Positions 1 to 64,000 of a stretch of 64,000 nucleotides of DNA are shown in pieces. How positions within the stretch are numbered: position 1 is the stretch's first letter; the number at the start of each line of letters is the position of its first letter. Position numbers and translations under genes: made by a program. The stretch is from Alphaproteobacteria bacterium. Its GTDB lineage: Bacteria > Pseudomonadota > Alphaproteobacteria > UBA8366 > GCA-2717185. The notes under the pieces are model-generated. The model had not been told where the DNA came from. It searched no databases and saw only the letters and a program-made list of their open reading frames with translations. The stretch lies in contig JAJFJB010000106.1 in assembly GCA_021774435.1 (NCBI GenBank), positions 1-64,000 of the forward strand, written 5' to 3'.

Positions 1-1344
1 CGCACCGTGCACAAGGGCGACCTGACGGGAATTGAGATCATAAGCCGTCTCGCCGAACAGGTGTGGGCGAAGGGAATTAGCCGACTGGAGGAGCACCGCG
101 CACTAGCACTGATCAAGGACGAGTCCGGCGAACGGTTGTCCGGCGTTTTGCTAGTCGATATGCGCGACGGCACGTTCACCTTCGTGCAGGCCAGGGCAGT
201 TCTGATGGCGACCGGCGGCGGGCCGACGATGTACCGCTATCATACGCCGTCCGGCGACAAGAGCTGCGACGGCATGGCGATGGCACTGATGGCGGGGCTG
301 CCGTTACGCGATATGGAAATGGTGCAGTTTCATCCCACCGGCCTGATCGCTGGCAAGGATACGCGCATTACCGGCACGATCATCGAAGAAGGCTTGCGGG
401 GTGCTGGCGGACATCTGCTTGATGGCGCGCAGGAACGCTTCATGAAGCAGTACGACCCGCGTGAGGAGCGGGCGACCCGCGATATCGTCAGCCGCGCGAT
501 GTTCGAGCAAATGCGTCTTGGCAAGACAACGGCCAACGGCGGCCTCTATGTCACTATGCGGCATCTTGATGCCGCGATGGTGCGACGGCAATTCAAAGGC
601 ATGGTGGAACGTTGCCACGATGTCGGCTTCGATCTGGTCGGGGGCCTGGTCGAGGTGGTTCCGACAGCGCATTACATCATGGGCGGCGTCGTGTTCGACG
701 TGGATGGGCAGACCGAACTGCCGGGCCTCTTCGCTGCCGGCGAGGATACCGGTGGTGTTCACGGCGCCAATCGGCTGGGCGGCAATGGGGTCGCGAATTC
801 GACCGTGTTCGGTGGCCTTGCCGGCGATGCCATGGCGCCCTTCGTGACGGAATCTGGTGTTCTTGCGGACCCGAGTCAGACTGAGATCGATGCCGCTGTC
901 GCGCGCGCGCTGGCGCCGTTTGGCAATCCGGCGGGCGATATGAATGCGATCCGTGACCGGCTTTACGATGTCATGTGGGACGATGCGGGGATTATCCGAA
1001 CGCGCGAGAGTTTGGAACGAACCTTGGTGCAACTTGACGAAATGTCGGCCGACCTTACCGACGTAGGGCTGGCCGAACAGGATAAGCGGTTCAATTTGAG
1101 CTGGCACGACTGGATGAATCTAGAGAACCTGATCTTGGTGAGCCGTTCGATCTGCGTCGCGGCAATTGCGCGCGAAAATTCGCGTGGTGCCCATTACCGG
1201 GAAGACTTCCAAGATGCGGGCGAACTCGAAACCTCGGAATACACCGTGGCGCGATTGCAGGATGGCGAGATGACCGTCGAAAATCGGCCCGTTGAGTTCA
1301 CACGGATCCGGCCGGGTGAAAGCCTTATTGACGACGCAGCTTGA
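1..1344 (+). CDS. FAD-binding fumarate reductase/succinate dehydrogenase-type flavoprotein (5' truncated by window)
   Basis: Frame open from window edge; motifs MVQFHPTGL, GGVHGANRLGGNG and C-terminal SdhA/FrdA-like domain (LENLILVSRSICVAAIARENSRGAHYREDF). Confidence 0.85.
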   Translation, partial: RTVHKGDLTGIEIISRLAEQVWAKGISRLEEHRALALIKDESGERLSGVLLVDMRDGTFTFVQARAVLMATGGGPTMYRYHTPSGDKSCDGMAMALMAGLPLRDMEMVQFHPTGLIAGKDTRITGTIIEEGLRGAGGHLLDGAQERFMKQYDPREERATRDIVSRAMFEQMRLGKTTANGGLYVTMRHLDAAMVRRQFKGMVERCHDVGFDLVGGLVEVVPTAHYIMGGVVFDVDGQTELPGLFAAGEDTGGVHGANRLGGNGVANSTVFGGLAGDAMAPFVTESGVLADPSQTEIDAAVARALAPFGNPAGDMNAIRDRLYDVMWDDAGIIRTRESLERTLVQLDEMSADLTDVGLAEQDKRFNLSWHDWMNLENLILVSRSICVAAIARENSRGAHYREDFQDAGELETSEYTVARLQDGEMTVENRPVEFTRIRPGESLIDDAA

Positions 1345-1398
1345 TTGCCGCGCCGTTGCACGCACTTAATTGAGTAATGCTTTACAAGGAGGGACGCG

Positions 1399-2361
1399 AT
1401 GATTCGAGCTCAAGCGATCGAAGAAGCGGCCTATGAAATCACCAGCCGGGCTGCCATAGAAATTCCGCAGGACTATCGCGATGGACTTCGCGAAATGCTC
1501 AAGGGCGAGGAGGCGGAACTAAGCCGGTTCGTGCTGGAGGCTATGCTGGAAAATTACGAGGCCGCCGAGCAGGATCGACGCGCGATGTGTGCGGATACTG
1601 GCGTACCGCGGTTTTTCGTGAAGGCGGGCAACGAAGCGCAGATCGAAGGCGGCTTCGTGGCGCTGGAAACCGGCCTGCGCCGCGCGCTGGCGAAAGCGAC
1701 CCATGACGTGCCGCTGCGCCCGAACCGGGTTCATCCGCTGAGCCGCAAGGACAACAACAACAATGTCGGCATCGGCGCGCCGGAAATCGATTACACCTTT
1801 GAGCCGGATGGCGATTGGGTCGACATCACCACGGTGCATAAGGGCGGGTTGTTCGGCTCCGACTACCGGATGCTGTTTCCCGGCGACGGCATCGATGGCA
1901 TCAAACGTTTCTTCCTCGACGTGATGTACGAGTTCGGCCGTCGAGGCCTAGCTTGTCAGCCGGCGATCGTCGGGGTCGGGTTGGGCGGCAGCAAGGATAT
2001 CGCCATGACTCTCGGCAAGCAGGCGGCGTGCCTGCGCACGGTCGGTGACAAGAATCCGGATCCGCAGATCGCGGCCCTGGAGGATGAGTTGAAGGATATT
2101 GGCAATTCGATTGGCATGGGGCCGATGGGCTATGTCGGCAGTTCGATGGTCGTCGATTGTCATATAGAGGTCGGCTGCACACATACCGGCGGCATGCCGA
2201 TCAGCGTACATAGTTTTTGCCTGTCATCGCGGCGTTCTGTTGCGCGTCTGCATGACGACGGCCGAACCGAATTTCGGACCGATCCGAGTTGGTTTACCCC
2301 TTATCTGCGACGGGAGAGCGTCGAATGGACGACAGCGGAAAAAAGTCTAGCGGCGGGCTGA
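1399..2361 (+). CDS. Class I (Fe-S) fumarate hydratase alpha-type subunit (TtdA-like)
   Basis: MCADTGVPRFFVK, KDNNNNVGIGAPEIDY, CHIEVGCTHTGGMP motifs; AAGGAGG-type SD upstream. Confidence 0.88.
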   Translation: MIRAQAIEEAAYEITSRAAIEIPQDYRDGLREMLKGEEAELSRFVLEAMLENYEAAEQDRRAMCADTGVPRFFVKAGNEAQIEGGFVALETGLRRALAKATHDVPLRPNRVHPLSRKDNNNNVGIGAPEIDYTFEPDGDWVDITTVHKGGLFGSDYRMLFPGDGIDGIKRFFLDVMYEFGRRGLACQPAIVGVGLGGSKDIAMTLGKQAACLRTVGDKNPDPQIAALEDELKDIGNSIGMGPMGYVGSSMVVDCHIEVGCTHTGGMPISVHSFCLSSRRSVARLHDDGRTEFRTDPSWFTPYLRRESVEWTTAEKSLAAG

Positions 2362-3017
2362 GGCGCAAACGTCTCAAGGTTCCCGTCGACGACGCGGCGC
2401 TGCGCGATTTGCAGCTCGGCGATATCGTTTATCTGGATGGTGTAATCTACACCGGCCGGGAAGGGCTTTATCAGCGCATCCTCGGCGATGGGATTGCGCC
2501 GCCGGTGCCGCTGCATGAAATCTCGAATGCGAACTTTCATTGCTCGCCGGCAGCGTCGGTCAATGACGACGGTACCTATAACGTCGGCGCTGTGACGGCG
2601 ACGGCGAGTTTCCGTTTCTCCAAGTGGCTCGATGCCTGGTTTGAAACGTCTGGCTGCAAATTGCTGATCGGCAAGGGCGGCATGTCGCTGGAGGATTATA
2701 AGGAGAAGCTGGCGCCGAACGGCGCGGTCTATCTGACGACGGTTGGCTATGGGACCGGTGCCTTGCTGGGCCGGGCGATCAAGCGCATCGTCGATGTGCA
2801 CTGGTTGCAAGAACTGGGCATCGCGCAGGCGATGTGGGTATTCGAATTGGAAAATTTCGGGCCGCTGATCGTTGAGAGCGATCTTGACGGCAATAGCCTG
2901 TTCGAACAGCAAAACGCCATCGTCAATAAGAAGGTCGAGGCCGCCTATGCAGGGCTTAAGCCGCCGGCGCTCGCGCGCTATGGTGAAACCACCAATCGCG
3001 AAGATGAAGTGGTGTAA
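2325..3017 (+). CDS. Class I fumarate hydratase beta-type subunit (TtdB-like)
   Basis: LQLGDIVYLDGVIYTGREG, LLIGKGGMS, GTGALLGRAIK; start inside the end of the alpha gene (37-nt overlap). Confidence 0.86.
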   Translation: MDDSGKKSSGGLRRKRLKVPVDDAALRDLQLGDIVYLDGVIYTGREGLYQRILGDGIAPPVPLHEISNANFHCSPAASVNDDGTYNVGAVTATASFRFSKWLDAWFETSGCKLLIGKGGMSLEDYKEKLAPNGAVYLTTVGYGTGALLGRAIKRIVDVHWLQELGIAQAMWVFELENFGPLIVESDLDGNSLFEQQNAIVNKKVEAAYAGLKPPALARYGETTNREDEVV

Positions 3018-3056
3018 CGACACTGAGATTGTACAGAAGCGGGAGATGAAGGCGCT

Positions 3057-4481
3057 ATGAAAACACCGTTTGAAGAGGTGATGGACATTCGCGGCAAAGG
3101 TATGCCGTCAAATGAAGAGGTCGCGATTACGGGCGCCGATCCGGTGTTCTCTACCAAATTCAAGATTGGCGAGACCTGCGCCTCGGTGATCGCCGGGATT
3201 GGTGTAGCCGTGTCCGATATCTGGGAACTTAAGACGGGCCGTCGCCAGAATGTCGGCATCGACGTCCGCCGGGCCGCCGCGGCCTTGCGCAGCACGACCT
3301 ATATGCAGCGTCCGCAACCGGATGGATCGTTCGAGAATGTAATCAACAAGAATCACGAATCGATGATTAAGATTACGCAGCCCTGGCCGACGAAGGATGG
3401 CCGGTGGGTCTTGCCGCATTTCGGTCTGCCGAACCTGCAGAAGAAGATGCTGGCCATGCTCGAATGCGAGCCCAATCCCGACTCCGTCGGCAAGGCTGTC
3501 GCGAAGTGGGATGCGATGGATCTGGAGAATGCGATCGACGAGATCCGCGCCTGTGGCGGCATGGTCCGCAGCAATTCGGAATGGCTGGCGCATCCTCATG
3601 GCCAAGTGCTGGCCGCGAAGCCAATCGTCGAAGTCATCAAGATCGGTGACAGTGACCCGGAACCGATGCCCGAAGGCGACCGTCCGCTGAGCGGAATCCG
3701 CGCGCTTGATTTGACCCGAATTTTGGCGGGACCTATTGCCGGTCGGACGATGGCGGAACATGGCGCCGACGTGTTGATGGTGGCGGCCGAACATGTGCCG
3801 CAGATCAAAGAGCATGTCATGGATACGAGCCATGGCAAGCGCAGCTGCTTCCTCAATCTTACCGTTGCCGAAGAAGCGGCACGGCTGAAAGAACTGGTGC
3901 GCGATGCCGATATCTTCTCACAAGGCTACCGTCCTAGTGTTCTTGAAAACATGGGCTTTGGACCGGAAGAATTGGCGGCGCACCGCCCTGGCCTGGTCTA
4001 TGTCTCGATCAGCTGTTTCGGCGCCGATGGTCCCTTCAGTCATCGCGGCGGCTGGGAACAGGTCGCGCAGACCGTTACCGGTATCTGCAATGAAGGCCGT
4101 CCGGACCGCCCGGCACTACTGCCCGCAGCGGCGTGCGATTACACGACAGGTTACCTCGCAGCCTACGGCGCGTTGCTAGCGCTGACGCGGCGCGCGCAGG
4201 AAGGCGGTAGCTATCATGTTCGCGTGTCGCTCTGTCAGTCCGGTATGTTCATTTATCGTCAGGGGGCGACCGCCTTCGACCAGCCGGACATGAACCTGTC
4301 CGATGCGGAACTCGCCAAATTGCGCATCGACTCGGAACCCGCACATGGCGCGCTTCGGCATTTGGGACCGGTCCTGCATCTTTCGGAAACCCAACCGCAT
4401 TGGGTGCGGCCAACGCCGGTGTTGGGGGCGAACAAGCCGGAATGGCTCGACCCCGCTGCCACGGCCGTCGCGGCGGAGTGA
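3057..4481 (+). CDS. Class III (CaiB/BaiF) CoA-transferase with apparently permuted domain order
   Basis: Canonical N-terminal segment (SGIRALDLTRILAGPIAGRTMAEHGADVLMV) only begins near residue 210; preceded by a segment resembling the canonical C-terminal half. Confidence 0.82.
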   Translation: MKTPFEEVMDIRGKGMPSNEEVAITGADPVFSTKFKIGETCASVIAGIGVAVSDIWELKTGRRQNVGIDVRRAAAALRSTTYMQRPQPDGSFENVINKNHESMIKITQPWPTKDGRWVLPHFGLPNLQKKMLAMLECEPNPDSVGKAVAKWDAMDLENAIDEIRACGGMVRSNSEWLAHPHGQVLAAKPIVEVIKIGDSDPEPMPEGDRPLSGIRALDLTRILAGPIAGRTMAEHGADVLMVAAEHVPQIKEHVMDTSHGKRSCFLNLTVAEEAARLKELVRDADIFSQGYRPSVLENMGFGPEELAAHRPGLVYVSISCFGADGPFSHRGGWEQVAQTVTGICNEGRPDRPALLPAAACDYTTGYLAAYGALLALTRRAQEGGSYHVRVSLCQSGMFIYRQGATAFDQPDMNLSDAELAKLRIDSEPAHGALRHLGPVLHLSETQPHWVRPTPVLGANKPEWLDPAATAVAAE

Positions 4482-4482
4482 G

Positions 4483-4512
4483 CGAAAGTTTCGCTAATTT
4501 AGCGAACTTTCG
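4483..4512. repeat. Near-perfect inverted repeat directly after the CoA-transferase stop
   Basis: cgaaagtttcgctaa-t-ttagcgaactttcg: 15/14-nt arms, one bulged base. Confidence 0.75.
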
Positions 4513-4545
4513 AAATACCAACGGCGCGCAGTGCCTCCTGCGCCA

Positions 4546-4574
4546 TTGACCCATCGGCTGCATCCTCTTAGTAT
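4546..4574 (+). promoter_or_regulatory. Putative sigma70 promoter (TTGACC-N17-TAGTAT) overlapping palindrome
   Basis: TTGACC at 4546-4551, TAGTAT at 4569-4574, 17-nt spacer, upstream of ORF 4596. Confidence 0.55.
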
Positions 4575-4610
4575 ACAGATCAGTATACTAAGAGGATGCA
4601 GCCGATGGGT
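4549..4610. repeat. Perfect palindrome, 28-bp arms with 6-nt centre
   Basis: acccatcggctgcatcctcttagtatac-agatca-gtatactaagaggatgcagccgatgggt. Confidence 0.95.
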
Positions 4611-5645
4611 ACTGAAATTCGCGGACCTGCCGATGTGGCGGCGCAGAGGTTGGAGCGGTGTTATTCCGGCCAGGCCTGTGATTGGTCGCTGTTCTATGAA
4701 CCGAAAATGGAACGGGCTAATTTTGCGACGCGGTATCATATCGTCTACCCCGCACTCGGGTATTTTATTCAGATCCAAGGAGATCCGGCGCGGACTGACC
4801 GGCTTCGGCCACAACTTGACATTATGTACCAAGGGCTCTTGGAACCGCGCTGTTGGACTTATTGGCACGAAGAGTTGAACGAAACAACGTGGCCGCTACG
4901 GGAGCGGAACCTCACATTTGCGGGTCGTCTTGCTACATTCGTCGGATTTTACATCAACGCGTTTGGCGAGCCGCCGGCCAAGAATATCGAGCTTGGCGGC
5001 CGATCGACGACCTATAGCGAGTTGTCGCACAGTTTGTGGCGGCAAATGCGCGACTCCCCCAGTTGCGGTGTTAGTTGTTATCACCATCAATCGATGGTGA
5101 TGTGCAACGCACATATGTTGATCAACAATTTGTTGCACGACCGTCTGTGCGGTACTGACTTTGCAACGGCGAACTCGCGCTGGCTGAAGACCGTCGACGT
5201 CAATCTTGTGAGCGACGACGATGATGGACCGCTATTCTACTTTGGCACTGAGGCGAATAAGCCAACGCCGATCGCTAAAAACAGGGCGCTTGGCGCCGAT
5301 ATCTGGTCGCTATTTCTCATGAGCGCGATTGCGCCGGACCAAGTTGCGCAATGGTTCGAAGGGTGGCGGCGAAACATCATCAAACAAAAAGAAATGGCGT
5401 GGGTCGCGGTATCTGGTTGGGAGAAAGAGCACGAATTTTCTTCCGATGAGCTTGCGACCGCGTGGGCCTATTGTTTGACGAAAGAACTCGGTGACAAGGA
5501 CCTTAGCGAAAACCTGCGCCGTTTTCTGGTGCCGCAAGTAGAATCTGGGTTTGAGCGAGACCCTTATATGTCTGGATTGTTTTTGCTCGGCGAATATCTT
5601 GATGCCGGTGCGTTTGCGCGACTTGTTCGTGGGCATAGTCGTTAG
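4596..5645 (+). CDS. Linalool dehydratase/isomerase (LDI)-like protein
   Basis: SPSCGVSCYHHQSMVMCNAHMLINNLLHDRLCGTDFATANSRWL resembles Castellaniella LDI [44 protein letters not shown]; C-x8-C kept. Start may be the ATG at 4605 (AGAGG SD inside the palindrome). Confidence 0.7.
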   Translation: MQPMGTEIRGPADVAAQRLERCYSGQACDWSLFYEPKMERANFATRYHIVYPALGYFIQIQGDPARTDRLRPQLDIMYQGLLEPRCWTYWHEELNETTWPLRERNLTFAGRLATFVGFYINAFGEPPAKNIELGGRSTTYSELSHSLWRQMRDSPSCGVSCYHHQSMVMCNAHMLINNLLHDRLCGTDFATANSRWLKTVDVNLVSDDDDGPLFYFGTEANKPTPIAKNRALGADIWSLFLMSAIAPDQVAQWFEGWRRNIIKQKEMAWVAVSGWEKEHEFSSDELATAWAYCLTKELGDKDLSENLRRFLVPQVESGFERDPYMSGLFLLGEYLDAGAFARLVRGHSR

Positions 5646-5647
5646 CG

Positions 5648-6271
5648 ATGCCGCGCCGCAACCCGGTTGAAACACGTCTTCGTATTCTCAACGCCGCGAC
5701 GAACCTGTTTTACGCACGCGGAATTCGCGCTGTCGGGGTGGACGCCATTGCCGCGGAAGCAGGCGTCACAAAACGCACGATGTATAAGCATTTCGAAAGT
5801 AAGGATGTCCTCGTTACCGCGTACCTTGAGGCTAAAGACGAACCGGTTCTTAAAGGACTTATTGACTCCATTGCGGAGGCCCCGGGCGATGTGGCGGATC
5901 GGGTTGCGGCGATGTTCGAGGCCCTCGCAACGCGTGCACCCAACGCATCGTGGCACGGCTGTCCCTTCGCTAGGACCGTTTCGGAGTTTCAAGACGCTGA
6001 GGCCGAGGGACTTACGCAAATCGCAAGTGCCCACAAACATACCTTTGAAGGTTGGCTGGACGGCCATTTGTCATCCAGCGGTGTCGCGCGTTCCGCCCTA
6101 ATCGCGCAACAAATTATGGTGTTGCTCGACGGGTGTATTACTCAGCTTCTTATTCACCGGGACCCCGCTTACGCGCGGGCCGCTGCTGATGCCTCTAGAA
6201 GTCTGATTAGGTTGGCGTTGCAGGCTTATAAGGATGTCAGTCGGGACGGCGAGGCGGATGGATCGAGCTAA
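5648..6271 (+). CDS. TetR/AcrR family transcriptional regulator
   Basis: N-terminal HTH: TRLRILNAATNLFYARGIRAVGVDAIAAEAGVTKRTMYKHFESKDVLV. Confidence 0.92.
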   Translation: MPRRNPVETRLRILNAATNLFYARGIRAVGVDAIAAEAGVTKRTMYKHFESKDVLVTAYLEAKDEPVLKGLIDSIAEAPGDVADRVAAMFEALATRAPNASWHGCPFARTVSEFQDAEAEGLTQIASAHKHTFEGWLDGHLSSSGVARSALIAQQIMVLLDGCITQLLIHRDPAYARAAADASRSLIRLALQAYKDVSRDGEADGSS

Positions 6272-6764
6272 AAGTGCGCACGGTCCAATTGTCATGCGCT
6301 TCCGTTTCTGGGGGCGAGCCGTCGCCGATTCGGACACCGCGTTGCACAATCGTGGCATCGAGTCCCACAATTTCGAGCGGCGTGAACCCGTCCGGCAGAG
6401 GCGGGCTATCTGCCGACAGGCGGTCGATCAGCACCATCCAACCGTCATCGGGCACGTCCATAGTTTCGATCTCGCCTTGCACCAGATTACGGTCCCAGTT
6501 GGACATTTTTGCCTTGAAGGTAGGATTGACCGAGTCGCGGCCCGCCTTCGAGGTGTAGTTGGTACTTTCCAGCACGCCGGGATCGCGTAGATGATAGACC
6601 GCGAGGAAGGGGGCCCGCGCCGCGGGGTCGCATTCATAACGTTGCGCCGACTGAAAGCCTTCAATCGAGAGCAGCATCGTGATGTGCTTGTGGTAGAATT
6701 CATCGAACAGCGCGCGGTCTTCGGTCGCCGGATAGTGCATCTCTACCATGTAATATGTGGTCAC
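6237..6764 (-). CDS. EthD/dimeric alpha-beta barrel-like protein
   Basis: VTTYYMVEMHYPATEDRALFDEFYHKHITMLLSIEGFQSAQRYE; GTG start with AGAGGAG SD; 3' end overlaps the TetR gene convergently. Confidence 0.6.
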   Translation of the reverse strand: MTTYYMVEMHYPATEDRALFDEFYHKHITMLLSIEGFQSAQRYECDPAARAPFLAVYHLRDPGVLESTNYTSKAGRDSVNPTFKAKMSNWDRNLVQGEIETMDVPDDGWMVLIDRLSADSPPLPDGFTPLEIVGLDATIVQRGVRIGDGSPPETEAHDNWTVRTFSSIHPPRRPD

Positions 6765-6928
6765 GATTAAACTCCTCTTCGGGACGGGTGTGTTGCTTGT
6801 GCGGCGGCGAAGGAGATCGCGCAAGGCGCCTAATCTACCTTTGAACGCCGCATGTGCACGTGGTTCACAATCGGGGGCTGGGAAGAAAAAGCAGATCAAT
6901 CAGCTTGGCTTCTCATTGTTTGGTTTTC

Positions 6929-7846
6929 TCAACGGACCGTTTTTCTGTCCAGATCCAAGACTTGCTCGGCCATGACTGCGAGCATGCGCCAAGCCGTTTC
7001 GAGATTCCGGGTCGCTTCGATATCGTCGTAATAAGTGTCGAGTAGGACATAGTCGCAGCCGAGTGCCTCCAAAGCGGCCATGTCGCGGCGCACTTGGTCT
7101 ACCGTGCCTTCGCCGGCGATACGATCATCCTCGGGCATAGGCGTTTCGGTCAGGCGCAGCCGAATGCGCGGGCAGAGTTTCGGCATGGGTTTACCTTCCG
7201 CATCGGCTATTTCCTTAAGCCGAGGAATGCCGATGTCTCGGAACGAGTCCAGTTTGATGCGAATAGGATGCCAGGCGTCGCCATAACGAACCGTGCGCCG
7301 CAACGCTGCGTCGCTCGGGCCGCCGACCCAGATCGGCGGGTGCGGCTTTTGTACCGGCAGCGGCGCGGTGTTCACATCCTGGAACTGCACGAATTCGCCT
7401 TTGAACGATGCCGTCTCGTGCGTCCAGAATTCTTTGATTGCGGCCAGATATTCATTTGTGACGGCGCCGCGTCGATTAAAAGGCACGTTGAGTGCCTCAA
7501 ATTCCTCCTTCGCCCAGCCGACCCCGGCCCCGAGGATGCAGCGCCCGCCGCTGAGTTGATCGATGTTGGCGAAGGCGCGTGCCGTTTCCAGAGGACTGCG
7601 GTACGGCACGATGATCACCGTGGTGCCGATCATGACGCGCTTTGTAATCCCGGCCAGCCAACCGAGGGTCGAGAGCGGTTCGTAAAACGGCGCGGGATAG
7701 CGCGCTTGAACGTCACGCGTCGTCGCGACGTGGTCCGAGGTCATCAGGAGATGATATCCCAACGCCTCGGTAAGTTCGGCCCAGCGCCGCAAGCTGTCCG
7801 GGCTCGCGGAAGGGCCGAAATTGATCAGATTGACGCCAACTTTCAT
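6929..7846 (-). CDS. Luciferase-like (LLM class) flavin/F420-dependent oxidoreductase
   Basis: MKVGVNLINFGPSASPDSL...; GGRCILGAGVGWAKEEFEAL; PPIWVGGPSDAALRR. Confidence 0.88.
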   Translation of the reverse strand: MKVGVNLINFGPSASPDSLRRWAELTEALGYHLLMTSDHVATTRDVQARYPAPFYEPLSTLGWLAGITKRVMIGTTVIIVPYRSPLETARAFANIDQLSGGRCILGAGVGWAKEEFEALNVPFNRRGAVTNEYLAAIKEFWTHETASFKGEFVQFQDVNTAPLPVQKPHPPIWVGGPSDAALRRTVRYGDAWHPIRIKLDSFRDIGIPRLKEIADAEGKPMPKLCPRIRLRLTETPMPEDDRIAGEGTVDQVRRDMAALEALGCDYVLLDTYYDDIEATRNLETAWRMLAVMAEQVLDLDRKTVR

Positions 7847-8017
7847 GCGCCGTTTCTCCCCATATTCAACGCGCCGTGATCGTCTCTTTTTCGACAGGCT
7901 TACGCAAGAGGCCACTCCGGGGGATCGATCTTGTGCCGAAGCGGTTGCGAAACAGATCTTCATGTCTTTAGATATGTCCGTACAAATAGCATAACGATCC
8001 TTGTCAGGAGATCACTC

Positions 8018-9280
8018 ATGCGGTTCGGCGTTTTTTATGAGTTACAGCTTCCCCGTCCCTGGAACCCCGGCGATGAGCACCGGCTGTTCAAGGAAGCGCT
8101 GGATCAGATCGAACTCGCCGACCAACTCGGCTTCGATTATGCGTGGGAGGTGGAGCACCACTTCCTGGACGAATATTCCCATGCTTCGGCGCCCGAAGTG
8201 TTCCTGGCGGCGGCGGCGAGCAAGACTGAAAATATTCGCCTTGGTCATGGCATCCGGCAAGTTATTCCGAATTACAACCATCCGGCACGGACAGCCGAAG
8301 GATTGGCGACGCTGGATTTGTTGTCGGACGGTCGCGTTGAATTTGGTATCGGCGAAGGTGCGACGCGCCTTGAACTCGGTGCGTTCGGCATTCCGGCCAA
8401 GCGGAAGCGCGCGATGGCGCTCGAAGCAGCGGAGCAGATCTGCAACATGATGGTGCTGACGCCCTATCCCGGTTTCGAGGGAGAGGGATTTTCGATGCCG
8501 TGCCGCAACGTACTGCCGAAGCCTCTGCAGGACCCGCACCCGAAGCTGTGGATGGCGTGCACCAACCGCGACACGATCAAGATCGCGGCTCAGAACGGGA
8601 TCGGTGCATTGGCCTTTTCCTTTATCGATCCGGAAGAAGCGCTGCATTGGTCGAAGATCTATTACGATATTATCAAGAGTGAAGAATGCGTGCCGCTGGG
8701 TTGGAATGTTAACCCCAATATCGCGATTGTCTCTGCGTTCTCGATGCACGAAGACCGCGCTGAAGCGATCCGGCGCGGGCAGGATAATTTTGAGTTCTTC
8801 CGCTATTCACAGCAACGGCTGGTCGCGCATGATTTCGTCCCCGGATATAGCGACATGTGGTCGGACTTTAAGGAGAAGCGCGGCGATGCGTCCGACAAAC
8901 TGATCCAGGCAGCGTTGCAGCGTGGCGAATATGACGGGGCCGGCATTGGAACCCCGGAGGACATGCTGAAGCATCTCAAAAGTTTCCAGGATTGTGGTGT
9001 CGATCAGGTGATCATGCTTCAGCAGGCGGGCCACAATTCGCATCAGAATATTTGCGAGTCGCTCGAACTGTTCGCGGAAACGGTTATGCCGGAATTTTCT
9101 AAGGATGTTGCCGAACGTGAGGCTGCGAAGGCAGAAGAGTTGGCACCTTATATCGAGGCTGCCTTGGCGCGGAAAACGTATATGAAGCCTCTGGCGGAAG
9201 GGGATGTACCTGTCGTAAAGGCTTCGGTTCGTGTCGCCGGCGCGGACTCACGACCCAAGGGGCAGGATGCGGCGGACTGA
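8018..9280 (+). CDS. Luciferase-like (LLM class) flavin-dependent oxidoreductase
   Basis: MRFGVFYELQLPRPW...; DLLSDGRVEFGIGEGATRLELGAFGI; AGGAG SD upstream. Confidence 0.9.
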   Translation: MRFGVFYELQLPRPWNPGDEHRLFKEALDQIELADQLGFDYAWEVEHHFLDEYSHASAPEVFLAAAASKTENIRLGHGIRQVIPNYNHPARTAEGLATLDLLSDGRVEFGIGEGATRLELGAFGIPAKRKRAMALEAAEQICNMMVLTPYPGFEGEGFSMPCRNVLPKPLQDPHPKLWMACTNRDTIKIAAQNGIGALAFSFIDPEEALHWSKIYYDIIKSEECVPLGWNVNPNIAIVSAFSMHEDRAEAIRRGQDNFEFFRYSQQRLVAHDFVPGYSDMWSDFKEKRGDASDKLIQAALQRGEYDGAGIGTPEDMLKHLKSFQDCGVDQVIMLQQAGHNSHQNICESLELFAETVMPEFSKDVAEREAAKAEELAPYIEAALARKTYMKPLAEGDVPVVKASVRVAGADSRPKGQDAAD

Positions 9281-9348
9281 ACCGCGTTTTTGACATTATT
9301 ACGGCTGAAATTGTCACGCGCCAGGTAATGCATCTTAACGGACTGTAA

Positions 9349-9372
9349 ATACTAAAATTCTATTTTTAGTAT
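9349..9372. repeat. AT-rich inverted repeat, 9-bp arms
   Basis: atactaaaa-ttctat-ttttagtat. Confidence 0.7.
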
Positions 9373-9441
9373 GAGTTTTGCTATGGATTCTTAAGGTTTG
9401 GATTCTAGCATACAATCCGTATGAGATAACCGAGCTGGAAT

Positions 9442-9840
9442 ATGCTGGAAGCAAATAGAGAGTTTTCAACTGTCGAGAACGCACGCATATTGATCGTTGA
9501 AGACGATCCGAAATATGCGGAATGGATCGAGTTGGCGCTGCGCCATTTGGGTGCCAAGGATATCGCTAAAGCGTCGGATGGCGCAGCAGCTCTGGCGTTA
9601 ACGGAAACGGATCCTGCATTCGATTTGATTATTTGCGACTGGCTCATGCCGAAAATGGATGGCCTCGACTTCCTGAAAAGGTACCGAGAAAAGGTCCAAT
9701 CCTCGATGTTTTTGGTGCTGACTGCGAAAGGCGGGCTGGAGGATGCATTCGAAGCTACTCAAGCCGGCGCGACGAACTATCTCGTCAAGCCCTTGACCGT
9801 AGATGTGCTGCAGGAGCAAGTCGCGTCCATGTTGCAATAG
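9442..9840 (+). CDS. Stand-alone response-regulator receiver (CheY-like) protein
   Basis: ARILIVEDDPKYAEW, DLIICDWLMPKMDGLDFL, LTAKG, NYLVKPLT; no output domain. Confidence 0.92.
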   Translation: MLEANREFSTVENARILIVEDDPKYAEWIELALRHLGAKDIAKASDGAAALALTETDPAFDLIICDWLMPKMDGLDFLKRYREKVQSSMFLVLTAKGGLEDAFEATQAGATNYLVKPLTVDVLQEQVASMLQ

Positions 9841-9948
9841 CGCTGTCTCGATGGTGATAACGCGTAATTTTCTCGGGCAGCATTTTAACACAGAAACTTA
9901 GGCTGGAAGGTTTGTTGACCTGTCGTGTGTGTCGGTCTAAGCCGCCGC

Positions 9949-10869
9949 ATGGAATTAGCCCCGTTTGATTGGACCCTTTATTGGTTCATGTTCCCGGTCG
10001 CCATTTGCGTCGCAACCACAGCTATGTTGAGTGGCATTGGTGGTGCGGCTTTTTTTGTGCCGATAATATTGATCGGTTTTCCGATTCTTGGACCCGAATA
10101 CCCGTTTCAAAATATGGCGGCTTCCATTGGTGTTGCCTTGCTGACTGTGACGTTTGGATTCTCTTCCGGATTTATTGGGTATTTTTACAAGCGGTTGATT
10201 GATTTCAAGGCAGCGATTCCGTTTATTCTCGTCGGCGTGCCGATTAGTTTGTTGGGGGCCTTATCGCTTGCGTTTCTCAAAGACTATGAAGACATATTGC
10301 GCGGAACTTACGCTGTTTTGATGCTCATATTGGCTAGCGTCTTGTTGCGGGCGCACGGTAGGTCGGTTGAAGTGAGTAAATCCTTCGCCGAAAGTCCTGG
10401 TGATCAGAGTCAGAAGCAACCTTTTCACACGATTGTCGGCCGAGATGGTGCGCAATACAGATACCGCGCACCGCGTCAGGGCAAGGGCGCGATTGTGACG
10501 GCGCTCGGTAGTTTCCTGACCGGTTTGCTGGGGGTAGGAATCGGTGAGGTGGTGATGCCGCAGCTTGCAAAACGCAACAAGGTCCCAATTCCCGTTGCCG
10601 CTGCGACCTCGATCTTTATCGCCATTACCGTTGTTGCGGTGGCCAGTATTACCCAGGTTTCAACGCTTATTGCCGAAGGCGGATTTGCGGCAATGCCATG
10701 GAACGCTGTCGTCTATACGATACCGGGCGTGATTATCGGGGGGCAGATAGGCCCTCGCTTGCAAGGCAAAATACCATCGCGCATCGTAGAACTCGCGATC
10801 GGTGGGGTCTTCACGGTGATCGGTATCGCGATGGGATATATTGCGCTCAGGAACGTGTTCTTCGATTAG
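9949..10869 (+). CDS. TauE/SafE family sulfite exporter-like permease
   Basis: Multi-TM protein; SGIGGAAFFVPIILIGFPILG and GIGEVVMPQL duplicated-domain signature. Confidence 0.8.
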   Translation: MELAPFDWTLYWFMFPVAICVATTAMLSGIGGAAFFVPIILIGFPILGPEYPFQNMAASIGVALLTVTFGFSSGFIGYFYKRLIDFKAAIPFILVGVPISLLGALSLAFLKDYEDILRGTYAVLMLILASVLLRAHGRSVEVSKSFAESPGDQSQKQPFHTIVGRDGAQYRYRAPRQGKGAIVTALGSFLTGLLGVGIGEVVMPQLAKRNKVPIPVAAATSIFIAITVVAVASITQVSTLIAEGGFAAMPWNAVVYTIPGVIIGGQIGPRLQGKIPSRIVELAIGGVFTVIGIAMGYIALRNVFFD

Positions 10870-12032
10870 TAAAACACGGCAGGCTCTTGACCCAAGAGAA
10901 CCTGACCAACCGCTTCGTAGTGGGCGTCGCGCGACTGGATCTGTTGAGACAGCGTGTGGATATCGCGGAATCGGCGTTCATAGGGGCTTCCGGGAAATAT
11001 AGAATTGACCCCGGCATTCTTATAGAGCCAGTCGGCTGTCTCTATCGACCCATGAATGGCGTTGGTCGTGGCGAGACGGACACGAGCCCGCGTCGGAATA
11101 TCGATGGCCCCTTCCTTGGGTGCGTGCGCATAAATGTCGGCGAGTGTTTCAAGGAGATAGGCGCGGGCCGCACCAATCCTTGCCTCTCCCTTTGCAACAC
11201 CGCTTTGTACGCCGGCACTTTCCGCAAGTTTACTGAGACCCCGCGGTGTTTTCTTTCCGGCAAGCTCCGAAAAGGCGTCCAGCATGGCCCGCGCAATTCC
11301 CAGGGCAACACCGGCCACGCCGACAGCATACAGACCTTGCATTGTGAAAGCGTAGAGAGGACCGGGGTCGCGTCGCGTATCCGGTGTTTCCCGCGTGCCC
11401 GTATAAGCGTCAGCAACGAACACATTGTCGACTGCATAGGAATCAGATGCCGTGCCGCGCAATCCTATCGTATTCCACGTATCAAGAAGCGTTGCCTGCT
11501 CCACCGGGAACAAGAGCGAAAGAATAAAGGGGCGACCATCGGGGTGCGTGCGGATCGACCCATCCGGCTCTTTCACCCGGCAATGCGCGCCCATCCAAGT
11601 CGCCTGACGGCAACCGCTGGCAAAGTCCCAGCGCCCGTTTACGCGATAACCGCCAGGTTCGACAGTGGCGATCGCCGCGTTCGGCGGGCCCCAAGCGACA
11701 AGCGCATTTGAATCCGCGAAAATCGTCCGTGCCGTTTCCAATTCGAGAAACGGGGCGAGCAGTGCCGCGCTGTTGGCGACAAAGAGGTTCCAGGCGACCG
11801 ACGCATCGTGCCGGGCGACTTCTTCGATCGTTAGCAGATAGGCGCCTGGCGCAGTCTCGTCACCGCCCACTGAATGCGGTAAAAACATTCTGCCAAGCCG
11901 CGCGGCATGCAGCTGTTCCAAGAGTTTTGCCGGAAGTCTGCGCGTGGCTTCGATTTCATCGGCGGCGGCGGCAATATTATTGGCCAACGCCTTGGCCTGC
12001 GTCAGTGAATCGTGGAATTCGATCGTATCCAT
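10866..12032 (-). CDS. Acyl-CoA dehydrogenase-fold flavin-dependent monooxygenase (DszC/HpaB-like)
   Basis: RLPAKLLEQLHAARLGRMFLPHSVGG, GGYRVNGRWDFASGCRQATWMGAHC, LRGTASDSYAVDNVFV. Confidence 0.8.
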   Translation of the reverse strand: MDTIEFHDSLTQAKALANNIAAAADEIEATRRLPAKLLEQLHAARLGRMFLPHSVGGDETAPGAYLLTIEEVARHDASVAWNLFVANSAALLAPFLELETARTIFADSNALVAWGPPNAAIATVEPGGYRVNGRWDFASGCRQATWMGAHCRVKEPDGSIRTHPDGRPFILSLLFPVEQATLLDTWNTIGLRGTASDSYAVDNVFVADAYTGTRETPDTRRDPGPLYAFTMQGLYAVGVAGVALGIARAMLDAFSELAGKKTPRGLSKLAESAGVQSGVAKGEARIGAARAYLLETLADIYAHAPKEGAIDIPTRARVRLATTNAIHGSIETADWLYKNAGVNSIFPGSPYERRFRDIHTLSQQIQSRDAHYEAVGQVLLGQEPAVFY

Positions 12033-12047
12033 GTGCGCCTCCCGCGC

Positions 12048-13106
12048 TTACATCTTTGACATCACTTTACGCGAAAAATCTTCGATCAGCCGATATTGTT
12101 GATCGAGTGGTGTGACGAAATTAATTGCGTCCAAACCCTGTTTTTCGAGGCCCTGCAACTGCTCAACGATTTCTTCCGGCTGGCCGGCGATGCAAAACTT
12201 CTTGATCATATCCGGCGTTATGAAGCGTGCCTCGTCAGGGTCGAGATAACTGTAGTGGCTGGCATGCAGTTTCTGATGACGGGTCGCTTTGTCACGGGTT
12301 TTGTGGAAGGCCATATATTCCTCCCAAATCGGCAGCACATAATCTGGCGGTTCGCAGCCGGTTTCTTTCACCAATTCTACCGCGAAATGCACATTGACCA
12401 TGATCGAGGAACCGCATTCCGCGATGACTCGTTTTGAAGTCAATGACTCGCCCGGCTCCAGCATCAGCAGATTGACGAGGGCGGTGGTCTCAAAATTTTC
12501 CAATGTCCGTCCGATCCGGTCCGCGCCGCGTTGCACATTGGCGAGCGCCTGAGGCAGGGTTCCACCGCGAGGGATTCCGGTGACCAGACCATCGCCCAAT
12601 TCGCCCGCCAGTGCCTGCGCGCGCGGCCCGAAACCGCCAACGTGAATGGGGATGTAGTGTTCAACGTCGACATAGTTGAAATGCAAATTTTGAAACCTGA
12701 TCGGATGGGTGACGCCGTTCAGCGTAAAGTCGACTTCTTCTCCCTTTAGAAGGGCACGTACGACGCGGATATGTTCTGCGAAAGCTTTCACACGCATGGG
12801 CGGTTGTCCCATGGTGCGCATCGCCGTATTCCCGGTACCGACGCCGAGGAACGTCCGCCCGGGTGCGAGCCGATTGATCGTCGCGATGCCATTCGCAGTG
12901 ACCGGCGCCATTCGTAAGCCGCCGATCTCTAATCCGGTGCCCAGTCGAATTTTTTGCGTCTGCTGGGCAGCGAGCGCCATGACCGCCCAAATATTCGAGC
13001 GCAACATGGGACTGTCGGTCACCCAACAAAAATCGTAACCCAAATTTTCCGCATGCACGAAAAAACCGATTTCATCGATTTTGGAGCCCGTAACGCCGAA
13101 TTTCAT
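12048..13106 (-). CDS. Luciferase-like (LLM class, F420-type) oxidoreductase
   Basis: MKFGVTGSKIDEIGFFVHAENLGYDFCWVTDSPML; GRTFLGVGTGNTAMRTMGQPPMRV. Confidence 0.88.
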   Translation of the reverse strand: MKFGVTGSKIDEIGFFVHAENLGYDFCWVTDSPMLRSNIWAVMALAAQQTQKIRLGTGLEIGGLRMAPVTANGIATINRLAPGRTFLGVGTGNTAMRTMGQPPMRVKAFAEHIRVVRALLKGEEVDFTLNGVTHPIRFQNLHFNYVDVEHYIPIHVGGFGPRAQALAGELGDGLVTGIPRGGTLPQALANVQRGADRIGRTLENFETTALVNLLMLEPGESLTSKRVIAECGSSIMVNVHFAVELVKETGCEPPDYVLPIWEEYMAFHKTRDKATRHQKLHASHYSYLDPDEARFITPDMIKKFCIAGQPEEIVEQLQGLEKQGLDAINFVTPLDQQYRLIEDFSRKVMSKM

Positions 13107-13291
13107 TCTGACACCTTCGCATCATCGTGGATAAGAATTGATTTTGATAATCGTGCGCGCTGACGCAAAACGGTGCAACTGTTCTTCGGAAAATCGCCTG
13201 GTTTCCTGCGCAGACGTGGCCTGATACAGTCCGGCCAATCCAAAAAAGTCTGGCTGGGATCAGACTAACCAAGCCATCAAGGGAGCACAGA

Positions 13292-13894
13292 ATGAAACTT
13301 TATTTTTCCGGCAATTCACCCTATGCCCGGCGCCCGCGCATGGCGATCCGTCAATTTGGTCTCACAGATCAGGTGGAAGAAGTTGATGCAGCACCTTTGA
13401 ACGCGCCGGATAACGTACTCAAAAATTACGGGCCTGGTGGCAAGGTGCCGGGGTTGTTGACCGATACCGGCGCGTTTCTGTGCGAGACGCTTGTGATTCT
13501 CAACTACCTCGATGACGCTTCGGGTGGCAAGCTCTATCCAGCAGCCGGCGAGGCACGCGACTTTGCGATGCAAGTTGAAGGTCTCGCCTCGCTTTTAATG
13601 GAGTCACTCTTCTATCGGGCGCGGGAGAACCGCCGCGACCCGTCGGAGCAATCTCCCGGTTATATTGAAAGCGAAGGGGAAAGGTCGACCCGCTGCTACG
13701 ATGCGCTTGAGGGGCTCGTCGACCAATTTGCCGATCCCGTGAATATGGCGCACTTGTCAGTCGTGGCATCGCTGGGCTACGCCGATTGGCGTCATCCCGG
13801 GGATGAGTGGCGCAATAACCGGCCGAAGCTCACTACCTGGTACGACAAAATGATGCAACAGCCGGCGTCGGCGGAAACAAAACCGATATTTTAG
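13292..13894 (+). CDS. Glutathione S-transferase family protein
   Basis: MKLYFSGNSPYARRPRMAIR...GKVPGLLTDTGAFLCETLVILNYLDD. Confidence 0.87.
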   Translation: MKLYFSGNSPYARRPRMAIRQFGLTDQVEEVDAAPLNAPDNVLKNYGPGGKVPGLLTDTGAFLCETLVILNYLDDASGGKLYPAAGEARDFAMQVEGLASLLMESLFYRARENRRDPSEQSPGYIESEGERSTRCYDALEGLVDQFADPVNMAHLSVVASLGYADWRHPGDEWRNNRPKLTTWYDKMMQQPASAETKPIF

Positions 13895-13924
13895 CGGCCC
13901 CGGGTACGACGAGAGGAATTCGAT

Positions 13925-14683
13925 ATGGCGGATAATGGGAAAGTGGCGATCGTAACGGGCGCCGGCAGCGGGATCGGCCGGTACAGCGCGATTGCGTTGC
14001 TGAAGGCGGGGTACTCGGTTGGGCTGGCGGGACGGCGTGAAGACGCTTTGGCGGAAAGCATTGTGGAAGCGGGTTCGGATGGCGAACGGGCGCTGGCGGT
14101 CGCAACAGATGTTGGCGATGCGGCGTCAGTGGCCAACCTGTTTGCGAAAGTTAAAGATGCTTACGGTCGTCTTGATGTGTTGTTCAACAATGCGGGCACG
14201 GGGGCACCTCCCGTTCCGTTCGAGGATCTGACGCCTGAACAGTGGCAGACTGTTGTCGACGCCAACCTGACCGGTACCTTTCTCTGCTCGCAGGAAGCCT
14301 TCCGCATCATGAAGGATCAATCACCGATGGGTGGGCGTATCATCAATAACGGGTCGATCTCCGCACATGCGCCGCGGCCGAACTCGGCACCGTATACGTC
14401 GACTAAGCATGCGGTCACCGGGTTAACGAAGGCGATGGCGCTGGATGGCCGCAAATACGATATTGCAACCAGTCAGATCGATATCGGCAATGCGGTCACG
14501 CCTATGACTGAGCGCATGACCAAGGGGGTGCCGCAGGCGAACGGTACCGTCGAAGTCGAGCCGCGCATGGATGTCGAACATGTTGCGAATGCGGTTGTTC
14601 ATATCGCCAATTTGCCATTGGACGCCAACGTTCAATTCATGACGATCATGGCGACAAAGATGCCATTTGTCGGTCGCGGCTGA
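13925..14683 (+). CDS. Short-chain dehydrogenase/reductase
   Basis: [37 protein letters not shown]. Confidence 0.92.
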
Positions 14684-14694
14684 GGATTTCAGGG

Positions 14695-15651
14695 ATGGAT
14701 GCAAAAAATAGCGCGGAGCTGTTGCTAGTCGCATTCCTGCCACCGTTTCTCGTGCAGGATCTCGAAAAGGAATATGTGCTGCACGACCTTTTCCATACCG
14801 AGGATCCGGAAGCAATGCTCGCAGAGGTTGGTGGCCGGGTCCGTGGGATCGTCTCGGGCGGGATGAAGGGGCCGGACGCCCCATTGATCAACCGGCTTGA
14901 GAACCTCGAGATCATCTCTTCCTTCAGTGTTGGGTTCGATGCGACGGATGTGGTGGCGGCGCAATCGCGCGGGGTGATCGTGACCCATACGCCGGATGTG
15001 CTGACCGACGATGTGGCGGATTTGGGTATGGCGTTTATTATCATGGCGCCGCGCCGTATTGCTGAGGCTGAGCGTTATTTGAGGGCGAGAAAATGGCTTA
15101 AAGCGCGCATGGATCTCGGCACGAATTTACGTGGTAAGAAGCTCGGCATTGTTGGGCTGGGACGGGTCGGCAGCGCTCTAGCGCGCCGGGCAGAAGGCTT
15201 CGGACTCGACATTGGTTTCCATGATATTGTGTCCAAGGATGTAGCGTATCGCAGCTACCCGAGTTTAATTGCGTTGGCCGAAGACAGCGATATTCTGTTT
15301 ATCTCTTGCCAGGGCGGAGATTCGACGCGAGGCCTAATCGATGCGGCCGTCTTCGATGCGTTGGGCCCTACCGGCTTTCTCGTCAATGTCGCCCGCGGCA
15401 CGATTGTCGACGAGGATGCTCTTATCGCAGCGCTTCAGGAAAAGCGAATTGCGGGGGCGGCCGTTGATGTGTTTCGGGACGAACCGAACGCGCCCGAAGC
15501 GCTGATGACGACAGAGAATATCGTCATGACGCCGCACATTGCGAGCTCGACGCATGAGACACGGCGCGCCATGGCCGATCTTGTGCTCGCTAATTTACGG
15601 GCACATTTCGCAGGGCAGCCGGTGCCGACACCAGTGCCGGATCAGCGGTAG
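14695..15651 (+). CDS. D-isomer-specific 2-hydroxyacid dehydrogenase
   Basis: GKKLGIVGLGRVGSALARRAEGFG; NVARGTIVDEDALIAAL; NIVMTPHIASSTHETR. Confidence 0.92.
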   Translation: MDAKNSAELLLVAFLPPFLVQDLEKEYVLHDLFHTEDPEAMLAEVGGRVRGIVSGGMKGPDAPLINRLENLEIISSFSVGFDATDVVAAQSRGVIVTHTPDVLTDDVADLGMAFIIMAPRRIAEAERYLRARKWLKARMDLGTNLRGKKLGIVGLGRVGSALARRAEGFGLDIGFHDIVSKDVAYRSYPSLIALAEDSDILFISCQGGDSTRGLIDAAVFDALGPTGFLVNVARGTIVDEDALIAALQEKRIAGAAVDVFRDEPNAPEALMTTENIVMTPHIASSTHETRRAMADLVLANLRAHFAGQPVPTPVPDQR

Positions 15652-15692
15652 AAGTAAAATCTTTACCATTTAACGTTCACAATCAACTGTGA

Positions 15693-15821
15693 GGTCTGCT
15701 GAACGCCTCTAGACCGGTGCGTCGGCGGTTAACGCCGTCCTGTACTCTAATCAGCAGGACAGACATTAAGTGTATCAGTGTAACGCTCTTGCAGAAGGGT
15801 AAATTGACTGCGAGAGTGTTA
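15693..15821 (+). other. Intergenic run of four hairpins (candidate structured RNA or leader)
   Basis: GGTCT-N13-AGACC (15693-15715); CGGCG-gttaa-CGCCG (15723-15737); GTCCTG-N12-CAGGAC (15737-15760); taacgctcttgcag-N13-ctgcgagagtgtta (15781-15821) with two G-U pairs on the + strand. Confidence 0.4.
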
Positions 15822-15829
15822 GGCATGCT

Positions 15830-15859
15830 TTGGCTATCATAAGATAAATATTGTATAAT
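15830..15859 (+). promoter_or_regulatory. Putative sigma70 promoter TTGGCT-N18-TATAAT
   Basis: ttggct 15830-15835, tataat 15854-15859, about 105 nt upstream of the kinase GTG start. Confidence 0.5.
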
Positions 15860-15963
15860 ACTATCAAGTAAAAGTAGTTTTATTACCCTAAATTGCTACA
15901 TTAAGGTGGGCATTGCATCGAGTTGGTTTGGGAACCCGGTGATGTACCAATAGTGGGCACGGA

Positions 15964-17955
15964 GTGGCAAAGAACCGAAACACCTCTGCCAGATCACCGC
16001 GTGGAAACAGTCGCGTCGACCTATCGGAGAGTCCAGGTAGCGATGCACTGCGTCTTAGCGAAGCCCGTTTCCGCGATCTCGTCGAAGGGTCCATTCAAGG
16101 CATTATTGTCCATCGGCATTTCAAGCCGCTATTCGCAAATCAAGCCGCCGCGGATATCTTTGGTGTAAACAAGCCTTCTGATATCCTGGCGATGGATTCC
16201 ATCCTTGAATTTTACGCGCCGCAGGAACGTGTTCGAATCACGGCGTACAAGGACGCGCGAATGCGCGGCGAGGTGGCGCCGTCCTCGTATGAGTATCAGG
16301 GCAAACGCGTAGACGGCACATCTATTCGGCTCGAAAACAGGGTAACCGTTGTAGAGTGGGATGGCGAACCGGCTAACCTGACGACAATTTTCGACATCAC
16401 CGAACGAGAGCAAGCCCAGCAGGCGCTTGGCGAAAGCGAGGAACGGTTTCGAAATCTCGTTGAGGGTTCAATTCAGGGCATCTTGGTGAGCCGTAATTTT
16501 GGGATGTTGTTTGCGAACCGCGCGATGGCTGATGTATTTGGGTTCGACGATCAGGCCGAGCTCCTGGCGCAGAAGTCAATGATTCCATTCATCGCGCCGG
16601 AGGATAGGGCCCGCATCGAAGGATATACCGCTGCTCGCCTGCGCGGTAATCCGGCACCGACGATTTACGAATTTAGAGGCATCCGCAAGGATGGCTCACA
16701 AATATGGCTCGAAATTCGCGTGAGCCTGGTGAGTTGGATAGGGGCCCCGGCGTCATTATCGACCGTAATCGATATTACCGACCGGAAACGTGCGGAAGAA
16801 CTTTTACAGGAAAGCGAGGAACGGTTCCGGGACTTTGCCGAGTCGGCGACAGACTGGTTCTGGGAAATGGATGCGGAACTGCGTTTCACATATTTTTCCC
16901 GCCGTTTTGAGGAGGCGACGGGTGTGTCACCCGATACATTGCTTAGAAGGACGCGTCGCGAGCTCATCGAAGCGGGGCACACAATATTTGGTAGCGAGGA
17001 CGGTCGAGCGCAGTGGGAACGCCATCTTCAGCAAATCGAGGCTCATAAGCCATTTCGTGATTTCAGACCGCCCAGCGGTTTGAGCCGTGGGCCAGCTAAC
17101 TATTTTTCAATCAGCGGCAAACCCATTTTCGACGACGCGGACATCTTCAAGGGGTACCGTGGGACCGGGGCAAATGTCACGGAACAGGTCAAGGCGGAAC
17201 TTTCCCTGCGACAGCGCGAGACGGAACTTCGGTTGCATCGTGACAGGGCGGAAGAAGCAAATCGCGCTAAATCCGAGTTTTTGGCAAATGTAAGTCATGA
17301 ACTTCGGACGCCGCTCAATGCGATACTTGGTTTTTCAGATATTATGAAGCAGCAGTTGTTGGGAAATGCCGATCCGGAAAAATATATCGGATACGCCTCG
17401 AACATTCACGATAGCGCGACGAACCTTTTAAGACTGATTACCGATATCCTCGATATTTCGACGGTTGAAGCCGGTAAGTATGATTTGCAGGTTGAGGAAA
17501 TCGACTTCTTAGGCTTAGCTGAAGCGTGCTGCCGGTCGGTTCAGGACAGGGCGAATCTGGGGAAAATTGATCTTATCGTTGATATTGAGAGTGATGTGCC
17601 GCCGCTGAGAGCGGATCGCCGGGCCGTACAAAACATGCTGCTGCACTTGTTAGAGAACGCGATTGCTTTCACGCCGCAGGATGGAAAGGTTTCCTTTCGT
17701 GCGGCCGCCGATGACGATTGGTTCCGCATCGTTGTAGAGGATACCGGGTCGGGTATCCCACAAGAAGAAATGCCTAAGCTGACGGATCCTTTCGAGCAGG
17801 GGCAGCGGGACCCTTACCGACGCGAGGAGCGCACTGGCCTCGGGCTCGCGGTAACGCTTTCCATGGTCAAATTGCATAACGGCAAAATGAACATGGAAAG
17901 CGAGGTCGGGCAGGGAACGCGGGTAACAATCATGCTGCCCCGAGACGCAGTCTAA
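15964..17955 (+). CDS. Soluble multi-PAS sensor histidine kinase
   Basis: Three PAS-like domains, HisKA (FLANVSHELRTPLNAILGFSD), HATPase (VVEDTGSGIPQEEM; RTGLGLAVTLSMVKLHNG). Confidence 0.92.
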   Translation: MAKNRNTSARSPRGNSRVDLSESPGSDALRLSEARFRDLVEGSIQGIIVHRHFKPLFANQAAADIFGVNKPSDILAMDSILEFYAPQERVRITAYKDARMRGEVAPSSYEYQGKRVDGTSIRLENRVTVVEWDGEPANLTTIFDITEREQAQQALGESEERFRNLVEGSIQGILVSRNFGMLFANRAMADVFGFDDQAELLAQKSMIPFIAPEDRARIEGYTAARLRGNPAPTIYEFRGIRKDGSQIWLEIRVSLVSWIGAPASLSTVIDITDRKRAEELLQESEERFRDFAESATDWFWEMDAELRFTYFSRRFEEATGVSPDTLLRRTRRELIEAGHTIFGSEDGRAQWERHLQQIEAHKPFRDFRPPSGLSRGPANYFSISGKPIFDDADIFKGYRGTGANVTEQVKAELSLRQRETELRLHRDRAEEANRAKSEFLANVSHELRTPLNAILGFSDIMKQQLLGNADPEKYIGYASNIHDSATNLLRLITDILDISTVEAGKYDLQVEEIDFLGLAEACCRSVQDRANLGKIDLIVDIESDVPPLRADRRAVQNMLLHLLENAIAFTPQDGKVSFRAAADDDWFRIVVEDTGSGIPQEEMPKLTDPFEQGQRDPYRREERTGLGLAVTLSMVKLHNGKMNMESEVGQGTRVTIMLPRDAV

Positions 17956-17969
17956 TTGGGTCGGGAAAA

Positions 17970-18911
17970 TCAGCCGTGCAGGGCGGACTTAGCCAGCATG
18001 ACGTGAATGCCTTTATGCACATTGACCGTTTGGCTGACGCGTAAATCCGCCGCAAGGCTGCACAGCATATAGGCGTCTTCTTTCGACAGGTTCGTCTTTT
18101 CCTGTATCAATCCGATCATTTCACGAAGCGCCTGTTTCGCCGCATTGTCGAGAACGGGATCGATTCCGGTGGTGATGTAGTGCGTTTCGTTCTCCGCACG
18201 CGGCATTGAGATCGCTGATTCTTTATGCAGGATCAGTTGGAACGTTCCGGACAGGCAGGTTTCGATTGCGGTCCCATTCACTTCACCATCACCCTGGACC
18301 GCATGGCCGTCACCGGCGGAAAACAATGCGCCTTCATTGAAGATCGGCAAATAGAGCGTCGACCCCGCAGCGAGCGCCTTGATGTCGAGATTGCCGCCAT
18401 GCGCGCGCGGTATGATCGATGTGATGCGGCCCCACTCGGCCGGCGGTGCCACGCCCATCACGCCGAAGAACGGGTCGAGCGGCAGGTCGACACCCCAGGG
18501 CATGTGACCGACCATCTTCTCACGGTCGAGCCGGATATGCTTGAGCGTCATTGTGGGAAAGTCTTCTGGCAGCGTTCCAGCGAGCGGGCGAATGCGGTTC
18601 CACCCCCAATCCACGCGCAAAGAAACGTCCAGAATTCGGACCTCGAGCATATCGCCCGGCACAGCCCCGCGTACGGCCACGGGACCGGTCATAATATGCC
18701 CCGCCTGTGCCGGTGTGACTTTGGCGTGAATTTCGCGATGCTCCGGCAGAATCTCGAAATCACCGCTTGGCAGTATGTCCGGGCCGCCGGAAACGCAATG
18801 CAGCGTCACCGTGTCGCCGGACGCGATCGTTTGGACTGCAGGTAGAGCCGCATCAAATACTCCCCAATGCACGGTCTCCGGGCTGGCGTTGATTTCCAGA
18901 TGGTCTGCCAT
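17970..18911 (-). CDS. Acetamidase/formamidase family protein
   Basis: HWGVFDAALPAVQTIASGDTVTLHCVSGG; GHIMTGPVAVRGAVPGDMLEVRILD; GDGHAVQGDGEVNGTAIE. Confidence 0.9.
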   Translation of the reverse strand: MADHLEINASPETVHWGVFDAALPAVQTIASGDTVTLHCVSGGPDILPSGDFEILPEHREIHAKVTPAQAGHIMTGPVAVRGAVPGDMLEVRILDVSLRVDWGWNRIRPLAGTLPEDFPTMTLKHIRLDREKMVGHMPWGVDLPLDPFFGVMGVAPPAEWGRITSIIPRAHGGNLDIKALAAGSTLYLPIFNEGALFSAGDGHAVQGDGEVNGTAIETCLSGTFQLILHKESAISMPRAENETHYITTGIDPVLDNAAKQALREMIGLIQEKTNLSKEDAYMLCSLAADLRVSQTVNVHKGIHVMLAKSALHG

Positions 18912-18938
18912 CTCGAGTGTCCTCCGGTATTAAATGTA

Positions 18939-19850
18939 TCAGGGCTCGATGCGGTAGAACGCCATGGCGTTCTTTGAAAACAGTTGCTTTTGTTCGTTGT
19001 GAGAAAATTCGGAAACGATTGTTTTGAACGAATCGTAAATTAGGTCGTAGCTCGCCCGCAGCCCGTCGACGGGGTAGTTGCTGGCGAACATGCAGCGTTC
19101 GACACCGAACGTCTCGATTGTTTCCAGAACGATTGGACGATTGCTTTCAAGAGTCCACGGGCCGTCCGGCAGGCAAAGGCAGGAAATCTTGACATGCACG
19201 TTTGGAGCGTCGGCGAGAGCCTGCATACCGCGCCGCCATAGGGCGAGACCTTCTTCGTCGCGCCGCCAGGGAAAACCGGTATGATTAAGGACAATACGCG
19301 TTTCGGGAAACGCTTGAGCGACAACAGCGGCTTCCTCAAGGTGCCAGCAAGGGACGCGCAAATCCCATGAAAGATCGTATTTCTCCAGTAAGGCGAAACC
19401 CGCGAGCCATCTTGGATCCTGCATCGTGCGCGGCGCAGCGGGCTGCATCTTCTTGGGCGACGACGCCGTCACGGGCTTTGAGCGGATTCCGCGCACGAGG
19501 GGAAATGACGCCTGAGCCGCGAGAATCTCTTCGGAGTTTTCTTCGTCAAACCAGGCGTGCGCCACAATCGCATTGGGGAAACCGTGTTCGGCATTGATTT
19601 GCGTTATCCATTCGGTCTCCGCAATTTGGCTCCCCCGATCGCATTCCGCTTCGACATGCACGGTTTTGATGACGTTGTGGCGCGCCGAGTCGCGCCGATA
19701 ATCCTCGGGCAAATAGTTTTTGCAGATCGCTGAATTGTCACCGAGAAAGAAATTGTTCTCCGTCGCACCGCTTAGCGACGGATAGTTTAGTTCGTCGAGA
19801 TCCCATAAATGATGGTGTGCATCGACGATCTCAATATCGTCCATGGTCAT
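18939..19850 (-). CDS. Amidohydrolase 2 (TIM-barrel) family protein
   Basis: IEIVDAHHHLWDLDELNYP; IVLNHTGFPW; ERCMFASNYPVD; start overlaps upstream stop (ATGA). Confidence 0.88.
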   Translation of the reverse strand: MTMDDIEIVDAHHHLWDLDELNYPSLSGATENNFFLGDNSAICKNYLPEDYRRDSARHNVIKTVHVEAECDRGSQIAETEWITQINAEHGFPNAIVAHAWFDEENSEEILAAQASFPLVRGIRSKPVTASSPKKMQPAAPRTMQDPRWLAGFALLEKYDLSWDLRVPCWHLEEAAVVAQAFPETRIVLNHTGFPWRRDEEGLALWRRGMQALADAPNVHVKISCLCLPDGPWTLESNRPIVLETIETFGVERCMFASNYPVDGLRASYDLIYDSFKTIVSEFSHNEQKQLFSKNAMAFYRIEP

Positions 19851-20854
19851 CCTCCGGGCTTGGTGCCGACGATGCGGCTGAGTGTGCCGGGAATGAATTC
19901 GTGGACTGTGATGTTTTTGAAACCGGCAGCCTCGAAGTACCCGATGCAATCCGCGTCTGTATGGGCCATGCCCGTGCTGCCGTTGATGGCCTCTGCCAGG
20001 CCCCATAGGGCCGGCCCGACGGGACCGCTCCTGTCGTCGCGCAACGTCTCGCCGATGAGATGCATTTCCCCGCCGGGTAGCAGAGCTTCGCAGGCCCGGC
20101 GAACGACCTTGGCAGCGATTTCGCGGCTGTAGAGAGGCAAGTTGCTGGCCATAATCGCAATATCACAATCTTCGGGCAGGACATCAGCGGTGAAATCGCC
20201 GCCAACAGCGGTCACTCTGTCCTCAACCCCGTGCTCGGCAATGTATTCGTTCGCAACGACGGCGACGGGTGGGAGGTCAAACACGACAGCATTTATATGC
20301 GGATGGGTTTTGGCGGCAGTGATGCTGTAGGCGCCGGATCCGCCCCCGAGATCTAGTATCTTTTTGTGGCCCGATAAATCGACCTGACGAACGAATCGCC
20401 GTGCCGCGCCCATGCCGACACTGTAGGTCGCTTCGTGCATCCGTCGTGCGGCCTCGATTGTCAGGCCTTCATATTGACCCAGCACCGCTTCTTCGGACTG
20501 GCGTAAGAACTCGGTGAGGTTACCGAACTTTTCCCAGCGGGGTTTCGTAAATAATATCCAAGGACCGGCATAGCCGGGCTCGCCTTCGACAAGAAAGTGC
20601 TCGACGTCGGCAGCATTGCGGTATCGTCCGTCATCCGCTGTCTCGAGCAAGTCCATCGTACGGCATACGGTAGCAAGCCGATCTGCGTTGCGTTCGGTGA
20701 TCTGCAAAATGGTGGCGATCTCCGCAGCGTTGCCTGCACCCTTTGAGATTGCCGTAAACAAGCCGAGCTCGACGGCTGCCATTAAACTTGCGGACTGCCA
20801 GAACCCCATCGCCATGTTTTGCAGTCGGACGGTATCGACACGTTTTTCAGTCAC
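19847..20854 (-). CDS. SAM-dependent O-methyltransferase
   Basis: KKILDLGGGSGAYSITAAKTHPHINAVVFDLPPV; ATGA overlaps at both ends. Confidence 0.85.
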   Translation of the reverse strand: MTEKRVDTVRLQNMAMGFWQSASLMAAVELGLFTAISKGAGNAAEIATILQITERNADRLATVCRTMDLLETADDGRYRNAADVEHFLVEGEPGYAGPWILFTKPRWEKFGNLTEFLRQSEEAVLGQYEGLTIEAARRMHEATYSVGMGAARRFVRQVDLSGHKKILDLGGGSGAYSITAAKTHPHINAVVFDLPPVAVVANEYIAEHGVEDRVTAVGGDFTADVLPEDCDIAIMASNLPLYSREIAAKVVRRACEALLPGGEMHLIGETLRDDRSGPVGPALWGLAEAINGSTGMAHTDADCIGYFEAAGFKNITVHEFIPGTLSRIVGTKPGG

Positions 20855-23172
20855 GAAACGGACGCCTTTGCTATGGGGCCGGTGAAGGCCGTAATTTCCG
20901 GTAGGTCTTCCTCGTAGCGCTCTATTTCGACCAAGGTGCTGTGCGAAATTGGGCCTTGCCCAAGTTTGGACGTACCGCGGTCGATTGTCAGAACGTTCGG
21001 ATTGCCGTGTTTGTCTAGCGTGCCGATTTTGCCGGGGACGGCTGGATCGTACCAGGCGCCGGTGGCCAATCGGATGACGCCGGGCCGAACGTTATCTGAA
21101 ACGACGACACCGGCGAGCGTTTCGCCACGAACGTTAAAGACCCGTGCGATGTCCCCATCACTCAATCCGCGCGCAGTAGCATCGGTTGGGTGTATTGCGA
21201 CTGGTTCACGTCCCTTGATCTTGGCGTCGCGGCTCACTGACGCGCAATCCATTTGTGCATGCAGCCGCGTTGCGGGCTGGTTGGACATCATATGTAGCGG
21301 AAACCGTTCGGTGTTGTCGGAACCAAGCCATTCGACGGGTTCCAGCCAAACCGGGTGTCCCGGACAATCGTCATAGCCGAAGCCATCGATCGTTTCCGAA
21401 AAAATTTCGATACGGCCCGACGGTGTCTTAAGCGGATTTGTGTCCGGGTCGGCGCGGAAATCGGCAAAGGCGACATGCGCATTTTCCGGCTCGGGTACTT
21501 CGACATGCCCCTTGGCCCAGAACGTATCGAAATCGGGCAGCTCGACTTGCTTCTGCGCGGCCTGCTGGCGCGCAACATCATAAAGGTGTCGAAGCCAATC
21601 TCTCTCGGTCCGGTCTTCGGTAAACGTTTCCTTGAAGCCAAGCCTTTCCGCGAGGCCGGAAAAGATATCGAAGTCGTTGCGGGCGTCGCCGACAGGCTCA
21701 ACGGCTTGCTCCATTGCCATGATATAGCGGTCGCGGGAACTTGAACCGATATCGTTTCGCTCCAATGTGGTCGTCGCCGGCAGCACGATATCGGCATGCC
21801 GTGCGGTCGCCGTCCACCAGGGTTCATGCACGATAATCGTTTCAGGCTGACGGAACGCGTTGATGAGCCTGTTGAGGTCCTGGTGGTGATGGAAAGGATT
21901 GCCGCCGCACCAATAGATCATCCGCGTGTCGGGATAGGTCCGGGTCCGGCCATTGAATTCGTACTTTCCGCCGGGATGGAGCAGCATATCGGCGATTCGC
22001 GCGACGGGAATAAAGCTGCCGGTCGGGTTCGCGCCGGCGGACAGGTTCGGCGCGGTAATGGGCTCTATAGGATTGCCCTGGCCTTGCATGCTGCCATAGC
22101 CGAAGCCGAATCCGCCGCCCGGCAGCCCCACTTGTCCGATCATGGCGGCGAGCACCGCTGTCATCCAGAATGTTTGCTCGCCATGATCGCCGCGTTGCAG
22201 TGAATAGCTGGTCGTGATCATCGTGCGGTTTGCTGCCATCCGGCGCGCGAGATCGCGGATTGTATCGGCATCGATATCCGTAATTGCTGCGGCCCAGTCG
22301 GCGTCCTTCGGTGTGTCGTCCGCGGCCCCGGTAAGGTAGCGCTCGAACTGTTCGAACCCGGTGCAGTACCGGTTCAGAAATGCTGGATCGTGTAAGTTCT
22401 GCACGAGGAGCGTGTGTGCCAAACCCAGCATCAAGGCGACATCGCTATTGGGACGCGGTGCGATCCATTGGGCTTCCAGGTAATCCGGCGTATCGTCGCG
22501 CAGAGGTGTGATGTTAACGACATCGACACCTGCGGTACGAACGCGCCGTAGCCACTTGTCCGTCGAATGTTCCCCGGCGCCACCCGGCTCGACTTGTGCA
22601 TTCTTGGTTCCGACACCGCCGAACGCCACTATGAGTTTGGTGTTTTCGGCGATGTCGCGCCAGGAACTGACGCCACGCAGGGACTGAAGATCACCCAGAA
22701 TATGCGGCAGGATGGCGAGGCCTGCGGCGATGGAATAGCTGTGCACCTGGGCTGTAAAACCGCCATGACAATTCAGAAAGCGTTGAAGCTGCGTCTTCGC
22801 GTGGTGAAAACGGCCGGCGCTGGCCCAGCCATAGGACCCGCCGAAGATGGCGGTGTTGCCATGGTTTTGTTTGACGCGTGTAAGTTCTTCTGCGATCAGG
22901 TCCTGTGCGCGATCCCAGGAAACCGCAACAAATTCTTCGCCGCCACGCGCTTCGCGATTGCTTCCGGGACCACCTTCGAGCCAGCTTTTTCGGATCATCG
23001 GCTCTGCGACACGGCAATCGTGGTAAAGCGCTTCCGGCATAGCCTGCAGGATCGGCGTTGGATTAGGGTCTGCCTCGAACGGTTCGACGGAGACGACGCG
23101 ACCGTCGCGTACTTCGGCCGAAAATGCACCCCAATGGGCGCTATGTCTAATTGTTCCCATAATTTCATCCAC
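20851..23172 (-). CDS. Molybdopterin-dependent oxidoreductase, BisC/TorA/DMSO-reductase type
   Basis: HWGAFSAEVRDGRVVSVEPF; SYSIAAGLAILPHILG (putative Ser Mo-ligand region); PWWTATARHADIVLPATTTLERND; C-terminal molydopterin dinucleotide-binding domain; no obvious Tat signal. Confidence 0.9.
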   Translation of the reverse strand: MDEIMGTIRHSAHWGAFSAEVRDGRVVSVEPFEADPNPTPILQAMPEALYHDCRVAEPMIRKSWLEGGPGSNREARGGEEFVAVSWDRAQDLIAEELTRVKQNHGNTAIFGGSYGWASAGRFHHAKTQLQRFLNCHGGFTAQVHSYSIAAGLAILPHILGDLQSLRGVSSWRDIAENTKLIVAFGGVGTKNAQVEPGGAGEHSTDKWLRRVRTAGVDVVNITPLRDDTPDYLEAQWIAPRPNSDVALMLGLAHTLLVQNLHDPAFLNRYCTGFEQFERYLTGAADDTPKDADWAAAITDIDADTIRDLARRMAANRTMITTSYSLQRGDHGEQTFWMTAVLAAMIGQVGLPGGGFGFGYGSMQGQGNPIEPITAPNLSAGANPTGSFIPVARIADMLLHPGGKYEFNGRTRTYPDTRMIYWCGGNPFHHHQDLNRLINAFRQPETIIVHEPWWTATARHADIVLPATTTLERNDIGSSSRDRYIMAMEQAVEPVGDARNDFDIFSGLAERLGFKETFTEDRTERDWLRHLYDVARQQAAQKQVELPDFDTFWAKGHVEVPEPENAHVAFADFRADPDTNPLKTPSGRIEIFSETIDGFGYDDCPGHPVWLEPVEWLGSDNTERFPLHMMSNQPATRLHAQMDCASVSRDAKIKGREPVAIHPTDATARGLSDGDIARVFNVRGETLAGVVVSDNVRPGVIRLATGAWYDPAVPGKIGTLDKHGNPNVLTIDRGTSKLGQGPISHSTLVEIERYEEDLPEITAFTGPIAKASVS

Positions 23173-23357
23173 TTAGTACCGGATAGGTCGCTGTTTTCCC
23201 GTAAATCAATGGGCGTCGCGGCGATTCGAAAAATGATAGCGGGCGGTCGAGGAGTTCGCAATGCGTCCCTCATTTGGGGGACTACCCGTATGGCGATTTA
23301 TCGTTGAATGGTACCCGTTAAAAAGATGAGAGCTGAAATACGAAGTAGGTGAACGTT

Positions 23358-23546
23358 ATGGCGAAAAGGATCGACAAAGACGAATTTTGCGCCGCCCGTG
23401 CCGCTTACCGCGAACAGATTGAATTCGGTAGTGAGAAGGATACGGCGCTCAATCTGGCAACAATCGTTTATCAACAACGGCATCCTTGTGTTCCTGCGGG
23501 TCAAGCGCGGGAAATGGTCGGTGCTGCTCTCGGTCTCGGTAATTAG
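23358..23546 (+). CDS. Small protein of unknown function, paralogue A
   Basis: 62 aa; EFCAARAAYREQIEFGSEKDTALNLATIVYQQRHPCVPAGQAREMVGAAL aligns with the downstream ORF. Confidence 0.6.
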   Translation: MAKRIDKDEFCAARAAYREQIEFGSEKDTALNLATIVYQQRHPCVPAGQAREMVGAALGLGN

Positions 23547-23581
23547 GCCATAACCATTAGTAGAAGTGAGACAGCATCGTA

Positions 23582-23800
23582 GTGAAGAAGGATAAGCATA
23601 CAGTTTTGGCCTTTGTGCCCCATTTCCGCCCGGATGATGTTCGTCTTGCGACCGACGCTTATGCGATTGAGCTGGCGCTAGGACGAGCGCCAAATGTCGC
23701 GCTCAATTATGCTACGGCGGTTTATGTTCAACGCGACCCGTTAATGCCGGCGAGCGAAGCCCGTGCGCTCATTAGCGCTGCAATCAAAGACGATCAGTAG
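23582..23800 (+). CDS. Small protein of unknown function, paralogue B
   Basis: 72 aa; DVRLATDAYAIELALGRAPNVALNYATAVYVQRDPLMPASEARALISAAI; GTG start. Confidence 0.58.
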   Translation: MKKDKHTVLAFVPHFRPDDVRLATDAYAIELALGRAPNVALNYATAVYVQRDPLMPASEARALISAAIKDDQ

Positions 23801-23904
23801 CGGCGCTAAATCACCAGGAAAAATGAGAACCCGGCTTTGTTCTGACGCCATGTTCGGTGTTATTCTCCGCCTCCTTTTTATTATGAAGCTGCGGGGCGAT
23901 CAGC

Positions 23905-25071
23905 GTGAAATCAGCGAACTCAATTCTATCGGGATACGGAACGACCGTGTTCGAGGTGATGTCCCGGCTCGCAATGGAGCATCAATCCATTAATCTCGGG
24001 CAGGGATTTCCGGATGAAGACGGCCCGGAGGACGTTCGCCAGGTCGCGGCGGATGCGCTGATGGCGGGACCAAACCAGTATCCACCGATGCTAGGTATTC
24101 CCGAATTACGTCAGGCCGTCGCCGCACACGCGAAGCATCATTATGGTCTCGATGTCGATTGGCAGACCGAAGTGATGGTGGCTTCGGGGGCGACGGAGGT
24201 TCTCACCGGCTGCATGATGGGCCTCATCGAACCGGGCGATGAAGTCGTGCTGATCGAACCTCTTTACGATTGTTACTTGCCGATCATTCGCCGAGCAGGC
24301 GGTATCCCCAAAATGGTGCGCGTCGAACCGCCGAACTGGACCCTGCCGCGCGCCGAACTGGAAGGCGCGTTCTCCGACCGTACCAAGCTCATCTTGCTCA
24401 ACAATCCGATGAATCCGGCCGCGAAAGTGTTCACTGATGAAGAGCTCGCATTCATCGCCGAACTGGTCATTCGTCATGACGCCTACGCGGTATGTGATGA
24501 GGTTTACGAACATATCGCCTTCGACGGCCGTGGCCATACCCCCTTGATCACGTTGCCTGGCATGCGTGACCGGTGCGTACGGATTGGGTCTGCCGGAAAA
24601 ACTTTTTCGTTGACGGGTTGGAAAGTCGGCTATGCAACGGCGCCGCCGGCATTGCTGGCGCCAATTGCGAAAGCGCATCAGTTCGTCACATTCACGACCC
24701 CGCCCAACCTGCAGAAAGCCGTCGCTTATGGGCTAGGCAAGGAAGATGCTTATTTCCAGGGCCTATCGGATGACATGCAGGCCAAACGGGACCGTTTCGC
24801 CGCCGGCCTTTCAAGGCTTGGTTTTGGCGTGATCGACTGCCAAGGGACCTATTTCATCACCGCCGATTTCCGGCCGTTGGGATTCGAGGGTGATGATGTT
24901 GCGTTTTGCCGTCACATTACGACCGAGGCTGGCGTCACAGCCGTCCCGGTCAGCGCTTTTTACCTAGAGAACGGCCCCTGCCACTTCGTCCGTTTCTGCT
25001 TTTGCAAAAAGGACGAAGTGCTGGACGCGGCAATCGAGCGGCTGGAGGCGTTCTTCTGTTCGAAGCAATAA
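23905..25071 (+). CDS. Class I/II PLP-dependent aminotransferase
   Basis: INLGQGFPDEDGP; NNPMNPAAKVFTDEEL; YAVCDEVYEHIAFDG; GSAGKTFSLTGWKVGY. Confidence 0.92.
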   Translation: MKSANSILSGYGTTVFEVMSRLAMEHQSINLGQGFPDEDGPEDVRQVAADALMAGPNQYPPMLGIPELRQAVAAHAKHHYGLDVDWQTEVMVASGATEVLTGCMMGLIEPGDEVVLIEPLYDCYLPIIRRAGGIPKMVRVEPPNWTLPRAELEGAFSDRTKLILLNNPMNPAAKVFTDEELAFIAELVIRHDAYAVCDEVYEHIAFDGRGHTPLITLPGMRDRCVRIGSAGKTFSLTGWKVGYATAPPALLAPIAKAHQFVTFTTPPNLQKAVAYGLGKEDAYFQGLSDDMQAKRDRFAAGLSRLGFGVIDCQGTYFITADFRPLGFEGDDVAFCRHITTEAGVTAVPVSAFYLENGPCHFVRFCFCKKDEVLDAAIERLEAFFCSKQ

Positions 25072-25072
25072 T

Positions 25073-25705
25073 CTAGGGAGCCGGACGTGTCACGGCGATA
25101 ACGTGGTCGCGATAGGCGGGCCGTTCCGAGAGCCGTTCATGCCAGGCTTCGACATTTGGGTGCGAGGGCCGTGACGGCGACCAGTTGATCCAGCGATGGG
25201 TCAGCACACCAGCAGGAATGTCCCCCATGGTCAGATGGTCGCCACAGATATAGGCACGGTCAGCCAGTTGTGCGTCGAGAATATCGAACATCGGAATGGC
25301 TTGTTTGATGGCGGCATTGATTGCGTCCTGGCTCCGTTCAGCCTCCGGCAAGCGCCAAAAATGGTTTAGGTAGACGCTGTTGAAGGGCGCGAGGTTGAGC
25401 GAACTCCAATCCATCCATTTTTCTGCCTCGGCGCGTCCGCGCAACGTATCGGGATACATATCGCCCATGCTGTGTTTGGCGCAGAGATAACGCACGACCG
25501 CACCGGATTCCCAGAGTGTGAATCCGTCTTCTTCCTCAAGTGTCGGCAGGCGTCCCATGGGATTCTTTCGGCGATATTCGGGGTCGTCGTTGCCGCCAAA
25601 TTCACCGCCCCAGTCGATGCGCTCATATTCGACGCCCAGTTCGTTCAAGCACCAAAGCGCCTTGATGACATTGGAACCATCGTTCCGTCCCCAGATTTTT
25701 AGCAT
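25073..25705 (-). CDS. Glutathione S-transferase family protein
   Basis: MLKIWGRNDGSNVIKALWCLNELGVEYERIDWGGEFGG; NPMGRLPTLEEEDGFTLWESGAVVRYL. Confidence 0.9.
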   Translation of the reverse strand: MLKIWGRNDGSNVIKALWCLNELGVEYERIDWGGEFGGNDDPEYRRKNPMGRLPTLEEEDGFTLWESGAVVRYLCAKHSMGDMYPDTLRGRAEAEKWMDWSSLNLAPFNSVYLNHFWRLPEAERSQDAINAAIKQAIPMFDILDAQLADRAYICGDHLTMGDIPAGVLTHRWINWSPSRPSHPNVEAWHERLSERPAYRDHVIAVTRPAP

Positions 25706-25784
25706 TAAGTGGTCTCCCTGAATTTAAATTTCTTGGGCACCACTTTAGCGCACGGAGTCGCTGCGTCAGCGAAAAAAATTGGAT

Positions 25785-26996
25785 TTAGGATCTAGCCTTG
25801 AAATCCAAGCTCGTCACGTCGTGCCCATAGAGCCACAGATGGGCCTCGCGATGGCTGTTGAGGCGCTCTTCGAGATTGCCAATATCCGCGTTGTGAAAGA
25901 ATTCGATATTGTCCCGCGACATCTGTTGCACTTTCGCGGTGCGATCATGCCGCAAAACCTCATATCGCTTTAGCGCAGAGCCGATATTGGCTGGATTTGC
26001 GACAAGACATTGCGCCAATGTATAGGCGTCTTCGATCGCCATCACGGCCCCTTGCGCCATAAAGGGCAACATCGCGTGGCAGGCGTCACCGAGCAGGCTA
26101 ACTCTCTCTGTTGACCAACGCGGCAGAGGATCCCGGTCGAAGAGTCCCCAGCGGAAGCAACTTTCCGCGTTCCGGATGAGTATATGGAGATTTTCGTGCC
26201 AGCCACGGAAATCGGATTCAAACTCGTGCTTGGCGCCTTCCGTGGACCACGATTCGTCCATCCACTGATCGCGTTCCATGACTCCGACACAGTTTACCAA
26301 ATCACCGCGTCGCAAATAGTAGTGAACAAAGTGGCCGCCCTTCCCAATCCAGTTTGAAGCGACCGGACGGATATGGCCTGGCGGCAGCCGATGCGTTGGT
26401 ATCGTTGCCCGCCATGCAACGCATCCCGTAAACCGCGGTTTGTCGGGGCCAAATGTTTTCTCCCGGACGACGGAGTGAATGCCGTCGCAACCGATTAACA
26501 CATCGCCTTCGGTTTCCACGCCATTTGAGGTTTTTACGATGATGCCTGTGGCGGATTGGACGATATCCTCGACTTTGTGTCCGAGAAATACGCTTACGGA
26601 CGCGGCGGAGAGGGCTGCGGACTTTGCTAATGCGCTGGACAAAATGTCGTGTAAATCGGCACGATGCAGATGGTAGTAAGGGTACCCGAACTTTTCGACG
26701 CTGGCGTCGCCGAGCGGCCGTGTCGCCAATATGTCGCCGGATTTCCAGTGCCGAATCTCGCCGCGTTCTGGCGTGAAGGCGACTTCGCGTAGATTTTCCT
26801 CAAGGCCTAAATGGTGCAATACGCGGGCGCCGTTCGCACTGATCTGCACGCCGGCCCCGACCTCGCCGAGTGCCTGGGCTTGTTCAAGAACGCAGACATC
26901 GAAGCCCTTGCGCGCGAGGCAATTGGCTAAGGTTAGCCCCCCTAACCCCGCACCAGCTATGATGACTTTTACCGGAGAGTCCGCCATGGCGTTCAA
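25785..26996 (-). CDS. FAD-dependent aromatic monooxygenase (salicylate hydroxylase-like)
   Basis: VIIAGAGLGGLTLANCLARKGFDVCVLEQA; DVLIGCDGIHSVVRE; VSLLGDACHAMLPFMAQGAVMAIEDAY. Confidence 0.9.
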   Translation of the reverse strand: MNAMADSPVKVIIAGAGLGGLTLANCLARKGFDVCVLEQAQALGEVGAGVQISANGARVLHHLGLEENLREVAFTPERGEIRHWKSGDILATRPLGDASVEKFGYPYYHLHRADLHDILSSALAKSAALSAASVSVFLGHKVEDIVQSATGIIVKTSNGVETEGDVLIGCDGIHSVVREKTFGPDKPRFTGCVAWRATIPTHRLPPGHIRPVASNWIGKGGHFVHYYLRRGDLVNCVGVMERDQWMDESWSTEGAKHEFESDFRGWHENLHILIRNAESCFRWGLFDRDPLPRWSTERVSLLGDACHAMLPFMAQGAVMAIEDAYTLAQCLVANPANIGSALKRYEVLRHDRTAKVQQMSRDNIEFFHNADIGNLEERLNSHREAHLWLYGHDVTSLDFKARS

Positions 26997-27010
26997 ATTT
27001 TAGCGTACCT

Positions 27011-28054
27011 TTATACTGCTTGGCGCACCCGAGGTGATTCAGATTGAAGGAAGTGCGGCATCACCTTTTCGGTAAACATCATGAATGAGGAATGGCTAAG
27101 CGGCGCGCACATCAAATAATCGAGATGCATCTCTACTTCCAGCCGACGCATTGTTTCGATTACCCGCTCAGGCGTACCCCAAATAATCGAATCCTCTAGA
27201 TACCGATCGATAGGGTCGACTTCCTGGGTCTCGCCGTCAACTTCGATTGTTTTTACCGGATTGGCCATGCCTTTGGATTCGTTTTTATAGGTCGCCACAA
27301 TCCATTTTGCGCCTTGCCGCGCAATTTGTTCCGCTTCACTTTCCGTATCTGCTACCGCGATCAACCGTGCCATTGGAATTTCGCGGTTTTCCGCAGAGTG
27401 GCCGTGCGCTACCAATGTTTTCAGGAAATTGTTTCGATGTTCTGCGATTTGCGGGAATTCGGCGTGCGGTCCCAGCATAACGGTATAGCCCTGCTGGCCG
27501 GCCCATTCGACGGAGTCGGCGGAACCGCCGGCAACCCAGACGGGCGGGTGCGGGTCTTGATGCGGCTTCGGTAGAACTTCGACGTCGTCGAATTGCCAGA
27601 ATTTGCCTTTCCAGGTCAGCCGTTCGTTGTTCCAGGCCGCGAGGACGATATCGACGGCTTCGCGGAAGCGTTCCTTGCTTTCTGGAAACGGCACGCCAAA
27701 GGTTTTGAATTCGACAGGATCGAAACCACGACCGGCCCCCCAATTGACCCGCCCTTCCGTCAAGACGTCGAGTAGTGCGACTTCTTCGGCGAGTCGAAGT
27801 GGGTGGTACATGGCAGCAAGCGAAACTGCCGTGCCAATGCGTAGGTTCTGCGTCTTATTCGCGACATGCATACCCATAAGATGAACCGACGGGCAGACGC
27901 TGTAGTCTGTAAAATGGTGTTCCGCCAACCAAACGGCGTCATAGCCGGACTTATCCATGACATCGATCCGGTACATTGCCCGTTCATAAACGGTTTGCAG
28001 CGTATTTCGACGCTGCGGCCAGGAGAAAAACTGTAGGACGCCAAACTTCATCAT
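27011..28054 (-). CDS. Luciferase-like (LLM class) flavin-dependent oxidoreductase
   Basis: MKFGVLQFFSWPQRR...YDAVWLAEHHFTDYSVCPS; LTEGRVNWGAGRGFDPVEFKTFGV; start by GGAG SD. Confidence 0.9.
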   Translation of the reverse strand: MMKFGVLQFFSWPQRRNTLQTVYERAMYRIDVMDKSGYDAVWLAEHHFTDYSVCPSVHLMGMHVANKTQNLRIGTAVSLAAMYHPLRLAEEVALLDVLTEGRVNWGAGRGFDPVEFKTFGVPFPESKERFREAVDIVLAAWNNERLTWKGKFWQFDDVEVLPKPHQDPHPPVWVAGGSADSVEWAGQQGYTVMLGPHAEFPQIAEHRNNFLKTLVAHGHSAENREIPMARLIAVADTESEAEQIARQGAKWIVATYKNESKGMANPVKTIEVDGETQEVDPIDRYLEDSIIWGTPERVIETMRRLEVEMHLDYLMCAPLSHSSFMMFTEKVMPHFLQSESPRVRQAV

Positions 28055-28063
28055 CTGCTCCAT

Positions 28064-28080
28064 GTTCAATAATATTGAAC
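28064..28080. promoter_or_regulatory. Palindromic operator candidate between LLM and IclR genes
   Basis: GTTCAATAATATTGAAC (8-bp arms, 1-nt centre). Confidence 0.55.
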
Positions 28081-28151
28081 TGCATTCATTATACCTGTAT
28101 TGATGGTCTTTATGTCAAATATTCGAGTCGCCGTCTGGGAGATCAAACGCT

Positions 28152-28937
28152 TTGGATGGAAATACACCCAATGAAGGTAAGGGTATCCAGTCGATCGATG
28201 TTGGCTTTCGCCTGATCGGCGCTCTTCTCGAAGCAGGCCGGCCGATGCCCTTGAAAGATCTGGCGGCGGCGGCCGACATGTCGCCGAGTAAGGCACATAA
28301 TTACATTGTCAGTTTCCGGCGCATTCGATTGATGGCGCAAGACGCCGAAACCGGACATTACATGCTGGGCCCGATTGCACTGGATCTCGGCCTGTCTTAT
28401 TTGGCGCGGCGAAGCGGACTGAATGTCGGGGAACGAGCCATTCAGATCATTCGTGAAAATGGCAAGTTGAGCAGCGGCCTTTTCGTGTCCATATGGTCGG
28501 AAAAAGGACCAGTCATTGTCGTTCGTGACGAAGGCGTGTCGGGTGTGCCCTATGACCTTCGGGTTGGGCATCATAGCTCTCCGGTTTACACGGCGACGGG
28601 CCGTACCTTCCTCGCCTACCTGCCGCGCTCGGTTACCGAGCCGATTATTGCTGCGGCGGCGAGCGATACGGTTTCACCTTGGGGCGGTAAGGCACGAGAG
28701 TTGTCGGGTAAGGAGCTTGATGCGGAGCTGGAGAAAATCCGACATGATGGTATCGCCGTTGTAACCGACCTTCGTATTCCGGGCATGACGGGTATTTCCG
28801 CACCGGTTCTTGATCATCGCGGTGGATTGGATGCTGTGGTGACGATGATCGGCGTCACGGGCTCCTTCGATATGAAACCGGACGGTGCCGTTGCGACAGA
28901 ATTGTGCGATGCGATCGCAGCGGCCAAGCGAAGTTAG
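28152..28937 (+). CDS. IclR family transcriptional regulator
   Basis: IQSIDVGFRLIGALLEAGRPMPLKDLAAAADMSPSKAHNYIVSFRR; IclR effector domain; TTG start as in ORF track, start uncertain. Confidence 0.88.
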   Translation: MDGNTPNEGKGIQSIDVGFRLIGALLEAGRPMPLKDLAAAADMSPSKAHNYIVSFRRIRLMAQDAETGHYMLGPIALDLGLSYLARRSGLNVGERAIQIIRENGKLSSGLFVSIWSEKGPVIVVRDEGVSGVPYDLRVGHHSSPVYTATGRTFLAYLPRSVTEPIIAAAASDTVSPWGGKARELSGKELDAELEKIRHDGIAVVTDLRIPGMTGISAPVLDHRGGLDAVVTMIGVTGSFDMKPDGAVATELCDAIAAAKRS

Positions 28938-28946
28938 CGAACGCCT

Positions 28947-30275
28947 CTATTCCGCCGCATGACGGGGTTGCCCGCTCGATGCCAGTGCCGATGCGAATAT
29001 CTCGACGAACTCGTCGATTTCGGACTCACCCATCGCGGTAGAGAGAGCACACATGCCCGTTTCCGCCATCAAGATGCCATTTGCATACATATAATCGATG
29101 ACGCGGGAGAGGGCGGTCGCCTGCGCTTCTGTCGCACGGGCCGATCGATAATCGATGAGCGGGACGCTGGTCATATGAATGCGCAACAGCGAGCCGTCGC
29201 CGGTGACTTGCCCGTCGATCCCGGCATTGGCAAAGGCTTGGGCGACGCCCGCTCGCGCGCGGGCGCCCAAGGCGTTCAGGCGCTCGAATTCTTCCGGCGT
29301 CAGCAATTCCATCGCCGCCGTCCCGGCGACCATGCTGATCGGATTTGCATTGAAGGTCCCGCCATGCGGCGCCAGCGGCTTACCCTGACGAGGATCAAAG
29401 ACCGCCATGACATCGGCGCTGCCCGCGACCGCCCCAATCGGGAAGCCCCCGCCGATAATTTTTGCGATGGAAGTTAGATCCGGCGTTACGCCGAGCGCGC
29501 CTTGTGCTCCGGAATAATCTAAGCGAAAGCTGATGACCTCGTCGAAGACCAGCAGCATACCGGTTTCGCTGGTCACACGGCGCAGCATCTCAAGATATTC
29601 CGTCGTCGCGGGTATCAGGCCGGCACGGTTCGGCATCGGGTCGATCAATACGCAGGCAAGCTCGTCCGCGTGCGCGCGCAGGATGCGCTCAGCTTCTTCC
29701 GTTCTATTGAAGGGAATGACAATCACGTCGTCGAGTACGCTTTTCGGCGTTCCCGCAGTATAGGCGACTGAATTCGGGTCGGCATTGCCCCAGCTTTCCG
29801 GCCCGGAATCGAGACTGACCTCGGCAAAATCGTAGCTGCCATGATAGGCACCTTCGCATTTCGCGACCTTCGGCCGGCCTGTATGGGCGCGGGCGGCCTT
29901 CAAGGCCATCATGACCGCCTCGGAGCCAGAATTGGTGAACCGGATTCGCTCAAATCCCGGGACGCGGCTGCAGAGGAGTTCGGCCAGGACGATTTCACTT
30001 TCCGTCGGCATGGCAAAACAGGTGCCGAGTTCCAGTTGTTGGCGGACCGCTTTTGCCACGACCGGATTGGCATGGCCGTGGATCATCGAGGTGTAGTTGT
30101 TGAGAAAGTCGAGATACACATTGCCATCGGCATCTGTAATTCGGCAGCCCGCCCCGGATACCGCATAAACAGGGTGCGGCGCGTGCCAGACAGTGGTTCT
30201 CGTATTGCCCCCGGGCATGACATCTAGGGCGCGGTTGAATAGTGTTTGGGACTGCGTGGTGCTGGAAGAGCTCAT
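28947..30275 (-). CDS. Class III aminotransferase, glutamate-1-semialdehyde aminomutase-like
   Basis: RALDVMPGGNTRTTVW; FTNSGSEAVMMALKAARAHTGRPKVAKCEGAYHG; LLVFDEVISFR; IAKIIGGGFPIGA. Confidence 0.9.
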   Translation of the reverse strand: MSSSSTTQSQTLFNRALDVMPGGNTRTTVWHAPHPVYAVSGAGCRITDADGNVYLDFLNNYTSMIHGHANPVVAKAVRQQLELGTCFAMPTESEIVLAELLCSRVPGFERIRFTNSGSEAVMMALKAARAHTGRPKVAKCEGAYHGSYDFAEVSLDSGPESWGNADPNSVAYTAGTPKSVLDDVIVIPFNRTEEAERILRAHADELACVLIDPMPNRAGLIPATTEYLEMLRRVTSETGMLLVFDEVISFRLDYSGAQGALGVTPDLTSIAKIIGGGFPIGAVAGSADVMAVFDPRQGKPLAPHGGTFNANPISMVAGTAAMELLTPEEFERLNALGARARAGVAQAFANAGIDGQVTGDGSLLRIHMTSVPLIDYRSARATEAQATALSRVIDYMYANGILMAETGMCALSTAMGESEIDEFVEIFASALASSGQPRHAAE

Positions 30276-30391
30276 GGCGGTGCCTCTTGATCCTCGTATC
30301 GAAAGTTGACGACGCTCACCAAGCTGCTGGCGGACGACGGCGCGCAATTGGTAGAGTACGCCTGAACTGGAAATCAGGACAAGGGTGGGTG

Positions 30392-32119
30392 ATGAGCGAC
30401 GACGCCAAAGGAATGCGCAAGGATTTGACGAGTTACGGCGACGCCGGCTTCTCACTCTATCTCCGCAAGGCTTTCATCAAGGCAATGGGATATAGCGATG
30501 ATGCCCTGGATCGCCCGATTGTCGGCATCGCGAACACGTTTAGCGGCTATAATGCATGCCACCGCAATGCGCCGGAACTGGTCGAGGCAATCAAGCGTGG
30601 CGTGATGTTGAAGGGGGGGCTGCCGGTCGAATTCCCAACCATTTCAGTCCATGAATCCTTTTCCCATCCGACTTCAATGTTCCTGCGCAATTTGATGGCG
30701 ATGGACACGGAAGAGATGATCCGCGCTCAGCCGATGGATTCGGTCGTCATGATAGGCGGCTGCGACAAGACGGTGCCCGCGCAGTTGATGGCCGCCGCGA
30801 GCGCAAATGTCCCGGCGATCTCTGTTGTGACCGGTCCGATGATGACCGGCAGTCATAAGGGGGAGCGGCTTGGTGCCTGCACGGATTGCCGCCGCTACTG
30901 GGGCATGTTCCGGGCCGGTGAAATCGACGCGCAAGAAATTGACGAGGTCGGCGGCAAGCTGGCACCGACGGCGGGCACCTGCATGGTCATGGGCACGGCC
31001 AGCACGATGGCGTGCATGACCGAGGCACTAGGCATGATGATGCCTGGCGGTGCGGCAATTCCGGCGGTTGCGGCAGACCGGTTGCGCCATGCCGAAGCGG
31101 CTGGGGCGCGGGCTGTCGCTATGGCTTCGGACGGGCCGACGCCGGCGCAGATTATGACGCCGGAAGCATTCGCGAATGCCTTTCGAGTGCTGCTTGCAAT
31201 TGGCGGATCGACAAATGGTCTGGTGCATATGACGGCGGTTGCCGGGCGGATGGGTATCAAAGTCGATCTCGAAGCGCTTGATCGCATGGGCGAAGAAACG
31301 CCGGTGTTGGTCGATCTCAAACCGTCGGGCCAGCACTACATGCAGGATTTGCAGAATGCTGGTGGGCTGGTCACGGTATTGCGCGAGTTGAAGCCGCTCC
31401 TCAATCTTGACTGCCTGACCGTGACGGGGCGGACCTTGGGCGAAGAACTCGATGCGGCACCGCCATCCTGGCCGCAGGATGTCGTGCGACCCCTGAGCGA
31501 TCCGCTATATCCGCAAGGCGGCATCGCCGTGCTGCGCGGTAATTTGGCACCGGGCGGTGCTATTGTTAAGCAGTCTGCCGCGTCCGAGAACCTCATGACG
31601 CACACCGGACGCGCGGTGGTCTTTGAAAACCAGGAGGATCTAGCCAACCGTATCGACGATCCCGATCTGGATGTCGGTCCGGACGATATCCTTGTGATGC
31701 AGAATGCGGGACCGATCGGGGCACCGGGCATGCCGGAATCGGGCTATCTGCCGATCCCCAAAAAGCTGGCGGAAGCGGGCGTGAAGGACATGCTCCGTAT
31801 GTCGGATGCGCGCATGAGCGGCACGGCCTTTGGCTCCATCGTGCTACATATTACGCCGGAGTCCGCGATTGGCGGTCCCCTGGGACTCGTCCGAACGGGG
31901 GATTCAATCAAGCTCGACGTGCCGAACCGGCGCCTTGATCTCCTGGTCGACGATGACGAACTCGAGCGCCGCCGCGCGGCCTGGACTCCGCCGGAGCCGC
32001 ACGAGGGATCCGACCGTGGTTATTTGAAGCTGTATCTCGATCACGTCCAGCAGGCGGACGAAGGGGTCGATTTCGACTTTCTGGCGAAAACCTCGGATGG
32101 CCGCAAGACGCCGGTCTAG
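30392..32119 (+). CDS. IlvD/Edd family dehydratase (dihydroxy-acid or sugar-acid dehydratase)
   Basis: GIANTFSGYNACHRNAPELVEAIKRGV; GGCDKTVPAQLMAAASANVPAI; GTCMVMGTASTMACMTEALG; LLAIGGSTNG; DARMSGTAFG. Confidence 0.93.
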   Translation: MSDDAKGMRKDLTSYGDAGFSLYLRKAFIKAMGYSDDALDRPIVGIANTFSGYNACHRNAPELVEAIKRGVMLKGGLPVEFPTISVHESFSHPTSMFLRNLMAMDTEEMIRAQPMDSVVMIGGCDKTVPAQLMAAASANVPAISVVTGPMMTGSHKGERLGACTDCRRYWGMFRAGEIDAQEIDEVGGKLAPTAGTCMVMGTASTMACMTEALGMMMPGGAAIPAVAADRLRHAEAAGARAVAMASDGPTPAQIMTPEAFANAFRVLLAIGGSTNGLVHMTAVAGRMGIKVDLEALDRMGEETPVLVDLKPSGQHYMQDLQNAGGLVTVLRELKPLLNLDCLTVTGRTLGEELDAAPPSWPQDVVRPLSDPLYPQGGIAVLRGNLAPGGAIVKQSAASENLMTHTGRAVVFENQEDLANRIDDPDLDVGPDDILVMQNAGPIGAPGMPESGYLPIPKKLAEAGVKDMLRMSDARMSGTAFGSIVLHITPESAIGGPLGLVRTGDSIKLDVPNRRLDLLVDDDELERRRAAWTPPEPHEGSDRGYLKLYLDHVQQADEGVDFDFLAKTSDGRKTPV

Positions 32120-32161
32120 CGATCTCGGGATATTATTTGAAGATCATGCTGAGATATAGTG

Positions 32162-32893
32162 TTACCGGCACTTGAATACGATAGCTTGGCCTGTCGGAAG
32201 AACGAGCGGATGCTCCGGCTTGTCAGCAAAAAATAAATCCACGGCCTTCCTTGCGCCGGGGCAGGACGTAAAACCATAATCGTCAAATACGATAAAGGCT
32301 CCAGGCACCAGGCGGGGATAAATGAATTCGCAACAATCCAGGATGGATTGAAAAATATCAACGTCAACATGCGCGAATGCGATCCGGTGATCTTCCAAGC
32401 CAGAAAATGTGTCCGGGATAAGTCCTGGATGCAACTTTGCGGCATGAGGCGCAATCTTTCCGAGGCGCTCACTTAACGCATCGGCGGAGCAGTCTGCGAA
32501 ATCTCCGTTCACATGATAATCAAGGTCCTTATTCGTTTGCGGCATACCTTCGAACGTGTCGAAAAGGTGTAATTGAATGCCTAAATTCTTAGGGTGCTCG
32601 GCAAGTAATCGGGAAAGCATCATCGCCGTACCGCCCCGATAAACCCCACATTCGTACCATTGGCCGTCTAACCCCGCCGCTTGAGCGGCAAGCGTAAAAA
32701 GAACGTGGCAGCGGTCCGCTGAAACAAGCGTATAAGGCTGAATTTCCAGATAACGCGCATGAAAGGACCCAAATCCAAGCCATGGGGAAAAAATGGAAAT
32801 CTCGCCAGTATTATAGGGGCGATAAAATTCCTTATCCGGAATTTGGTCTTCCGTCAGCCTGGCTGGCCAATGGATGTTGAAGCCCCACTCCAT
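32162..32893 (-). CDS. TylF-like class I methyltransferase
   Basis: GQWYECGVYRGGTAMMLSRLL; LHLFDTFEGMP; IAFAHVDVDIFQSILDCCEFIYPRLVPGAFIVFDDYG. Confidence 0.85.
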   Translation of the reverse strand: MEWGFNIHWPARLTEDQIPDKEFYRPYNTGEISIFSPWLGFGSFHARYLEIQPYTLVSADRCHVLFTLAAQAAGLDGQWYECGVYRGGTAMMLSRLLAEHPKNLGIQLHLFDTFEGMPQTNKDLDYHVNGDFADCSADALSERLGKIAPHAAKLHPGLIPDTFSGLEDHRIAFAHVDVDIFQSILDCCEFIYPRLVPGAFIVFDDYGFTSCPGARKAVDLFFADKPEHPLVLPTGQAIVFKCR

Positions 32894-33129
32894 TGCAGTC
32901 CCTAAGAGTTTAACGAAATTGGCTGATCGAAGAAATTCACTGATCTTGTTCAGCTTACAACTTAATAAATAAATATCTGAAAGATAATAAATTAATTCGG
33001 GCTGCTCAATAAACCGCTAGAGTAGACTATTCGTATTTGCTGAAACTGAGGAATAGTCTGGGTGCTGTCAGATAACGAGGATCATGCCAGTATAGAACGC
33101 GGTGACCCAATTGGTGAGGATCCCTATCA

Positions 33130-34275
33130 GTGAACGCGCCAAGTGATCTTTTTAGTCCCGCCCATTATGCACGGGTTCGCGAGCCGGCCGCGCGGGCGAC
33201 ACCGTTGCCGAACTGGTGTTACACGTCGCCTGAATTCTATCGCCGCGAAGTCGAACGGATCTTCATGAAGGTCTGGAATTATGTTGGCCATGCAAGCCAG
33301 ATTCCCAATCCAGGCGACTATTTCACGATTGAGATCACCGGTGCGCCGGTGATCGTCATTCGCGGCGACGATGGCGAGGTCCGGGCTTTCCACAATTCCT
33401 GTCGGCACCGCGGGTCGCGGATCGCATGGGACGAAGGGAACTGCAAGAACCTGACCTGCCCCTATCACAACTGGACCTATGCGCGGGACGGCGCGCTGAT
33501 CGCGACGCCACTGATCGATGAGGATGCCGATTTCAGGCACGCAGATTACCCACTGTTGCCGGTAACCCTGGACCGCTGGGCCGGTTTCCTGTTCGTCAAT
33601 TTCGATCCCGATTGCGCGCCGCTCGCCAACTATTTAGGCGATTTGCCGGTGAACTGTGTCTCCTACGCGCCGGGAGATCTGGTTTGCGCGCGGCGCAAAT
33701 CCTATTCGGTGAATGGGAACTGGAAGCTCTATTTCGAGAATTATAACGACTCGCTGCATATCCCCTTCGTGCATCAGGGCACGCTGGCGAAACAGAAGGT
33801 GAAGGGCCGCGCCCGGTCGACCCATGAAGAAACCAACGGGTCCTACATCACGCATTTCACAAAGCATGAGGGCAGCCGAGGCTTGTTGACGGGCGACACC
33901 GGTTTTCCGCCAATCGAGACGTTAACAGGTCGGTACGAGACGGGCACCTATTACCCCTGCCTCTATCCCACCGTCCTGTTCGGTTGGACCATCGATTGTT
34001 TGTGGATTTTTGAGATTCGTCCGACGGGACCGGAGACAATGGATCTCGTCGCCAGCTCCTTCTTCCCAAAAGACCGGTTTGCGCGGTCAGATTTTGAAGA
34101 TGTGGCGGCACGCTATTATGCCCGTGTCGATACTATTTTACCCGAAGACAATGAGGCGGTGAGCTGGCAGCAGCAGGGGCTGCGTGCGCCGGTCAACGCA
34201 GCTGCCAACTTCACCCATATGGAGACACTCTGCCACGCCTTCGACAATTGGGTGCTCGATCAAGTGCTGGATTAG
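33130..34275 (+). CDS. Rieske aromatic ring-hydroxylating oxygenase, alpha subunit-like
   Basis: Rieske motif CRHRGSRIAWDEGNCKNLTCPYHNWTY; mononuclear iron region FENYNDSLHIPFVH. Confidence 0.92.
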   Translation: MNAPSDLFSPAHYARVREPAARATPLPNWCYTSPEFYRREVERIFMKVWNYVGHASQIPNPGDYFTIEITGAPVIVIRGDDGEVRAFHNSCRHRGSRIAWDEGNCKNLTCPYHNWTYARDGALIATPLIDEDADFRHADYPLLPVTLDRWAGFLFVNFDPDCAPLANYLGDLPVNCVSYAPGDLVCARRKSYSVNGNWKLYFENYNDSLHIPFVHQGTLAKQKVKGRARSTHEETNGSYITHFTKHEGSRGLLTGDTGFPPIETLTGRYETGTYYPCLYPTVLFGWTIDCLWIFEIRPTGPETMDLVASSFFPKDRFARSDFEDVAARYYARVDTILPEDNEAVSWQQQGLRAPVNAAANFTHMETLCHAFDNWVLDQVLD

Positions 34276-34292
34276 CCACGCACTAACTATTT

Positions 34293-34382
34293 CCCCTCAC
34301 CCCATCCCTCTCCCCAAGGAAGCGGGCGCTCAAAGCACGTTTTACATAAACCCTCTCCTCGGGGAGAGGGTAGGGTGAGGGG
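34293..34382. repeat. Interspersed C/G-rich inverted repeat between convergent genes (possible bidirectional terminator)
   Basis: cccctcaccccatccctctcccc ... ggggagagggtagggtgagggg; arms nearly perfect. Confidence 0.8.
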
Positions 34383-34408
34383 ACTTTAATATTCTACAGG
34401 ACGGCATC

Positions 34409-35179
34409 CTAAAACCCGATCTGTGAGCCGCCGTCGATGTTGAGATGCTGGCCGGTGATATAGCTCGCCGTATCCGACATCAGGAAGCAGCACGGTCCGG
34501 CGACTTCGTCCGGTGTAGAGATGCGGCCCAACGGGATACTCGCCATCGTCCGATCGATGAACTTCTCGCTACGGATCACTTCTGTCATGGGCGTTTCGAC
34601 AACGCCGAAGCAGACACTGTTGATGCAGATGCCGTAGCGTGCCCATTCGCGTGCTGCGCTCATCGTGATGCCGAGCACACCGGATTTCGCCGCACCGTAA
34701 TTGATTTGTCCTATCGTACCGCGCCGTCCCGCAATCGACGAGACGTTGACGATGCGTTTCGGGCTCTCGTCGCCCTCTTTGGCGGCGTCGATCATGTGAC
34801 GTCCGACGGCCTGCAGGCAGTGGAACACGCCCGTTAAATTAACATCGATCACCGCTTGCCAGTCGGCGACCGACATCTTGTGGATCATGGCGGTCCGGAT
34901 GATACCTGCATTGTTGAAGAGCCCGTTGATCCGGCCGTGTTTTTCGACAACGGCATTGACCATCTCCTGCACGAAGCCAGGGTCTGCAACGCTGCCCGCG
35001 TGGACGGATGCGCTGCCGCCAATCAAGTCAGCGGTTTCCTGCGCGCCGTCCCCGTTGATATCGACGAGCGCCACCGTCGCGCCAAGCGAGGCAGCCTTTT
35101 GCGCGACGCCGCGGCCGACACCTTGTGCCGCGCCAGTGACGATGATGACGCGGTCTTCGAGGCTCATTGGATTGTCCAT
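34409..35179 (-). CDS. Short-chain dehydrogenase/reductase
   Basis: VIIVTGAAQGVGRGVAQKAASLG; NNAGIIRT; YGAAKSGVLGITMSAAREWARYGICINSVCFG; ITGQHLNIDGG. Confidence 0.93.
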   Translation of the reverse strand: MDNPMSLEDRVIIVTGAAQGVGRGVAQKAASLGATVALVDINGDGAQETADLIGGSASVHAGSVADPGFVQEMVNAVVEKHGRINGLFNNAGIIRTAMIHKMSVADWQAVIDVNLTGVFHCLQAVGRHMIDAAKEGDESPKRIVNVSSIAGRRGTIGQINYGAAKSGVLGITMSAAREWARYGICINSVCFGVVETPMTEVIRSEKFIDRTMASIPLGRISTPDEVAGPCCFLMSDTASYITGQHLNIDGGSQIGF

Positions 35180-35266
35180 GGTAAGAGTCCTTATTCTCTT
35201 GCTGATAATTCGGTTGCGCACCCTATGATGCCGTTGCCTGTCGAATCAATCTTTCGGATTAAGCTC

Positions 35267-36214
35267 ATGCCCATTCATCCGCAATGCCAAGCCATTCTCG
35301 ACGCCGCCGCCAATGCTGACGGTCCGACCATCTTCGATACGAGAGACCCGGCGGAAGCGCGCCGTCTCTACAGCGCTTCGACTGAGATCCTGGTACCGTC
35401 GGCACCAAAGCTTCGGTCGGTTGCTGATCAAGTTTTGCCCGGTGTGGATAAGGATGTACCGGTGCGCATCTATACGCCTGATGTAGAGGTTGAGCCGACT
35501 GAATTACCGGTGTTGGTTTTCTTGCATGGTGGAGGCTGGGTGTTCGGTGATCTCGATACGCACGACGGCATGTGCCGGATGCTGGCGCAGGGTGCTGGAT
35601 GCCTGATCGTTTCGGTCGACTACCGGCTCGCGCCGGAACATAAATTTCCCGCGGCTTTGGATGATAGCCTCGCCGTCCTCGACTGGACGGCCGCGAATGC
35701 GGCCAGTATTGGCGGCGACCCGGCGCGGATCGCGATCGGCGGCGACAGTGCGGGCGGGAATATCGCCGCCGCCGTCTGTCAGGTCGCGCGCGACAAGGGC
35801 GGCCCTTCTATCGCCTTTCAGCTTTTGATCTATCCGGCCCTCGATTTTACGGCCGATATGGTTTCGCCGCGCAGCAACGCGGCTGGGTATGGCCTGTCCG
35901 ATATCGCCATCGAATGGATGCGCGACTGTTACCTCACCAACCCCTTCGACTCCGCGGACCCACGTGCCTCGCCGGCGATGGCAAGAGACCTCGCGGGTCT
36001 GCCACCCGCCTTCATCCAGACCGCCGAATTCGACCCGTTGCACGACGAAGGCAAAGCCTATGCCGATGCATTGCGCGCCGCGGGCAACACGGCCATCCAC
36101 ATCAACTATCCCGGCATGATCCACGGTTTCATGCGCATGGGGGCGCTCATCGACGATGCGGCTCTTGGGATCAACGATGCAGTTAAGGCGCTGCAGGGAA
36201 TATTTGAGAAATGA
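35267..36214 (+). CDS. Alpha/beta hydrolase, HSL-type esterase/lipase
   Basis: VFLHGGGWVFGDLDTHDG; GGDSAGGNIAAAV; DPLHDEGKAYADAL; start uncertain (35225 also possible). Confidence 0.9.
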   Translation: MPIHPQCQAILDAAANADGPTIFDTRDPAEARRLYSASTEILVPSAPKLRSVADQVLPGVDKDVPVRIYTPDVEVEPTELPVLVFLHGGGWVFGDLDTHDGMCRMLAQGAGCLIVSVDYRLAPEHKFPAALDDSLAVLDWTAANAASIGGDPARIAIGGDSAGGNIAAAVCQVARDKGGPSIAFQLLIYPALDFTADMVSPRSNAAGYGLSDIAIEWMRDCYLTNPFDSADPRASPAMARDLAGLPPAFIQTAEFDPLHDEGKAYADALRAAGNTAIHINYPGMIHGFMRMGALIDDAALGINDAVKALQGIFEK

Positions 36215-36285
36215 GCGTGGCGATGTGAGCACAATGCATTTGTGCCATGATTGACGATCTAAATTTGTTGGGGAAGGAGCCAACC

Positions 36286-37407
36286 ATGTCCGTTATTTCC
36301 TATGATAATCTTCCCTATCCCGTAAGGGATGATCTGGCAGCGGCCCAAACCCGCTGCTGGGACCATCTTGCGCGTGCGGGAACTTGGTATACCGGAGCCG
36401 AGCGGATTGCGATCGCGGCGGAGGCTCGGAACGCTCGTGATTGTGCCTATTGCCAGGTTCAGAAGGACGCGCTGTCACCGAATGCTCTTGCGGGTGCGCA
36501 TACTAGCCTCGGTGCGTTGCGTGAGGTGGAAATTGACGCCGTTCATCGAATCGCCTCGGATCCGGCAAGGCTCAGCAAAGCCTGGTATGAAGGGCATGCT
36601 GCAGACGGGCTCGAGGGCGAGCCTTATATCGAGCTTGCTAGCATCGTGGCGATGGTGATGATCGTCGATCAGTTCTCCTTCGGGACGGGATGGCAAGATC
36701 ACCCGTTGCCGGAACCGATCGCCGGGACGCCGACCGGGTATCGCTCTCCTGGCGCGAAGGTCGAAGCGGCCTGGGTTCCCATCGTCGAACCGCGGGACAT
36801 GACGGAAAGCGACGGCGATCTCTATCCGAACGGCCGTGTCGGCTATATTCAGCGGGCGCTTTCGGCCGTGCCGGACTCGAAGCGCGCCTATTGGGACCTC
36901 GCCAGTTGCCACTATCTGCAAATGGAAGATATCCCTGATTGGGACACGGACGCCCGCGCGATCTCACGCCCGCAGATCGAATTGATCGCGGGAAGGGTGT
37001 CCGCGCTGCACCAGTGCCTCTACTGAACGACGGCGCATGCCTATATGCTCCGTGAGAGCAATCAAATCAACAACGCCGATTTCGACCTGACAGAATTGAC
37101 CGCCGGTGTCACCGGTGCGGGCGATATCCGTGCTGCCAAATCGCTGGGCGACTTCGCGGAAGCCGTGGTAAAGCGCGACACTGCATCGGTCGCCGAATAT
37201 CGCAATACACTGCTTTCCGAGTTGGGAACTGACGGGTTAGTCGATGCCGCGGCTGTTGCTGCGGCCTTCCACGGTTATGTCCGCCTCGCGGATGCGACCG
37301 GTATCCCTTATGAGCATGCAGGCTTTGGCACCGATACGACGGAATTGCGCACGGCAATTGGAATCGACAAGTTTTATGCGGTAGGGCTAGCGGATCGGGG
37401 TTCGTAA
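36286..37407 (+). CDS. Candidate selenoprotein: two-domain AhpD/carboxymuconolactone decarboxylase-like, in-frame UGA at 37024-37026
   Basis: First domain EARNARDCAYC; second domain ELIAGRVSALHQCLY-U-TTAHAYMLRES (C-x2-U-x3-H). ORFs ending at 37026 and starting at 37045 are in the same frame with no stop other than this TGA up to 37407. AAGGAG SD before ATG 36286. Confidence 0.82.
37030..37060 (+). promoter_or_regulatory. SECIS-like stem-loops downstream of UGA
   Basis: (a) ACGG-c-GCAT-gcctat-ATGC-t-CCGT (37030-37053); (b) TGCTC-cgtga-GAGCA (37046-37060), loop begins 24 nt after UGA with G at position 2; mutually exclusive. Confidence 0.5.
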
Positions 37408-37439
37408 CACTCCACTGGCACTTGAGATCAACGTTCCGC

Positions 37440-38921
37440 TCACCGCATCACGAATGGGTTCGACATGGGTTCGTTTGAGGTGTTCATCCAGATGGTTTTG
37501 GGCCGAGTATAATCGTACATCGCCTGGAAACCGCTTTCGCGGCCGTAACCGGAGCCTTTGATGCCACCGAATTCGGCGATGGGTGACACCGCGCGATAGG
37601 TGTTCACCCAGACGATACCGGCGCGCACTGCCTTGGCCATGCGCAGGGAGCGGGCGCTGTCCTGGGTGAAGATACCGGCGGCAAGTCCGTGCACCGTGTC
37701 GTTCGCCAAGGCGATCACTTCTTCTTCGTCCTTGAAGCGCAGGACGCTCAGCACCGGGCCGAAGAGTTCGGTGTCCATGATACGCAAATCCTGGCGCGGG
37801 CAGGCGATGATCGTCGGTTCGTAGTAATTGCCTTCGAGCCCCTGCGGCCGCTTGCCGCCGCACAGCAATTGGCCGCCTTCGCTTTGCGCGTGCGCGACCT
37901 CACGTTCGATTTTTTCCATCTGACCCGTGGTGCAGAGCGGGCCCATCTGGGTTTCTTCCAGCAGCGGGTCGCCGATGCGGATCTCGCGCGCCATTGACGT
38001 CATCTTGTCGAGGAATTCGTCGGCAATGGCCTCCTGCAGATAGAGGCGCGATCCGGCGACGCAGCTTTGCCCCGTCGCGCCAAAGATTCCGGCGATGGAG
38101 CCATTGACCGCGCTTTCGATATTGGCGTCGTCGAAGACAATGAAGGGTGATTTCCCGCCGAGTTCCAGCGATACTTCGGCGAAGTTTTCGGCCGAGTTGT
38201 AGAGTACCTGCCGCGCCGCGCCCGGCCCGCCGGTAAATGAAATTCGCGCCACGAGCGGGTGCGACGTGAGCGCTTTGCCGCACGGGTCACCGTGACCGGA
38301 GACGATGTTGACGACACCAGGTGGAAAACCTGCTTCCTCGACAAGGCGGCCAAAATCCAGCATCGCCGCCGACGCGTGTTCGGACGCTTTGAGGACGACC
38401 GTGTTGCCCGCCGCCAGAGCCGGGCCGATTTTGACGGCGACGAGAAACAGCTGTGAATTCCACGGCACGATGGCGGCGACAACGCCCAGCGGCTCGCGGT
38501 CGGTAAAGACGAAGAGATCGGGCTTGTCGATGGGCAGGGTCTCGCCGCTGATCTTATCGGCACAGCCGGCATAAAATTGAAAGAACTCAGCGATATATTT
38601 TGCCTGCCAACGGGTTTCCTTCAGCATTTTTCCGGTATCGATGGTTTCCGTCCGGCCCAGATCTTCGGATTCTTCCGCCAGTAAGTCCGCAAGACGGCGC
38701 AGGCACCGACCACGCTCCGTAGGCGTCATCATCGCCCAGGGCCCCGTCGTGAAGGCGCGGTGCGCGGCCCGCACAGCTTTGTCGACATCCTGGGTGGTTG
38801 CTTCGGGAACCCGCGACCAGACCTCGCCAGTTGCGGGATTAACGCCGTCAAAGAGCGCGCCGTCCGAGGCACCGACCCATTCGCCGTCGATGAGCATCCG
38901 GTAATCGCGGATATTCGTCAT
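37440..38921 (-). CDS. NAD(P)-dependent aldehyde dehydrogenase
   Basis: VVAAIVPWNSQLF; VSLELGGKSPFIVFDDAN; FGATGQSCVAGSRLYLQ. Confidence 0.95.
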   Translation of the reverse strand: MTNIRDYRMLIDGEWVGASDGALFDGVNPATGEVWSRVPEATTQDVDKAVRAAHRAFTTGPWAMMTPTERGRCLRRLADLLAEESEDLGRTETIDTGKMLKETRWQAKYIAEFFQFYAGCADKISGETLPIDKPDLFVFTDREPLGVVAAIVPWNSQLFLVAVKIGPALAAGNTVVLKASEHASAAMLDFGRLVEEAGFPPGVVNIVSGHGDPCGKALTSHPLVARISFTGGPGAARQVLYNSAENFAEVSLELGGKSPFIVFDDANIESAVNGSIAGIFGATGQSCVAGSRLYLQEAIADEFLDKMTSMAREIRIGDPLLEETQMGPLCTTGQMEKIEREVAHAQSEGGQLLCGGKRPQGLEGNYYEPTIIACPRQDLRIMDTELFGPVLSVLRFKDEEEVIALANDTVHGLAAGIFTQDSARSLRMAKAVRAGIVWVNTYRAVSPIAEFGGIKGSGYGRESGFQAMYDYTRPKTIWMNTSNEPMSNPFVMR

Positions 38922-38936
38922 TGGGCACGCGTCCCT

Positions 38937-39569
38937 TTAGCTGTTTTTCTTACGCCAATCCTCGATGTATTCGATTACGGCATCGGCACTGGAGATGTCC
39001 GCATAGCGACGGCCCACGTCACGGAGATTGTCGTTATGCGGCCCTTCGTCATGATCGCCGACACAATCCTCGGGAATAATGGTCCGGAAACCATGACTGA
39101 AGCTATCAATCGTAGAGGCGCGAATGCAGCCGCTGGTGACGCAACCGGTCATTATCACCGTATCGACCCGCTCCTTGGCGAAGAAGGAGGCCACGGGTGT
39201 CTCGAACAGAATGGACGGGCCGCTTTTGCAGATGCCCATATCGTAGGACTCGTCATAGATGCGCGGGTCGAGCTCCGTACCGGGGGCGCCGTGGATGAAT
39301 TGTTCACGCACGGCCTGAACCTTCCAGTGCGGCATCTCGCGTTCACTCTTGTAGCTGGTCCAGCAGTTGGCGATGGGCACACCGGCGCGGCGGGCGACAT
39401 CGAGCAGACGCGCAGAGTTCTGTACCCCGCGCTCAATTAGTGGCGCGCCGCCGAGCGGAAAATTTGGATCCGTAAAGGCGGTCATGTAATCGACGACGAG
39501 GATGCCGGGCTTCTCGCCAAACCCAATCTCTCCGCTGTTGTAGGTTCGCTCTTCGTAGATATCCGCCAT
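38937..39569 (-). CDS. Isochorismatase-family hydrolase (N-carbamoylsarcosine amidase/maleamate amidase-like)
   Basis: GILVVDYMTAFTDPNFPLGG; VIMTGCVTSGCIRASTIDSFSHGFRTIIPEDCVGD. Confidence 0.9.
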   Translation of the reverse strand: MADIYEERTYNSGEIGFGEKPGILVVDYMTAFTDPNFPLGGAPLIERGVQNSARLLDVARRAGVPIANCWTSYKSEREMPHWKVQAVREQFIHGAPGTELDPRIYDESYDMGICKSGPSILFETPVASFFAKERVDTVIMTGCVTSGCIRASTIDSFSHGFRTIIPEDCVGDHDEGPHNDNLRDVGRRYADISSADAVIEYIEDWRKKNS

Positions 39570-39672
39570 GTTCCCTGCTCCCTAGCGCACAAAATGAATG
39601 CCGCGAGGCGCGCGGCCGTGCCTCGTGGATTATAAGAATGCCTCGGCATTCGTCGTTACGGAAGGGTTTTCG

Positions 39673-40632
39673 GTGGAATACACGGATTTGGGGAACACTG
39701 GCTTAAGGGTCAGTGTCGCGGGACTTGGCTGTGGCGGCGGTAGCCGGCTTGGCATGAACCGCGGTTTGAGTACGGCAGAGTCGGCCAAGCTGGTCAGGAT
39801 TGCGATGGATCTCGGTGTCAATTATCTCGACACGGCAGCAGTCTATGGCACTGAAGGTATTGTTGGCGATGCAATCAAGTCGGTAAAGCGAGACGAGATC
39901 TATGTCGCGACAAAAGCGACGATCCGCAAGGGCATGGAACTGCTGCCCGTTGAGGATGTGCTCGCCAGCCTGGACAATTCACTGCGCACATTGAACACGG
40001 ACTACGTCGATGTTTTCCAGTTCCATGCGGTGCCGCCGGCGCTCTATGACCGTATCCGCAAGGAATATGCGCCGGCCCTGCTGCGTGAGAAGGAAAAGGG
40101 TAAGCTCCGCCATCTCGGCCTGACGGAGACGCCGCCGAACGATCCCGCAGGCGAGATGCTGATCAAAGCGTCGCGAGACCCGGTCTGGGAAGTCATTATG
40201 CTGGGCTTTCACATGATGCATCAGGTTGCCCGGCGAAATTGCTTTCCGGGTACGTTGGCGAATGGCATCGGCACTGTACTGATGTTCGTTGTGCGCAGCA
40301 TCTTCAGCATCCCGGGCCGGCTGGAAGAGACAATGAAGACACTTGCTGCAGAGGACAAGGTACCGGGCTGGCTTGGCGAGTCCGACAACCCACTGGGGTT
40401 CCTCATACATGAAGGCGGTGCTGAAAGCGTGATCGACGCCGCATACCGATACGCGCGGCATGAGCCAGGTACGGATGTCATTCTGTTCGGTACCGGTGTC
40501 GAAGAGCATCTGCGCACCAATCTCGCATCGATCCTACGGCCACCTTTGCCGGCGGAAGATGTGGCGAAACTGGAAGAATTATTCGGATACCTCGAGGGGG
40601 TCGGGCTCGACCTGCCGGAAAAACGGTCCTGA
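39673..40632 (+). CDS. Aldo/keto reductase family protein
   Basis: VEYTDLGNTGLRVSVAGLGCGG; AMDLGVNYLDTAAVYGTEGIVGDAIK; GTG start inferred. Confidence 0.85.
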   Translation: MEYTDLGNTGLRVSVAGLGCGGGSRLGMNRGLSTAESAKLVRIAMDLGVNYLDTAAVYGTEGIVGDAIKSVKRDEIYVATKATIRKGMELLPVEDVLASLDNSLRTLNTDYVDVFQFHAVPPALYDRIRKEYAPALLREKEKGKLRHLGLTETPPNDPAGEMLIKASRDPVWEVIMLGFHMMHQVARRNCFPGTLANGIGTVLMFVVRSIFSIPGRLEETMKTLAAEDKVPGWLGESDNPLGFLIHEGGAESVIDAAYRYARHEPGTDVILFGTGVEEHLRTNLASILRPPLPAEDVAKLEELFGYLEGVGLDLPEKRS

Positions 40633-40657
40633 ACGTATATTAGGGGAGAATAATAAA

Positions 40658-41500
40658 ATGAAACTGATCACTTACAGTGACGGTAAAGGCGAGACATACG
40701 GCGTTGCGACCGAAGATGGTGTCATCAATGTCGGGCGCGGCCTGTATTACGCGAATTTACGCGCTGTGCTTGAAGCGAATGCTTTGGATGAAGTGCGCGA
40801 ATTTGTGGAAAGCCATGATGTGGATGCAGCACTCGATTCAGTCACGCTGCTGCCGCCGATCCAGAACCCGGACAAGATCATCATGGTCGGCTTGAACTAC
40901 GCGACCCATGTCGCAGAAGGCGGGCGCGATACACCGGAGTATCCGATGTTGTTCCCACGCTACGCCAACTCGCAGGTAGGGCATGGACAAGCAATGATCC
41001 GGCCGAAGGCGTCTGAACGGCTCGATTTCGAAGGCGAGTTGGCGTTCGTTGTGGGCAAAGCGGGCCGCCACGTTGCCAAAGAAAACGCTTACGATCATGT
41101 CGCCGGTTACGCCTGCTATAACGATGGCAGCGTGCGCGATTGGCAGCGCCATACTGGCCAGTTCATGCCAGGAAAGAATTTCATGGGGACGGGCGCGTTC
41201 GGGCCTTGGCTGGTGACGACCGACGATATTCCCGATCCCGAAGTCATGTCCCTCGTCACGCGGCTCAATGGCGAGGAGATGCAACGTGCGACGATAGACG
41301 ATCTGATCTTCGGTGTGCCGGAACTGATGGCCTATATCACCACCTTCACGGAACTTGTTCCGGGCGACGTGGTGGTCACCGGTACGACCGGCGGCGTCGG
41401 GGCCTATCGGACCCCGCCGGTCTGGATGAAGGACGGCGACACGGTCGAAATCGATATTTCCGGTATCGGCGTATTGCGCAACCCCATCGTTAACGAATAG
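40658..41500 (+). CDS. Fumarylacetoacetate hydrolase family protein
   Basis: KIIMVGLNYATHVAE; DFEGELAFVVGKAGRHVAKENAYDHVAGYACYNDGSVRDWQRHTGQFMPGKNF; AGGGGAGAA SD. Confidence 0.93.
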   Translation: MKLITYSDGKGETYGVATEDGVINVGRGLYYANLRAVLEANALDEVREFVESHDVDAALDSVTLLPPIQNPDKIIMVGLNYATHVAEGGRDTPEYPMLFPRYANSQVGHGQAMIRPKASERLDFEGELAFVVGKAGRHVAKENAYDHVAGYACYNDGSVRDWQRHTGQFMPGKNFMGTGAFGPWLVTTDDIPDPEVMSLVTRLNGEEMQRATIDDLIFGVPELMAYITTFTELVPGDVVVTGTTGGVGAYRTPPVWMKDGDTVEIDISGIGVLRNPIVNE

Positions 41501-41515
41501 TCGGGGTCGCGCATC

Positions 41516-42997
41516 ATGGAGTCACCAACAACCCTTCCCGAGATCTGGGATGAAGAAGCGGATCTCGTCGTCGTCGGGTTTGGCGCTGCCGGATTCGCGG
41601 CGTCAGTAACGGCCTATGAACTTGGCGCCGATGTACTGATCCTCGAGAAGGCACCCGAAGGCAAGGAGGGAGGCAATACAAAGGTTGCCGGCCAAGGTTA
41701 TTTGAACACGTCTTCTGAGGAAAGCGCGATTGCCTATTTGACCGCGCTGTGTGGCATTTACAAAGTACCGGAAGAGATGGTCCGTGTCTGGGCGCACGAG
41801 ATGTGCCTCAACAATGATTGGCTCAGGAGCCTGGGTGCCGATCCGCAGGAGCACCAGCATCCGCCGGAAGGGATCGAGTTTCCCGAACTGCCGGGGTCGG
41901 ACTGCGTACATAAATTCCATGATGGTCCAACCTACGGCTATTCGCTGACCTGGAACCGCTTTGAACGTCTCGTCAAGGAACGGCCGATCCGCATCGCCTA
42001 TGAAACGCCGGGGCGGAGCTTGATCCAGAACGGAGTGACCGGCGAAATACTGGGCGTTCGTGCCGAGCGCGACTGCAAGACAATTGCCGTCAAGGCACGC
42101 AAGGCGGTTATTCTCACTTGTGGCGGATTTGAAAACAATCAGGAAATGATCCGCGATTATCTGCCGGATATTCCGTACTGCTATACATCCGGATCACCCT
42201 ACAATGAAGGCGATGGTATCTCGATGGCCTTGGCCGTCGGCGCCGATCTCTGGCATATGAACAACTTCGCCGGGCCTACTATGGCGTTCAAGGCGCCGGA
42301 AGTACCGACATCCTTTTCGATGCAGGCGTTCCATTTCAGTAAGGAGATGGCGGGCGGCGCGATTGCTGTCGGACCCGATGCAAAACGCTTCACCGATGAA
42401 AAATACAAGAACCGGCACGGCAAGGTACCGCTGCACGGCACCTGGAAGAAGATGCCAACCCCGTGCCCGATGCAGATGATTTTCGATCATACGCATATGA
42501 CGGCAGGACCCTTGTGGGACAAGGCGCCGAAACATGGCTGGACGCAGTTGGTAGAAAAATATCCCTGGAGTGACGACAACGCTGCCGAACTGGCGAAGGG
42601 CTGGATCAAGCAGGCCGACACGTTGGAAGAACTCGCTGAGATCGTCAATCTCGACCCACAAGCGCTCGCGGGGACTGTCGCGCGGTGGAATGAAGGGTGC
42701 GCCGCGGGGAGCGATCCCGAATATGGCCGTTCGCGGATGCTCAACCCGATCGAGCAAGCGCCGTTCTACGCGATAGAGATGTCGCCCTCGATGCTGAACA
42801 CTCAAGGCGGTCCGCGTCGAAACGAGAAAGCGCAAATTGTGCGCCCCGGCGGCGCACCAATTCCGCGGCTTTACAGCGCGGGCGAATTGGGATCGATATA
42901 CAGCTATCTCTATCAAGGGACGGGCAATATTGGTGAATGCCTCGTCTTTGGCCGCATCTCCGCGCGCAACGCCATGGCGGAACTGTCCTGGGAGTAA
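41516..42997 (+). CDS. FAD-dependent oxidoreductase (fumarate reductase/ketosteroid dehydrogenase/tricarballylate dehydrogenase-like)
   Basis: ADLVVVGFGAAGFAASVTAYELGADVLILEKA; AVILTCGGFENN; LYSAGELGSIYSYLYQGTGNIGECLVFGRISARNA. Confidence 0.9.
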   Translation: MESPTTLPEIWDEEADLVVVGFGAAGFAASVTAYELGADVLILEKAPEGKEGGNTKVAGQGYLNTSSEESAIAYLTALCGIYKVPEEMVRVWAHEMCLNNDWLRSLGADPQEHQHPPEGIEFPELPGSDCVHKFHDGPTYGYSLTWNRFERLVKERPIRIAYETPGRSLIQNGVTGEILGVRAERDCKTIAVKARKAVILTCGGFENNQEMIRDYLPDIPYCYTSGSPYNEGDGISMALAVGADLWHMNNFAGPTMAFKAPEVPTSFSMQAFHFSKEMAGGAIAVGPDAKRFTDEKYKNRHGKVPLHGTWKKMPTPCPMQMIFDHTHMTAGPLWDKAPKHGWTQLVEKYPWSDDNAAELAKGWIKQADTLEELAEIVNLDPQALAGTVARWNEGCAAGSDPEYGRSRMLNPIEQAPFYAIEMSPSMLNTQGGPRRNEKAQIVRPGGAPIPRLYSAGELGSIYSYLYQGTGNIGECLVFGRISARNAMAELSWE

Positions 42998-43001
42998 GCC
43001 T

Positions 43002-43724
43002 ATGACCCGACATTTCGGTATGTTGATTCCTTCGACCAACACGACGGTTGAGATCGAATACACGCGGCTGTTGCCGCCAGGCCTGCAAGCACATTATGCG
43101 CGCCTTGGCAAAGCCGGCGACACACCGTTCTCGCCGAGCCAGGGCACAGATCTCGCCTATCAGTCGAAGATGCTGGGTAACGCAAAGGTCGAGGTGATCG
43201 CCTTGACCCAGACTTCCGCCAGTCTGTTTGACGACGATTACGATGCCACGGCGAAGCGGCAAATGAGCGCAGGCGCGGGTGTTTCGGCGATAACATCGGC
43301 GGAAGCCATCGGCGAGGCGATCCAGGCGTTGGGCGCGACGCGAATCGCGTTGGTGTCTCCGTACTCCGAAGAGGTGATTGGCCGGGCGAAGCGCTACTAC
43401 GAAATGCGTTATGGGTTGAACGTCGTGGCAACGGAAGCCTTTGGGGCAACGGACTCCTACGCTATCGGAGGCTTGTCCGCGGAGAATGCCACTGATTCCT
43501 TCAAGCGCATCGACCAGCCGGAGGTCGAAGTGCTTGTCGTACCGGGCGGTAATTTTCCGACGATGAAGTTTGTTCCCAATTGGGAGCAGCAATTCGGCAA
43601 ACCCGTTATTACGACGAACCAAGCTGTCATCTGGGCGGTGATGATGGCGCTGGGTATTTCGGAACCTTTGTTAGGCCTGGGAAGGCTTTTAGCCGAGTTG
43701 CCAGGCAATGCTGCGGTCTCTTAG
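43002..43724 (+). CDS. Maleate isomerase/Asp-Glu racemase superfamily protein lacking cysteines
   Basis: FGMLIPSTNTTVEIEY; VEVIALTQTSASLF; TRIALVSPYSEEVIGRAKRYYE; no Cys in the translation. Confidence 0.78.
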   Translation: MTRHFGMLIPSTNTTVEIEYTRLLPPGLQAHYARLGKAGDTPFSPSQGTDLAYQSKMLGNAKVEVIALTQTSASLFDDDYDATAKRQMSAGAGVSAITSAEAIGEAIQALGATRIALVSPYSEEVIGRAKRYYEMRYGLNVVATEAFGATDSYAIGGLSAENATDSFKRIDQPEVEVLVVPGGNFPTMKFVPNWEQQFGKPVITTNQAVIWAVMMALGISEPLLGLGRLLAELPGNAAVS

Positions 43725-43727
43725 TTT

Positions 43728-44783
43728 CTAAGAGACGAGAATTCCAATTTTTCCAACATGATTTTTGTTGGCAAACGCTGTTTGCGCCGCTTGCATATTT
43801 TTTAACGAAAAGGTTTCCGCGATGAGGGGGCGTATCTCGTTGCGTTCGATATAGCGGATGACATCACGCAAAATGTTGTCAGGCTGAAATGTCGTGCCGA
43901 ATAAGGTCAAGTCCCGCAGGTACAATGTGCGAATATCGAATTCGACAATCGGACCTGCAATGGCGCCCGCCGTGACGTACCGGCCGCCACGGTGAAGCGA
44001 ATCGATCAATTCCCCCCAACGCGAGCCCGCCACAAGATCCAGGACAACGTCATAAGCGCTTTTGTCGATCGCATCGCTGCGAAGGCGCGTCTCGTCGGCA
44101 CCCAGTTTGAGGATCGCATCCCGTTTGTCTGCGCTTGTTATGGCGGTCACATGCGCGCCTCGGCGTTTTGCCAATTGAACTGCCGCACTGCCGACGCCCC
44201 CGGACGCGCCCGTAATAAGGATGTGTTCATCGCGTAATTCGACCCGCTGCAGCATTCCTTCGGCCGTTGTGTAGGAACAGGGAATGGACGCCAATTCGAC
44301 ATCGCTCCAGGCTGAATTTACCGGGAGCGCATCATTGGCAAAGGTTTTCGTGTACTCGGCAAAGGCGCCGTCACATTCGGAACCGAAGGTCCAGGTTGCG
44401 AAGGGCACGCCCTTAGCCCCAGTCTTCTGCAGCGCCCGGACCAGGATGCGTTCGCCGATGCGCGGCGAACTGACGCCTGCTCCGACGGCGACAATCACGC
44501 CACAGCAATCCGCACCCTGAATTCTCGGAAACTGGATCGCCTCCCCGGACCAGCCGCCTTCTTTCGTGTCCGCTTCGGCGAAACCGTCGGTAGCGCCAGC
44601 CTCTGTGCTGCCGCGCACCGATTTTGAATACCAGGCAATGCGCGTGTTGATGCCCGTGTTGTTTATCGCGGACGCGCCGACTTTAATAAGTACCTCGCTG
44701 GGTTCCGGGGTGGGGACAGGCAAATCTTCTCGCCAGACCAGTTTGTCGAGCCCACCATGGCCGGTCAGAACAACGCCTTTCAT
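43728..44783 (-). CDS. MDR-type alcohol dehydrogenase/quinone oxidoreductase
   Basis: MKGVVLTGHGGLDKLVWREDLPVPTPEPSEVLIKVGASAIN; ILITGASGGVGSAAVQLAKRRGA. Confidence 0.92.
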   Translation of the reverse strand: MKGVVLTGHGGLDKLVWREDLPVPTPEPSEVLIKVGASAINNTGINTRIAWYSKSVRGSTEAGATDGFAEADTKEGGWSGEAIQFPRIQGADCCGVIVAVGAGVSSPRIGERILVRALQKTGAKGVPFATWTFGSECDGAFAEYTKTFANDALPVNSAWSDVELASIPCSYTTAEGMLQRVELRDEHILITGASGGVGSAAVQLAKRRGAHVTAITSADKRDAILKLGADETRLRSDAIDKSAYDVVLDLVAGSRWGELIDSLHRGGRYVTAGAIAGPIVEFDIRTLYLRDLTLFGTTFQPDNILRDVIRYIERNEIRPLIAETFSLKNMQAAQTAFANKNHVGKIGILVS

Positions 44784-44801
44784 CAACGATCCCATCGTAT
44801 C

Positions 44802-45137
44802 TTAATCTCCGATAACGACCTTCGGATCGACAACGAAGCTTGTTACGGTCTCGATGAACAGCGTGCCATCATTGAACATCGCTTTCGCCTCAGGGCTGGC
44901 GAGCGCTTTGTCCATGGCTTCACGGTCTTCGAATAGCATCTCGACGATGCCATCGATCGACTGTGTGCTTGGCGGCAGATCGGGATGTTGGACTGCCTCT
45001 GTGATGTGGTTTTGTACATAGCGCAGGATTCCCGGCACCTTTTGCGCCAGGGGACCGTGGATTTCGAACCAATGTTTGCGGAAGGCTTCCGATGTGAATT
45101 CCGGTTTTCGGGTCAGGATTGAAATCCGCTTGATCAT
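44802..45137 (-). CDS. EthD-domain/dimeric alpha-beta barrel protein
   Basis: IKRISILTRKPEFTSEAFRKHWFEIHGPLAQKVPGILRYVQNHI. Confidence 0.88.
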   Translation of the reverse strand: MIKRISILTRKPEFTSEAFRKHWFEIHGPLAQKVPGILRYVQNHITEAVQHPDLPPSTQSIDGIVEMLFEDREAMDKALASPEAKAMFNDGTLFIETVTSFVVDPKVVIGD

Positions 45138-45898
45138 CGGAAATCGAAACCCTGCGCTTTCAACTGCTCGCGCAAACTGTCACGAAGCGGCGGGTGGAAC
45201 TTCTTGTCCATATCGTGTGTCCAGGAATCTGGCGTCGTCGCCTTGCCGATCGTCTCGTAATGTTCGGCGAGCGCGCCGTCATAACCGTTAAGCGAGGCGA
45301 GTGTCGCTTCGGCGTCGTATTTTTCGTAATGGATCGTCGCGCCGATATCCATGCGCGGCTTCTGGGGCGGTTGTTCAGCCGGCCAGCCCAGGCACATCCC
45401 GAAGAGGCAATAGACCCGGTTCGGCAAGCCTAGGATCTCCGCGGTCGCCATCGCGTCGTTTCGCACCGCACCGATCATCAGGCCACGCAAACCCAGCGAC
45501 TCCGCGGTCAGATAGGCAGACATGCCGACAAGGGCCGCGTCGACGCTAGAGACGAGACCGACCTCCATATTGTTGTCGCGCAAATTATGCTGATGTTTCA
45601 TCAAGGCATATTCAATGCGGGTCAGATCCACGCAGAAAGCGAGGAAGACTGGTGTATTCGCCACATGCTTTTGATTTCCTGTGACGACGGAGAGTTTCTG
45701 TTTTGTTTCGGGGTCGCGTACGACGATGGTCGTATAGGACTGGATATTAGACGATGTCGGTGCGCGGTAGGCGGCGCGCAAGACGGCTTCGATCATTTCG
45801 TCGGGAACCGGTTCGTCGGTGTATTTGCGGATGCTGACGCGGTTTTCCAGCAGACGAATTGTTTCGCTCGTGTAGGGCTCGGTGACGCTGTCGGGCAT
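45134..45898 (-). CDS. Nitroreductase family (NfsA-like) flavoprotein
   Basis: RVSIRKYTDEPVPDEMIEAVLRAAYRAPTSSNIQSYTTIVV; GLPNRVYCLFGMCLGWP; start 45898 or 45913. Confidence 0.88.
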   Translation of the reverse strand: MPDSVTEPYTSETIRLLENRVSIRKYTDEPVPDEMIEAVLRAAYRAPTSSNIQSYTTIVVRDPETKQKLSVVTGNQKHVANTPVFLAFCVDLTRIEYALMKHQHNLRDNNMEVGLVSSVDAALVGMSAYLTAESLGLRGLMIGAVRNDAMATAEILGLPNRVYCLFGMCLGWPAEQPPQKPRMDIGATIHYEKYDAEATLASLNGYDGALAEHYETIGKATTPDSWTHDMDKKFHPPLRDSLREQLKAQGFDFR

Positions 45899-45997
45899 TC
45901 TTACATTCCACAATTTGCGATTGAGGGTGCCACTTCATAGCATGCTCGGCGGGGGCAGGTATAATCGCCGCCATCGCAAATGAATGGAGATGAGGGC

Positions 45998-46381
45998 ATG
46001 AGTGCGGTTCCCGCGGATGTGATGGATCTGATGAAGCGGTTCGGTAAGGCTTTCAACAAAGCCGATGTCGATGGCATTCTGACCTGTGTTACTGATGATT
46101 TTGAATGGCGTTTGGCTGCAGGACCGGACGCGCCCGATGGGAAGATTGTCATTGGACGCGATGCTGTGCGACAGGCATTGGCGGATCGGGATGCTGCGCT
46201 GGGCAGTGTCCGGATCTCGGAAGCCGAGGTTGCGATGGCGGGCGAACGCGTGCTTGGCACTTTCCGGGTAACGGGAACCTACGCCGATGGCGCGTCGTTG
46301 GATGTGCGTGGTGTCGATATCTACACGCTGCGCGATGGATTGATTGCGACCAAGGACAGTTACTGGAAACGTATCGATTAA
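45998..46381 (+). CDS. NTF2-like/SnoaL-fold protein
   Basis: GKAFNKADVDGILTCVTDDFEWRLAAGPDAPDGKIVIGRDAVRQAL; GVDIYTLRDGLIATKDSYWK. Confidence 0.8.
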   Translation: MSAVPADVMDLMKRFGKAFNKADVDGILTCVTDDFEWRLAAGPDAPDGKIVIGRDAVRQALADRDAALGSVRISEAEVAMAGERVLGTFRVTGTYADGASLDVRGVDIYTLRDGLIATKDSYWKRID

Positions 46382-46395
46382 GGGCTGTATTCATA

Positions 46396-49047
46396 ATGAC
46401 CGGATCTCAGGATAACGACACGATGCCGAAAGCTTTGGAAGGGATCCGGGTGCTGGATTTCACCTGGGTCCGGGCAGGGCCGTGGTCGACGCGATGGCTT
46501 GGGGCGCTCGGGGCGGAGATCATCAAGGTCGAATGGCCTGCCAATGAGCGGGGGCGAATGACGGCTGTCACGCCGGAAGGGATCGAAGAGAGCCTGAATT
46601 CCTCGCCAACCTTCAACGATACGAACCCAAACAAGAAAAGCGTCACGGTCAATATGCGCAGCGAGGAAGGCCTCGCCGTCATCAAGAAGCTTGTTGCGAT
46701 ATCCGATGTGGTGACCGAAAACTTTAGCCCTAAGGCGCTGCGCAGTTGGGGGCTGGGCTATGATGTCCTGCGCGAGATCAAACCCGACATCATCTACATT
46801 TCGCATTCCGGTCTCGGACATACGGGGCGGCATAGTGAGTACACGATGATGGGACCGACGGCCCAGGCCTTTTCCGGGATGACGTTTCTGTCGGGCCTTC
46901 CGGACAAACCGCCGGCGGGTTGGGGATGGTCGATCCTCGATGATCTCGGCGGCACCAACATCGTTGATGGCGTTTTGGGGTCGCTCTACCGGCGCAACCG
47001 GACGGGTCTGGGTCAGCATATCGATCTATCGCAGATGGCGATCGGTATTACCTTGAACGGTCCGGCACTGTTGGATGCGACCATTAACGAAAGGGGCTCC
47101 CGGCGTGCGGGGTTCCCGTCGGGCAACCGCGCGCATTGGCCGGGAACGCCGATTCTGAATAACTACCGTGGCCCGACGGTCGCACCGCACAATGCCTACC
47201 GCACAAAAGGCAATGGCTATAACGACTGGTGCACGATCGTGTGCCATACAGACAGGGAATGGCGGGATCTTGTGTCGGCGATGGGACGTCCAGACTGGGC
47301 AGCGGACGAAAAATTTGCGCTGCTATCGGGGCGGCTGGAACATCAGGAGGAACTGGACCGGCACATTGAATCATGGACTCGGAGCCTTGATAAATATGCG
47401 GTTATGGAAGTTTGCCAGGCCGCAGGCGTGAGGGCGATGCCCGTGCAGAGCAGCCAAGACCGGGTCGAGAACGATCCTCAGCTGCAACACCGTGCCCTCT
47501 TCACCGAGATGGACCATCCGGTGCTCGGCCGCCGAAAATTTCAGAACGCGCCCTTCAAGCTTTCCGAGACCCCTGCGGTCCATACCAGTGCCGCGCCCCT
47601 GGTTGGCGAACATACGCAGGAGGTGCTTGAAGGATTGCTCGGTCTGCCGCACGAGGATGTCGTGAACGGCATCGAAAACAATATCTTCTGGCCGAAAACC
47701 GTAGACCGGTTCGACTATATCGACGCAATCGCGCAAAGCGGACCCTGGAAAGATGCCGGAGTCGCCGAACCCAAGCCCCGTAACGTCGATGTGGACGCGA
47801 AGAGCGATGGCGCGGGGCCGCTGACGGGTCTTCGTGTTCTGGAGCTGTCGGACGAAAAGGGGCAGTTCTGCGGCAAGCTGATGGGCGATCTGGGCGCGGA
47901 CGTGATCAAGATCGAGCCGCCGACGGGGGAAAATACGCGGACCGTTGGGCCGTTCCTGGACGACCATCCGCATCGTGAACGCAGCCTCGCCTTCTGGCAC
48001 TACAATACCTCGAAGCGGGGTATCACGCTTAATCTGGAAACTGAAGATGGCCGCGATCTGTTTCGCCGTCTCGCGGCGAATGCCGATGTCATTCTGGAGA
48101 CCTTTGCACCCGGCTATTTGTCCGGGTTGGGCGTAGGGTATGAGACGCTCAAGGCCGCAAACCCGAAACTCATCGTTTGCTCTTTGACACCCTTCGGTCA
48201 GACAGGCCCGTGGAAGGACTACGTCGGCAGCGATCTGACCCATCTGGCGGCGGGTGGCTTCATGGGCTGTTGCGGTTACGATGAAGCGGACGATCCGGAA
48301 CAAGTTCCCATTGCGCCCGGCGGAGGCAACGCCTGGCACACCGCCGGCAACTTCGCCTATATGGGAATTCTGGCCGCCCTGTTACATCGTGATAATTCGG
48401 GCGAGGGTCAGTATATCGATGTGTCGGTGCATGATTCCTGTGCCGTAACCACGGAGATGCATATCCCGACCTACATTTACCACGGCAAAGTTGTAATCCG
48501 GCAAACCGGGCGGCACGCGCAGATGGCGCCGAACGCCTCTGCACAATTCCGTTGTGCCGACGGTGGTTACGTGAATGCGCAGGCCAACCGGGTTCCGTTC
48601 CGTAAATTTCCCGACCTTATTGCTTGGATGAAAGAGCACGGCCTCGAAGAAGATCTAGAAGACGAAAAATATGCGACACCGAAGGGATTCACCGAAAATG
48701 CCGAGCATATCGACGGCGTGATCGCGCGATTTGCGGCGCACTTGCCGCACGATGAGGTCGCCCACGGTGGCCAGGCACGGCAATTCAATTGGGGGGCGGT
48801 CCGGGCGCCCGATGCGCTGATCGACGACGGGCATCTTGCAGATCGCGGTTTTTGGGTCGATGTCGTGCATCCGGAGCTTGGGCGAACGTTCAAATATCCC
48901 GGTGCCGCCGCCATTCACAATGGTTCGCCCTGGAAAATTTCCCGGCGCGCACCGTTACTCGGCGAACATAATCAGGAAATCTATGGCAAAGAACTCGGTC
49001 TCGATGCGGCCGTGTTAACCTATTTGACGGAAGCGGGTGTGTTGTAG
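46396..49047 (+). CDS. Tandem-fused class III (CaiB/BaiF) CoA-transferase
   Basis: Two full N-terminal signatures: LEGIRVLDFTWVRAGPWSTRWLGALGAEIIKVE and LTGLRVLELSDEKGQFCGKLMGDLGADVIKIEPPTGENTR; 883 aa. Confidence 0.92.
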   Translation: MTGSQDNDTMPKALEGIRVLDFTWVRAGPWSTRWLGALGAEIIKVEWPANERGRMTAVTPEGIEESLNSSPTFNDTNPNKKSVTVNMRSEEGLAVIKKLVAISDVVTENFSPKALRSWGLGYDVLREIKPDIIYISHSGLGHTGRHSEYTMMGPTAQAFSGMTFLSGLPDKPPAGWGWSILDDLGGTNIVDGVLGSLYRRNRTGLGQHIDLSQMAIGITLNGPALLDATINERGSRRAGFPSGNRAHWPGTPILNNYRGPTVAPHNAYRTKGNGYNDWCTIVCHTDREWRDLVSAMGRPDWAADEKFALLSGRLEHQEELDRHIESWTRSLDKYAVMEVCQAAGVRAMPVQSSQDRVENDPQLQHRALFTEMDHPVLGRRKFQNAPFKLSETPAVHTSAAPLVGEHTQEVLEGLLGLPHEDVVNGIENNIFWPKTVDRFDYIDAIAQSGPWKDAGVAEPKPRNVDVDAKSDGAGPLTGLRVLELSDEKGQFCGKLMGDLGADVIKIEPPTGENTRTVGPFLDDHPHRERSLAFWHYNTSKRGITLNLETEDGRDLFRRLAANADVILETFAPGYLSGLGVGYETLKAANPKLIVCSLTPFGQTGPWKDYVGSDLTHLAAGGFMGCCGYDEADDPEQVPIAPGGGNAWHTAGNFAYMGILAALLHRDNSGEGQYIDVSVHDSCAVTTEMHIPTYIYHGKVVIRQTGRHAQMAPNASAQFRCADGGYVNAQANRVPFRKFPDLIAWMKEHGLEEDLEDEKYATPKGFTENAEHIDGVIARFAAHLPHDEVAHGGQARQFNWGAVRAPDALIDDGHLADRGFWVDVVHPELGRTFKYPGAAAIHNGSPWKISRRAPLLGEHNQEIYGKELGLDAAVLTYLTEAGVL

Positions 49048-49133
49048 CGACCGTTAAATTGAAGGTAAAGAAGGCGGCGGACAGCTATGTCAGGGAACTA
49101 CCGTTCGGACTTCAGTTCACGCCCGCCTCGCAG

Positions 49134-50678
49134 TTAATCCCCCGACGCTTCAGCTTCTTTAGCGGTCGCCTTTTTGCCAAAGCGGCCCCTGAAACCGAAA
49201 TGCCAGATGAAGAAGATGGTCAAGAGCAGGAAGACGGCCGAGATGGGCCGCGTGATCAGTATCGTCAGGTCCGTTTTGTGCATCAGCATTGTCTGACGCA
49301 ACGCCATTTCCAGCATTGGTCCCAATAGAAAACCGATCACCAGGCAGACGATGGAGAAACCGGCCTTGCGCATCATGTAACCGATGCCGGCGAAGACCAG
49401 GAGCAGCCCGACATCGAACATCGAGTTGGACGGAATGTAGACGCCGAGGACGCAGAAAACCGTGACGACCGGCAGGATGATCTTCTTCGGAATCAGGACG
49501 AATTTGACCCAAATCGTGATGCCGATACGGCCGATGACCAGATGGGCCAGATTGGCCATCAGCATCGAGGCGAATATCGAATAGACCAGCGCGCCATGCT
49601 CGACCATCATCAACGGTCCGGGCACGACGCCATGGATCATGAAGGCGCCGATCAGCAGCGCGGCGGCGACATTGCCTGGGATGCCCAGCGCGATGGTCGG
49701 GATCAAGTTGGAACCGACGACGGCGCTGTTGGAGGCTTCGGTTGCCTGGATACCCTCGATGGTGCCCTTACCGAATTCCTCCGGGTTTTTCGACCCGCGT
49801 TTGGCGGCGCCGTAGCCGAGGAACGCGGCGAGCGAGACACCAAGGCCGGGCAGCATGCCGACGCCGGTGCCGATGCAGGCCGAACGCAGCAAGGTCTTCC
49901 AATTGCCCCAGAACTCGCTTATCAGCAGTTTATTCTGATCCTTGAAACCCAGCTCGGTCGTGACTTTTTTCGGTTCGCCGGTCTTCTTCAACGCGAAAAT
50001 CTGTGCCAGCACCGAACTAAGCGCGAGTGTCCCGATCGCCATCGGGGTCAGCGGAATGCCATCGAACAGCTCGACCGTACCGAAGGTCATGCGCTCCGAA
50101 GCGTCGACCGGGTCGAGGCCCCAGCTGGCGAGGAACATGCCGACAGCCGCGGCCATGATGCCCTTGACCAGGGACTTGCCGGCCAGTGCCGCAATCAGTG
50201 TGAAGGAGAAGATGATGATCGCGGTGAATTCCGGCGGCCCGAAGGTCAGTGCAATTGCGGCAAACGGCGCGGCGAGCAGGATCAGCATGCAGTCTGAAAA
50301 GGTATCGCCGCAGACCGAGGAATAGAGCGCCGTCTTCATTGCCTTCAGCGGCTTGCCTTTCTGCGCAAGCGGATAACCGTCCAGCGCCGTCGCAGCCGCC
50401 TCCGGTGTTCCAGGCGTGTTAATCAGGATCGCCGGTATGGCGCCGCCGGATGTCCCGCCCTTATTGACGCCGACGAGAAATGCGATAGCCGCCAGCGGTG
50501 TGAAGTAAAAGGTGATCGGGACGAGGATCGCCAGCGCAGTGACGGAACCTAAGCCCGGCGTCACACCAAAGATGATGCCCAAGGTCACGCCACCGCAGAT
50601 GAACAGCATGTTTTTCAGCGTGAACGCAGCCTCGAACCCTGCGCTCAGATGCGATGCCATTTCCAGCAGCGTTTCCAT
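49134..50678 (-). CDS. Tripartite tricarboxylate transporter large permease (TctA-like)
   Basis: GVTLGIIFGVTPGLGSVTALAILVPITFY; GGAIPAILINTPGTPEAAATALDGYPLAQKG; multi-TM. Confidence 0.95.
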   Translation of the reverse strand: METLLEMASHLSAGFEAAFTLKNMLFICGGVTLGIIFGVTPGLGSVTALAILVPITFYFTPLAAIAFLVGVNKGGTSGGAIPAILINTPGTPEAAATALDGYPLAQKGKPLKAMKTALYSSVCGDTFSDCMLILLAAPFAAIALTFGPPEFTAIIIFSFTLIAALAGKSLVKGIMAAAVGMFLASWGLDPVDASERMTFGTVELFDGIPLTPMAIGTLALSSVLAQIFALKKTGEPKKVTTELGFKDQNKLLISEFWGNWKTLLRSACIGTGVGMLPGLGVSLAAFLGYGAAKRGSKNPEEFGKGTIEGIQATEASNSAVVGSNLIPTIALGIPGNVAAALLIGAFMIHGVVPGPLMMVEHGALVYSIFASMLMANLAHLVIGRIGITIWVKFVLIPKKIILPVVTVFCVLGVYIPSNSMFDVGLLLVFAGIGYMMRKAGFSIVCLVIGFLLGPMLEMALRQTMLMHKTDLTILITRPISAVFLLLTIFFIWHFGFRGRFGKKATAKEAEASGD

Positions 50679-50689
50679 AGATTGATTCC

Positions 50690-51175
50690 TTATTCCCGCC
50701 AGAAACCGGGCAGTTCCGCCGTGAAGACGTGCCACGCGAACTGCGACAGGATGATAGGGGTCGCGATGGCGAGGATCGCCAAGAGCCAGTAATTCCGCAG
50801 CCCGGCAAAATACAGGCCCGCCGCCAGCAACACCGTCATCGTCGGTTCGAAGCCGACATAGGTCGTGCCGAACCACGCGATGATCGACGCGCCGATCCAG
50901 AGCCCGAGATTCTTGAATTCGGTCCAGCCCATGCCCGAGGCTTCCGCCCCGAACTCTTCGTGCTCTTCGTCTTCCGTTTTGCGCGAGAAGAAGGCCCCGG
51001 CACTCATGATAATTGCGAGAAGCAGCGTAACGGTAATCGCAAGTGAGGGGATGAAGCTCGGCGCCAGATCCAAATGACTATCGGGCGGCGATGTCTGGGT
51101 CGGGATAATCCAAAATATGAACAATAGCGAAATCGCGCTGATTACCACGCCCGACCAGATGTGCGTTTGTCGCAA
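50690..51175 (-). CDS. Tripartite tricarboxylate transporter small permease (TctB-like)
   Basis: About four TM segments; position between TctA and TctC. Confidence 0.85.
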   Translation of the reverse strand: MRQTHIWSGVVISAISLLFIFWIIPTQTSPPDSHLDLAPSFIPSLAITVTLLLAIIMSAGAFFSRKTEDEEHEEFGAEASGMGWTEFKNLGLWIGASIIAWFGTTYVGFEPTMTVLLAAGLYFAGLRNYWLLAILAIATPIILSQFAWHVFTAELPGFWRE

Positions 51176-51249
51176 TGGCCATCGCCCCTAGCTAATCTGT
51201 GATCTTTTGCGCAACTGCGATAGGCAACCGATTTGCGAGCGGCGCGGAA

Positions 51250-51288
51250 GAATTTACGGATGGAGCAATTGCGCTCCATCCGTAATTC
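51250..51288 (-). terminator. Intercistronic hairpin between tctC- and tctB-type genes
   Basis: gaatttacggatggagc-aattgc-gctccatccgtaattc; one bulge; no good U-tract. Confidence 0.55.
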
Positions 51289-51293
51289 ATTTG

Positions 51294-52241
51294 CTACTTA
51301 ATGTAACCTGTCGCCCGAGCGACCTTGTCGAGGCTGACCAGTGTTTGATCGACGACCTTCTGGAATTCAGCAGAAGACAGGTAACGCTTCGGGAACTTGA
51401 TCCGTTCCAGAATTTTCGTGAAGTCGGGATCGTCCATGGACGCTTTTACAGCGGCTTCAAGTTTTGCGCGTGCGGCTTCGGGTATGCCCTTCGGCGCAAC
51501 GATTCCGTTATCCCCCGGCATTGCAACACCATACAGCTCTTGCGTCGACGGTGCGTTCGGTGCCAGCGGATGGCGGTTCGAAAGGAACGATGCAAGCACG
51601 ATCATCTTCTCGCCATATTTCTGATGAACGCCGCCGCTAAAGGCGAAATCTACTTTATTACCGAGCAGGAACGGCACCATTTCGCCGCCACCGCGTGTCG
51701 GGATCGCCGTCCAGTCGACGCCCTCTTGCTGCGCGATAAAATTGACGAATGCCTTGGACATGCCACCCATATCGGCCACGTTGATGCCCGGATTGGCCTT
51801 GGAATAGGTTACCAGTTCCTTCAGTGTCGTGTAGGGTTTCCCCGGTACGCTAACGAGCCCCATCTGATATTGGCTGACGCCGGCGACGAACTGGAAGTCG
51901 GAGGTTTTGTATTTGACCGACTTTTGCGTCATTGGAATCCAGGTCAAAGTCGAAATGCCGACGAATTCAATCGTATAACCGTCAGCCTTGGATTTCGACG
52001 CGACAGTTGATCCGACGGCACCGCCACCGCCCGGCCGCGTCTTCACGATGACTTTCTGGCCAAGCTCCTTGCCCATGGCCTTCGACAGTACCTGGCCCAT
52101 GGTCTCCGTGGTACCACCCGGTTTCCACGGAATGATCATGGTGATCGGCTTGGACGGGTAATCCGCCGCGAAGGCGCCGGAGATGACGCTACCAACAAGT
52201 GCGATGGCACCTGCTGCCGCTAAAAATTGACGTGTCCGCAT
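51294..52241 (-). CDS. Tripartite tricarboxylate transporter substrate-binding protein (TctC/Bug-like)
   Basis: N-terminal signal peptide; ADYPSKPITMIIPWKPGGTTETMGQVLSKAMGKELGQKVIVKTRPGGGGAVGSTVASK. Confidence 0.95.
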   Translation of the reverse strand: MRTRQFLAAAGAIALVGSVISGAFAADYPSKPITMIIPWKPGGTTETMGQVLSKAMGKELGQKVIVKTRPGGGGAVGSTVASKSKADGYTIEFVGISTLTWIPMTQKSVKYKTSDFQFVAGVSQYQMGLVSVPGKPYTTLKELVTYSKANPGINVADMGGMSKAFVNFIAQQEGVDWTAIPTRGGGEMVPFLLGNKVDFAFSGGVHQKYGEKMIVLASFLSNRHPLAPNAPSTQELYGVAMPGDNGIVAPKGIPEAARAKLEAAVKASMDDPDFTKILERIKFPKRYLSSAEFQKVVDQTLVSLDKVARATGYIK

Positions 52242-52341
52242 AGTCTTCCTCCCAGAACAATTGTCGCAAAGTTCATTTTTTGACTGATTTTCTTATATTT
52301 CGGGCAAAATACTAAGCTTCTCTCTTCCTATTCGGGAAATA

Positions 52342-52377
52342 CTATATTGATATAGCCGATATAAGAGAAACTTATAT
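52342..52377. promoter_or_regulatory. Two adjacent palindromes, putative LysR operator region
   Basis: CTATAT-tg-ATATAG (52342-52355) and ATATAAG-agaaa-CTTATAT (52359-52377) between divergent TctC-type and LysR genes. Confidence 0.5.
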
Positions 52378-52410
52378 AATGATCTAACGAGGCTAAAAAT
52401 CGGAGGGCCC

Positions 52411-53340
52411 ATGAAGGTCAATCAGTTGAGTTACTTTCTGGCGATTGTCGAAGCGGGAAGTCTTTCCGGAGCGGCGCAAAGTTTGGGTGTTGCTCAGCCC
52501 GCCTTGAGCCAACATATCGCCAACCTGGAACAGGAATTGGACGTCGCTTTGCTTGAACGCTCTTCGCGGGGCGTGTCGACGACCCCGGCCGGGGATTTGC
52601 TGTACGAGCACGCTCGTACGATTGTTCGGCAGATAGAACGGGCAGAAACAGATGTGCGGCATCTCGGTCAATCGCCGAGCGGTGAAATTGTCGTCGTTCT
52701 CGCGGCGTCCGTATCGCAGATTATTTCGCCGGTGCTTGCGACGTCCGTGGCCGAGCGGTTTCCAGAGGTCAATCTCATCATTCAGGAAGGCATGAGTATT
52801 AACATCGCCAAGCTGGTTGAAAGCGGTCGCGCCGATCTCGCTTTTGTACCAAGTGCGATAATGCCGTCTGGCGTGGAATCGGAACATATGCTGGTCGAAG
52901 AACTCGCGTTAGGTGGCGCGAGAGGAAGCGAAGGAGACACCGATGAGCCTATTGACTTCGAACTCGCCTGCGAGTTCCCCCTAGTTCTGCCGTCGCGACC
53001 GCATTACATCCGCAACACGCTTGAGCAGGTCGCGTTTGACCAGGGACTTCGTCTGAATATCAAGGCTGAACAGGACTCGCCGCGTTTGCTTCCACGGATG
53101 GTGGCTTCTGGATACGCCTATTCAGTACTCCCGGAGAATGGATTTTCCGAGGTGCCGGATCTCGGCAGCATCTTCATGCGGAAAATTGTGCACCCTGATT
53201 TTTCGCGCTCGCTGCACATCATTTGGCCAAGAGTCGCAGCGCAAGACCGGCTGACGATTGAGGTCAGGGCGATCTTGCGCGATGTCATTGCGGAATTAGT
53301 GTCGACGGGACACCTTCGGGGTCACCTGAAGAAAAACTAA
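52411..53340 (+). CDS. LysR family transcriptional regulator
   Basis: MKVNQLSYFLAIVEAGSLSGAAQSLGVAQPALSQHIANLEQELDVALLERSSRGVSTTPAG. Confidence 0.95.
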   Translation: MKVNQLSYFLAIVEAGSLSGAAQSLGVAQPALSQHIANLEQELDVALLERSSRGVSTTPAGDLLYEHARTIVRQIERAETDVRHLGQSPSGEIVVVLAASVSQIISPVLATSVAERFPEVNLIIQEGMSINIAKLVESGRADLAFVPSAIMPSGVESEHMLVEELALGGARGSEGDTDEPIDFELACEFPLVLPSRPHYIRNTLEQVAFDQGLRLNIKAEQDSPRLLPRMVASGYAYSVLPENGFSEVPDLGSIFMRKIVHPDFSRSLHIIWPRVAAQDRLTIEVRAILRDVIAELVSTGHLRGHLKKN

Positions 53341-53368
53341 GACGGACGCCTGCAAAAGTCCGCGATTT

Positions 53369-54457
53369 TTATAGTGCGGTCAGCGGAACCTGGGTTTCCA
53401 TTCCGGGGACGACGACGCCGCCTCTGTCTCCGACCGCCACGCTGCCATACCTTTCGGCAAAGGCGCCGGGAAGCGCCAAGCCGTCCGGTGGCGACAGCCA
53501 AAGTCTCAGCAGATAGCGCCTTCGCTCCGGCTCCGGCCAATCTTCGTAGGCCGTGCGATTGTGCAGGATCTGATGATTGTGGATGAGCTGGATGTCGCCG
53601 GGCTCGAAGTCCATGGAGAGGAAGAGTTCCGGATCGTTTGCGAGGTCGGTCAGCATATCCAGCGCTTCGACCAGTAACGGGTCGAAGGGGCCGACATCGG
53701 GATGGTCCTGGGCTTCGTCGATGAATTGGCGCAGGAAGCTGATGACCAATCGCCCATCGCAATAATTGAAAACGGGAAGATCGTACCAGGGTCCTTTGCC
53801 TTCGGGGATTTCCTTGCGGCGATTTCGGGGCACGGGCCCATACAGAACCTGCGCGAGATCGGGTCGCCGTTTCCACATTTCGTCATGGATCGTGTACGAG
53901 CTGACAATCGTGCTTAGTCCGCCGCTTTTTGCCTGATGAAGACATAACAAGGATACCATATCGACAGAGTCGCTGTGATACAGGAGATGGCGGTTGCTGA
54001 GATAGCCTCGGCGGCTGGGGTCGTCATATCGGTCGGTAATATCCGTGACATGACCCAGCAGATGTCCACGAGCATTCTGGGAGCGGGCGCTGCCCATATA
54101 GGTTCCGAAGGCCCAATACATCGTCGCAATTTCTTCAAAGCTGAATTCGTCGACGGGAAAATTCCGAAGTAAGACGAAACCGCGGCCATGAAGCGCCTCG
54201 CGGCGCAGATCTTCCAGAGTGTCGCCGAAGGAAGGCATTTGGAAGTCCGCCTTGGTCATCTTTCCAATGCCGTCTTTTCTGGCGCGTGCGCGCCGCATCG
54301 CATCGATCATTTCCGAACGTTCCGCATCCGACAACGGGTACATCCATTCGGTCGAATTCTTCAACGCGGACCCATACCAGACTCCGGGGCCGCCGACGGG
54401 GCCATTGGCTGGCGGTGGATGATTTGGCGACAATCTGTTACCCGCAAGGATGCTCAT
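53369..54457 (-). CDS. TauD/TfdA-family Fe(II)/2-oxoglutarate dioxygenase
   Basis: GRGFVLLRNFPVDEFSFEEIATMYWAFG; LLYHSDSVDMVSLLCLHQAKSGG (HxD); IQLIHNHQILHNRTAYEDWPEPERRRYLLRLWL. Confidence 0.9.
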   Translation of the reverse strand: MSILAGNRLSPNHPPPANGPVGGPGVWYGSALKNSTEWMYPLSDAERSEMIDAMRRARARKDGIGKMTKADFQMPSFGDTLEDLRREALHGRGFVLLRNFPVDEFSFEEIATMYWAFGTYMGSARSQNARGHLLGHVTDITDRYDDPSRRGYLSNRHLLYHSDSVDMVSLLCLHQAKSGGLSTIVSSYTIHDEMWKRRPDLAQVLYGPVPRNRRKEIPEGKGPWYDLPVFNYCDGRLVISFLRQFIDEAQDHPDVGPFDPLLVEALDMLTDLANDPELFLSMDFEPGDIQLIHNHQILHNRTAYEDWPEPERRRYLLRLWLSPPDGLALPGAFAERYGSVAVGDRGGVVVPGMETQVPLTAL

Positions 54458-54579
54458 GATCTCTCCGACAACTGCAATAGGATGGTTTAGTAACGCTATT
54501 GAATACGATATTCTTACCCGGTTAGCACGTGCGAGCGGAAGACCTGTTCGCAGACTCAGCGAAAAGGAGAAGCATTAGA

Positions 54580-54936
54580 ATGTTACAGTTAGGCCGAAAA
54601 ATGGCTGTTTTCGGGGGCTTTTGTTCGGTCTTTGCGTTTGGTTGGAGTATCGCAACAGCGCAGACCCCTTGTCCGGCTATCGCCGACTATCACCTAAAAA
54701 TTTTCGACAATGAGCGAATGGAAATAGAGGATGCGACGGAGAACATGGAAAATCCGTGTACCGGCGTTACCGAGGTTGTGTCGATCGATTTCAAACCGGG
54801 CCTTGGCTTTGTGCAGAGTTTCACCAATGGTGACATTTACGCGGAAGTCGATCCGTTTGTGTTGATTCAATGTGTCGACGGCCGTGCGATGGTCAAGAAC
54901 GCGGAAGAGAACAAGCTCATCTGCGATACGCGCTAG
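54580..54936 (+). CDS. Small putative secreted protein of unknown function
   Basis: MLQLGRKMAVFGGFCSVFAFGWSIATAQTPCPA signal-peptide-like N terminus; AAGGAGA SD. Confidence 0.65.
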   Translation: MLQLGRKMAVFGGFCSVFAFGWSIATAQTPCPAIADYHLKIFDNERMEIEDATENMENPCTGVTEVVSIDFKPGLGFVQSFTNGDIYAEVDPFVLIQCVDGRAMVKNAEENKLICDTR

Positions 54937-54941
54937 GCGCG

Positions 54942-56102
54942 CTACTCGGGCCAGTTCTCCAACAGGTCCACCGGGTCGCCGAATTTTTCTGCCATCGTGA
55001 CGACAGAGGGCGCGCGTAATGCCGTCAAAAAGCCTTCGTCGATAAGCGTTGCATTTCCGGCGGTCACCGTCGTGTCGTAGCTGATCAAATCCATATGCAC
55101 AGGTGGTTCTTCCCACTCCGGCATCACGCGGCGGATATAGTCGGACGGTTTCGCCAGATCGATGCCGTAATGCAGGGCGCCGGGCGAGTTCGAGCCGGCG
55201 GGATAGACGGTGTGGCGCGGCGCCTTTGGGTTGAAGCCGCAGCCGAGTTCAATGATCTGACCGCCGATCAACATGTCGCGAAGAATGGCCGCATCCTCGC
55301 TGTTGCCGTCAACGCCGGTCACGCGGTCGTCCTTGAACTGCACCTTGATATTCTCCTCGAACGGTTTTTCGAATCCAACCGCCCAGAAAGGCACAACCGT
55401 TCCATTGAGCGAAACGGGTACGGAATCGTCATTGTCGACGGATGTCCGGTCGTAGAGATTGGGCCCGTGCGTTGGCAGGTAATGCACATAGCAGCCGGGT
55501 TCGTCCGCCGCCATGTTGCCGCGCCAGCGACTTGACGAAAGCAAGTTTTGCCGCATCGCCGCGGTAAATTTGATGGTGAGATCGGTCCCGCCCGCGTTCG
55601 CAAAATGGAGATCGAAATCACCGGATTCGGGATATTGGGCGGCTGTTTGACGGATGATTTCGCCAACGATATCGATGGGAAATCTTGCCTGATCAGTATC
55701 CAATAAATCGAGATTTCGGAAATAAGTGATTTTGACCCAACGTTGTCCCTTCGCGCGCTGCGCGATGCAGAACGGATCGATGATTGAGCAGAACCAGGAG
55801 GAGACCACAAAAGTCGCCTGCTCGACAACGGGACGAATTTCCTTAGGCACTTCGGTGTGCTGCGTCGTATCGCTCATGATGACCCAGGGCTTGATACCGC
55901 GGGATCTTGCGAGGCCGCAGACGGCATGAATGACGCGAGGGTCGAGCTTGCGGTCGGCCAGAATGACCAGCCTGTCTTCCGGGGTAAAGGCGAAGGTCCG
56001 CGCGAAGTTATCCAGTGCTTCGAAACGCAAACCCGTGAGCACGGTATCCAATGTACTGTCGGTCGGCAGGCCGACGCCCTTGAAGTCGTTCATGCTAGTC
56101 AT
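54942..56102 (-). CDS. Aminopeptidase M29-like / 2,5-dihydroxypyridine 5,6-dioxygenase (NicX)-like protein
   Basis: DRLVILADRKLDPRVIHAVCGLARSRGIKPWVI N-terminal fold; metal-binding-like C terminus (ELGCGFNPKA, LHYGIDL). Confidence 0.55.
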   Translation of the reverse strand: MTSMNDFKGVGLPTDSTLDTVLTGLRFEALDNFARTFAFTPEDRLVILADRKLDPRVIHAVCGLARSRGIKPWVIMSDTTQHTEVPKEIRPVVEQATFVVSSWFCSIIDPFCIAQRAKGQRWVKITYFRNLDLLDTDQARFPIDIVGEIIRQTAAQYPESGDFDLHFANAGGTDLTIKFTAAMRQNLLSSSRWRGNMAADEPGCYVHYLPTHGPNLYDRTSVDNDDSVPVSLNGTVVPFWAVGFEKPFEENIKVQFKDDRVTGVDGNSEDAAILRDMLIGGQIIELGCGFNPKAPRHTVYPAGSNSPGALHYGIDLAKPSDYIRRVMPEWEEPPVHMDLISYDTTVTAGNATLIDEGFLTALRAPSVVTMAEKFGDPVDLLENWPE

Positions 56103-56178
56103 CCTATTCTCCCATCGCTTGGGAGAATACTACGTCATTCTTCCCGCCGGTAGCGATACGCGTGCCAATCGAAACAAA

Positions 56179-59100
56179 TCAAGCCGGCTTTTCGAGAAGT
56201 TTTTGAATGGTGTTGATAAGCTGATCCGATTCAATCGGCTTGATCAAGACCTCGACATTCTCGATATTAAGAGCGCCGAATGACGGAGACGTGTCTCCGG
56301 TCACGAGAATCGCGGGAACCGATCTGCCGGCACGTTTTCTCACGGCTTGCACGATGTCGATGCCGGACTCGTCGTACTTTAAATGAAAATCCGTCACGAT
56401 GATGTCCGGCGATTCCGCGAGGTCTTCTACCTTCGCATAAGCCTCCGGCGGAGAGGTGGCTGGAACCACTTCATATCCTTCGACCTCAAGTAGGATTTGT
56501 GATGCTTCGAGCACCGAGACTTCATCGTCGATCAATAGTACGATTTCGGTTCTGGTCGTGGAAGGTTCAGCGACGACAGCGGGCGAAGTGGACCCTGCTG
56601 GGATCGCTTTACCGACGGGCAACGTGAACGAAAACGTCGACCCTTTTCCAACTTCCGTTTCAACCTCGATCCCGGTGTCCAAAATTGCGGCGATACGCTG
56701 AACGATCGCGAGTCCCAAGCCAAGTCCAACATTGCGTTCTTGCGGGTCACGCTCGAGCTGATGGAACTCGGTAAATATGTTGTCCAGTTCATCTTTCGGG
56801 ATACCGATACCCGAATCCGTAACCACTAGCTTCAGACCGTCGGCGTCAGGCGTGCTACCGAGCCGAACGAAACCCTTTTCCGTATAACGAATTGCGTTGG
56901 CGACCAGGTTCTGTATGGCCTGCGAGACCAAATTTGCATCAGAATAAGCGACGGCATCGGTCGGTTCTATCTCTAGGTTCAACCCTTTTGCCCTTGCCTG
57001 TTCGCCGAACTCCGCCGAAACCGTGTCGAATATTTCCTGTAGGGGCACGCCAGTAAGGTGTGGCGCCACCGAACCCGATTCCAATTGGGTAATGTCGAGC
57101 AACGAGTTCAGCAAGTTCCGCATGCCGGCAAGGGCTTCTCTCTGCATCGCCAGCATTTTTTGAGCGTCTTCATCGGCAACCGTTTTGCGCAAACTTTCGT
57201 TCAACAAGTTCAGGGACTGCAATGGTTGCCGCAAATCATGACTGGCGGTCGCGAGGAACCGAGACTTCGTCTCGTTGGCCGTCTCGGCACTGCGGATCGC
57301 TTTGCGAAGGGCATCCTCGATCCGCACGCGCTCGGTAACATCGCGGACGGCGGCCGCAATGGTTTTGCCGTCGATGTCGTTGATCGGGCTCAAGCTGACT
57401 TCGATCGGAAACTCGGTACCGTCTTTTTTCAGCCCTGCCAGAAGCGCTCCTGCGCCCATCGTTCGGGGCGCCATATTGGCGTTATATTTGGCGCGGTGAG
57501 CGACATGGCGGCCGCGAAAGCGTTCCGGCATCAGTTGCTCGACCTTCATGCTGGAGAGCTCGCCCTTGCCGTACCCGAACAGGATTTCGGTTTGTGCATT
57601 GGTCTGGACAATTGTGCCGTCCAAATTGTGGATGATGATGGCGTCGGGAGCGGACTCCAGATAGGCGCGTGCCGTCCCTTCGCTTTGCTGTAAGGCGGCT
57701 GCGGTTTTCAGCAACTGCGTGACATCGCGCTCCGTCGTCGCGAATAGCGACGTTGATCCCGAATCATCGCGCAGCAACGTGGCGGCGACGAGAATGTCGA
57801 TAGCACGGCCATCCTTCGTGATGCGGTGGGTTTGGAACGCTTCGACAATTTTGCCTGAGGCAAGTTCTTCTGCGAATGCCAAGGCACTGGCACGATGAAG
57901 TTCCGGGACGATATCCCGGATGTTCATTGCGAGCGCTTCCCGCTCGGTCCAACCAAATATGCGCTCCGCACCTCGGTTCCAGGCAAGGATATTGCCATCG
58001 AAGTCCTGTACCGTGATGGCGTCGTTGGAATCTCGGACCACCGCGGCAAGCCGCTGGGCCTGGACTTCCGACCGTTTGCGTGTGGTGATATCGATGAAGG
58101 TGATCACGACGCCACCGATGCGGTTGTCGCCGGTCCGGTAGGGCAGTACGCGGCGAAGATAGTAGGCGTCGTCATCGGTGCTGACCTCACGCTCCACAGG
58201 CTTAAGGTCCTCGAGCACGTTGCGCGCGTCCGCAAGTAAATCGCCATCGCTGAATTTTTGCCGGATATCCGCCAGCGGGCGACCCTCGTCACTCGCGATG
58301 AGGTTCAACAACTTCTTGGTTTGCGGCGTGAAACGCCGGATTCTCATCTCGGTGTCGAGGAATAGGATCGCGATATTGGTATTGTTGAGCAGGTTTGCCA
58401 GATCGTCATTGGTCGCACTTAACTCGTCTACCTTGTCCTTGAGCTGGCTGTTGACCGTGGTCAGCTCTTCATTCATGGACTGCAGTTCTTCCTTCGACGT
58501 TTCCAGCTCCTCATTGGTGGACTGGAGCTCTTCATTCACCGACATCACTTCTTCATTGGCGGCCTGCAGCTCTTCGTTGGCGGATTCCTGCTCCTCGATA
58601 TTGGTCTGTAGTTCTTCGCGGGTAGATTTGAGTTCGTATTCGAGCTGTGTGATCAACGATTTTTCGGTTTCAGGTGTCGTCGCCGGCGATTGCGCCTCTT
58701 GCACACGGGACGGCTCCGGCCGATCCTCGAAGATGGTCAGGCGTAGACGCTCGGATGTGCCTGGCAATGTCACAGGTTTTATGGTGACTTGCACCGGGAT
58801 TAGCAATTTGTCGCGGTTGACATGCGCATCGGCGATCGTAACCGGTTCCGGGTTATCGGCCATCCCGCGCAACGCTGCTCGCAGCTTTGTCCGTAACGCT
58901 GGCCGGACCAGACTCAACAGATCTTGTGTTGGCGCGCCCGTCGGTTGATCCAAATAACGCCCCGTTGGGCCGTAAAAATAAAGCGCTTGATGTTTCTCGT
59001 TCACCAAGACCGCGGCAGGCGCGTAATCGGCAAGCAGATGCCGTTCTGTCACCTCACCCATCCGGACTTGATCGGTAAGCATCGCAGTCTTTTGATCGCC

Positions 59101-60618
59101 GACACGGATTGGCCGCGGCCGTGCCCTCCCAACCGGAAATTCAACCGGCAGGTGCCGGGCGACGCTTATATGTTTGAGGATGCGCCATTTTTTAACCACC
59201 GGCGCGAACAAATCTTCCTGCTGGCCGACCGTTTCGGAATGGCCGAGGAACAGGAAACCGCCTTCCCGGAGGGCAAAGTGAAACAGTGCGATAACCTTAC
59301 GCTGCACGTCCGCGTCAAGATAGATGAGCAGGTTGCGGCAGCTGATGAGGTCGAGTTTCGAAAACGGCGGATCGCTGATCAGATTCTGTTCTGCGAAGGT
59401 CACCGAATCGCGCAGGGGTTTCGTCACGCGATATACGCTGTTTTCCTTCTTGAAAAAACGCCGCAACCTACCGGCTGGAAGCGTTGCGGCGATATTCTCG
59501 GGATAGACGCCGGTTCGTCCGACGGTCAGTGCTTCCTCGTCGATATCGGTGGCGAATACTTGCAATGGGCAGTGTTTGTCCGCTGTTTCCAACTGCTCGG
59601 TCAGGAGCATGGCGATCGAATAGGCTTCCTCACCACTGCTGCAACCGGGCACCCATACCCGGACAGGCTCATCCGCGTTCTTTCGCGCCACGATCTTTGT
59701 GATGACCTCAGCGTTAAGTGCGTCGAAGGCGTCCGGGTCGCGAAAGAATGTAGTAACGCCGATTAGCAAATCCTTGACCAACTGCGTGGCTTCATCCGGA
59801 TTCTCCCGCAAATAGTCCAGATAGCCCGCCATCGTCTCGATACGATGCAGGCCCATTCGCCGCGCGACTCGGCGACCTATCGTGCCTTGCTTATAGACCC
59901 GGAAATCAAAGCCTTTGCGATTTCGCAGCAATGTCAGGATGTCACGAAGCTGGCTTTCCTCCTCAGCTTCACCAAGGACCGGAGCGGACCCGTTCGCCTG
60001 CTGCATATAAGGGTGCCGGAGGTACTCGATAAGAACTTCAGGCATGCTTTCGACGGGCCCGACATAGTCCACCAACCCGGTCGCAATGGCGCTGCGCGGC
60101 ATGCCGTCATATTGGGCGCTATCCGGTGATTGCGCCATGACAAGACCGCCATTGCCCTTGACCGCGCGCACGCCGAGGGTTCCGTCACTGCCGGTTCCCG
60201 AAATGATGAGGGCAATTGCCTTTTCCGCTTTCTCCTTCGCCAACGACCATAGGAATGTATCGATCGGCATGCGGATGCCGTGCAACAACACCGCTTCGCT
60301 CAAATGGAATATGTTGCCGCTCAGGGTCAGATAGGCATTTGGCGGGATGACGTAGACGTGGTTTGCCTCTGCCGTCATACCGTCACTTGCTTCGATCACG
60401 GGCATCGTGGTCGAGCGTCCCAGGATTTCAGCGATGAGACTCTCATGTTTGGGATCCAGATGCTGGATCAAAACGAAGGCCGCACCACTATCGGCCCGCA
60501 TCGTGCCGAGCAAAGATTTTAATGCTTCAAGGCTGCCGGCCGAAGCACCAATGCCGATTATGGGGGAGTCCTGTGTCACTATGTGCCCGACTCCGTGAAG
60601 CGTGAATGCTTCAGTCAT
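56179..60618 (-). CDS. CheB-CheR-coiled coil-PAS-histidine kinase-REC hybrid signalling protein
   Basis: CheB: IIGIGASAGSLEALKSLL; CheR: RVWVPGCSSGEEAYSIAMLL, LDLISCRNLLIYL; coiled coil (NEELQ repeats); HisKA FLATASHDLRQPLQSLN; C-terminal REC IVLLIDDEVSVLEAS...IIVTDFHLKYDESG. Confidence 0.95.
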   Translation of the reverse strand: MTEAFTLHGVGHIVTQDSPIIGIGASAGSLEALKSLLGTMRADSGAAFVLIQHLDPKHESLIAEILGRSTTMPVIEASDGMTAEANHVYVIPPNAYLTLSGNIFHLSEAVLLHGIRMPIDTFLWSLAKEKAEKAIALIISGTGSDGTLGVRAVKGNGGLVMAQSPDSAQYDGMPRSAIATGLVDYVGPVESMPEVLIEYLRHPYMQQANGSAPVLGEAEEESQLRDILTLLRNRKGFDFRVYKQGTIGRRVARRMGLHRIETMAGYLDYLRENPDEATQLVKDLLIGVTTFFRDPDAFDALNAEVITKIVARKNADEPVRVWVPGCSSGEEAYSIAMLLTEQLETADKHCPLQVFATDIDEEALTVGRTGVYPENIAATLPAGRLRRFFKKENSVYRVTKPLRDSVTFAEQNLISDPPFSKLDLISCRNLLIYLDADVQRKVIALFHFALREGGFLFLGHSETVGQQEDLFAPVVKKWRILKHISVARHLPVEFPVGRARPRPIRVGDQKTAMLTDQVRMGEVTERHLLADYAPAAVLVNEKHQALYFYGPTGRYLDQPTGAPTQDLLSLVRPALRTKLRAALRGMADNPEPVTIADAHVNRDKLLIPVQVTIKPVTLPGTSERLRLTIFEDRPEPSRVQEAQSPATTPETEKSLITQLEYELKSTREELQTNIEEQESANEELQAANEEVMSVNEELQSTNEELETSKEELQSMNEELTTVNSQLKDKVDELSATNDDLANLLNNTNIAILFLDTEMRIRRFTPQTKKLLNLIASDEGRPLADIRQKFSDGDLLADARNVLEDLKPVEREVSTDDDAYYLRRVLPYRTGDNRIGGVVITFIDITTRKRSEVQAQRLAAVVRDSNDAITVQDFDGNILAWNRGAERIFGWTEREALAMNIRDIVPELHRASALAFAEELASGKIVEAFQTHRITKDGRAIDILVAATLLRDDSGSTSLFATTERDVTQLLKTAAALQQSEGTARAYLESAPDAIIIHNLDGTIVQTNAQTEILFGYGKGELSSMKVEQLMPERFRGRHVAHRAKYNANMAPRTMGAGALLAGLKKDGTEFPIEVSLSPINDIDGKTIAAAVRDVTERVRIEDALRKAIRSAETANETKSRFLATASHDLRQPLQSLNLLNESLRKTVADEDAQKMLAMQREALAGMRNLLNSLLDITQLESGSVAPHLTGVPLQEIFDTVSAEFGEQARAKGLNLEIEPTDAVAYSDANLVSQAIQNLVANAIRYTEKGFVRLGSTPDADGLKLVVTDSGIGIPKDELDNIFTEFHQLERDPQERNVGLGLGLAIVQRIAAILDTGIEVETEVGKGSTFSFTLPVGKAIPAGSTSPAVVAEPSTTRTEIVLLIDDEVSVLEASQILLEVEGYEVVPATSPPEAYAKVEDLAESPDIIVTDFHLKYDESGIDIVQAVRKRAGRSVPAILVTGDTSPSFGALNIENVEVLIKPIESDQLINTIQKLLEKPA

Positions 60619-60748
60619 CTGCTTTGCAGAAGATCAACCAAACGTACCGTACTCAGGTGGGGCAACAATTCAATGCGCTACATCATTATTACGCGAGTAA
60701 AATTCCAACAATTGGAGTTGGCCGCTGGTCGAAAAGAAAATCAAATGG

Positions 60749-61960
60749 CTACTTCAACAGTTCGCGAAATCCAACATCCTCGTCGGCGAGTTCTGCTGCC
60801 GTCGGTGTCTTCCCTGCCGTCATGAGACGCTTTATGAACCGCATGTCGCGCGGCCGATTGAGACCAATGGCACCGACAATCGTCTCGCCGACGCGTTGAA
60901 ATAACAGTCCGTCCCGCGCCGAAATATCGCCACGCGTGACGACATTGTCCCACTCGTCCGGTGCTCCGCACATCTGCAAGTTGACGTCGAACTGATCCGA
61001 CCAAAACCAAGGCACTTCCGTGAAAGGCGTATTTGCCCCATTCATGTTCTGCGCGGCGGCGATGGCTTGATTCTGTGCATTTTGCCAGGACTCCAGCCGA
61101 ATGTGCCGCCCGGCGAAAGGGTTGGGATGCAGCGTGACATCGCCTGCGGCGTAGATGGCTGGATCGGAAGTGCGGCAATACTCGTCGACGACAATACCAT
61201 TATCCACATCCAACCCCGCTTCGGACGCCAAGGCCGTATCTGGCACAATACCAACGCCGACGACCACGCCATCCGCTTCGATCGTCTCGCCGCTTGCGGC
61301 GACGACGGTTTCAACCTTGCCGGCGCCTTCGATGCGTTCGATTCCCAAATTGAGGCGGATATCGACGCCATTTTGCCGATGTAGCTCGGAGAAAACGTTG
61401 CCAATCTCTTCAGGCAAGGCACGCCCCATAAGCCGGTCTGCTGCCTCAAGGACCACGACGGCGCAGTCACGAATTCTGGCGCTTGCGGCAATTTCGAGAC
61501 CGATAAACCCGCCACCGACCACGACGATGCGCGTGCCCGCCACCAGCATCTTGCCGATGGCCAAGCTTTCTTCGACGGTCCGCAAATAGTGAACGCCTGC
61601 GAGGTCACCGCCGCTAATATCTAAACGGCGCACGCCCCCGCCCATCGTGAGCAATAACTTGTCGTAAGCGACCGTCTGGCTGTCTCCTATGACAACCCGC
61701 TTTGCGTCGCGGTCGATGACAGTCGCCGGCGCGCCGAGATGCAGCGTGATGTTACGCTCTTCGTACCAGGCTTGGTCATGCATGAGCTCGAAGGGCGCGG
61801 CATCGTCGGCGAGCAACTCTTTCGACAAGGGAGGGCGTTCGTAAGGAAGGTGCGTCTCCGCTCCAATAAGATCGATGCGGCCCTCAAAACCGCTGGCGCG
61901 CAGGGCTTCGACCGCGCGACCGCCAGCCTGCCCCGCGCCGATGACGACAAAGGATTCCAT
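60749..61960 (-). CDS. FAD-dependent NAD(P)H-ferredoxin/rubredoxin reductase-like oxidoreductase
   Basis: SFVVIGAGQAGGRAVEALRASGFEGRIDLIGAETHLPYERPPLSKELL; TRIVVVGGGFIGLEIAASAR; IYAAGDVTLHPNPF. Confidence 0.93.
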   Translation of the reverse strand: MESFVVIGAGQAGGRAVEALRASGFEGRIDLIGAETHLPYERPPLSKELLADDAAPFELMHDQAWYEERNITLHLGAPATVIDRDAKRVVIGDSQTVAYDKLLLTMGGGVRRLDISGGDLAGVHYLRTVEESLAIGKMLVAGTRIVVVGGGFIGLEIAASARIRDCAVVVLEAADRLMGRALPEEIGNVFSELHRQNGVDIRLNLGIERIEGAGKVETVVAASGETIEADGVVVGVGIVPDTALASEAGLDVDNGIVVDEYCRTSDPAIYAAGDVTLHPNPFAGRHIRLESWQNAQNQAIAAAQNMNGANTPFTEVPWFWSDQFDVNLQMCGAPDEWDNVVTRGDISARDGLLFQRVGETIVGAIGLNRPRDMRFIKRLMTAGKTPTAAELADEDVGFRELLK

Positions 61961-62017
61961 GGTACTGAATATACGACGCATCCCCCGAAATAACAGCCCG
62001 GGTTCATTCGTAGTTTA

Positions 62018-62740
62018 TTACTTGCGACGCCCTTCAGCGGGGATTTTAGCCGGCTTTTCCGGTTTCTCCGGCCCCCAAACTTTACTGTAATAGGAATCGG
62101 CGAGCTGCAATGCGCCGACGGGATTGTGCGCCAACACTCTGTCCTTCGCGACTAGCGTCGTCGCCAACCCTTCGGAGTGCTTGAAGAACAGGCTGTCATG
62201 GCCGACGCACAGGCCGAGCACGACATTGAATTCGCAGCCGGCGCGGTTCAGTAATTCGGCCTGTGAAACAGGGTTGCACATCGACTCATGGCCGCCGGGG
62301 CGGATTTTCTCGATGTCGTCGAGATCGATGTTTTCTTTAGCAACACCGCCATGTTTGCAGGCCACCGAAGCGACTTCGAAACCGTGGCTCTCCAGAATGC
62401 CACTCAGGGTGTTGGCCATATCGACAAAGCTGATACAGGTGGCAATTCCGATCTTGCGGAATCCCATCTTTTTCGCGAACTCGCAAACTTCCTCAACCCG
62501 GGTCCAGCGGCAATAGCCTTCGCTTTCGACACGTGCCGATTCTTGCGCGACACGGCGGGTAAAGGGATCGGTGTAAAGCGAGTAGGCGCTATCGATGCCG
62601 TCCTGATCGACCTTCGACGGACAGAAACCGGGCCCTCGGGCTTCGGATTCGCCTTGCCGGCAGGCACGGACACTCGGCGGGCAATAAGCGCAACCCGGGT
62701 CATGATAGCGGGATTCGGCGGGCGGGTTATCGTTCGGCAT
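62018..62740 (-). CDS. DUF1847-like cysteine-rich protein
   Basis: DPGCAYCPPSVRACRQGESEARGPGFCPSKV; FRKIGIATCISFVDMANTLSGILESHGFEVASVACKHGG. Confidence 0.8.
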   Translation of the reverse strand: MPNDNPPAESRYHDPGCAYCPPSVRACRQGESEARGPGFCPSKVDQDGIDSAYSLYTDPFTRRVAQESARVESEGYCRWTRVEEVCEFAKKMGFRKIGIATCISFVDMANTLSGILESHGFEVASVACKHGGVAKENIDLDDIEKIRPGGHESMCNPVSQAELLNRAGCEFNVVLGLCVGHDSLFFKHSEGLATTLVAKDRVLAHNPVGALQLADSYYSKVWGPEKPEKPAKIPAEGRRK

Positions 62741-62910
62741 TTGGTGGACTCCAATCGCTAGGCGCAAGATCACTCGTCCAACGGTAAGGCTGCTTTCGTC
62801 GAGTGCAATGATCTGGATCAATTCTGGCAAACGCTCGACTCTTGCGGCGCGACGATGATAATCGGGCAACTTCGTTGGGGTCGATCGGATAGCGGCAGAA
62901 AGCGGAAGCA

Positions 62911-64000
62911 ATGTGTAAAGTACGAAACATTCTGTTCATCATGACGGATCAGCTTCGAGCCGATTATTTGTCCTGCGCCGGGCATCCTAGTCTCGATACG
63001 CCTCATATCGACGGGTTGGCTGCGCGCGGCGTCCGCTTTACCCGCGCCTATACGCAGTCGCCGATCTGCGGCCCCTCGCGAATGTCCTTCTATACAGGGC
63101 GGTATATGTTCAGCCATGGTTCGAACTGGAACAACGTGCCTCTGAAGCTCGGTGAGCTGACAATGGGAGACTATTTGCGGCCCCTGGGACTGCGAACCGT
63201 GCTCATTGGAAAAACCCACTTTATGGCCGATGTCGAGGAGATGAAGCGACTTGGCCTCGACCAGGCCTCACCCGATGGCATCCTGATGGGAGAGTGCGGG
63301 TTTGAACCGTACGAGCGCGATGACGGCTTGCATACGCAGGTCGGCTACGATCCGAACCTTAGTTACAATGTCTGGCTGCGGGAACGCGGGTACGAGAGCG
63401 ACAATCCCTGGCACGATTTTGCCAATTCTGCGGAGGGTCCGGACGGGGAAATCCTGTCTGGCTGGCATATGAGGAATTGTCATCTGCCGACGCGGGTCCG
63501 CGAGGAACACTCGGAAACAGCCTATATGACCGATCGTGCACTCGCCTTCATGGAAGAAGCTGGCGATAAGCCCTGGTGCGCGCATCTGAGCTATATCAAG
63601 CCGCATTGGCCCTATATGGCGCCGGCTCCTTATCACGCGATGTACGGATCAAACCATATTCTGCCGGCGGTACGGACCGAGGCGGAACGCGACGCGCCCC
63701 ATCCGGTTGTTGCTGCGTTCATGCGGCATGAGGAAAGCGAGAACTTCCAGCGTGAGGAAGTGCGGCAAAACGTGATTCCGGCATACATGGGGTTGGTGAA
63801 GCAGATCGACGATCATCTCGGGCGGCTTTTTGCGGCGATGGAAGATCAAGGCCGCATGGACGATACGATGATCGTCTTCACCAGTGATCATGGCGATTAT
63901 CTCGGCGATCATTGGCTGGGCGAGAAGGAACTTTTTCACGACGCGTCAACGCGCATTCCGATGATCGTTTACGATCCGGACGGCGCGGCGAATGCCACGC
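62911..64000 (+). CDS. Type I sulfatase/phosphonate monoester hydrolase-like enzyme (3' truncated by window)
   Basis: MCKVRNILFIMTDQLRADYLSCAGHPSLDTPHIDGLAARGVRFTRAYTQSPICGPSRMSFYTGRY; C-x-P-S-R formylglycine motif; frame open to window end; not in ORF track because no stop. Confidence 0.93.
   Translation, partial: MCKVRNILFIMTDQLRADYLSCAGHPSLDTPHIDGLAARGVRFTRAYTQSPICGPSRMSFYTGRYMFSHGSNWNNVPLKLGELTMGDYLRPLGLRTVLIGKTHFMADVEEMKRLGLDQASPDGILMGECGFEPYERDDGLHTQVGYDPNLSYNVWLRERGYESDNPWHDFANSAEGPDGEILSGWHMRNCHLPTRVREEHSETAYMTDRALAFMEEAGDKPWCAHLSYIKPHWPYMAPAPYHAMYGSNHILPAVRTEAERDAPHPVVAAFMRHEESENFQREEVRQNVIPAYMGLVKQIDDHLGRLFAAMEDQGRMDDTMIVFTSDHGDYLGDHWLGEKELFHDASTRIPMIVYDPDGAANAT

Follow-up and report, generated by a model that had tools for sequence, protein, structure and literature searches.

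A probable selenoprotein gene of the AhpD-related family NF041238 in an alphaproteobacterial contig

The family of AhpD-related proteins treated here first appeared in 2005 in the Sargasso Sea selenoproteome, under the name 'hypothetical protein 1' and with a CxxU motif; a few homologues of it with Cys were also counted in that survey (PMC1088965). A review of 2026 (PMC13188914) includes the family under NF041238, and NCBIfam models it as alkylhydroperoxidase-related (seleno)protein (AhpD_rel_CFYUT); a literature search on the motif name CFYUT found no papers. The AhpD of M. tuberculosis acts via Glu118, Cys130, His132, Cys133 and His137, to which correspond Glu36, Cys48, Tyr50, Cys51 and His55 in PA0269 of P. 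aeruginosa (PMC3141380). Sestrin2 is a pseudo-symmetric pair of AhpD-like domains in which the amino-terminal half is active and carries a single Cys (PMC4674687).

The window (the whole stretch of 64,000 nucleotides that was analysed) carries on its plus strand the frame 36286-37407 which, when TGA is translated as a residue, codes for 373 amino acids, of which one, at codon 247, is U, and ends at TAA. The first-pass annotation had described one frame broken by a TGA alone, and this is confirmed. The annotated halves of the gene end at 37026 and restart at the ATG at 37045, respectively; an annotation made without the NF041238 model would show two broken ORFs here. The read-through protein matches NF041238 along positions 1-356 of the 357 of the model (E=2.7e-131, 438.1 bits), over its full length and well over the curated cut-off of 175 bits, in agreement with the earlier statement that AhpD-like C-x-x-U proteins are an established selenoprotein family. 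It shares with NF041238 the C-x-x-U motif and the architecture; it differs by a CLYUT motif in place of the CFYUT of the family name and is otherwise an ordinary member. The features of the locus are the following:

36286..37407, plus strand: predicted AhpD-related selenoprotein gene of family NF041238, 373 codons plus TAA (from the read-through translation and the NCBIfam match).
36274..36279, plus strand: Shine-Dalgarno-like AAGGAG, 6 nt 5' of the ATG at 36286 (from the sequence).
36442..36546, plus strand: C53-x2-C56 ... H72 ... H87 set, codons 53-87 (conserved together in members).
36979..37038, plus strand: putative active-site stretch E232-x11-C244-x-Y246-U247-x3-H251 (from conservation and AhpD spacing).
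37024..37026, plus strand: predicted UGA selenocysteine codon, residue 247 (TGA column in 49/49 class members and in the best 80 of 431 GTDB relatives).
37046..37060, plus strand: putative bacterial SECIS hairpin UGCUC-CGUGA-GAGCA with its apical loop at 37051-37055 (from pairing, codon bias and the published bSECIS model).

The open frame by itself is weak evidence for selenocysteine. In this GC-rich window, a lone stop flanked by at least 200 open codons on its 5' side and at least 100 on its 3' side is seen four times for TGA, five times for TAG and twice for TAA, the frame 36286-37407 included, so that an isolated TGA in an otherwise long open frame is by itself no rarity there. Such chance frames leave the case for a selenoprotein to rest on homology rather than on the open frame. 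They also lend some weight to the reading of the TGA as a real stop, due either to a pseudogene or to a sequencing error in a Cys codon, with the downstream ORF as a remnant; a draft metagenome-type assembly may indeed contain errors. This reading is highly improbable because the same TGA column recurs in relatives, as detailed below, which in effect refutes it, and because the carboxyl-terminal part is conserved past the TGA and the codons of the hairpin are constrained. A scan of the window's other TGA-joined frames leaves 37024 as the only site that combines a C-x-x-U motif, long open flanks and such a hairpin.

The survey of 385 genomes of the same class identified 49 genes over the NF041238 cut-off in 27 genomes. 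Each of the 49 carries exactly one TGA, at a single alignment column. The product of the gene under study is 29-49% identical to the 48 others. A single-protein query of species-genome contigs returned no relatives and an alignment query of 84,980 species genomes gave 431, the best 80 of which come mainly from alpha-, gamma- and deltaproteobacterial metagenome assemblies and have TGA at the same column (80/80). Homologues at the UGA column, for which the first-pass annotation had anticipated Cys or Sec, are thus TGA in 49/49 class members and in the best 80 of 431 relatives. One TGA each is also found in 10/10 over-cut-off genes of a phylum sample centred on Thermoanaerobaculia and in 41/41 of a sample centred on Deltaproteobacteria. 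No Cys form within NF041238 was found in the class survey, the best 80 of 431 relatives or these two phylum samples; AhpD proteins outside NF041238 have Cys at the Sec column. A phylum-level sample yielded no further family members, genome G760 was the only family carrier in a sample of its own class, and tblastn of plasmids and phages gave no match to the family protein. The family range comprises Alpha-, Gamma- and 'Deltaproteobacteria' together with genomes related to Thermoanaerobaculia. The closest relative (L086), from an independent assembly, is 77% identical and collinear, with neighbours 74-92% identical.

The hairpin downstream of the UGA has five pairs and a CGUGN loop and starts 19 nt past that codon. 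Across 117 distinct sequences, the stretch 22-36 nt downstream of the U of UGA reads UGCUC-CGUGN-GAGCR, with its five base pairs intact in 105, 111, 116, 116 and 117 of them, respectively; a double change from C-G to U-A is found in the stem of three sequences. Bacterial SECIS elements are modelled with a small apical loop, a G in its first two positions and a distance of 16-37 nt from the UGA (PMC13188914). The CGUGA loop, with G second, followed by U, and placed 24 nt after the UGA, fits this model. Since the hairpin is embedded in the coding sequence, unusual codons are forced at its stem and loop: CTC is used there in 97% of cases against 24% elsewhere in the same genes, CGT in 89% against 12% and AGC in 91% against 28% (binomial p 1e-44 to 1e-78, values that are inflated by relatedness). 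A coding-embedded SECIS with fixed codons provides a clean marker for finding the family.

These data bear also on the possibility that UGA stands for a different amino acid, by a reassigned code (e.g., Trp) or by leaky read-through. Stop-free translation alone would suit any sense reading, but several family genes use TGA as their ordinary terminal stop, the column corresponds to the second Cys in the C-x-x-C motif of AhpD, the UGA is followed by a SECIS hairpin and the genome codes for a tRNA-Sec with anticodon UCA. Such a decoding is therefore given next to no credence. The reading of codon 247 as selenocysteine is in line with the presence in the source genome of all the genes that the first-pass annotation had proposed to look for: selA (E=6.7e-173), selB (in two pieces, at the ends of contigs C500 and C151), selD (cut by a contig end) and tRNA-Sec (selC), the latter identified by both Rfam and ARAGORN. 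SelA is over cut-off in 56/385 class genomes, all 27 family carriers being among those 56, and in 20/25 other family carriers; its lack in the remaining five may reflect incompleteness as these carriers are metagenome assemblies. Because of the machinery, the conserved TGA of the homologues and the SECIS, which strongly support the initial proposal of UGA as Sec in a C-x-x-U motif of AhpD type, the gene very probably codes for a selenoprotein of NF041238 with Sec at UGA 247.

The source assembly consists of 527 contigs with an estimated contamination of 6.3%. The tetranucleotide correlation with the window is 0.95-0.97 for the contigs carrying selA, selB and tRNA-Sec and 0.82 for the selD contig; the former thus match the window in composition and the latter departs from it somewhat. 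It is unlikely that contamination or a binning accident brought in the Sec genes, since the collinear, 77% identical L086 shares its genome with a selA that is 84% identical to that of the source genome. Note that selD (L081, G000:C325:1-450, minus strand) has itself an in-frame TGA (GGG-U-GCK) followed by the hairpin-like AGCACCGTCGGTGCT; its product is a probable Sec-containing SelD.

The carboxyl-terminal half has the features of an AhpD active site. Residues E232, C244, U247 and H251 are invariant in 121 members and Y246 is present in 116/117 sequences. Their spacing (E-x11-C-x-Y-U-x3-H) is identical to that in the proton relay of AhpD, Sec taking the place of the second Cys, as had been recognized from the position of the TGA. 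Pfam gives for the read-through protein a sub-threshold CMD match limited to residues 225-257, and the protein scores below the cut-offs of both TIGR01926 and PF02627. The profile match to AhpD 6k40 has E=4.4e-15. An AlphaFold2 model (pLDDT 92.2, pTM 0.93) displays confidently the all-helical AhpD fold, with fold-match E-values of only about 1e-3. Its best match is 6k40 (TM-score on target 0.76) and the best PDB matches are all AhpD-like (6k40, 2prr; E ~1e-3 to 1e-2, TM-score near 0.75), while the viral fold library returned noise only. The half resembles AhpD and peroxidase-related proteins (6k40, 2prr, 3c1l, 2oyo; TIGR01926; PF02627) both in fold and in E-x11-C-x-Y/H-C-x3-H spacing. In contrast to them, the gene product has Sec for the second Cys and ~165 extra amino-terminal residues with the C-C-H-H set. 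By analogy, the carboxyl-terminal half is inferred to be an AhpD-fold thiol/selenol oxidoreductase. SelB would deliver Sec-tRNA at UGA 247. Sec247, activated by Glu232, Tyr246 and His251, would attack a hydroperoxide or a disulfide, Cys244 would resolve the product as a Se-S bond and a cellular dithiol would re-reduce this bond. Peroxide or disulfide chemistry of this kind is, on comparison with AhpD, somewhat favoured.

The genes around support a different view to some extent. The region 30242-44795 of the window has a catabolic appearance, coding for a Rieske ring hydroxylase, a SDR, an esterase and an aldehyde dehydrogenase around the gene as well as for an isochorismatase, an aldo/keto reductase, a FAA hydrolase and a FAD dehydrogenase; a large part of this region is collinear with the L086 locus. 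The company of catabolic genes such as those of the Rieske oxygenase, esterase, aldehyde dehydrogenase and FAA hydrolase, together with the fact that the debrominase Bmp8 also has the AhpD fold (6ohi and 6ohj are among the fold matches), makes it reasonably conceivable, if not favoured, that the selenoprotein has a role other than peroxide reduction, either as a disulfide oxidoreductase or adaptor or as an enzyme of CMD or dehalogenase type with an organic substrate. Against this role, neighbours vary between family members and the full set of AhpD relay residues is kept. No operon partner or neighbourhood is conserved across the family, the largest recurrent cluster comprising 9/81 loci from apparently close relatives.

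The first-pass annotation had seen a two-domain AhpD/CMD protein with an ordinary CxxC motif in its amino-terminal half. The domain assignment holds for the carboxyl-terminal half, whereas an AhpD/CMD domain at the amino terminus is weakly supported by the sequence: Pfam has no match to this half, its profile finds no significant solved relative in the PDB, and the alignment of the two halves with their Cys motifs in register (hhalign probability 20%, E=0.001) indicates a weak sequence relation. Single-sequence folding of the half alone reaches a pLDDT of 36. Rather than an ordinary redox motif, the CxxC is part of the co-conserved set C53/C56/H72/H87, which is present as such in 113/121 distinct members and in 124/141 of a wider set. 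In 14 relatives all four residues are missing together; these relatives fall into two groups, each with full support, whose joining has low support (0.21), so that the set was lost or gained once or twice. Loci L170-L177, L046-L048 and L071-L073 code for shorter proteins that lack the entire set; the U, the residues of the relay and a hairpin resembling the SECIS persist in them. L093 and L095 show a partly altered set (R-C-N-H and C-D-H-H, respectively), these being real variants or sequencing errors. The C-C-H-H set is a testable feature for which no description was found in the literature consulted, which did not extend to the primary description of the NCBIfam model.

Sestrin2 (PDB 5dj4) has two AhpD-like halves per chain and is a weak full-length fold match to the model (TM-score 0.45), which fits a duplicated fold without proving it. 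The likeness shown is one of fold, and the arrangement differs in that here the carboxyl-terminal half has the intact motif, with Sec. The amino-terminal half probably forms a diverged domain that pairs with the carboxyl-terminal one and has a separate C-C-H-H site, metal-binding or redox, which would be dispensable in some lineages. The further proposal of an essentially Sec-only, bacterial Sestrin-like tandem AhpD, whose carboxyl-terminal C-x-x-U would cooperate with a distinct amino-terminal C-C-H-H site (a metal site or a second redox centre) lost as a unit in some lineages, is speculative and rather doubtful. The first-pass annotation had considered that the two-part form deserves description; this is not borne out, the 373-residue form being the normal NF041238 architecture, already reported in 2005 (PMC1088965). 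As the family was reported then and is modelled as NF041238, the gene is an ordinary, well-supported addition to it and no discovery; with it, a selenoprotein family that is still uncharacterised gains a member on firm grounds.

A second family gene is found in the same assembly (L079, G000:C460:5110-6156, minus strand), ~41% identical, which shares the TGA and the SECIS. Because its contig is GC-richer (62%), this second gene may be either a paralogue or a contaminant. At eight loci (L055, L067, L068, L074, L075, L076, L077 and L115) no more than a few kb separate the family gene from one or more of selA, selB and selD, a linkage to sel genes that could be a recurrent feature.
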